Of a stretch of 30,821 nucleotides of DNA, positions 1 through 30,821 are shown one piece after another. How positions within the stretch are numbered: position 1 is the stretch's first letter; every line of letters starts with the position of its first letter. The stretch is taken from positions 1-30,821 of IMG/VR virus record IMGVR_UViG_3300030451_006693. One strand, given 5' to 3'. Position numbers and translations under genes: made by a program. The notes under the pieces were generated by a model, which saw only the letters and a list, made by a program, of their open reading frames with translations, was not told the DNA's origin and ran no database searches. This stretch comes from a virus.

Positions 1-1
1 C

Positions 2-859
2 ATTGAAGATCTAAGAAGAGATGAACCTACTATTAGTACTACATGGGATTGGTTAGATGATAAACTTGATGGAGGTTTCTTAGAAAATGGTAGATCGTTA
101 TATGTTTTTGCTGGAGAAACTAATGTTGGTAAAAGTATCTTCTTAGGTAATATTGCAACTAATATTGCTAATCAGGGTAAGACTGTATTATTAGTAAGTC
201 TTGAAATGTCTGAAATGATGTATGCAAGAAGATTATCTTCTAGTATTGCTAAAATACCTATGAGAGATCTTAGAATGGATTGTGTAAGTTTAAAGACTCA
301 AATTGAAGAGCATAGTAAAGAAAATCCTGATAGTAAAATTATAATTAAAGAGTTTCCTCCTAGTACTATAACTCCTCAAAACTTGCAAGGTTATATAAGA
401 GAGTTAACTAATAAAGGTATAAAAATTGATGCTATTGTATTAGATTATCTTAACTTGTTAAAAAGTAGTGATGGTAATAATTCATATGAAAAGATAAAAA
501 TAGTAACTGAAGATATAAGAGCTTTAAGTTATGTTTTTGAATGTCCTATTATATCTGCTACTCAGTTGAATAGATCAGGGTATGATGAAGAGAACCCTGG
601 GTTAGATACTATATCAGAATCGATTGGTATGGCCGCTACTGCAGATTGTATTTTTAGTATATATCAAGATGATGAAGATAAAGAGTTAGGTGTTGTAAAA
701 ATGGGTATGATGAAAAATAGATTTGGAGCTAACTTTGGTACTACTGCTATGCGAATAGATTATAATACTTTAACGTTATCAGAAGATGATAATCTTAATA
801 ATGATAATGAAGGTGATCTTGGTAATTTATCAGAAACTCTTGGTATGTTGAGTAATTAA
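2..859 (+). CDS. 41: Replicative DNA helicase gp41 (DnaB-like), 5' end outside window
   Basis: This is the RecA-like motor domain of the phage replicative helicase, which unwinds the fork 5'-3' and partners with the gp61 primase. The frame is open from base 2, so the gene starts upstream of the window. The first in-window ATG that opens a long frame (206) is internal, because the Walker A motif GETNVGKS lies before it at 113-136. A Walker B-type strand (IVLDYLNLL) and a conserved ISATQLNR segment follow, as in DnaB/gp41 proteins. The C-terminus is an acidic, Asn/Asp-rich tail. The N-terminal domain is missing from the window, not from the gene. The next gene starts 17 nt downstream, so they are probably co-transcribed. 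The family call is firm; the gp41 name also rests on the T4-like context. Confidence 0.9.
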   Translation: MEDLRRDEPTISTTWDWLDDKLDGGFLENGRSLYVFAGETNVGKSIFLGNIATNIANQGKTVLLVSLEMSEMMYARRLSSSIAKIPMRDLRMDCVSLKTQIEEHSKENPDSKIIIKEFPPSTITPQNLQGYIRELTNKGIKIDAIVLDYLNLLKSSDGNNSYEKIKIVTEDIRALSYVFECPIISATQLNRSGYDEENPGLDTISESIGMAATADCIFSIYQDDEDKELGVVKMGMMKNRFGANFGTTAMRIDYNTLTLSEDDNLNNDNEGDLGNLSETLGMLSN

Positions 860-876
860 AAAGAGGAACTAAATAT

Positions 877-1758
877 ATGTCAATGGGTAAAATTCACATA
901 TTCACTGATGCTGATTTAGATGGTGCTGGTTGCATTTTTCTTTTAAAGAAAGTTTATAAAAACTTTACATATCAAGTTACCACAGAAAAAAAATTTAGAG
1001 AAGACTTTCTTAATTGGCAATTAAAAAATAAAATATCTGATTTTCATAAAGTTATTATATGTGATTTAAATTTAAAAGATAATATTGATATGGTTGACCG
1101 TGTTGGTATTGAAATATATGACCATCATTCTGAACATGTACAAAAAAATGATCAATATAATAAAGCAATAACTTACTTAGAAGAAGATGGTTCATGTACT
1201 ATGACGATTTATAAAGAGCATGAACCTGAACTTACTAATTATGAAAAATTATTAGTTAAATTAATTAATGATTATGATAGTTATACTTTAGAATATCCTT
1301 TTAGTAAACCGTTAGATAAAGTATTTTGGAGCTATACGGGTAATAGAGTTGAAAAGTTTTTAAATGATTTTGGAGAAGGATTTAAAGGCTTTAATCAATA
1401 TCATAAAAATATGTTATCTTCCTTGGAACGAAAAACTAATGAATTTATAGAAACTGAAACTTTCTATAAAGGTAACTTAAAGGTATCAGGACAAGATAGA
1501 AGTATAGTTAGTTGCTTTATAAAATTTAACCCTAACGAAATATCAGAAATATTATTAAAAAAATATAATTGTGATATTGCATTGCTTATTAATTTAAAAG
1601 GAAAATCAGTTTACTTTAGAAAAGCTAAAAAATGTAATGTTAATATGGCTAAACTTGCAGAAAAAATTTGCGACGGAGGAGGTCATGATGATGCTGCTGG
1701 AGGTACCCTTAATGACACTATAATTAATATTACAAAGCTTTTAAAGCCTATCAATTAA
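877..1758 (+). CDS. DHH/DHHA1-family phosphoesterase
   Basis: A 293-residue protein with the full DHH phosphoesterase layout. Motif I is DADLDG (Asp11, 13, 15). Motif II has Asp63 in VIICDLN, the DHH triad is residues 82-84 (YDHHSEH), and a motif IV-like NDYD lies near 131-134. The C-terminal DHHA1 signature GGGHDDAAGG is at 267-276. Known members are Mn-dependent phosphodiesterases: RecJ exonuclease, nanoRNases that clear 2-5 nt RNAs, pAp phosphatases and c-di-AMP hydrolases. The length fits the short nanoRNase/RecJ-core type rather than full RecJ. Substrate cannot be read from sequence. The position next to the helicase suggests nucleic-acid turnover; cyclic-nucleotide cleavage is an alternative. 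A GAGG ribosome site at 863-866 supports the start at 877. The TAA overlaps the next ATG (TAATG). Confidence 0.85.
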   Translation: MSMGKIHIFTDADLDGAGCIFLLKKVYKNFTYQVTTEKKFREDFLNWQLKNKISDFHKVIICDLNLKDNIDMVDRVGIEIYDHHSEHVQKNDQYNKAITYLEEDGSCTMTIYKEHEPELTNYEKLLVKLINDYDSYTLEYPFSKPLDKVFWSYTGNRVEKFLNDFGEGFKGFNQYHKNMLSSLERKTNEFIETETFYKGNLKVSGQDRSIVSCFIKFNPNEISEILLKKYNCDIALLINLKGKSVYFRKAKKCNVNMAKLAEKICDGGGHDDAAGGTLNDTIINITKLLKPIN

Positions 1759-2039
1759 TGAAACAAAATATACCATTTGATGAGATGCAGGATATAGAGT
1801 TTAATAAATCTTTCTATTCATTTTGTACATATGTAACTTTGGTATATGATAAGAAAATGAATTTTGCTACAGTATTTTTAAAAATACTAGAAAACAAAAC
1901 TTTAAGAGATATGTTTGTTAGCATTATAGATGAAGATAATGAATTTGGAGCTATTCAAAAATTTATTCATACTGAACCTTCAATATGTAAAAGTAAGTAT
2001 GTTACAAAGTTTTTAAATAAATTCAAAGGATTAAAATGA
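1758..2039 (+). CDS. Hypothetical protein, 93 aa
   Basis: I do not recognise this small protein. It is mixed in charge with two aromatic stretches near the N-terminus (YSFCTYVTLVY) and a Lys-rich C-terminus, and has no signal peptide or clear motif. Its ATG overlaps the stop of the DHH gene by one base, and its end overlaps the start of the halogenase by four (ATGA). It is therefore translated as part of that operon and is probably a real gene. Tight coupling to the halogenase makes a partner role possible, but this is only a guess from position. Confidence 0.6.
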   Translation: MKQNIPFDEMQDIEFNKSFYSFCTYVTLVYDKKMNFATVFLKILENKTLRDMFVSIIDEDNEFGAIQKFIHTEPSICKSKYVTKFLNKFKGLK

Positions 2040-3442
2040 ACAAACCTAACAGCGTAACCATTGTAGGTGGTGGATCAAGCGCATGGTTAACCGCTGCATA
2101 TTTAAAACATAATACTAATTATAGTATAACTGTAATTGATAAAGAAGATGGTAAATCAATAGGAGTAGGGGAAGCTACTACTAGAGGGTTTATTGATTTT
2201 TTAAATGAATGCGGCTTTGAAAAATCGCAATGGTTTAAAGAAATAGAAGCTACATATAAATCTGGAATATATTTTCCAAACTTTGGTAAAAATAAAGATG
2301 TATGGCATCCTTTTCTTATATCTTTACCTAATGAAAATTACAGTTCAAATTTATATGAAGCTTTAACTTATAATAAAGATAGAATTTTTAAAGACTTACC
2401 ATTTCAAGATATTAGTTTAAGAAATGAAGTAAATTTTTCTAGTCTTGAACATTATGCATATCATATTGATTGTACTAAATTAGTTAATTTTATAAAAAAT
2501 AAAATAGATATTAACTTTATAAATTCAGAAGTTGTTAATATAGATTACAATGAATCAAAGATAGAAAAATTAAAATTAAAAAATGGTGAATATATTAAAA
2601 GTGATTTATTTATTGACTGTACAGGTTTCAAACAAATTTTAGGTAACAATGAAGGTAGGGTAAATACCACAAACAGATTATTTTGTGATACTGCAATTGC
2701 TGGTCATGTAGAATATAATGATAAAGAAAAAGAATTTAAACCATATGTTACCAGCAGTGCTGTTGATCACGGGTGGATATGGAATATACCTATACAAACA
2801 AGAATGGGTTCAGGGTTAGTTTTTAATAGAACTATAACTTCAATTGAAACAGCTAAAAAATACCTAATAGATTATTACCCTGATAATAAAGTTACAAATC
2901 TAAAAGTTATCGATTGGACCCCTTACTATTTAAAAAATCAATGGAAAGATAATATAGTAAATATTGGGTTAAGTTCCGGATTTGTTGAGCCGTTAGAAAG
3001 TACTGGATTAATGATTATAATGGAAAGTATAAAATTATTAGTTAAAAATTTAGAAAACGGTTCAGTTGAAAAATATAATAATCAAATGGTAGATAATTAT
3101 GAAGACGTCATAGATTTTATTAATATGCATTATCAATATTGTAATATAATTAGTGACTTTTGGAATTACGTTAGAGGTAATATAGTTAGTTCAAGTAAGT
3201 TAGAACATTATAAAAATATTTTAAAACATGGCATAAAAATTGACGACTCAATAGGTGATAACATATTTGATAATGGTAGTTGGATTTGCTGGATGTTGCA
3301 GTGTGAAGATATTATAATAGAAAATAAAAATATAGATAAAGATATATCTGTAAAAATATTAGATGAATATAATAAAACATATTGCAATAGAAAGACTATT
3401 TTAAAACATACAGATTACGTTTTAAAAACTAATTACTCATGA
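2036..3442 (+). CDS. Flavin-dependent halogenase (tryptophan halogenase family)
   Basis: A 468-residue FAD-dependent halogenase. The N-terminal dinucleotide fold has GGGSSAW (residues 11-17; family form GGGxxGW) followed by GVGEATTRGF (43-52). The hallmark WxWxIP is present as WIWNIP (247-252). By alignment from memory with PrnA/RebH, Lys75 (in TYKSGIYF) matches the catalytic lysine that guides hypohalous acid. The Glu-Ser pair in FVEPLESTG (Glu321, Ser322) matches the conserved active-site pair. All key residues look intact, so the enzyme is predicted to be active with reduced FAD and halide. The substrate is unknown and need not be tryptophan. A halogenase of this family from a marine cyanophage (VirX1) has been characterised, so viral members exist. 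It lies between small unknown genes within the replication region, overlapping both neighbours by 4 nt. No flavin reductase is visible; the host would have to supply reduced flavin. Confidence 0.88.
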   Translation: MNKPNSVTIVGGGSSAWLTAAYLKHNTNYSITVIDKEDGKSIGVGEATTRGFIDFLNECGFEKSQWFKEIEATYKSGIYFPNFGKNKDVWHPFLISLPNENYSSNLYEALTYNKDRIFKDLPFQDISLRNEVNFSSLEHYAYHIDCTKLVNFIKNKIDINFINSEVVNIDYNESKIEKLKLKNGEYIKSDLFIDCTGFKQILGNNEGRVNTTNRLFCDTAIAGHVEYNDKEKEFKPYVTSSAVDHGWIWNIPIQTRMGSGLVFNRTITSIETAKKYLIDYYPDNKVTNLKVIDWTPYYLKNQWKDNIVNIGLSSGFVEPLESTGLMIIMESIKLLVKNLENGSVEKYNNQMVDNYEDVIDFINMHYQYCNIISDFWNYVRGNIVSSSKLEHYKNILKHGIKIDDSIGDNIFDNGSWICWMLQCEDIIIENKNIDKDISVKILDEYNKTYCNRKTILKHTDYVLKTNYS

Positions 3443-4056
3443 CTAGTAAAGAAAAATTAATTTATAATACCTATCTTAGTACCAATAAACGTATTAATAA
3501 TAAACCTTATAAATTCCGTAAAAACTTTGATAACTTTGAAGATGAAAAATATATTTATGTTAACAGATTATCAAGCTTTTTTAAAAAATTTGAAAATATT
3601 GACATGTATGAATTTTTTGAAGCTCCATATTTTGTGTATGGGGAGAAATATTTTGATTTAAAATTTTACTGCACTCAAAAAGCTATAAAATCATATTCTA
3701 TGTATCATGATAGGTTCTTGCTTAATAATCCTGATAGTGAACAAACTATATATAAATTGAAAAATAGTTTAAAATTTATTCAAGATTACTGTAAGGATAA
3801 AAATTTAGAAATAAAAGACTATATAACGTTTAAGGAACAGACGTATAATGTATTCTTAAAGCATTTAAAAGAAAGACGAATTAATTTTTTTATATTATTT
3901 TGTTTTCCTTTTGAAAAAGAAATTAAAGGTATGGATAAAGAAACTAGATCAATGTTTAATGAAAATTTAAATAATGTAAATTATCTAAGAACTAAACTCT
4001 ATACTAGTAATAAGTGTAAATTAATTATAAATCATATAAAAAATAAGTTGAAATAA
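3439..4056 (+). CDS. Hypothetical protein, 205 aa
   Basis: I do not recognise this protein with confidence. It is rich in Tyr, Phe and Lys and appears mostly alpha-helical, with an aromatic block around residues 60-80 (EFFEAPYFVYGEKYFDL). It has no Cys pairs, signal peptide or membrane segment. It overlaps the halogenase stop by four bases and sits directly upstream of gene 32. In T4 that slot is held by the helicase loader gp59 (about 217 residues), so a very diverged gp59 analogue is possible. I could not match gp59 motifs, and position and similar length are the only support. Confidence 0.55.
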   Translation: MTSKEKLIYNTYLSTNKRINNKPYKFRKNFDNFEDEKYIYVNRLSSFFKKFENIDMYEFFEAPYFVYGEKYFDLKFYCTQKAIKSYSMYHDRFLLNNPDSEQTIYKLKNSLKFIQDYCKDKNLEIKDYITFKEQTYNVFLKHLKERRINFFILFCFPFEKEIKGMDKETRSMFNENLNNVNYLRTKLYTSNKCKLIINHIKNKLK

Positions 4057-4075
4057 TAAAAGTGGAGTATATAAT
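4048..4075 (+). promoter_or_regulatory. Sigma70-type promoter for gene 32, predicted leaderless
   Basis: TTGAAA at 4048-4053, a 16 nt spacer, and a perfect TATAAT at 4070-4075. Only six bases (AGGCGT) separate the -10 from the gp32 ATG at 4082. With the usual -10 to start distance, transcription would begin at or next to the A of the start codon. A GGAG at 4064-4067 is inside the promoter and 14 nt from the ATG, which is too far to be a good ribosome site. Confidence 0.7.
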
Positions 4076-4081
4076 AGGCGT

Positions 4082-4936
4082 ATGAGTATAACGAGTTCAA
4101 TGTTTGATAGTATTAAGTCCGCATTAGCGGCAGATGACAAAGGTAATAAAAGTGGTTTTAGTGATATACTAAAAACCGAGCCGGGTAATACATATACGGT
4201 TCGTTTATTACCTTTTGGTAAAGACCCGAAAAAAACGTTCTTTCATTATTACCAGCATGGCTGGAATAGTTTTGCTACTGGTCAATATACTAGTGCAATC
4301 TCTTTGCAAACTTTCGGTGAAAGAGATCCTATTGCTGAAGAAAGATATAAAATCTTACGTACTGGCTCTGATGAAGAGAAGGATAAAGCTAAAGCTATTG
4401 TAAGATCTGAAAAATGGTTAGTTAACGTTTATGTTGTTAATGACCCTGTAAATCCTGAGAATAATGGTAAGGTAAAAATCTTACGTTATGGTAAGCAGAT
4501 TCATAATATTATTGTTGATGCGATTGAAGGTGAAGATTCTGGTGATTTAGGTCCTCGTATTTTTGATCTTGGTCCGAATGGTGTTAACTTTAGAGTTAAA
4601 GTAGAAAAGCAAGGTGACTTTCCTACTTATGTATCGTCTAAGTTTGCTATGCCGAGTGCAATTGAAGGTTTAGATGAAGATGGTCATAAAGATGTTTATG
4701 ATGGTGTGCATGACTTATCTGAAATCTTTGCTGTAAAGAGTTATGATGAGTTAAAAGATATGATGAATGAGCATTATCATTGTGGTGAGAATGTAGCTAC
4801 TCAAGCTGCAGCGGTTAGTACGCCTGTTACTGAAGTAACTAACGTTACTGAGACGGTTGTTGAAGAAAAGAAAGAAGAAAAGAAGCAAGAAGAAGATGAA
4901 GTATTGAAAGATCTTCTTGATGGTATAGATATCTAA
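4082..4936 (+). CDS. 32: Single-stranded DNA-binding protein gp32
   Basis: A 284-residue gp32-type SSB that coats ssDNA and organises replication and recombination. The core matches T4 gp32 as I recall it: the histidine of the NHGF-type segment is kept (QHGW, His59), followed by a VVNDPVNPENNGKV stretch close to T4's DPAAPENEGKV and a DLSEI near the end of the core. The C-terminus is a charged linker ending in the acidic DEVLKDLLDGIDI, like T4's DLDDLLNDL protein-interaction tail. The zinc-binding cysteines of T4 (77, 87, 90) are absent. The matching stretch reads FGERDPIAEE and the core has no Cys, so zinc is not expected to be bound. It has its own strong promoter and ends one base before the next gene. 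The identification is strong. Confidence 0.92.
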   Translation: MSITSSMFDSIKSALAADDKGNKSGFSDILKTEPGNTYTVRLLPFGKDPKKTFFHYYQHGWNSFATGQYTSAISLQTFGERDPIAEERYKILRTGSDEEKDKAKAIVRSEKWLVNVYVVNDPVNPENNGKVKILRYGKQIHNIIVDAIEGEDSGDLGPRIFDLGPNGVNFRVKVEKQGDFPTYVSSKFAMPSAIEGLDEDGHKDVYDGVHDLSEIFAVKSYDELKDMMNEHYHCGENVATQAAAVSTPVTEVTNVTETVVEEKKEEKKQEEDEVLKDLLDGIDI

Positions 4937-4937
4937 A

Positions 4938-5486
4938 ATGGATGATAATCAACCAGAAATGATACCTATGCCGGGTCCGGTAGAACAAGACCCTAGGGGT
5001 GCTCCTCCTGCAAGTTTTACTAAGGAGGTAACTCCTCAGGAGGAAGCAAACCTATTGATGGGGTTAATGGGATCAACATACGGTGAACTCAAAAAGTTGG
5101 ACGGCTCTCTAATTGGAGGGTCGTCCAACCAATTCCGTAGTGAACAAATGAAGCAGACCATAACTAATAATTTAAATCAAATACAGCAAAGGACTGCTCC
5201 CACCCCTCCTCCGAATATTCCTGTTGATAATACAAGTGTTCAACCTCAACCCCCTCAACCACCAACACCGCCTCCCCCTCCTACTGAGCCTGTCGTGCAA
5301 CCCATACAAGATGATAGTCAATTGACTTTTAATTTTGATGTAACTGAAAAAGATATACTATTTGATAAAATAGAAAAACTTACAGCAAAGGTTAATAGTT
5401 TGGGTCATAGATTAGATCAAATATTTGAAATAGTTAATAAACCTAAAACTCCAAAAAAAAAGTCTGTTAAGAAAGAGGAAGTCTAA
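4938..5486 (+). CDS. Proline-rich hypothetical protein downstream of gp32
   Basis: An unrecognised 182-residue protein with three parts. Residues 1-60 are Gly/Pro/Asp-rich with a GLMGSTYGELKKLDGS stretch. A central linker (about 88-118) is nearly all Pro, Gln and Thr. The C-terminal segment (about 125-168) has heptad spacing suited to a coiled coil, then a Lys-rich tail. The gene starts one base after the gp32 stop, so it shares that transcript. Its first 370 nt are clearly more G+C-rich than the surroundings and contain two internal Shine-Dalgarno-like runs and a 15 bp hairpin, listed separately. A scaffold or adaptor for the gp32 complex is a possible role from position; a virion role is equally open. 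Confidence 0.65.
   Translation: MDDNQPEMIPMPGPVEQDPRGAPPASFTKEVTPQEEANLLMGLMGSTYGELKKLDGSLIGGSSNQFRSEQMKQTITNNLNQIQQRTAPTPPPNIPVDNTSVQPQPPQPPTPPPPPTEPVVQPIQDDSQLTFNFDVTEKDILFDKIEKLTAKVNSLGHRLDQIFEIVNKPKTPKKKSVKKEEV
5022..5043 (+). promoter_or_regulatory. Internal Shine-Dalgarno-like sites inside the proline-rich gene
   Basis: AAGGAGGT at 5022-5029 is a perfect complement to the usual 16S rRNA 3' end, and AGGAGG follows at 5038-5043. The second lies 14 nt before an in-frame ATG at 5058 (Met41), with another Met at 44. An internal start giving a protein of about 142 residues is possible but the spacing is long. CTCCT between the two sites can pair with either, so the sites could be masked. Few genes in this window have SDs this strong. 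Confidence 0.3.
5096..5129 (+). other. Strong 15 bp hairpin within a coding region
   Basis: Left arm 5096-5110 (GTTGGACGGCTCTCT) pairs with right arm 5115-5129 (GGAGGGTCGTCCAAC) across an AATT loop. Twelve pairs are Watson-Crick and three are G-U in RNA; the outer eight (GTTGGACG/CGTCCAAC) are perfect. No T-run follows, so it is not a standard intrinsic terminator. It lies about 160 nt into the gene after gp32. It could be an RNA processing or stability element, a binding site for a regulatory protein, or a translational pause. Confidence 0.6.
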
Positions 5487-5503
5487 TATAATAGATAGTA
5501 TAT

Positions 5504-6241
5504 ATGGCTTATTTAAAAATAAAAAATAAAAAAGACTTCATTGGTAACTTTTTATCTCCTATATCTAACTTAAATGATTCTTGTATCTTAAAAATAAAAG
5601 ATAATAGATTGGTTAGTATATTAGCTTCAAGTGATGCTACTATAGTTTGTAAAGCTGATGTAGAAGTTGAATCCGATGTAAGTGGTGATGTTAATCTTAA
5701 TATACCTGATCTTAAAAAATTAGTTAGGGTATTAGAAATTCTTAATATTGAAGATGTAGAATTAAAATTGAATAATAATAATTTATCATTCAATAATAAT
5801 GAATATAAATTTAAGTATCATTTATTAGATGATGGTATAATAAAGCAACCTCAGATTAATATTGAAAAGGTAAATGAATTAGAATTTGATACTGAATTCG
5901 AAATAAAAGAAAGTAGTTTTTCTACTCTATTTAAAGGTAGTAGTTTTGCAACTGAAACTTCTAAATTATATTTCTTTGAAGAAGATGGTAAGATATATGG
6001 AGAGTTAGGTGATAAGACAAGACATAATACTGATAACTTCGTTTGCTGTTTAGCAGAAGAGTTTATCGGCAATACTTTAACTAAACCTATACCAGTTAAT
6101 TTTGATTCATTTAGATTATTAAGCTTTGGTGGTAGTAATAAAATAAGCTTTAAAATTAATAATAAGATGGGCGTTATGACTTGTTCCTTTACTAAAGGTA
6201 ATGTTGATTTGATTTATATTGTATCAGCATTAATTAATTAA
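5504..6241 (+). CDS. 45: Sliding clamp gp45 (DNA polymerase processivity factor)
   Basis: A 245-residue protein of the length and strand pattern of the T4 gp45 clamp (228 residues in T4), a PCNA-like ring loaded by gp44/gp62. In T4 the clamp also activates late transcription. Recognisable features are the N-terminal LKIKNKKDFIGNFLSPISNL segment, ILASSDATIVCKA, the LNIPDLKKLVRVL helix, and a C-terminal PVNFDSFRLLSFGGSNKI stretch ahead of the last beta strands. No single catalytic motif exists in this family, so the call rests on overall resemblance and on the gene lying near gp32. A TATAAT at 5487-5492 could start a short transcript, but its -35 is poor; read-through from the gp32 promoter is likely. 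The next gene begins 1 nt after the stop. Confidence 0.82.
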   Translation: MAYLKIKNKKDFIGNFLSPISNLNDSCILKIKDNRLVSILASSDATIVCKADVEVESDVSGDVNLNIPDLKKLVRVLEILNIEDVELKLNNNNLSFNNNEYKFKYHLLDDGIIKQPQINIEKVNELEFDTEFEIKESSFSTLFKGSSFATETSKLYFFEEDGKIYGELGDKTRHNTDNFVCCLAEEFIGNTLTKPIPVNFDSFRLLSFGGSNKISFKINNKMGVMTCSFTKGNVDLIYIVSALIN

Positions 6242-6242
6242 T

Positions 6243-6608
6243 ATGGTAGATAAAAAAGGTAAATTAAAGTCTAAACCTGTTAGTAATAAACTAAAAACTG
6301 CAGGTTATTTTATTAAACGTCTTAAAGATAACGGTTTTGTAGTTCTAAAAATGTTTAATGCATATTCTGAAGCAGATCCAAGAAGATGGACAGTGTTAGT
6401 GGATCCAGGAGTATCGTCAGTTTATATAAGTTGTTTACAAAATAAAGAAGATTTTAATGAATTTATGTTTGAGTTTAGCGACGGGGGCAATAACTTTCAT
6501 CACGGCTTTTATTTAAAGACTGATAGTATTGAAGTAATCATTAATGAATTATTGAAAAAAGGTATTAATAATGACCCGAAACAAAGCCCTTTCGGATCTA
6601 TTAAATAA
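6243..6608 (+). CDS. Conserved hypothetical protein, 121 aa
   Basis: Function not recognised. A basic N-terminus (residues 1-30) leads into a compact alpha/beta domain with DPRRWTVLVDPGVSSVYISC (about 45-64) and a FEFSDGGNNFHHGF segment (about 77-90), ending in a helix. The strong DPRRWT and DGG signatures look like those of small uncharacterised proteins I associate with marine T4-like phages, but I cannot name a family. It starts one base after the gp45 stop and is followed 5 nt later by another small gene, so it belongs to the clamp operon. A replication-associated role is an inference from that. Confidence 0.6.
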   Translation: MVDKKGKLKSKPVSNKLKTAGYFIKRLKDNGFVVLKMFNAYSEADPRRWTVLVDPGVSSVYISCLQNKEDFNEFMFEFSDGGNNFHHGFYLKTDSIEVIINELLKKGINNDPKQSPFGSIK

Positions 6609-6613
6609 TTAAA

Positions 6614-6955
6614 ATGAAAGATGAATCTAACGAAGATGAATCAAGCAAGAAGCCTGAATCTCTATCAGCTAATAACGATACGGAAAAATACCTTACAGAT
6701 GCAGATCTAGAATCTCTAATTAGAGAATCATTAAAACATACACTAAATGTTAATAAAGTAGTTAGAAGAAAAAAAGCAACTGAAAAAGCATTAGTTAATG
6801 TATTATCTGAATTTATGGATGCTTTTATTTTATTAGGTTATGATACTAAAAATAAAGCTATCGAACCTATATTTTTTGCTAAAAATGATATGCAAGCAGA
6901 TGCATTAGCACATTATATGCAAAGTTATTTTATATCATGTATGCGTGACAAGTAA
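6614..6955 (+). CDS. Conserved hypothetical protein, 113 aa
   Basis: Function not recognised. The first 30 residues are acidic, Ser- and Glu-rich and probably disordered. The rest is helical, with a basic patch (VVRRKKATEK, about 49-58) followed by ALVNVLSEFMDAFILLGYD and a C-terminal ADALAHYMQSYF helix. It is last in the gp45 operon, just before a new promoter. The T4 late co-activator gp33 is a similar size, but I see no match to its hydrophobic clamp-binding C-terminus, so I do not assign it. Confidence 0.55.
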   Translation: MKDESNEDESSKKPESLSANNDTEKYLTDADLESLIRESLKHTLNVNKVVRRKKATEKALVNVLSEFMDAFILLGYDTKNKAIEPIFFAKNDMQADALAHYMQSYFISCMRDK

Positions 6956-6956
6956 C

Positions 6957-6984
6957 TTGATTTTTTAAAAATATCATATAAAAT
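6957..6984 (+). promoter_or_regulatory. Candidate sigma70-type promoter for the sugar-nucleotide genes
   Basis: TTGATT at 6957-6962, a 16 nt spacer and TAAAAT at 6979-6984, then 8 nt to the ATG at 6993. Geometry is close to the gp32, primase and dUTPase promoters, with a weaker -10 and two extra bases. It falls at the only sizeable gap (37 nt) in this stretch, at the start of a functionally new gene block. Confidence 0.45.
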
Positions 6985-6992
6985 ATGTATAT

Positions 6993-7895
6993 ATGAACGT
7001 TTTAATTCTTGGTAAAGGTTATATAGGTTTCGGGTTACATAATTTATTCAACAATGAACGAGATGATGTAAATACCTTTTTTGTTCGAAAAAGTCCTGAT
7101 AACGATCCGTCAGCATTATTACAATATGATGATGAAGAAACTCTCTATAATTATTGTCTATCAATGGAAATTGATACTCTAATTAATTGTAGTGGTTATA
7201 CTGGTAGTCCTAATGTAGATGGATGTGAAGATAATAAAGAAGCATGTTTTGAAGCAAATGTTAAATTACCGGTAATGATTGAAAGAGTATGTAAAAGTTT
7301 AGATATTGACTTTATACATATGAGTTCAGGTTGTATATATGATGGATATGATAAAGTATATACGGAAGATGATACACCTGATTTTGGTATTTTTGATTAC
7401 CATTCAAGTTTTTATAGTAAAACGAAACATATGGCTGAATTAATGCTTGATAAAGATTTTACTTGTATTGTTAGATTGAGGATGCCTATGGATAGATATT
7501 ATTGTAAATCTACAAATAAAAATATTATTAAAAAACTTTTAAATTATGATAATTTAGTTGACTTTGCTAATAGTAAAACTGATAGACATAGACTTTGTGA
7601 GTTTATTGATACTATTAGATTAAACTTTAAAGCAGGTATCTATAATGCAGTTCATAGTAATGCTTTAACTACAAGAGAAGTAGTAAAAATTTTAAAAGAG
7701 TATGATTTGGTAAACGAGAATTGGAAATTTGTACCTTATGAATCATTACCTTTAAAATGTAATCGTAGTAATTGTGTTCTATCTAATGAAAAAGCTAAAG
7801 AAGATTTTGACTTCGATTGGGGTGACGAAGAACATTATTTAAGAGTTAATGCTTCACTAATGCAAAAAGAGAAACAATGGCAGACAGAGAAATAA
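6993..7895 (+). CDS. NAD-dependent sugar reductase/epimerase (SDR, RmlD-like)
   Basis: A 300-residue extended short-chain dehydrogenase. The N-terminal NAD(P) site is LGKGYIGFGL (GxGxxG at residues 7-12), with INCSGYTG at about 64-71 as the next strand. A Ser at 111-112 in HMSSGCIYDG and the catalytic Tyr141-x3-Lys145 (YSKTK) complete the active site. The SSGCIYDG and following acidic segment resemble dTDP-4-dehydrorhamnose reductase (RmlD) more than UDP-glucose epimerase. It probably reduces or epimerises a nucleotide-linked sugar in the host cytoplasm. It overlaps the next gene by 19 nt and forms a three-gene block with a nucleotidyltransferase-like and a dehydratase-like gene. The exact sugar is unknown. 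Confidence 0.75.
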   Translation: MNVLILGKGYIGFGLHNLFNNERDDVNTFFVRKSPDNDPSALLQYDDEETLYNYCLSMEIDTLINCSGYTGSPNVDGCEDNKEACFEANVKLPVMIERVCKSLDIDFIHMSSGCIYDGYDKVYTEDDTPDFGIFDYHSSFYSKTKHMAELMLDKDFTCIVRLRMPMDRYYCKSTNKNIIKKLLNYDNLVDFANSKTDRHRLCEFIDTIRLNFKAGIYNAVHSNALTTREVVKILKEYDLVNENWKFVPYESLPLKCNRSNCVLSNEKAKEDFDFDWGDEEHYLRVNASLMQKEKQWQTEK

Positions 7896-8326
7896 TAGGA
7901 TTTACTGCAGGTAATTTTGATTTACTTCATCCTGGGTACATATATACCTTTGAAGAAGCTAAAAGGCATTGTGATAGATTTTTAGTATTCTTACAAAAAG
8001 ACCCATCAGCTACAAGATATACAAAATACAAGCCAGTTATACCTTATTATGAACGGTATAAAACTTTAATGGCTATTCAATACATTGATGAGGTATACAT
8101 GTATCAAACAGAAGAAGAATTAATTAAGTTAATTGAATTTTTCAAACCAGATATAAGAATATTGGGTGAAGATTATATTGGTAAGTCGTTTACTGGTGAT
8201 AATTTACCATGTAAGGTTATATATACAACACGTTCACATGAATGGTCAACGACAAAAATTAAAGATTTAATTACTAAGCAAACGATCAAACAAAATCCTG
8301 ATATACTAAATGATAGTGAGAGTTAA
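7877..8326 (+). CDS. Cytidylyltransferase-like protein (TagD/RfaE2 fold) with altered HxGH
   Basis: A 149-residue protein of the nucleotidyltransferase superfamily that joins CTP (or ATP) to a phosphorylated small molecule, such as glycerol-3-phosphate or a sugar phosphate. The nucleotide motif appears as FDLLHPGYIYTFEEAK. The family HxGH is therefore HPGY (residues 18-21), with the second His replaced by Tyr. The C-terminal signature is intact as WSTTKIKDLI (family ISTTxIRxxI), and ILGEDYIGK matches the usual strand before it. Length is normal for a stand-alone TagD-type enzyme. It overlaps the upstream reductase by 19 nt; the dehydratase follows 5 nt later. It could be active with Tyr, altered in substrate, or a binding-only relic. 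Confidence 0.72.
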   Translation: MADREIIGFTAGNFDLLHPGYIYTFEEAKRHCDRFLVFLQKDPSATRYTKYKPVIPYYERYKTLMAIQYIDEVYMYQTEEELIKLIEFFKPDIRILGEDYIGKSFTGDNLPCKVIYTTRSHEWSTTKIKDLITKQTIKQNPDILNDSES

Positions 8327-8331
8327 AATAA

Positions 8332-9351
8332 ATGCATTTACTTTCTAGTATCGGGCCTAAAGAAATGGAACTTGAAGAAAAATTTGAAATTATGGACAGA
8401 AAAAGAAGAATATTAGTTACAGGTGGTCATGGTTTTATTGGTGGTAATTTTATAAGATTTTTAAAAGATAATTTTCCGGATAGTTATATAGTTAACATTG
8501 ATAAAAACGGGTACGCTTCGAATAAAGATTACATAAAAGGATTATGTGATGAAGATATTAAATTAAATTTAAAAGATTCTTTATATTTAGAAAACGTTTT
8601 TTTAAAGCATGATAAGTTTGATTATATATTCCATTTTGCTGCTGAATCACATGTTGATAATAGTATATCAGGTCCGACTGAGTTCGTAGAATCCAATGTA
8701 TTAGGAACTCAAAATCTTTTAGAGTGTTATAGAAAAATAACACCTCATGCAAGATTTATTCATATATCTACAGACGAGGTGTATGGACATTTAACTTGGA
8801 ATGAAGACCCGTTTACTGAAAAAACGCCTATCGCTCCAAGATCTCCATATTCGGCAAGTAAAGCTTCATCAGATTTATTATGTCTTGCGTATATTGAAAC
8901 TTATAATTTAGATATTAGTGTAACACGCTGTTGTAATAATTACGGTCCTAATCAACATAATGAAAAGTTTTTACCAACTATAATTAACGCACTAAAAGAT
9001 GATAAAAAAATACCAGTATATGGAGATGGTACTAACGTCAGGGAATGGATGCATGTGCATGACCATACATTAGCAGTATGGACCGTAGCTACGAGAGGTA
9101 AACCTGGAGTTTATAATATAGGTTCAGGTAATGAATTATCTAACTTAGAATTAGTAGATATGTTATGTAAAATCTTTAATAAAGATATTGATGATTGTGT
9201 AAAATTTGTAGAAGACAGATTAGGTCATGATTTTAGATATGCTATAGATAATACCAAATTGAAAGAAGAATTACTTTGGGAACCAATGTATAATAATATG
9301 TATAAAGAATTAGAAGAATACGTTGAGTACTTTTTAAAAAATGGTAGATAA
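8332..9351 (+). CDS. rmlB: dTDP-glucose 4,6-dehydratase-like (RmlB family)
   Basis: A 339-residue NAD-dependent nucleotide-sugar dehydratase. The NAD site is TGGHGFIGGNF (30-40), preceded by about 24 extra N-terminal residues. Further motifs are HFAAESHVD (101-109), HISTDEVYG (144-152, with the Asp-Glu pair typical of 4,6-dehydratases), and the catalytic Tyr173-x3-Lys177 in YSASK. Later, NNYGPNQHNEKFLP and GDGTNVREWMHVHDH match RmlB very closely. It should convert an NDP-glucose to the 4-keto-6-deoxy sugar. Met12 or Met21 would remove the extension, but the start at 8332 is 5 nt from the previous stop and suits the tight packing. Together with the two genes upstream it suggests phage-directed synthesis of a deoxy-sugar nucleotide; no glycosyltransferase is in the window. 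Confidence 0.87.
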   Translation: MHLLSSIGPKEMELEEKFEIMDRKRRILVTGGHGFIGGNFIRFLKDNFPDSYIVNIDKNGYASNKDYIKGLCDEDIKLNLKDSLYLENVFLKHDKFDYIFHFAAESHVDNSISGPTEFVESNVLGTQNLLECYRKITPHARFIHISTDEVYGHLTWNEDPFTEKTPIAPRSPYSASKASSDLLCLAYIETYNLDISVTRCCNNYGPNQHNEKFLPTIINALKDDKKIPVYGDGTNVREWMHVHDHTLAVWTVATRGKPGVYNIGSGNELSNLELVDMLCKIFNKDIDDCVKFVEDRLGHDFRYAIDNTKLKEELLWEPMYNNMYKELEEYVEYFLKNGR

Positions 9352-9598
9352 GATAAAAATTGGTAATTTATATGCCGTTCATCATGGTGATTATGCAGGT
9401 CAAATGTTTGCTTTAGTTAATATAAATGAAAAATCATATAATTTCTTAGCAATGCCTGATATGAAAAATATTAAAGTTCCAACAAATGATTTTGATAAAG
9501 GTAAAGAAAAAATTATAAAATTTGTAGAAAAATTACCTAAAGATGTTTTTAAGGTAATTAAAGCTCAATACGAAAAAAATGAAACTATTAACGATTGA
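9341..9598 (+). CDS. Hypothetical protein, 85 aa
   Basis: Not recognised. The first half reads as small beta strands (IGNLYAVHHGDYAGQMFALVNI), suggesting an SH3- or KOW-like barrel; the second half is Lys-rich and helical. It overlaps the dehydratase by 11 nt and the flap nuclease by 20 nt. Overlap on both sides with clear genes supports translation. The link is more likely to the nuclease downstream than to sugar metabolism, but that is a guess. Confidence 0.55.
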   Translation: MVDKIKIGNLYAVHHGDYAGQMFALVNINEKSYNFLAMPDMKNIKVPTNDFDKGKEKIIKFVEKLPKDVFKVIKAQYEKNETIND

Positions 9599-10475
9599 TG
9601 GAAATAATTTAGTTCACCGAGTTTATTGGGTAGCTAATAATATGGGATATAAAACTGAATATTTTCATGTTTATATGTTTTTAAATTCAGTAAAAAGTTA
9701 TGTAGAATTATATAAGCCTGATAAGACAATTATGGTATGGGACGAAAAGCCTGACTATAAACCTAATAAAAGAAAAGAACTTCTGGAAGAATATAAAGGT
9801 AACAGGAATAAAGACTATAATATTGAAGTTCATGCTAAGAATGACGTTATAAAAGAGATGTTAACTACACTTGGTATCCCTTCAATATACCCTAGAGAAT
9901 ATGAAGCAGATGATGTTATACATATTATTAATAAAGCATATGACAACTACAGCAGAACTAATTTCTATAAGGATAAACAACCATTCTCGCACACTATTGT
10001 AACAGTGGATAGAGATTTATGTCAATTGATTAAAAAAGGTAAAGTTTATAATATAGTAGTATATGACCCTATTAGGAAATATGAAATAAATGAAGATAAT
10101 TTTGAAGAAAAACTAAAATACAAAAAAGAAGATTTTATAAAAGTAAAAGCTCTTCAAGGAGATAAAAGCGATAATATTCCCGGAATTAAAGGTATGGGTA
10201 AGGTTAAAACTCAAAAATATCTTGACGGTAAAATTGAGTTAACTGAAGAAGAAAAAAATATATATAATAAAAATTTAAAATTAGTTACTTTAACTGATGA
10301 TAAAGAAGAAGAATATTATGTAAAGCAGCAGCTTAATGAATGTAAATTTGATACTAACTGGGACGAGTTCAAAGCAAACTGCGATAAATACAAGTTTGCT
10401 CAAATACTAAAAAGTGAGAAAAAATGGTATAATACCTTTTTTCAAGATAATAGATTATTAGATCTTTTGTCTTAA
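9579..10475 (+). CDS. rnh: RNase H / 5'-3' flap exonuclease (FEN family, T4 Rnh-like)
   Basis: A 298-residue structure-specific nuclease that removes RNA primers and 5' flaps from lagging-strand fragments. It carries the FEN acidic metal ligands: Asp7 (LTIDGNN), Asp55 (MVWDEKPDY), Glu109 with Asp111-Asp112 (YEADDV), Asp144 and Asp146 (VDRDL), and Asp195/Asp198 in GDKSDNIPGIKGMG. The last is also the start of the helix-3-turn-helix DNA-binding motif. The length matches T4 RNase H (305 residues). The acidic set appears complete, so activity is expected. It overlaps the small gene upstream by 20 nt, with the ATG inside that gene. The presence of gp32 and the clamp, its known partners in T4, supports the call. 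Confidence 0.87.
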   Translation: MKLLTIDGNNLVHRVYWVANNMGYKTEYFHVYMFLNSVKSYVELYKPDKTIMVWDEKPDYKPNKRKELLEEYKGNRNKDYNIEVHAKNDVIKEMLTTLGIPSIYPREYEADDVIHIINKAYDNYSRTNFYKDKQPFSHTIVTVDRDLCQLIKKGKVYNIVVYDPIRKYEINEDNFEEKLKYKKEDFIKVKALQGDKSDNIPGIKGMGKVKTQKYLDGKIELTEEEKNIYNKNLKLVTLTDDKEEEYYVKQQLNECKFDTNWDEFKANCDKYKFAQILKSEKKWYNTFFQDNRLLDLLS

Positions 10476-10478
10476 ATA
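10471..10478 (+). promoter_or_regulatory. Late-promoter-like element (CTTAAATA), 5 nt before ATG
   Basis: CTTAAATA keeps the TAAATA core of the T4 late promoter and ends 5 nt before the ATG at 10484. It overlaps the last codons of the flap nuclease. It is one of the weakest of the eleven sites because only 6 of 8 bases match TATAAATA. Confidence 0.4.
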
Positions 10479-10483
10479 ATTAT

Positions 10484-10738
10484 ATGAGTCAATATAATCC
10501 AAACGATTTTGTTAATCCGCAACAAATAAGATCACCATATACAGGGGAAACAGTAAGACCGACTTATAATACTTTTAATCATCAAGGTAATGCTTATGAA
10601 CAAGCAGTCTTTTCAGACCCAGTTACCGGTCAAATGATTAAAAAAGGTATTGTAAGTATCAAAGATAAAGATGGTAATGTAGTAGCAGATTATACTACAG
10701 TATTAGGTCAAAGCGTTACTACACAAAGTAGACGATAA
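10484..10738 (+). CDS. Hypothetical protein, 84 aa
   Basis: Not recognised. It is polar and probably beta-rich, with SPYTGETVRPTYNTF and FSDPVTGQMIKKGIVSIKDKDG; no membrane segment and no Cys. It begins 8 nt after the nuclease stop and has a late-type promoter core directly upstream, so it may be expressed late although it sits among replication genes. The next gene has its own early-type promoter. A small virion or assembly protein is possible. Confidence 0.55.
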   Translation: MSQYNPNDFVNPQQIRSPYTGETVRPTYNTFNHQGNAYEQAVFSDPVTGQMIKKGIVSIKDKDGNVVADYTTVLGQSVTTQSRR

Positions 10739-10740
10739 TC

Positions 10741-10768
10741 TTGATAATTAATATTTTTATACTATAAT
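10741..10768 (+). promoter_or_regulatory. Sigma70-type promoter for primase, predicted leaderless
   Basis: TTGATA at 10741-10746, a 16 nt spacer, TATAAT at 10763-10768, then six bases (CATTAT) to the ATG at 10775. It fills the 36 nt gap between genes. Spacing is identical to the gene 32 and dUTPase promoters. No Shine-Dalgarno is visible upstream of the ATG. Confidence 0.7.
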
Positions 10769-10774
10769 CATTAT

Positions 10775-11809
10775 ATGGTTGTAGTTCCTGAGCAATATAT
10801 TGTAAATGTGCTTTATGAAAATATTTACAAGATAAGTTATAATAAGTATAATCACACTTATAATGGATGCTGCCCTATATGTAAAGAAGGTGATTCATGG
10901 GGTAAGAAAAAACGTTTTTATTATATACCTAATAAAGAACTAGCTTATTGTCATAATTGTGGTTATAGTAAAAAACCTTTAACTTTTATATCAGATGTAA
11001 CTAATAAACCTTTACAAGATATTATTGGGGAGATAAAAAACTTTGAAATAGAAATAGATGATATTATAGAAGAAACTCCTCAAGTAAAAAAAACTATAGA
11101 CTTTTCATTACCTGAAGATTGTATAAATTTATTTGATACTAATCAGGTTAATTATTATAAAGATAATAAAATAGTTAAATTAGCATTAGATGTAATAAAA
11201 AGTAGAAGATTAGATAAAGGTATTAATAAACCTAATGCAATATATGTAACTCTTAAGGATAAAGTTCATAAGAATCGTTTAATATTGCCTTTTTATGATA
11301 AAGATCAAAAAATTATATTTTATCAATCAAGAGGATTAACTAAAAAAGATTTATATGAAAGACCAAAGTACTTATCTAAAGTAAATTCAGAAAGAAGTCT
11401 GTATGGTATACACAATTTAAATGTAAACTTAGACAACGTGTTTATATTTGAAGGACCTATAGATAGTTATTTTGTAGAGAATGGGTTAGCTACTTGCGGT
11501 ATAACTGAAAATACTGATAAAATGTTTACTGCATTACAAAAAGAACAAATTAATAAACTTAATTTATATGAAAAGATTTATGTATTAGATAATCAATATA
11601 TTGATAAAGCTGCTTTAAGTAAAAGTATTATATTGGTAGATAATGATGAAAAAGTTTTTATATGGCCTAAGGAGTTAAAAAAGTTTAAAGACTTTAATGA
11701 TATATGTGTTATCGGTAATAAAGACAAAATAAAACCTGAGTTTATTTTAAATAATACTTACTCAGGTCTTAAAGCTAAATTATTATTAACTGAAATTAAA
11801 AATAGTTAA
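10775..11809 (+). CDS. 61: DNA primase gp61 (zinc finger plus TOPRIM)
   Basis: A 344-residue primase that makes RNA primers with the gp41 helicase. The N-terminal zinc-binding domain has Cys33-x2-Cys36 (CPIC) and Cys59-x2-Cys62 (CHNC), with an aromatic basic strand KKRFYYIP between. A primase core follows, with NRLILPFYD and the QSRGL segment near 184-188, as in DnaG-type enzymes. The TOPRIM glutamate is in VFIFEGPIDSYF (Glu226), and the acidic IILVDND (around 285-292) supplies the metal-binding Asp residues. Length equals T4 gp61 (342). Expression is probably from its own promoter. Its stop shares a TTAA with the stop of the convergent gene at 11806. Confidence 0.85.
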   Translation: MVVVPEQYIVNVLYENIYKISYNKYNHTYNGCCPICKEGDSWGKKKRFYYIPNKELAYCHNCGYSKKPLTFISDVTNKPLQDIIGEIKNFEIEIDDIIEETPQVKKTIDFSLPEDCINLFDTNQVNYYKDNKIVKLALDVIKSRRLDKGINKPNAIYVTLKDKVHKNRLILPFYDKDQKIIFYQSRGLTKKDLYERPKYLSKVNSERSLYGIHNLNVNLDNVFIFEGPIDSYFVENGLATCGITENTDKMFTALQKEQINKLNLYEKIYVLDNQYIDKAALSKSIILVDNDEKVFIWPKELKKFKDFNDICVIGNKDKIKPEFILNNTYSGLKAKLLLTEIKNS

Positions 11810-12144
11810 TTAAAAAGACGAGGGTTAGGCATATTTAAAGCGTGACTAGAAAGTCTGTATAAAGCTTCATCCAAATCACTTTCATCTATTTTACCATTTA
11901 CTGAATCAAATTTAATAATACTTTTAATAATATCTTCAAATTCATCTAATATAGGCTTTAAATCATTTTTTAATTCTGGCTTTTTACGCATAAGTTCTTC
12001 AAGTCTTTCGAAAACAGGAGGTTCATCAGGTGGGCCAAAGTCGTCGCGCTCAGGTGAATCTGGATCAATACCTTCATCATCAAAATCTTCCTTAATAAGA
12101 CTTTTAGTATATGCTTCGAAAATTAAATCTTTATCAGTTTTCAT
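11806..12144 (-). CDS. Small acidic protein with capsid-targeting-like N-terminus (candidate internal head protein)
   Basis: A 112-residue acidic protein of unknown fold. Its first residues, MKTDKDLIFEAYTK, closely resemble the T4 internal-protein capsid-targeting peptide MKTYQEFIAEA. They contain a site that fits the gp21 prohead protease rule (Ile/Leu-x-Glu, cut before Ala): LIFE|A. The middle is Asp/Pro-rich (DSPERDDFGPPDEPPVF) and probably disordered, followed by a helical EELMRKKPELKNDLKPILDEF. A late promoter core lies upstream, at 12157-12150. It is the last gene of a three-gene - strand group whose other members also have candidate processing sites. Packaging into the head and injection with the DNA is the inference; the function of the mature part is unknown. 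Confidence 0.6.
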   Translation of the reverse strand: MKTDKDLIFEAYTKSLIKEDFDDEGIDPDSPERDDFGPPDEPPVFERLEELMRKKPELKNDLKPILDEFEDIIKSIIKFDSVNGKIDESDLDEALYRLSSHALNMPNPRLFN

Positions 12145-12149
12145 ATTAT

Positions 12150-12157
12150 TATTTAAT
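12150..12157 (-). promoter_or_regulatory. Late promoter core (ATTAAATA), 5 nt before ATG
   Basis: Read on the - strand from 12157 to 12150: ATTAAATA, then ATAAT, then the ATG at 12144. It has 6 of 8 matches to the T4 late promoter TATAAATA with an intact TAAATA core. It lies in the 27 nt gap between the two - strand genes. Confidence 0.5.
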
Positions 12158-12171
12158 TAAATTAAAAATAG

Positions 12172-13308
12172 TTAGTCGTTAGGTACACCAGCAATATGGC
12201 CTTTTTCAATATCTTTAAGATACGTTTTTAAATAACTAAAAGCTTCTACTTCACTCTGTACTATATCTTGATCATATAGACCAACTATTAAATTTTCAAT
12301 AGCTTCATGAGTTTTTCCTTCTGCTTCTCTATTGTATCTTACTTGAACTGAAGGATCGAATCTTGTTTTTGGTTCAGCTCTTACATGTGAAAATCCTGCT
12401 TTAGCCAATGCATCAGCTGATTCTTGTTCTTCGTCTTTATCTTTTTTACTTAATTGATGTGCAACTAAAGGCCCAACTGCTCCTAGCGTTGCTGCGCTAG
12501 CTATTGTCTGACCTAAAGGTGAAGATGCTGCTTTTGCAACTTTACCTGCAGCAGTTTTTAAACCGCTTCCTATATTTTTAGCTGTATCACTTGCTAATGC
12601 ATCTGTTGCAGTTTTCTTTACCATAGAACCTGCTGTATTAAGCTTATTCATTAAACCTTCTTGATCTTCTGAATAACCTATAACGTGAATTTGTTTTACT
12701 TCTTGTTCTTCTTCGTTATCACCGAAAATTTGATCTTGAGCTTCTTGACCCATTCCAGAAATCATATACTCTCTTTTTGAAAGCTCATCTCTAAAAGGTC
12801 CTGCATCTTCCCCAGTAATAATACATTTACCAGCAGCTATATAAGATCTTCTGTTTTTACCACCTAACAATTGAGTTAACATTGCTTCAATTTCAGCACT
12901 CTTCTCAGTAAATTCTTCATCACTCATAGGGCACTCACCGTCTTCACCCCCTGTAAGTTTCTTTCCTATATTAGCAGCAGCTCCTCCAATTAATCCAGCT
13001 GCTCCTAATGCACCAGCTGCTACACCAGGTGTCATGCCTGTCATGCTCTTTATTCCTTTTCCAACTTTACCTGCAAATTTACTTATATCAGCACCTATAT
13101 TATCTTCTGCTTCAGCTTTTTCTCCCTTTTCATAATATCTATCATGCATTGATTGAATAGCTGATCTAGCAGAATCTGGTAAGTTAAGATCTTTAATAAT
13201 TTCATCTACTGTATCACCAGCATCTAAAGCCATAATAACTTGCTTCATTTTACCTTCGTTTAAAGGTCTATAAGCTTCGTAAATTAATGTTGCATCTTTA
13301 TCTCTCAT
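12172..13308 (-). CDS. Gly/Ala-rich protein with capsid-targeting-like N-terminus (candidate internal head protein)
   Basis: A 378-residue protein of unknown family. The N-terminus MRDKDATLIYEAYRP has the pattern x-Leu-Ile-x-Glu-Ala-Tyr shared with the small gene downstream and fits a gp21-type cut (LIYE|A). Two Gly/Ala-rich hydrophobic stretches, about residues 92-113 and 262-284, could enter or fuse with membranes. Between them is a segment with two Cys (126 and 162) and an acidic run (DNEEEQEVK). The C-terminal 60 residues look like a helical bundle. It starts 3 nt after the stop of the gene upstream on the - strand and is probably translated from the same message. Candidate roles are an injected protein that helps DNA cross the inner membrane, or a core protein; both are inferences. 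Confidence 0.6.
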   Translation of the reverse strand: MRDKDATLIYEAYRPLNEGKMKQVIMALDAGDTVDEIIKDLNLPDSARSAIQSMHDRYYEKGEKAEAEDNIGADISKFAGKVGKGIKSMTGMTPGVAAGALGAAGLIGGAAANIGKKLTGGEDGECPMSDEEFTEKSAEIEAMLTQLLGGKNRRSYIAAGKCIITGEDAGPFRDELSKREYMISGMGQEAQDQIFGDNEEEQEVKQIHVIGYSEDQEGLMNKLNTAGSMVKKTATDALASDTAKNIGSGLKTAAGKVAKAASSPLGQTIASAATLGAVGPLVAHQLSKKDKDEEQESADALAKAGFSHVRAEPKTRFDPSVQVRYNREAEGKTHEAIENLIVGLYDQDIVQSEVEAFSYLKTYLKDIEKGHIAGVPND

Positions 13309-13311
13309 AAA

Positions 13312-13728
13312 TTATACGTACCTGTATTTAGGATCATTTGCCCCAGCTAAGTAACCTTTAAGTATTTCACTTAATGAACTAATTTCCATTGCTACTCTTG
13401 CTATTTTCTTCGTTTCAGCATTACTAATACTATCGAATAAAGTATCTTCTTCTGCTTGGTTTAATTTAGTTTGTACGCTATCAGTTGTACCATTTAAATA
13501 ATCTGAAAATCTATCCATTTCTGAAATCCATGAATTTAATTCATCAAACATTTCTTTCTGACCATTAGCAACTGGAGTGTCTGGAGTTTCGACATCAAAA
13601 TCAGTTGGATCGGTTTCTGGCTCTAATTCTGCTGCCAATGCGTCTTGATCTGTAAGTTGATCATCGATGTTTTCTGCTTCATCTTGCTCTTTTATAGCAC
13701 GATTAAATTTTTTACTGTATAAACTCAT
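13312..13728 (-). CDS. Acidic protein, candidate internal head or core protein, 138 aa
   Basis: Not recognised. The N-terminus MSLYSKKFNRAIKEQDEAEN is basic and helical and ends in a possible Ile-x-Glu protease site (AIKE|Q), a weaker match than the two genes downstream. Residues 17-55 are strongly acidic and Thr/Pro-rich, hence likely disordered. Residues 60-130 are helical (MFDELNSWISEMDRFSDYL, ARVAMEISSLSEILKGYLAG). It has a perfect late promoter 5 nt upstream, overlapping head to head with the promoter of the + strand gene at 13751. A late, head-associated role fits the promoter and neighbours. Confidence 0.6.
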   Translation of the reverse strand: MSLYSKKFNRAIKEQDEAENIDDQLTDQDALAAELEPETDPTDFDVETPDTPVANGQKEMFDELNSWISEMDRFSDYLNGTTDSVQTKLNQAEEDTLFDSISNAETKKIARVAMEISSLSEILKGYLAGANDPKYRYV

Positions 13729-13733
13729 AATAA

Positions 13734-13741
13734 TATTTATA
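13734..13741 (-). promoter_or_regulatory. Perfect late promoter TATAAATA, minus strand
   Basis: TATAAATA read from 13741 to 13734 on the - strand, then 5 nt to the ATG at 13728. It overlaps the + strand copy at 13738-13745 by four bases (TATA), so the two are mutually nested. Confidence 0.75.
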
Positions 13742-13745
13742 AATA
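13738..13745 (+). promoter_or_regulatory. Perfect late promoter TATAAATA, plus strand
   Basis: TATAAATA at 13738-13745, then TTTAT and the ATG at 13751. It overlaps the divergent - strand promoter. Its position also shows that the + gene starts at 13751 and not at the ATG at 13667 inside the opposite gene. Confidence 0.75.
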
Positions 13746-13750
13746 TTTAT

Positions 13751-14119
13751 ATGCTAAATACAAAATTTATAGACTTTGTTCAACAAATAAATGAAGATGC
13801 TATAGAACCTACCACAAAAAGAGATATGTTAGGTTTAAAAGATGAATCTTTACCACAGGCTTCTAATGTAAATGATTACTTTAGATCTAAAGAAAGATCA
13901 GATATAGCTCCAGAAAATATACCATATCCTTTAGAGCAAATCAATAATATGGCAAGTAATGCTTTTATATCTTTACAAAATATGGAAGAGATACTTAATA
14001 TTGCTAAAACAAATGCAGTTATCAAAGATAAATCTCTTATAGAGGTTTTACAGAAAAAAATCAGAAGAGTAAAAAAAGAAATAGTTGAAATTGATGTAAT
14101 ATCTAATAAAATAAAATAA
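13751..14119 (+). CDS. Hypothetical late protein, 122 aa, candidate internal head protein
   Basis: An unrecognised protein. The open frame extends back to an ATG at 13667, but that start lies inside the divergent gene and upstream of the late promoter. The start at 13751 is exactly 5 nt after TATAAATA and gives the N-terminus MLNTKFIDFVQQINEDAI. This could be another capsid-targeting-like helix with an Ile-x-Glu site (INE|D), a weaker case than at 11806 and 12172. The rest is polar, with a long C-terminal helix ending in a basic KKIRRVKKE segment. The stop overlaps the next ATG (TAATG), heading a four-gene late operon. Confidence 0.6.
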   Translation: MLNTKFIDFVQQINEDAIEPTTKRDMLGLKDESLPQASNVNDYFRSKERSDIAPENIPYPLEQINNMASNAFISLQNMEEILNIAKTNAVIKDKSLIEVLQKKIRRVKKEIVEIDVISNKIK

Positions 14120-14490
14120 TGGTTAAAATACTTAAATCGTTATTTCTAACTTTTATAGTTAGTGCTATATTTGCGTTTATCTTTATAGATAGTTTTTGGA
14201 ACGTTTTTATAATAACTACGTTATCGCAATTAATTTTATTTTATTTTTTCAATACAATATATGAAGGATATGTTATAAAAAAAGCAATGGAACTTAATAT
14301 TAAATTAGAAGAAGAGAAATCTAAAAATAATGTAGTATTAAATTGCCCATCATGTGATCATAAACAAACTATTGAAATGAATTTAACTAGAATATTTACA
14401 TATAAATGCGATAAATGTGGTAGTGAAATAAAAGCAGAGCCTACTGTAAAAAATTATTTAGTTACTAACCCAATTTATGTTGAAAAATGA
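14119..14490 (+). CDS. Membrane protein with C-terminal zinc ribbon, 123 aa
   Basis: Two hydrophobic helices (about residues 7-23 and 27-46) with a short loop form a hairpin in the inner membrane. A charged helix (53-70) then leads to a zinc ribbon with Cys76-x2-Cys79 (CPSC) and Cys97-x2-Cys100 (CDKC). Both ends of the hairpin are probably cytoplasmic, given the Lys at 3 and 6 and Lys 54-55 after helix two, so the ribbon would face the cytoplasm. I cannot name a family. It could tether a protein or nucleic acid to the membrane. It overlaps its neighbours by 1 and 4 nt, and is driven by the late promoter at 13738. Confidence 0.65.
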   Translation: MVKILKSLFLTFIVSAIFAFIFIDSFWNVFIITTLSQLILFYFFNTIYEGYVIKKAMELNIKLEEEKSKNNVVLNCPSCDHKQTIEMNLTRIFTYKCDKCGSEIKAEPTVKNYLVTNPIYVEK

Positions 14491-14891
14491 GTGAATTAGA
14501 TAATTATACTAAAGAAGTTAAACCAACTTCACTTACATTAGATGAAGATATTATTAAAGATTTCGATATAGAATATATCGAAAAATTTATTAAAGATTTA
14601 GATTATGAAAAATATAATAATTTTATTTCAGGTAAAGTATATCAAAAAAATAAAGAATTAAATTTATACAATTGCATTACAAAATTACTATTAGATAATA
14701 TTAACGTTAGTGAAGATAATTCTACAGATAGCACAAACAAAAATTTATCTAAATTAAACAAAAAATTATTAACTGATAATTTACAAAATTTAAATACACT
14801 TCTCAATAATCTACCTATAGATAATATGAAAATCTTTTATTCTCTATTAGGAACTATGATACAATATATATATGAGTTTGAAAAAAGATAA
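14487..14891 (+). CDS. Hypothetical protein, 134 aa
   Basis: Not recognised. Asp/Glu- and Asn-rich, mostly helical, with two Leu-rich stretches (LYNCITKLLLDNI and LNTLLNNLPI) that could form a helical bundle; no Cys pairs or membrane segment. It overlaps the zinc-ribbon gene by four bases (ATGA) and the next gene by 20 nt. Operon position is the only clue, pointing to late expression. Confidence 0.5.
   Translation: MSELDNYTKEVKPTSLTLDEDIIKDFDIEYIEKFIKDLDYEKYNNFISGKVYQKNKELNLYNCITKLLLDNINVSEDNSTDSTNKNLSKLNKKLLTDNLQNLNTLLNNLPIDNMKIFYSLLGTMIQYIYEFEKR
14857..14865 (+). promoter_or_regulatory. Possible extended -10 promoter, 6 nt before ATG
   Basis: TGATACAAT (TGn plus TACAAT, -10 at 14860-14865) ends 6 nt before the ATG at 14872, the same distance as in the early promoters. 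No TTGAnA is found 16 nt upstream. It lies in the end of the preceding gene. Confidence 0.3.
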
Positions 14892-15156
14892 AAAAGAAAC
14901 TGATAATATAGATATCGAAAAAAAATATAGTATAGATTTTTTAGCTAGATTTGCTTGTTTATATGAAGGAGTAAATATTGCTGCTGATAGAGCAGAGAAG
15001 TTAGGTTATGATGTTAATAAAAATAATATATGGATTAAACCTACTGCTTTGCAAAAGTATGTTGCTGAAAGGTACGGGGATATGAAATATAATATGGAGC
15101 AGCAAAGAAAAGGTTTAGAAGTAGATGAAATTTATCCCTGGGACAAAGTTTATTAA
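14872..15156 (+). CDS. Hypothetical protein, 94 aa
   Basis: Not recognised. A charged N-terminus (MSLKKDKKETDNIDIEKK) is followed by a folded region with FLARFACLYEGVNIAADRAEKLGYDV and IKPTALQKYVAERYGDMKY, ending in YPWDKVY. The first part of that region looks like a paired-helix motif. It overlaps the gene before by 20 nt and the gene after by 32 nt. Confidence 0.5.
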   Translation: MSLKKDKKETDNIDIEKKYSIDFLARFACLYEGVNIAADRAEKLGYDVNKNNIWIKPTALQKYVAERYGDMKYNMEQQRKGLEVDEIYPWDKVY

Positions 15157-15346
15157 TAATACGAGAAAAAATACACGTCATTTTCAAAGAGGTGTATTAC
15201 ATGTATTAAACAACGTATCTTTTAATAAAGAAGATAATACTTTTACATATTCATTTAAATTACCTCAAAAAAATGAATTTAAAGAAGTTAAATTTGAAAG
15301 TATTGAACAAGCAGATAATTATTTGCAAACAATAATTTTTAATTAA
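15125..15346 (+). CDS. Hypothetical protein, 73 aa
   Basis: Not recognised. A small basic protein whose N-terminus (KFINNTRKNTRHFQRGVLHVL) is Arg/Lys-rich and whose second half reads as beta strands (NTFTYSFKLP, KEVKFESIEQAD). The only ATG, at 15125, makes a 32 nt overlap with the gene before; no other in-frame ATG, GTG or TTG lies closer to that gene's end. The stop shares TTAA with the convergent EF-hand gene. Confidence 0.45.
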   Translation: MKFIPGTKFINNTRKNTRHFQRGVLHVLNNVSFNKEDNTFTYSFKLPQKNEFKEVKFESIEQADNYLQTIIFN

Positions 15347-15729
15347 GGTCGAATATCATCCATAACTATATCATGAGCTACTGATTCTTTAATTACATTA
15401 ATATATTCATTATACTCTAAAACTGAGTTCTTAGGTTTTAAATTTTTTCTACAAATTTGTGCATGTAAATTTTCCCCTATTTCTGATGTATTATCAGAAC
15501 TGAATATAAATTCATCATTTGTATCTTTAATAGTTTTTAAAAAATTTAGTAATTCGGTATACGTAATATTTCCGTTACTATCCGTATCAATTAATTCAAA
15601 TAATTGAAGGTCAGTTAAATTATTATTTTGAGCGTATACTTTTAAAACTTCTGCTAGATATCTACCTTTATCTGACATTTGCAATAATGTAGTAACATCA
15701 ATTTTATTTCCTGGTAGTGGCGTTATCAT
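15343..15729 (-). CDS. EF-hand calcium-binding protein, 128 aa
   Basis: Residues 48-59 form a textbook EF-hand loop: DTDSNGNITYTE, with Asp at 1 and 3, Asn at 5, Gly at 6, Ile at 8 and Glu at 12. Helices flank it (LTDLQLFELI before, LLNFLKTI after). A second, degenerate hand is likely near the C-terminus, ending in VLEYNEYINVI with a Glu at position 12 but without the early Asp ligands. This paired arrangement is typical of EF-hand domains. The protein is the last cistron of the tail/fibre operon, starting immediately after the stop of the upstream gene (TAA then ATG). It may be a Ca-responsive tail or baseplate part, or a chaperone for the large proteins upstream. EF-hands are uncommon in phages. 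Confidence 0.72.
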   Translation of the reverse strand: MITPLPGNKIDVTTLLQMSDKGRYLAEVLKVYAQNNNLTDLQLFELIDTDSNGNITYTELLNFLKTIKDTNDEFIFSSDNTSEIGENLHAQICRKNLKPKNSVLEYNEYINVIKESVAHDIVMDDIRP

Positions 15730-16923
15730 TTAATTATTTATATAATTACTAAATTCGTTAAAGTTTACGTTTTCATTTAAATTTTTATGCAACCCATTAA
15801 AAATTGATGTAGATGCAAATTCTGCATTAGACGATAATCCAATATACCCGGTCATGGTAGTGGTAAAATCAGGAGTAAATTTAATTTCTTCGGGTAAAGT
15901 TATACTTTCAGAAACTGTACCGTCGTAAATAGCAACAAATACTGCAGAAAGTCCTGAAGTGGAGTAATTATCATCTCTATATTTTCTTATATTACTGTAA
16001 TACGCGTCAGCTCCGGTACTATCACCTTTATCAACATTATCAGTTTGTACAACATTAATAATATTACCTAATTTATCAACAGTATTTATTAATGTACCTT
16101 TTTCTTTAGAAAAGAAGCTTTGCGATTCTAATCCTTTAATACTTTTATCTACTAAGTTTATATTAGATTTGAAGATATTAAATCTATAGTCTAAATATTT
16201 TCCATTATCATAATAAAACTTAAATGAACCTAAACCTGATATTGAATTACTAAAAGATTTATATGTATGTGACCAATTATCTTTTGGTACGTAAAATGCT
16301 GGTATACCCCAATTACTATTTGCACTATATCTATCATCATCAGTATTAAAGTTTTCATTTTTAAAACTTAAATCTACTGATTCAGTTGTACCGTCCCCAT
16401 AATCAGCTAAAACTTTTATTAATGTATTGCCTTGTCTGGTTCTCATTACTAAATTACCAGGTGCAGCAACCCCTCCTGATAATTGAATCCAAGAAACATC
16501 CTGAACCTCTACTCCCGTTTCAGTAGCTTCAGAATAATAAAAAATAGGTTCATTATTATTATTAGAATTTCTATAAAGTATATTCCACCTACCATTAATG
16601 AGTTCTATTCTTAAACCGTCTTCTGGATAGCCAGCTCTATTTCTTGATTCATAATAACCATTATAAAGGTAATTAGTAGCTGAATATAACCCTGAACTAA
16701 CATAATAAAAATTTGTATTTAAAGATGTAGGGAACCATCCACTTAAAGATACATACTCTTCATCTGGTATAAAAAGTGGTATATTATATAAATTAGTATT
16801 AGCATCTTTTACATCAAAAAATATTTGAGTATCTTCGTTTATATAAAGTTTATTACCAGATTCTATAATATTATTATTTTCTGGATAAGATCCTGCTGAA
16901 ATATTAAAAGTAAATGTGTCCAT
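15730..16923 (-). CDS. Tail/fibre structural protein with PKD-like domain, 397 aa
   Basis: A beta-rich late protein. Residues about 165-255 contain ADYGDGTTES and later WSHTYKSFSNSISG, the GDG and HTY hallmarks of a PKD (Ig-like) domain, followed by strands such as FKFYYDNG. Before it, segment 80-130 (GLRIELINGRWNILYRNS) resembles a small beta-sandwich surface domain. The protein is Asn/Ser/Tyr-rich as tail fibre or baseplate-edge proteins often are. It overlaps the 806-residue gene by one base (TAATG) and abuts the EF-hand gene. Host-surface contact is the likely role; the attachment point on the virion is not known. Confidence 0.6.
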   Translation of the reverse strand: MDTFTFNISAGSYPENNNIIESGNKLYINEDTQIFFDVKDANTNLYNIPLFIPDEEYVSLSGWFPTSLNTNFYYVSSGLYSATNYLYNGYYESRNRAGYPEDGLRIELINGRWNILYRNSNNNNEPIFYYSEATETGVEVQDVSWIQLSGGVAAPGNLVMRTRQGNTLIKVLADYGDGTTESVDLSFKNENFNTDDDRYSANSNWGIPAFYVPKDNWSHTYKSFSNSISGLGSFKFYYDNGKYLDYRFNIFKSNINLVDKSIKGLESQSFFSKEKGTLINTVDKLGNIINVVQTDNVDKGDSTGADAYYSNIRKYRDDNYSTSGLSAVFVAIYDGTVSESITLPEEIKFTPDFTTTMTGYIGLSSNAEFASTSIFNGLHKNLNENVNFNEFSNYINN

Positions 16924-19343
16924 TATAAAGCTTCCTCATAGAACATTAATGTTCTTGTTAAATTACCTGTTGTTGATTGATTTAAAAACGGTACACCAAA
17001 TACATCATTATTTGCTGTTAAAGAGACAAAATCTGCACTTAAAGCAGTAAATTTATTACCAGTAATATTATGTTTGGGTGAAAATAAATTTTTGTCTTTA
17101 TATAAAATATTATTTTTTACTGTAACGTTATTTTGAAATATTTTATATTTTAATAAATGTATTATAGGTGAATTATTTTTATCTGCAAATGTAGTAGTAA
17201 GTACAAACTCATCATTTTTACTGTTAAACGTTAAAAAACTATTTTTAACTTCTTTAAAGATTACATTATCTAAGAAATAAAAGTTATCACTAAAGAATGA
17301 AGAAACTGTATTAGTTTCATTATGAATAATATTTTCCTTTTTAGATATTGTATCATAACTATAAAATTTAAAATAAAATTGATTACTAAATCCAGTTAAT
17401 GCATTAACAGGAGATATAACTACTTTGAAAATAACATCATCAACAACACAATCATTAGAAATAAAACTTAAATTATTATTCTCTTTTTCTAAAATAAACG
17501 GTTGAGTAGGTATATTTGAATAAGAAGGCATAGCACTTGTTTCAGCGGTATTTGATTTTAATTTAAATCCATCCATTACATTATACCCGCTTGTTTTTAT
17601 ACTATAAACATCCCCGTAAATGTTAATATCTAAGATATTTGTATTTACTTCATTTTGTAATTGAGTATTATTAGATAATTTATCAATAATAATTTTAAAC
17701 CCACTACCACTTAAAGGTAAAAACGTATTATCACTTACATTGTTAAGATAAACATTCTTTTTAAATTGTTGTTTTTCAAGTGGTGTCTGTACAAATTTAT
17801 CTACCCCGTATTTATTTTCACTATAATCAATAGTTAGACCTGAATTAAAAGGTACTCCTTCTTTATATTCGTGTCCAAGTTTTATATTCCTCGTTACAAA
17901 AGGATATTTTATAAAAGTAACAAATTCATTGCCATATATATCGGATTCATTTTTTGTAATATAACCAAAATTATACAAATTTTCATAATTTTTTTCTAAT
18001 GCTGAATCGTTATTTAAATTATACACCCTGTTATCTTTTGATTGATAAGAATGAAAATAGTGACTTCTTTGATCTCCTTTTGATATTCTTCTACCATATG
18101 AAGATGATATATTTTTAAAAGTACTATTTTTAAAATAAAAATTATAAGGATTTAATCTTTTAGAAGTACTTACATTTATAATATCACCATACTTATTAGG
18201 ATCTGGAAAAATATATACATTATTTTTTTCTAAATCTAATTTTAATTTAGATGTATACTCACCATCTACTCTCAAAAGTGAAAATTTAGTGGGTGTATAA
18301 TATAATCCAATTTCTCGTTCAAACATAGTATCTTCACTAATATTACTTCTAAAGCTTGGATTGTTTATATTTAAAATATTAGAAGTTTCATCCTCTGCTT
18401 TAAATAAATTTCCGGAAATAAATGCTGTATCATTTGTTGAAACGTAAAAATAATCAGTACCTGTAAATTTTTTACTAAGTTCTGCTTCTTCAAAAATATT
18501 AAAATTACTATCTATTTGATTATTTCTATTATAATCAACAAAATCTTCATCATTAAAATACTCACTGAATACTCTATTAAAAGTAACTGTTAAATTAAAT
18601 GGAGCAAGTTCTTTTAAAGTAATTTTATTTTCATTGACAACATCAATTAAAGCTTGGTTAAAATCAATTAATGCATTATAATTAATCTTGTTAGTTTCAA
18701 ATGTATTCCTAGCAGAAACAGATGTAGTAGAAGGGTCAATATCAAAATAATCATTAAATGTATCAAAACCCTCTTCAAGTTCTATTTTTAAATCTAAGAA
18801 AGTTGACGATAAAGCAAATAACTCTGTTGATTGTAAATTAGTACTTTGAAAATAATTAATAACTGTATTTTTAACTAAGTTTTTAACACTTTCATTACTA
18901 CCTTTATTCTTTATCTCTCTTAGCTCTTTCTTGTAGGTAGATCTTCGTTCTCTGTAGTATTCTATAACTTCTTTAACCTTATTACTAAAGAAAGGAATAG
19001 CTTGAGATAACGAAGTATCATCGTTTATATCTATGTTCTCGAAGAAACGTCTTTCTTCAGCAGTTGAATAACTTAAAGTTAAGCTGTTAAAGAAGTTTAT
19101 GTATATATCTTTAACGTTAATTTTAATATTCTTTTTAGTTTCAAAAGTACTATTATCCCAATTTTTAAGATATACTTTATATTGAGATAAATTATCTAGA
19201 TCATTGTTATCTAATGTAACTATATAGTTTAGATACTCGACAAAGGTAAAAGGTTTTTGTGTATCATATTTTTCATCATCAAGTTTATTAGTAATACTAT
19301 TATAAACTATTAAAGATGTATATTTCTTATCACTCTTTGCCAT
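16923..19343 (-). CDS. Large virion structural protein (tail/baseplate), 806 aa
   Basis: The largest gene in the window. The first 200 residues are helical and include KNWDNSTFETKKNIKINVKD, AEERRFFENIDINDDTSL, AIPFFSNKVKEVIEYY and RRSTYKKELREIKNKGS. I associate this kind of N-terminal region with large structural proteins of marine T4-like phages. The rest is beta-rich with many Asn, Ser, Phe and Tyr and frequent repeats of short strands, consistent with a fibre or baseplate arm. It has a late promoter core 5 nt upstream and is first in a three-gene operon. The exact counterpart in T4 (for instance gp10 or a fibre) cannot be assigned. Confidence 0.6.
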   Translation of the reverse strand: MAKSDKKYTSLIVYNSITNKLDDEKYDTQKPFTFVEYLNYIVTLDNNDLDNLSQYKVYLKNWDNSTFETKKNIKINVKDIYINFFNSLTLSYSTAEERRFFENIDINDDTSLSQAIPFFSNKVKEVIEYYRERRSTYKKELREIKNKGSNESVKNLVKNTVINYFQSTNLQSTELFALSSTFLDLKIELEEGFDTFNDYFDIDPSTTSVSARNTFETNKINYNALIDFNQALIDVVNENKITLKELAPFNLTVTFNRVFSEYFNDEDFVDYNRNNQIDSNFNIFEEAELSKKFTGTDYFYVSTNDTAFISGNLFKAEDETSNILNINNPSFRSNISEDTMFEREIGLYYTPTKFSLLRVDGEYTSKLKLDLEKNNVYIFPDPNKYGDIINVSTSKRLNPYNFYFKNSTFKNISSSYGRRISKGDQRSHYFHSYQSKDNRVYNLNNDSALEKNYENLYNFGYITKNESDIYGNEFVTFIKYPFVTRNIKLGHEYKEGVPFNSGLTIDYSENKYGVDKFVQTPLEKQQFKKNVYLNNVSDNTFLPLSGSGFKIIIDKLSNNTQLQNEVNTNILDINIYGDVYSIKTSGYNVMDGFKLKSNTAETSAMPSYSNIPTQPFILEKENNNLSFISNDCVVDDVIFKVVISPVNALTGFSNQFYFKFYSYDTISKKENIIHNETNTVSSFFSDNFYFLDNVIFKEVKNSFLTFNSKNDEFVLTTTFADKNNSPIIHLLKYKIFQNNVTVKNNILYKDKNLFSPKHNITGNKFTALSADFVSLTANNDVFGVPFLNQSTTGNLTRTLMFYEEAL

Positions 19344-19348
19344 AGAAA

Positions 19349-19356
19349 TATTTAAT
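19349..19356 (-). promoter_or_regulatory. Late promoter core (ATTAAATA), 5 nt before ATG
   Basis: Read 19356 to 19349 on the - strand: ATTAAATA, then TTTCT, then ATG at 19343. It lies in the 52 nt gap between two structural genes. Confidence 0.5.
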
Positions 19357-19395
19357 CTTAAAATTCAATAAGTAAATCTAAGTTCGAAGGTCTAA

Positions 19396-20895
19396 TTAAA
19401 TTAAAGCTGTCTTTTTATAAAAGTTATTCAACAATACTTCGTTTAGTATACCGCCTTTATTATTAAATGCACTCAAACTATTTAAAGGTAAATTGGTATT
19501 AGTATTAGTAGAATCTAATATACTATCCATATTACTACCATCTATAGTTGAGACATAATGATAAAAGGTATAAAAATTATTAATTTCTTCAGGGTCATAA
19601 GTGAATAACTCTCTAGTCAACCTTTTATCGTCTTCAGTTATAATAAAATCGGTTAAACTATTAATATTTGCATCTTCATTTAAAACAAATCTATCATTTC
19701 CTATTCTTTCAGGTAAAATTAATATCCAAGGCCAGTTAGTAGTATATGAACTTAAACAAAAGGTTTTATTACTGCTTTCAATAAACTGAAAATCGAAACT
19801 ACTTGTAGGGTCTACATTCAACAATCTATATTTTTCTGAAAATTTATCGTAAAGTACTATAGGTTTCCAATTATCTCCACCTGAAAGTATTTCATTTAAT
19901 TTTATTTCATTGCCTAAATTTTTACCATACTTAGCTTTATTAATATGCCCTCTTGGATCAAAATTAAAGTTATATTGATTTGTATTTTCTTTAATTTTAC
20001 TTAGTTGCATACTAAAAAAGTCTATTATTCTTTTCATACTGGATGGGTAATCTTCAGCATAAACTAAGACATCACTGTCCAATAATTTTAACTGGCTTAT
20101 TAATTGATTAATATTACAGGTATCAACGTCAGAACTGTTACTTAAAAAGTTACTTATCTTCTCATATATTTTTATACCTATGTTATTAGGGTCACTATTA
20201 CTATCACCTACGATTTGACCTAAAAAATTATCAAAGAAAGATGAATTATTAATTAAGTTTGGTTGGTATAGATAGCTTTTAAAATTTGCTTTTTGGTCAT
20301 TATCTTCATTTATTTTTCTAAAATCATATAAACCATCTTCCTGGTAAATATCGAATGATTCAGAAGTTTGAGTAATTATAGGAGCTGTATTATCATGAGC
20401 TGTAATTTTTAATTTCAAATTGTTACCAGTTTCATGAACTATAAAGTATCCATTGAAAAACCCACCTGTGGTTAATGAACTTAATTCTCCAAAATTACTA
20501 TCAAAAGTAGCACTTAATACATTATTATTTTGATCAATTATTTCTGGTTTAATACTACCTTCAGAATTCAATGCATTATTAATAAACATTAAAGGTTTAT
20601 GTTTAGCTGGGAAATCATTAAAAGTTTTAAATCTTACTGTAAAATATACTTTTTGTCCTTTGTAGTAAATATCATCTAATTTAAATGTATCATCATAATA
20701 ACCAATACCATCAATACCATTTACAGATATTGATAATTTATACCCGTCATTAAAATCATTAATAGTAATTGCAGTGCTTTCAGTGATTTGATTTAACACC
20801 CCATACACTTGTTCCGGTGCATTATAATACAATCTTTCAGGATCATTTATATCTTTTGTGTTAAAATTAGCAAAAACTGTAATATCGTGTGCCAT
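19396..20895 (-). CDS. Virion structural protein, probable tail/baseplate component, 499 aa
   Basis: A late protein with no family I can name. The N-terminal 200 residues look like two Ig-like beta domains (strands such as YKLSISVNGIDGIGYYDDTF, QKVYFTVRFKTF, GYFIVHETGNNLKLKITAHD). Residues about 210-310 are helical, and the C-terminal third mixes strands with a WPWILILPERIG segment. It is Asn/Asp/Ser/Tyr-rich like its neighbours. A late promoter core lies 5 nt upstream of the ATG. The following - strand gene has its own late promoter, so this one may form a single-gene unit. A fibre or baseplate role is inferred from composition and neighbours. Confidence 0.55.
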   Translation of the reverse strand: MAHDITVFANFNTKDINDPERLYYNAPEQVYGVLNQITESTAITINDFNDGYKLSISVNGIDGIGYYDDTFKLDDIYYKGQKVYFTVRFKTFNDFPAKHKPLMFINNALNSEGSIKPEIIDQNNNVLSATFDSNFGELSSLTTGGFFNGYFIVHETGNNLKLKITAHDNTAPIITQTSESFDIYQEDGLYDFRKINEDNDQKANFKSYLYQPNLINNSSFFDNFLGQIVGDSNSDPNNIGIKIYEKISNFLSNSSDVDTCNINQLISQLKLLDSDVLVYAEDYPSSMKRIIDFFSMQLSKIKENTNQYNFNFDPRGHINKAKYGKNLGNEIKLNEILSGGDNWKPIVLYDKFSEKYRLLNVDPTSSFDFQFIESSNKTFCLSSYTTNWPWILILPERIGNDRFVLNEDANINSLTDFIITEDDKRLTRELFTYDPEEINNFYTFYHYVSTIDGSNMDSILDSTNTNTNLPLNSLSAFNNKGGILNEVLLNNFYKKTALI

Positions 20896-20900
20896 TAAAA

Positions 20901-20908
20901 TATTTATT
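20901..20908 (-). promoter_or_regulatory. Late promoter (AATAAATA), 5 nt before ATG
   Basis: Read 20908 to 20901 on the - strand: AATAAATA, then TTTTA, then ATG at 20895. It has 7 of 8 matches to TATAAATA and is one side of a divergent promoter region (20896-20976). Confidence 0.6.
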
Positions 20909-20963
20909 TGAAAGGTATTAGTTGATAAAGCTTATATATTTTTTTAAATATAATTACTGAATG

Positions 20964-20971
20964 TATAAATA
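20964..20971 (+). promoter_or_regulatory. Perfect late promoter TATAAATA, 5 nt before ATG
   Basis: TATAAATA at 20964-20971, then TTAAT and the ATG at 20977. It is the + side of the divergent region. Confidence 0.75.
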
Positions 20972-20976
20972 TTAAT

Positions 20977-21567
20977 ATGGCACGTAAATTTTTAAAAATT
21001 ATAGAAAATACAATAGCTAGATATAGTAATGGTGGGTTCTTTACTGGCGATTATGTTAAATTAGCTAATAACTACAAGAGTAAAGATAGCTACAAACAAT
21101 TACCTGACGATGTAAAAGAATATGTTGATAGTTATTTTGATACCGACGGTAACTATAGAGTAGTTAATATTAAGACATCTCAAGCAACCCCTGCTCCAGG
21201 TAATAGTGCTAATAGAGGAGATTCATTTACAGTTGAAGTTGCTTTAGATACCGGTGGTGGTAGATATGATATGCAAGGAAAAGTTGCATTAAGTGCTGAT
21301 TTATTAGTCAAAGTTGATTCAAGTAATGGTATGGTAGATTCTGGTAATATTCCAGATAGTACGAGATATAAAAATAAAGTAAATATTAAACCTAGAGAGA
21401 CTAACGAAGAAGATGAAGTAGAAATTACAAGAGTCACTTCAAAAGGAAATTTAGGTGATAAAGCTACACCGACTGAATTAAGTTTACCTACAAGTAATAC
21501 TAAAATACCTTCATCACCTGCAACAAGCTCTCCTGCTGTTGGGGATACTGGTAATTACATGAGTTAA
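20977..21567 (+). CDS. Hypothetical late protein, 196 aa
   Basis: Not recognised. A basic N-terminus (MARKFLKIIENTIARYSNGG) is followed by GDYVKLANNYKSKDSYKQL and a beta region (YRVVNIKTSQ, DSFTVEVALDTGGGRYDMQG). The last 50 residues are Ser/Thr/Pro-rich and probably disordered. It is a single-gene late unit on the + strand between - strand genes, with a perfect late promoter. Its stop shares TTAA with the gp44 stop. A virion or head-assembly role is suggested by the promoter only. Confidence 0.55.
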   Translation: MARKFLKIIENTIARYSNGGFFTGDYVKLANNYKSKDSYKQLPDDVKEYVDSYFDTDGNYRVVNIKTSQATPAPGNSANRGDSFTVEVALDTGGGRYDMQGKVALSADLLVKVDSSNGMVDSGNIPDSTRYKNKVNIKPRETNEEDEVEITRVTSKGNLGDKATPTELSLPTSNTKIPSSPATSSPAVGDTGNYMS

Positions 21568-22490
21568 ATTTTACTTAATGCATACCAGCAAGCAAATGCA
21601 TTAATCTCTTTATCTAAAACGAATACATCCTTATACATATGTTCACTTAGAACTAATATATATTCACGTTTTTTATTATCATCAAAAGTATTACTGCTAT
21701 TTATCTCATAGATAAAGTTTAAATATTGCTTCATTAAGTTATGATAATCTCCTTGAAATTCATTTTCATTTTCAATTAGATATTTTCTTAAATTAATAAT
21801 ATCTTTAGCAATAATTTTATTATGTATTCTTTCTACTATTTCTTTACTATCTAACGATACATCTACACTAAAATTACCTTTAACTGATGCTTTCTGCACT
21901 GCATTTATAATTTTACGAATATCAGGATAGTTTTGCTTAATTAAATTAACAAGATTAGTTTTTTGATTATCTTCAATCTTTATACCTTCTTGCTTAACAA
22001 TACTAACTATTCTTTTTACTACATCATCTATAGGAGGATTAAGATCAAAAGACTGAGTTCTGCTTTGTATAGCAGGTATAATTCTATGCTTATAATTTGC
22101 AGTTAATATAAAACGAGTTCTACTACTATATTCCTCCATAGTATTACGTAAAGCTCTTTGACCTTCTATAGTTATACCATCAGCCTCATCTAATATAACA
22201 ACTTTAAGTTTACCATCAAGAGACATAGTCTGACTAAAGCTAACTACCTTGGATCTTATAGTATCAATACCATTTTCATCTGATGCATTTATATACAGAT
22301 ATTGACATTTTAAAACATCATTAACAAGTATTCTTGCTAAAGTAGTTTTACCTAATCCAGGAGTACCAACAAATAATAAATTAGGTATTTCATCTTCAAT
22401 AGATTCAAAAAACTTACGATTATTATCTGATAATACTAAATCGTCTAACTTAGTAGGTCTATATTTTTCTACGTACAGATTATTAAACAT
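21564..22490 (-). CDS. 44: Clamp-loader ATPase gp44
   Basis: A 308-residue AAA+ protein (T4 gp44 is 319 residues) that opens and loads the gp45 ring, normally with gp62. The N-terminal LYVEKYRPTKLDDLV is the typical opening of RFC/gp44 proteins. Walker A is GTPGLGKT (42-49), Walker B is VVILDEAD (97-104), and sensor 1 is FILTANY (127-133). The arginine-finger motif reads IQSRTQ (usually SRC), keeping Arg144 but replacing Cys with Thr. It is on the strand opposite to gp45 and about 15 kb away, with no gp62 next to it. A perfect TATAAT ends 6 nt before the ATG, as in the early promoters. An inverted repeat lies just upstream. Confidence 0.9.
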   Translation of the reverse strand: MFNNLYVEKYRPTKLDDLVLSDNNRKFFESIEDEIPNLLFVGTPGLGKTTLARILVNDVLKCQYLYINASDENGIDTIRSKVVSFSQTMSLDGKLKVVILDEADGITIEGQRALRNTMEEYSSRTRFILTANYKHRIIPAIQSRTQSFDLNPPIDDVVKRIVSIVKQEGIKIEDNQKTNLVNLIKQNYPDIRKIINAVQKASVKGNFSVDVSLDSKEIVERIHNKIIAKDIINLRKYLIENENEFQGDYHNLMKQYLNFIYEINSSNTFDDNKKREYILVLSEHMYKDVFVLDKEINAFACWYALSKI

Positions 22491-22496
22491 AATATT

Positions 22497-22502
22497 ATTA
22501 TA
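22497..22502 (-). promoter_or_regulatory. Candidate -10 element for gp44, 6 nt before ATG
   Basis: TATAAT read 22502 to 22497, then AATATT and ATG at 22490. A second TATAAT overlaps at 22507-22502. The -35 slot 16 nt upstream is poor (GTTATT), so the promoter is weaker or activator-dependent, or the gene is read from the dUTPase promoter. Confidence 0.4.
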
Positions 22503-22530
22503 TTATAGTTCCTATAATAATAACTATAAT
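22502..22530. repeat. 9 bp perfect inverted repeat upstream of gp44
   Basis: ATTATAGTT (22502-22510) and AACTATAAT (22522-22530) are exact reverse complements separated by 11 nt. The repeat covers the stop codon of the gene upstream and part of the gp44 -10 region. It could be a protein operator or an RNA hairpin between the two cistrons. In such A+T-rich DNA a chance repeat is possible. Confidence 0.4.
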
Positions 22531-22733
22531 TCAGGTTCACTGTAATATTTCTTAATAGTATCGATTTGAGAGTCTAGTGAATCAATAGTTTGAATTTTCT
22601 TTTCGATTTCTTCACCAATATGTGGGTGTTCTCCAATAGCAACTTGTTTCGTTAAATAAGTTTCCAAGTCAGCAAGATGAATATCTCTTTCACCTTCTAA
22701 TTTTTTAAGAATAGCTTTTAAGTGTTTATGCAT
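22524..22733 (-). CDS. Small coiled-coil protein, 69 aa
   Basis: Not recognised. It is almost entirely helical with heptad spacing (LKAILKKLEGERDIHLADLETYL, then IEEK-type heptads and DSLDSQIDTIKKYY), so a coiled-coil dimer is likely. It has an HPHIGEE turn in the middle. A late promoter core lies 5 nt upstream, overlapping the end of the dUTPase gene, while dUTPase has an early promoter; this gene may be expressed at both times. It is followed 33 nt later by gp44. Confidence 0.55.
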   Translation of the reverse strand: MHKHLKAILKKLEGERDIHLADLETYLTKQVAIGEHPHIGEEIEKKIQTIDSLDSQIDTIKKYYSEPEL

Positions 22734-22738
22734 AATTT

Positions 22739-22746
22739 TATTTATT
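22739..22746 (-). promoter_or_regulatory. Late promoter (AATAAATA), 5 nt before ATG
   Basis: Read 22746 to 22739: AATAAATA, then AAATT, then ATG at 22733. It has 7 of 8 matches to the T4 late consensus and overlaps the last codons of the dUTPase. Confidence 0.5.
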
Positions 22747-23206
22747 TTCCAGAAGAACCGAAACCAGCATCTCCTCTTTGAGCTTGCTCTATTTCATCAG
22801 TCCATTCGATTTCAGTATCATAAATTTTTTCAATTTTAATCTGAGCTACTTTATCACCTTTATTAAAAGTATAATCTTTATCAGAAAAATTATACATTTT
22901 AACACCGCAGTCGCCTCGATACCCATTATCTATTTCACCGAGATGAGGTTGTAACCCAGCTTTGAATCCTAATCCAGATTTAGGTCTTAGAACAAAACCA
23001 TAACCTTCTGAGATATACCCTACAGTAATACCAACAGGTACTACAGCATTTCCTATTTTTACCTCGTCAATTGGACCATAACTACTTCTCGGAATTACAG
23101 TATCTTCAACAGCATATAGGTCGAAACAATTATCACCATTATGGGCTTTAGTCGGCAACTTAGCATCTTCATGCGTTTTAACAAATTTTATACATACTTT
23201 ACTCAT
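22742..23206 (-). CDS. dut: dUTP diphosphatase (trimeric dUTPase)
   Basis: Hydrolyses dUTP to dUMP and pyrophosphate, keeping uracil out of phage DNA and feeding dTMP synthesis. All five dUTPase motifs can be seen: DNCFDLYA (motif 1), RPKSGLGFKAGL (motif 2, a Ser-Gly-Leu form), GEIDNGYRGDCGV (motif 3 with the catalytic Asp), GDKVAQIKIE (motif 4), and RGDAGFGSSGK (motif 5, the C-terminal arm). Two in-frame ATGs exist, at 23212 and 23206. I chose 23206 because it lies exactly 6 nt after TATAAT, as in gp32 and primase, whereas the ATG at 23212 would touch the -10. The protein is then 154 residues, normal for the family. It heads a - strand unit with a coiled-coil protein and gp44. Confidence 0.92.
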   Translation of the reverse strand: MSKVCIKFVKTHEDAKLPTKAHNGDNCFDLYAVEDTVIPRSSYGPIDEVKIGNAVVPVGITVGYISEGYGFVLRPKSGLGFKAGLQPHLGEIDNGYRGDCGVKMYNFSDKDYTFNKGDKVAQIKIEKIYDTEIEWTDEIEQAQRGDAGFGSSGK

Positions 23207-23212
23207 ACTCAT

Positions 23213-23240
23213 ATTATAATATAGACCTTTTAATTATCAA
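23213..23240 (-). promoter_or_regulatory. Sigma70-type promoter for dUTPase, predicted leaderless
   Basis: On the - strand: TTGATA (23240-23235), a 16 nt spacer, TATAAT (23218-23213), then six bases (ATGAGT) to the ATG at 23206. It is identical in both hexamers and spacer length to the primase promoter. It diverges from the late promoter of the + gene at 23262. Confidence 0.7.
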
Positions 23241-23248
23241 GATCTTTT

Positions 23249-23256
23249 ATTAAATA
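23249..23256 (+). promoter_or_regulatory. Late promoter core (ATTAAATA), 5 nt before ATG
   Basis: ATTAAATA at 23249-23256, then TTTTA and the ATG at 23262. It is back to back with the dUTPase early promoter, so the 55 nt gap separates an early from a late gene. Confidence 0.5.
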
Positions 23257-23261
23257 TTTTA

Positions 23262-23729
23262 ATGAGCGACGATATAGATAAAATAGTCGATGACTTAGTT
23301 GGTCAATTTAAAGGGGTTAATCAAGTAAAAAAGAAAAAAGATGAATTAGAAATAACTGATGAAACTCTTAAAGATTTTTTATACAAATATTCAGGAAAAT
23401 TAATTAAAGATAGTGTAGATGTTGTTGATGACATTAAAGATTTTATTACTGCAGCTCCTGATAGTAGAGATTTAGAAGCTTTATCTAAGTTAATAGGTGC
23501 ATCTGCTGCAGCTATTGAAACTTTAAATAAAATACAAATTGCTGATGAAAAAAATAAAACTCAAGTTGGTATAAAAGCTATGGATATTGAAGCTAAAAAA
23601 GAACTAAATTTACAAAAAGCTGAAGACCATGTACTTACCATGAATAGAGAAGAATTAATCGATAAATTAATTAGTAAAGCTAAAGTTATTAATGATGATT
23701 CTACGATACAACAGTCTGATCAACAATAG
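23262..23729 (+). CDS. Candidate small terminase subunit (gp16-like), 155 aa
   Basis: A helical, acidic protein of the length of T4 gp16 (164 residues), which regulates DNA packaging with the gp17 motor. Its middle, KLIKDSVDVVDDIKDFITAAPDSRDLEALSKLIGA in two pieces (about residues 46-80), has the spacing I associate with T4-like gp16: a helix, a short loop with Pro, then a helix ending in LI and a following long helix (AAIETLNKIQIADEK). No enzymatic motif is expected. The late promoter upstream fits a packaging gene. gp17 is not in the window. Its last 29 nt overlap the end of the gene on the opposite strand. A scaffold or other helical head protein is the main alternative. Confidence 0.5.
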   Translation: MSDDIDKIVDDLVGQFKGVNQVKKKKDELEITDETLKDFLYKYSGKLIKDSVDVVDDIKDFITAAPDSRDLEALSKLIGASAAAIETLNKIQIADEKNKTQVGIKAMDIEAKKELNLQKAEDHVLTMNREELIDKLISKAKVINDDSTIQQSDQQ

Positions 23730-24675
23730 CAGTTGTGTGAACATTATTATTAAATATATCTAAGAAATTACTAACTTCTTCAACGTTAGTTAAATATTGT
23801 GTATAAGGTGCTGTATTTTTTTCTTGATTTCTTATATTTAAATTTTTGTAGAATGATATAATTTTACCTAATTTTTCACCAAACTTAGTATTAATTTTAG
23901 AAGTTTTTATTTTTTTCAAATCGTCAAACACATTTAGTCTAAACTCGGTATCAGGGTTAAGATTCGCTGGACTATCACCGTCTGGTACAGTAATACCTAT
24001 AAGATTCGATCTTAACATGCCATCTGTTCTTAAATTCATAGTTTGAGTTGTTCTAAAAACATTTTCACTTACTTTTGTAACTACATTAGCTGGTAAATTA
24101 GTTGGAGGTCCCTCTTCATGATCTTCTGTAGAAGTACCTGGCAGCTTATCATAATAAAAATTATCCATTTCAACGTTATTAAAATTTAATTTACTACCCA
24201 TATCCAAAACTAAACCTATATCTTCACTAAAATTTTGATATATATGAGTTTCTTCACCGTCTAATTTTTTAAGTATGAAAAGCTTAAAAGTATCACTTAA
24301 ATTTTGATACGTTTCAATATAATGGTAAATAAAATTAAAACTTAACCCGATATCAGGTAATTCAGTTCTTTCTTCTGTGACAGGCGACGGTTCTAAACCA
24401 TCAGGGTTACTTGGAATATTTACACTTTCTATTAATTTAGTTTCAAATAAAGTATTTTCTAAAATAAAATTATTATCATTTAATTTTTTATATAATTCAG
24501 TTAAATCTTCTATTGTATTAGGAGATGTTTTTGATTTTTCTTTATCTAAATTATATTGTAATGCACCTAATACATCTTTAAAAGTATTAAACAATATATT
24601 ACTATTTTGGTAAAATTCTTTATTACCATTTATAACAGTATCAGTAATTTTAGGTAAAACGTTAGTGCTATACAT
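23701..24675 (-). CDS. Virion structural protein, unknown, 324 aa
   Basis: Not recognised. The first 70 residues are helical (NSNILFNTFKDVLGALQYNL). A central region is rich in acidic residues and Pro (NIPSNPDGLEPSPVTEERTE and later TEDHEEGPP), and the C-terminus is helical (NVEEVSNFLDIFNN). A strong ribosome site, GAGGAGGG at 24692-24685, precedes the ATG, which overlaps the stop of the hub-like gene (TAATG). It is last in the baseplate operon, so a baseplate or tail-associated role is likely. Its 3' end overlaps the gp16-like gene tail to tail by 29 nt. Confidence 0.55.
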   Translation of the reverse strand: MYSTNVLPKITDTVINGNKEFYQNSNILFNTFKDVLGALQYNLDKEKSKTSPNTIEDLTELYKKLNDNNFILENTLFETKLIESVNIPSNPDGLEPSPVTEERTELPDIGLSFNFIYHYIETYQNLSDTFKLFILKKLDGEETHIYQNFSEDIGLVLDMGSKLNFNNVEMDNFYYDKLPGTSTEDHEEGPPTNLPANVVTKVSENVFRTTQTMNLRTDGMLRSNLIGITVPDGDSPANLNPDTEFRLNVFDDLKKIKTSKINTKFGEKLGKIISFYKNLNIRNQEKNTAPYTQYLTNVEEVSNFLDIFNNNVHTTAIVDQTVVS

Positions 24676-26240
24676 TAGTTAAGACCCTCCTCATTTAGAA
24701 TTTTATCATTAAAATAAGTTTTAACTGCATATATTTTATTTATATAAGCATTATCTCCTGCAAAATCATGTATTACTTTAAGTATAAAATAAGTACCTAA
24801 GAATTTTGTATCAAAATCATTTTTAGTATAGTTACTACTCCTATCTATTGAAATAAATCTACCTGCTTTTCTAAACATTTGACCATAACAGGTTAATTCA
24901 ACTGATATGCTAGTAGCTAACATACTTCTTAATAATTGATTCAATCCAATACTTCTAGCTACGGTTTCATCACTATATAAACTATAAAGTTCTTCAAAGT
25001 TTTGATTTTCTTGTAAGTCAACATTTGTTAATATAGATGGAAATTGTTCACCTAAAGGAGCAACAAATATTTCATTAAATTTTTCTCTTACATTCTTTAT
25101 AGCAGCGTCTCTTTTAAATATCTTAAACTGTTTATTTTCATGATCATATGAATGTACAATCTTTGTATTATAAGAGTCTTTAGTTAAAGAAAAAGATTGG
25201 TTAAAAAATTTACAATCAATTATATTACTTTTATTAGCAAATGAAGCAGCCCCAACTGGAGCAACGGGTGTACTATTAGTTTGATCTGATACACTAGTAC
25301 CAGATGATATTTTTAGTTTTTCTATAAAATAATTACCGGCTTGCCCTTCAATTACTGCTTTTCTAAATATATTCTCTATACTTTCAAAAGTATATTTACC
25401 GCCAAAATATTCTTTCTTTAAATAACAAAAAGTTCTTCTATCCCCATTACTAACATGATGTTTATAAAGATACATAAGATCATCATATGCATAATTATCA
25501 GCATCTGAACTATAAAAAATACGACTTAAACCAGTATCAAAATTAGTAGGACCTCTTTTACCTAAAAAATCAAAACTTCCAGATTTTTGTTTATGGAATA
25601 ATTCTTCCTCATTTTTTTGTAAAGTTTTAGTTAATATATTTTTAATACTAGTACCAGTTTCAACTGCTCTTTCATCGTTATCTTTATATATATCCTGTTT
25701 TTTAATATCTTCATTATTAGGTACATCAGATGAATTAAACTGAATCTTTTTTTCTGTTAATCTTTTTTTATCAAGATCCATTAATTTTATTCTTTTATAT
25801 TGTACCCCATTAATGTATATTGTTTCTTCATCAACACAAGCAAATAAATTTTGTAAAGAAAAAACTCTATTATATTTTAAATTTTCATCTCCTAATATAC
25901 CGCTTTTTTTACTAGTATCTTGAATAGGTACGATTTCTATATAAAATACATCTTTACCATCACCTCTATAATTAAAACCTTTGATAGTTTTACTACCACT
26001 TTCAACAGTTCTTTCAAGGCTATTTTCTTTATTCAATATAGTTACAACGCCGTCAATAAACGGATCATATATACTATCATTAAAATTTAAACTAAATAAA
26101 CTTTGCTTAGTAATTTCTAATCTATCACCATTAGGATTTAAAAATATTCCTCTTATATAATATTCATCATTTTCAATTTTATATAAAAATGGTTGTACTT
26201 CATTTTCATTTAATGAACTAGTTTTAAAATCGTTTCTCAT
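24675..26240 (-). CDS. Candidate baseplate hub protein (gp27/gpD-like), 521 aa
   Basis: A 521-residue structural protein. The N-terminal beta domain (YYIRGIFLNPNGDRLEITKQ, then IYDPFIDGVVTILN) resembles the first domain of phage hub proteins that sit at the end of the tail tube. The C-terminal 90 residues (SISVELTCYGQMFRKAGRF, then FDTKFLGTYFILKVIHDF) match the last domain of gp27/gpD-type hubs, where a strand-Gly-strand unit is followed by a long hydrophobic strand. A helical region with a KHHVSNGDRRTFCYL segment lies between. T4 gp27 is 391 residues, so this is longer, with insertions near 180-240 and 310-340. It overlaps the gp53-like gene by 4 nt, which fits a baseplate operon. This is structure-pattern evidence only. 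Confidence 0.5.
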   Translation of the reverse strand: MRNDFKTSSLNENEVQPFLYKIENDEYYIRGIFLNPNGDRLEITKQSLFSLNFNDSIYDPFIDGVVTILNKENSLERTVESGSKTIKGFNYRGDGKDVFYIEIVPIQDTSKKSGILGDENLKYNRVFSLQNLFACVDEETIYINGVQYKRIKLMDLDKKRLTEKKIQFNSSDVPNNEDIKKQDIYKDNDERAVETGTSIKNILTKTLQKNEEELFHKQKSGSFDFLGKRGPTNFDTGLSRIFYSSDADNYAYDDLMYLYKHHVSNGDRRTFCYLKKEYFGGKYTFESIENIFRKAVIEGQAGNYFIEKLKISSGTSVSDQTNSTPVAPVGAASFANKSNIIDCKFFNQSFSLTKDSYNTKIVHSYDHENKQFKIFKRDAAIKNVREKFNEIFVAPLGEQFPSILTNVDLQENQNFEELYSLYSDETVARSIGLNQLLRSMLATSISVELTCYGQMFRKAGRFISIDRSSNYTKNDFDTKFLGTYFILKVIHDFAGDNAYINKIYAVKTYFNDKILNEEGLN

Positions 26241-26599
26241 AATTGACTTTTTATACTACGAACAAAAGCAGGTATAATTTCTGGTTTAATAAATTTTATT
26301 CTCTTACCGGTGGGTAAATTTTTGGTAGGATTGGTAATATTATTCATTAACAAAATGCTCCACCATAAATTCATAGTACCATATATATCAAATGATAACG
26401 AAGTAAGTGGCATATTACTGGGTAATATAAGAGTTGAAACAAAGTTCTCATCAATATCCTTAGGAATCTCAACTTTTTTTACTATGTTATAATAAAAGAA
26501 GTTTTTATCGCCAGTAGTATATACCTTAAAAATATTTTCATAACTATAGTTGTCTAGTTGTGGTAATTTAGTTATATTATTTTGATATTTTCCTGCCAT
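26237..26599 (-). CDS. 53: Baseplate wedge protein gp53-like
   Basis: A 120-residue protein with the gp53 signature. YENIFKVY near the start and a LysM-like middle lead to SFDIYGTMNLWWSILLMNNI, close to the T4 gp53 stretch around YGDSNLWWLILLFNNI as I remember it; NPTKNLPTG follows and a hydrophobic basic strand ends the domain. gp53 links wedges around the baseplate hub. T4 gp53 is longer (196 residues), so this is a shortened form. It starts 2 nt after the stop of the upstream structural gene and overlaps the hub-like gene by four bases. Confidence 0.75.
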   Translation of the reverse strand: MAGKYQNNITKLPQLDNYSYENIFKVYTTGDKNFFYYNIVKKVEIPKDIDENFVSTLILPSNMPLTSLSFDIYGTMNLWWSILLMNNITNPTKNLPTGKRIKFIKPEIIPAFVRSIKSQL

Positions 26600-26601
26600 A
26601 A

Positions 26602-27876
26602 TTATGATCCTTTTGTTGATGCTTCTACCACTGGGTTACCTAATGATCTCATCATAAAGTTTCTACTTTCAGGATTTAATCCTGTTATAGTTAGATTAAC
26701 GTTATATGCATCAGGAACTACAGTTTCAATTTCATCTCTAATACTTATCTTTGAACTACCACTATCTCCAACTTGCATTTTCGGTACTCTAATTTTCATT
26801 TTTCTTCTTGAACCTAAGAAATCTACAGTTATACCACTAATATAACCGTAAGGCATATATGCTACCCCCTCCATAAATACTTCATAAATGCAAGGAACTT
26901 CAATTAATGATCTATTTACCCTACCATGTTTATTTTGATAAATTAATGCAAACAATAATTGCCAATTCTTACTAATATCTTCATAATTTGTTGTATTAAG
27001 TAATGGGAAAGTTACATTTAAAGTCCTACCATTCTCTCCTAATGATACTTGCTTACTTTGCTCTATATAAGTGCCTGGTCTATCTATTAATAATAAATCT
27101 CCTATACCACCTACTAATTCCTGTATACTTTCACCAAAGAAACCAGTGCTAGTCATAACATTTTCTGATTTTAAATAATCATTATTTAGGTATGGTAATA
27201 GATATCTAAAACCGGTATTTTCAGTTAGGTATAAACCTTCATAAGATTCTAAATAGTTTTCAAAAGTTTCAGATCCAATAAATTTTTTAGCTTGATCACT
27301 TACAGATTTAAAAGAATCGGTAAAACTTTCTAAACCAGTTTTAGTAGCATTAGCTAAAGTATCGAATGTATTTTGCACTGCTTCAGATGAACTATCTAAA
27401 AAATCTCCTAATAATTGTTGTACTTTACCTTCATCTTGTTGTAATTCATCGGCAAAATTTCCTATTCCTGTTGCTGCTGCTCCTGCAGCATCACCAATAA
27501 TATTATACACATCAACAGTAGTTTGACCAACTTGTACTTTACCTCCATTCTCAGATAATCTATTAAGAGCTACTTCACCAACATCGCCACCAGCTAAAAT
27601 TGTATAAAAGAAATTAGCTAATGATGAACTGTTAATAATACGTTTTTCAACTAACTCTATTTCTGGAACATCACTTCTTGAAGTCTTGGGACTTTTAGTC
27701 CAAGGAAAATCTTCAACTACATTAATATTATCAAATGGCTTACCGCTCCCTATTTTACTGTATATTGTAGTGCCGGAAGCTTGAATATCAGTTGTTGATA
27801 TATTTTTAGTTAGATCCCTTGATAAAAAAGGTAGTCTATTCTGTGTATCAAATACAAATTGATATAAATCTGCCAT
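26602..27876 (-). CDS. Tail tube/baseplate structural protein (gp48/gp54-like candidate), 424 aa
   Basis: A late structural protein with a helical, Gly/Ala/Ser-rich middle (about residues 120-205, coiled-coil-like, DELQQDEGKVQQLLGDFLD) and a beta-rich C-terminal half. That half has YEVFMEGVAYMPYGYIS, ITVDFLGSRRKMKIRVPKM and VVPDAYNVNLTITGLNP. This pattern of a short hairpin, a strand pair, and a final P-x-A-x-V-x-L-x-I-x-x-L strand resembles tail-tube and baseplate tube-initiator proteins. T4 gp48 (364) and gp54 (320) are somewhat shorter. It carries its own late promoter and starts the gp53/hub operon. The family name is tentative. Confidence 0.45.
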   Translation of the reverse strand: MADLYQFVFDTQNRLPFLSRDLTKNISTTDIQASGTTIYSKIGSGKPFDNINVVEDFPWTKSPKTSRSDVPEIELVEKRIINSSSLANFFYTILAGGDVGEVALNRLSENGGKVQVGQTTVDVYNIIGDAAGAAATGIGNFADELQQDEGKVQQLLGDFLDSSSEAVQNTFDTLANATKTGLESFTDSFKSVSDQAKKFIGSETFENYLESYEGLYLTENTGFRYLLPYLNNDYLKSENVMTSTGFFGESIQELVGGIGDLLLIDRPGTYIEQSKQVSLGENGRTLNVTFPLLNTTNYEDISKNWQLLFALIYQNKHGRVNRSLIEVPCIYEVFMEGVAYMPYGYISGITVDFLGSRRKMKIRVPKMQVGDSGSSKISIRDEIETVVPDAYNVNLTITGLNPESRNFMMRSLGNPVVEASTKGS

Positions 27877-27881
27877 ATAAT

Positions 27882-27889
27882 TATTTATG
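27882..27889 (-). promoter_or_regulatory. Late promoter (CATAAATA), 5 nt before ATG
   Basis: Read 27889 to 27882: CATAAATA, then ATTAT, then ATG at 27876. It has 7 of 8 matches and drives the gp48/54-like, gp53-like, hub-like and 324-residue genes. Confidence 0.6.
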
Positions 27890-27901
27890 CCAGATTAAAA
27901 A

Positions 27902-28618
27902 CTACAGTACGAAAAGTTCCGGGCCTATATCAACTTGTTTTTTGTTTAAAGTAACTAACTCTCTCTCGAAAGCTCTTACTTCTTTGATATATTCATATAC
28001 GTCTTTTAAATTTAAAGATTGAATATTTTCTACTATATCAAAAGCTTCTTTAGTATCTATTTTATCAAAATAAGTTTTATTTTCTTCGTTTTCTTTAAAA
28101 CTAATACTTTTAATAAATTTTACAACTTCATTTACGTATAATTTACCTATAAGAGCTTTATCATCTTTAGTATTTTCAATTAAGAATTTATTAACTCTAT
28201 AATCAGTGTTAAGATCTGGTATAGAGCATTCAATAATAAGATCTTTTGTTATAAATTTCTTATTAGTAACAGGTATATTTTCTAACGTAGCATTTTTTTC
28301 TAATAACTTTTGTAGATTAAAACCATTATAATTGCTATCAATATTATTTCTTAACCCTATTAATATATTTGGTCTATCTATCACAGTAAGAATAACGTTT
28401 AATTCAGGAGTATCAGGATCTTCTAATATACTTTCTTGTATAATATTTTTAGTATTATTAAAAAACTTAATTATTGCAGTAGCTGATAGTTCTAAATTAT
28501 CTAAAATTTCTCTTTGTTGTTTAAGATTAAGAGGTTTAAATTTTATATTACCTTTTACTGAAGGGGTAAATATATCGATAAAATTATTTATCTTTTTTAT
28601 TTCTTCAAGTAAGCTCAT
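27902..28618 (-). CDS. Baseplate hub assembly-type protein (gp26-like candidate), 238 aa
   Basis: A soluble helical protein. The N-terminal FKPLNLKQQREILDNLELSA and later VIDRPNILIGLRNNI fit the pattern of the T4 gp26/gp51-type baseplate assembly family, where a short strand with Pro precedes a helix and a later segment reads LLxLR. IIECSIPDLNTDYRVNKFLI is the central strand-helix unit. These proteins help build the hub but are often not in the final virion. It has its own late promoter core. The protein upstream (28637-29389) looks related in layout, so the two may be paralogues. Confidence 0.4.
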   Translation of the reverse strand: MSLLEEIKKINNFIDIFTPSVKGNIKFKPLNLKQQREILDNLELSATAIIKFFNNTKNIIQESILEDPDTPELNVILTVIDRPNILIGLRNNIDSNYNGFNLQKLLEKNATLENIPVTNKKFITKDLIIECSIPDLNTDYRVNKFLIENTKDDKALIGKLYVNEVVKFIKSISFKENEENKTYFDKIDTKEAFDIVENIQSLNLKDVYEYIKEVRAFERELVTLNKKQVDIGPELFVL

Positions 28619-28623
28619 AAATT

Positions 28624-28631
28624 TATTTACT
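28624..28631 (-). promoter_or_regulatory. Late promoter core (AGTAAATA), 5 nt before ATG
   Basis: Read 28631 to 28624: AGTAAATA, then AATTT, then ATG at 28618. The core TAAATA is intact; 6 of 8 match the consensus. Confidence 0.45.
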
Positions 28632-28636
28632 ATAAA

Positions 28637-29389
28637 CTACCGGTTTTTCAACTGCTCGATCCTATCGTTTTCTTTCTTTACATCTTCTACATGATAATTT
28701 AATAATATTCTACATTCAGGAACACTTATATTATTAAAATCATTAAATCCAAAATTTAAAACTTTTCTACATACGTATTCTAACTTATAAAATTCTAAAA
28801 GATCAGTTTCAAAAATTGATTTTAAAAACGGTAAACAATTATATAAAAATACCTCTTCATTAATAAATTTTAACTCTATACTATCCTTATATAATTGTTT
28901 TATAATATTATCATAGACTTCAACAAAGTTCATAGCTGGAAGTATATCACTTTTTTCTTCATTAGAGATATTAAGTAATTTACCGTTCAAATACTTAAAA
29001 CTATCAGTTATAAAATCTATTTTATTAGGTTTAAAATTAAAAGTATCAACATAACCAAAACCATACTTTTTACCGTTTATATCAATCTCATAGATATTGT
29101 TAATTTCACTAAACTTTTCTATAATAGCATCTAAATTAATACTATAATTTTCCTTTTCAACGGTTATATTATATTCGTTACCTAAAACCAATCCTCGCAA
29201 ATTTAATAAAATAAGAAATTTTTCTAATATGTCAAAATTATCATTACCTATATTTTCTTTTATAAAATTATCAAAAACTAATTCAGTATCATCATCAGTA
29301 GTTAAATTTTTTAGTAGACTTTTATAATCAGTAAAAGAAGGCTCTTTAACTATTATTTTTTTATCGAGAATATTAAGTGTTATTTTCAT
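28637..29389 (-). CDS. Baseplate assembly-type protein (gp26/gp51-like candidate), 250 aa
   Basis: A soluble protein with an N-terminal beta hairpin (ITLNILDKKIIVKEPSFTDY) and then helices, including FDILEKFLILLNLRGLVLG. That hydrophobic stretch ending in Leu-Arg is placed like the one in the next gene and in gp26-type proteins. A central GKKYGFGYVDTFNF hairpin is followed by a helical C-terminus with Glu/Asp-rich surfaces. It overlaps the tape-measure-like gene by one base (TAATG) and is separated by 18 nt from the gp26-like gene. Tail assembly chaperone is the broader alternative. Confidence 0.4.
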   Translation of the reverse strand: MKITLNILDKKIIVKEPSFTDYKSLLKNLTTDDDTELVFDNFIKENIGNDNFDILEKFLILLNLRGLVLGNEYNITVEKENYSINLDAIIEKFSEINNIYEIDINGKKYGFGYVDTFNFKPNKIDFITDSFKYLNGKLLNISNEEKSDILPAMNFVEVYDNIIKQLYKDSIELKFINEEVFLYNCLPFLKSIFETDLLEFYKLEYVCRKVLNFGFNDFNNISVPECRILLNYHVEDVKKENDRIEQLKNR

Positions 29390-30821
29390 TAGCTAAATAT
29401 AGCTTTACCTATACCGTACAAACCACCTGTCATTGCATTCGCAGCGCCCTCTAATGCCATTTTACCAAATTGATCTGCTGCATCTTTAGCAGTTTCTTTC
29501 ATATTGAAACCCCCACCCATGAGACCGCCTGCTCCTCCCATCATACCACCGGCACCTCCCATTATACCACCTAATGATCCACCGAGACTAAAAAGACCGT
29601 CACTCATAGATCCTATGCCTCCTATCATAGACCCATAAGCTGATTTATTATCGCTTAAAATATTAGCTAATATATTATTACCATCCATTCCTTGATTTAC
29701 TAAAGTATTTAAAGAGGTTGTAAGAGCACTCAAGTCATTATTTCCCCCCATTTGAGATAAAGATTCTAAATTAGGTATTATACTACCAGTTTGTTCTAAT
29801 TTTATATCCTCTAAATTAAAGTTTTCAGATGATACACCTGCTAATAACTCACTTATTTCATTTTCATTAACTACTTTTTGTTCACTTTCAGATTGATTTA
29901 AATTATTATAAGCTTCGTTAACTTTAATTAAAGTATCATTTAACGTGGTTATATCATCAGGACTTATTTCATTTAATTCGTCAACTAATCCTGGTATCTC
30001 TGATGCTTTTTCAAATCCTGAAACCAACTCACTAAAGTATTTTTCAATATCAGAACTTTTAACACCATTTTGTAAAATATTTTCTAATACAAAATTAAAT
30101 TTTTCTAACCCAGCTTCATATTGATCCATCTTATCATTAGTAAAGTAACTTAAACCAATACCTAAGTCAGTTAAACCAGCACCTATCATTTTAGCATTTG
30201 TAGCAAATAAACTACCTGGAGAATCTATACCAATAAATCTTAAACCTTTACCAATCGCATCTCCTAAAACTACAGTATTAACTAACTCTTTAAGTTTATC
30301 TATATCTAAATTACCAGATACTTCTAATTTACTTAAATCTACATCTGAAAAACTACTAAAACTATTACCTAAAGCTTCAATAAATTGTGGTAATGCTGAA
30401 TCTGGTTCAATTTTATCATCTAATTTTTCTATTACATCAGCAATACCCATACCTAATGTTATTATTGGCATATTACCTGATGCATCAGTTACCATAAATC
30501 CTTTTAACCCATCAGCAATATTAATCATTAAGTCTCTTAAATTTTCACCTGATTGATCTGTTAAACCTTCATCTGCAGTAGCTATATTTCCAACAAACGA
30601 TTTAATAGATTCCCCTATTACCATTAAATTAGTTTGTTTAGGTAAAGAAGAATCAGCATCTGTTGCTCCACCCATATCACTTTCACCAAACGTACCAGTA
30701 CCTTTAGCAAACATCTTTTGAACCTGGTCAAATGCAGGATCTAAAAATGCTTTAACCCCATCTGAAACGTTTTGGAACATTTTACCTAAGTTTCCTGTCC
30801 CCCCTAAAGCCTCTATAGCCT
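29389..30821 (-). CDS. Tape-measure-like tail protein, 5' end outside window
   Basis: The frame stays open upstream of the ATG at 30780 to the window edge, reading AIEALGGTGNLGK just before it, so the true start is beyond 30821. The visible part has short repeating hydrophobic/Phe patterns (IGESIKSFVGNI, IADGLKGFMV, LGNSFSSFSDV) separated by about 40 residues. It ends in a Gly/Met-rich segment with a hydrophobic tail (YGIGKAIF). Spaced aromatic repeats with a hydrophobic segment are usual in tape-measure proteins, which set tail length and cross the host membrane. The gene precedes baseplate assembly genes, which fits. The T4 equivalent is gp29; I cannot confirm homology. Confidence 0.45.
   Translation of the reverse strand, partial: AIEALGGTGNLGKMFQNVSDGVKAFLDPAFDQVQKMFAKGTGTFGESDMGGATDADSSLPKQTNLMVIGESIKSFVGNIATADEGLTDQSGENLRDLMINIADGLKGFMVTDASGNMPIITLGMGIADVIEKLDDKIEPDSALPQFIEALGNSFSSFSDVDLSKLEVSGNLDIDKLKELVNTVVLGDAIGKGLRFIGIDSPGSLFATNAKMIGAGLTDLGIGLSYFTNDKMDQYEAGLEKFNFVLENILQNGVKSSDIEKYFSELVSGFEKASEIPGLVDELNEISPDDITTLNDTLIKVNEAYNNLNQSESEQKVVNENEISELLAGVSSENFNLEDIKLEQTGSIIPNLESLSQMGGNNDLSALTTSLNTLVNQGMDGNNILANILSDNKSAYGSMIGGIGSMSDGLFSLGGSLGGIMGGAGGMMGGAGGLMGGGFNMKETAKDAADQFGKMALEGAANAMTGGLYGIGKAIFS
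29509..29565 (-). repeat. Gly/Met-rich tandem heptapeptide in tape-measure-like gene
   Basis: Three adjacent copies of (I/M/L)-Met-Gly-Gly-Ala-Gly-Gly (the last one cut to LMGGG) lie in the C-terminal quarter of the protein. The DNA copies differ at third positions, so the repeat is kept at protein level. It probably forms a flexible or membrane-active segment. Confidence 0.5.

Follow-up and report, generated by a model that had tools for sequence, protein, structure and literature searches.

A probable T4-like capsid-targeting tag with its own consensus on predicted head cargo of mostly uncultured phages

Two adjacent phage genes with unrelated bodies, encoding proteins of 112 and 378 residues on the minus strand, carry a common N-terminal tag (MKTDKDLIFEAY and MRDKDATLIYEAY; Table 1). 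Comparison with related sequences strongly supports a role for the tagged N-termini in capsid targeting, followed by removal by the prohead protease. The tag is in all probability a T4-like capsid-targeting sequence (CTS) with a consensus of its own, borne by head cargo of diverse, mostly uncultured T4-like phages. Cargo of this kind evolves too rapidly to be traced by homology, so that little is known of what environmental T4-like phages inject; the tag provides a simple way to find proteins that these viruses may inject into their hosts.

The window, i.e. the whole stretch of DNA analysed, is a 30.8 kb IMG/VR fragment (30,821 nucleotides) of a T4-like phage, an uncultured virus of bacteria. 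It encodes a DnaB/gp41-type helicase, a gp44-type clamp loader and a gp61-type primase, and gp21, gp22 and gp23 are not present within this fragment. In large tagged relatives gp23 is only ~31-35% identical to the gp23 of cultured phages, indicating that the lineage has no close cultured member within the searched collection.

Table 1. Features of the tagged block and its borders in the window (arrows mark predicted cuts)
Feature	Position	Strand	Remarks
gp61-like DNA primase, one border of the cargo slot	10775..11809	+	
Tagged gene 1	11806..12144	-	112 aa, acidic, pI 4.35
Second predicted cut site, 112-aa protein	12088..12096	-	I17-K-E19↓D20
Tag MKTDKDLIFEAY	12109..12144	-	predicted cut I-F-E10↓A11
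Tagged gene 2	12172..13308	-	378 aa, pI 4.96
Second predicted cut site, 378-aa protein	13255..13263	-	L16-N-E18↓G19
Tag MRDKDATLIYEAY	13270..13308	-	predicted cut I-Y-E11↓A12
Conserved flanking gene	13312..13728	-	138 aa; site I12-K-E14↓Q15
Predicted prohead-protease site, 138-aa protein	13687..13695	-	conservation in family
Three overlapping T4-type late promoter motifs TATAAATA	13734..13751	two -, one +	serve both directions
Conserved divergent gene	13751..14119	+	122 aa; site I13-N-E15↓D16
Predicted prohead-protease site, 122-aa protein	13787..13795	+	

The tag and its T4 register

The T4 prohead protease gp21 cleaves after L/I-x-E, and in the T4 internal protein (IP) IPIII residues 4 and 7 govern targeting and residues 8 and 10 processing (PMC9026906). 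The tag of the 112-aa protein, MKTDKDLIFE↓A, aligns without a gap with IPII and IPIII (MKTYQEFIAE↓A; sequences taken from the T4 record), sharing M1, K2, T3, I8, E10 and A11 and the same E10↓A11 spacing. The resemblance to the T4 peptide that had been proposed in the original prediction is upheld, as are the reading frames and N-termini of the four genes and the (Leu/Ile)-x-Glu↓Ala sites of the two tagged genes; start codons are inferred. The tag of the 378-aa protein is one residue longer. The register is that of IPII/IPIII: positions 4 and 7 correspond to those for targeting, positions 8 and 10 to those for processing, and the predicted cut follows E10. The tag departs from the T4 sequence at residues 4, 7 and 12; the literal targeting residues Tyr4 and Phe7 are absent and Asp/Glu4 and Leu7 are found in their place, making it a variant and not the T4 sequence itself.

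The consensus in IMG/VR relatives is M-x-x-(D/E)-x-x-L-I-x-E-A-Y, a pattern that occurs twice in the window (none expected from shuffles). The LI-x-E-x-Y part of the tag was imposed by the search pattern, and residue 4 of the T4 register, three positions ahead of the Leu, is D or E in 72/73 listed non-redundant tags. R, N or Q sometimes follows the first predicted cut. In the two tagged proteins of the window the predicted propeptide comprises ~10-19 residues, ending either at E10/E11 or at the second site E18/E19.

Two known systems invite comparison. Like the CTS of T4 IPI, IPII and IPIII (PMC9026906), the tag is a short N-terminal peptide with an L/I-x-E cut that is common to unrelated bodies; the cut after residue 10 in IPII/IPIII and IP bodies free of L/I-x-E are further likenesses. 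Unlike the T4 CTS, it has an acidic residue 4, Leu at residue 7 and an added Tyr 12, is usually followed by a second site and is joined to acidic cargo of many more families. Propeptides of the SPN3US/phiKZ type (PMC5694885) similarly consist of identical N-termini on diverged ejection proteins, with extra cuts within the propeptides, but they use an A-x-E or S-x-E motif and are often >100 residues long.

Spread of the tag among relatives

An IMG/VR pattern scan, together with other loci, yielded at least 112 tagged N-termini, at least 73 of them non-redundant. Single-linkage clustering divides the tagged bodies into at least 25 clusters, including a few chance matches (e.g. L014, L021 and L074), and the tag recurs on at least about 20 unrelated body families in these relatives. 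Since a pattern scan selects the motif, gene sets not selected for the tag were examined. In 271,441 residues from loci fetched solely via the neighbouring 138-aa gene, the motif, with any middle residue, was N-terminal in 38/38 cases and internal in none. Middle-residue variants include LIGEAY, LIAEAY, LLSEAY, LITEAY and LIMEAY, and LIAEAY, LITEAY and LIMEAY are found elsewhere in large contigs too, outside the cargo slot described below. Such variation favours a protease site at which P2 is unconstrained. In some large contigs tagged genes, up to four per contig, lie at unlinked positions.

Exact LI-x-EAY was present as an N-terminal tag in 0/11 cultured T4-like genomes, the sole exact match among them lying in T4, antisense to gene 2. 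In the literature searched, no phage-related mention of LIFEAY or LIYEAY was found. One further gene (L002 5046-5912, plus strand), whose product starts with MRTFQEFHNDRLLNELAPLALPAAG, adjoins three tagged genes and resembles the T4 label MKTYQEF at its start instead.

Second cut sites and depletion of sites in the bodies

When the 18 residues after the tag were scanned, a second (L/I/V)-x-E was found 2-9 residues past it in 60/73 listed tags, as against 20% of control windows. The second sites of the window read LIKE↓D in the 112-aa protein and PLNE↓G in the 378-aa protein. Beyond the N-terminus, L/I-x-E occurs in tagged bodies at 0.75 of the expected frequency and at 1.21 in controls (other proteins encoded in the window and in three relatives), and 0/20,000 bootstraps reached the tagged value; this depletion implies selection. 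Neither the second sites nor the depletion had been noticed in the original prediction. T4 served as positive control: L/I-x-E is absent outside the N-terminus in IPI, IPII and IPIII, and gp22, a degraded scaffold, has 13 sites versus 4.8 expected. The body of the 378-aa protein follows the T4 IP pattern, with none after residue 18 versus 4.3 expected (P 0.007), whereas the 112-aa body, with four sites versus 2.0 expected, is unlike T4 IPs.

A generic L/I-x-E[AGSQN] near the N-terminus arises by chance in ~5-7% of 17-residue stretches here, and a generic count of N-terminal L/I-x-E across genomes gave merely a ~two-fold excess, insufficient alone for the claim.

The cargo slot, its neighbours and promoters

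The region between gp61 and the 138-aa gene is a variable slot. One or more tagged or near-tagged genes lie in 29/29 occupied distinct slots, with F, Y, A, G or S as the middle residue of the tag, and one slot is empty. The slot is probably the place where cargo genes are exchanged.

Neither the 138-aa nor the 122-aa neighbour carries the tag. The weaker Ile-x-Glu sites attributed to them earlier (A-I-K-E↓Q and Q-I-N-E↓D) are real and family-conserved; as a generic site near the N-terminus is not rare by chance, they count only through that conservation. The site of the 138-aa family is (L/I)-x-E↓(Q/A/K) with a variable middle residue: among 21 distinct N-termini matched by extraction, P3 is L/I in 21/21 and P1 is E in 21/21, with eight different P2 residues, and another subgroup reads K-I-L-E↓Q. 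In the 122-aa family the site is mostly (L/I)-x-E↓(D/Q) and has been lost in one divergent clade. Both neighbours retain L/I-x-E sites in their bodies (two versus 1.6 expected in the 138-aa protein). These proteins may be cut up during maturation as core proteins, and we infer that they belong to the constitutive proteins of the head or core and are not cargo. A structural model of the 138-aa protein predicts an N-terminal helix, an acidic linker and a helical hairpin (pLDDT 70.8), and comparison of this model with BFVD returned one uncharacterised phage protein and no other match.

Expression from late promoters, also part of the original prediction, is supported by sequence motifs. The window holds six TATAAATA motifs versus 17 expected, three of them overlapping within one 18-base intergenic stretch, and an exact motif is kept between the divergent genes in 55/70 relatives (general density 0.42 per kb). 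Behind these motifs the three minus-strand genes follow one another like an operon, although the very short spacing between motif and start codon makes exact transcription starts uncertain. Elsewhere in the window, a small protein with an EF-hand pair (15343-15729, minus strand; Pfam 5e-8) is encoded directly behind a TATAAATA motif. Such a motif also precedes the gene at 20977-21567 (plus strand), whose product starts with MARKFLKIIENTIARYSNGG, an N-terminus kept in G001 and G005, and may be a further head or structural protein that undergoes processing.

Protease and major head proteins in tagged relatives

A gp21 homologue, sought as a check on the original prediction, was found in the relatives: both the gp21 protease (S77, PF03420) and gp23 (PF07068) are present in 8/8 tagged contigs of at least 118 kb. 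Two large contigs have chance tag matches only, and the S77 protease and gp23 are found in one and not in the other. The gp23 of tagged contigs has W-C-F-E↓A-S, C-L-N-E↓A or a similar site before its mature part, near the T4 gp23 cut position (LTE65↓A). In two relatives gp22 starts MDIKQILSE↓A.

Cargo families

Most tagged bodies are without a known family. They are acidic, with a median pI of 4.7 (4.35 and 4.96 in the window), whereas T4 IPs are basic (8.9-9.5), and no Pfam or PHROG match relates them to IPI, IPII or IPIII. Megablast and tblastn searches of the window or of relatives' proteins against cultured phages gave no relatives of the window's tagged bodies. PHROG, Pfam, PADLOC and PDB sequence searches assigned them no functional family, the only match being phrog_19722 on the 378-aa protein; no body matched a family suggesting an anti-defence role or target, and PADLOC matches were weak.

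At locus L108 the tag is joined to a phrog_2319 body, with which homologues of other phages align only from ~residue 58, and the Aeh1 homologue begins without a tag. At L109 (2996-4312, minus strand) the tag is fused to a ligase-like body with a KxDG motif (KLDG), a candidate injected nucleotidyltransferase; an untagged relative (L032:8302-9375) has L-K-E↓A at the corresponding place. T4 Alt, an injected ADP-ribosyltransferase with an N-terminal propeptide (PMC9026906), is a precedent for such enzyme cargo, and no sequence relation of tagged cargo to Alt was found.

In the 112-aa body, a domain of the form FERLEELM..KPEL..LKPIL is common to relatives, in which it occurs in shuffled combinations. 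Around residues 94-115 the 378-aa protein is hydrophobic and rich in Gly and Ala, which could, speculatively, suit membrane contact. Its residues 172-202, reading ISGMGQEAQDQIFG, resemble phrog_19722 (unknown function; E 1e-5). In many phage versions of this stretch the G and A positions are occupied by Cys, and this copy may thus have lost metal binding. A search for related loci with the 378-aa protein confirmed none, and its AlphaFold model was discarded (pLDDT 42.6, 4 sequences).

Proposed mechanism and alternative explanations

By extension from the T4 mapping, residues 4 and 7 of the tag would bind the growing prohead core, and the bound tag would carry its protein into the prohead. A gp21-type protease is predicted to remove the tag at L-I-x-E↓A and/or the second (L/I/V)-x-E. 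Late transcription would co-produce the cargo and the small conserved protein of head or core type encoded at 13312-13728. With its site-free body, the 378-aa protein probably stays in the mature head and is ejected with the DNA, and by analogy with T4 its injection is likely; the 112-aa protein may be broken up during maturation as core material. The block had been predicted to be, as a whole, a set of internal injected effectors. Capsid-targeted, protease-removed N-termini of the two tagged genes are strongly supported by the T4 register, the many bodies, the slot, the presence of gp21 and gp23 and the depletion of sites; effector status of the entire block is more doubtful, the 112-aa protein and the neighbours keeping sites in their bodies.

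It is unlikely, though worth weighing, that the tagged proteins are instead accessories of the prohead core or scaffold similar to T4 gp67 and gp68, which would be cut by gp21, mostly leave the head and not be injected. The tagged proteins are acidic and helical and some are small, T4 gp67, gp68 and gp22 keep several L/I-x-E sites, and the 112-aa and 138-aa bodies have more sites than expected. However, tagged bodies are depleted as a group, the 378-aa body has no site, and the cargo, unlike a core scaffold, varies greatly and includes one enzyme-like case. For the 112-aa, 138-aa and 122-aa proteins gp67, gp68 and gp22 are a possible model, in that these T4 proteins have N-terminal L/I-x-E sites and gp67 and gp22 are acidic, but homology was not detected and the block here lies beside gp61, not beside gp20-gp23.

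The conservation of Tyr12 exceeds what the protease alone explains, and together with the acidic residue 4, likewise kept beyond the needs of L/I-x-E cleavage, it could suggest that L-I-x-E-A-Y is a binding helix with no protease site, docking onto another phage assembly or replication complex. This is very improbable, as P3 and P1 are fixed while the middle residue varies, most listed tags are followed by a second protease-type site, bodies avoid L/I-x-E and the register is that of the T4 CTS. Scarcely credible is a functionless leftover of a recent local duplication with fast-diverging bodies. The tagged genes do adjoin and some bodies share domains in shuffled order; against this, the tag has been kept on unrelated bodies in distant contigs and, within one contig, at positions that are not linked, and the depletion of cut sites points to selection.

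Taking the tag as a capsid-targeting sequence, it is reasonable to suggest, with rather less assurance, that LI-x-EAY serves a large uncultured T4-like group as its general head address label, distinct from that of T4, and that an N-terminal scan reads out the packaged and injected set, including the ligase-like enzyme. Tag, fixed cargo slot and site-free bodies together form a sequence test for such cargo, one that yields candidate families for host-takeover or counter-defence functions.

Other observations in the window

A tryptophan halogenase (2036-3442, plus strand; PF04820, 1e-76) is encoded within the phage replication region, and a tryptophan halogenase is also annotated in HTVC008M.
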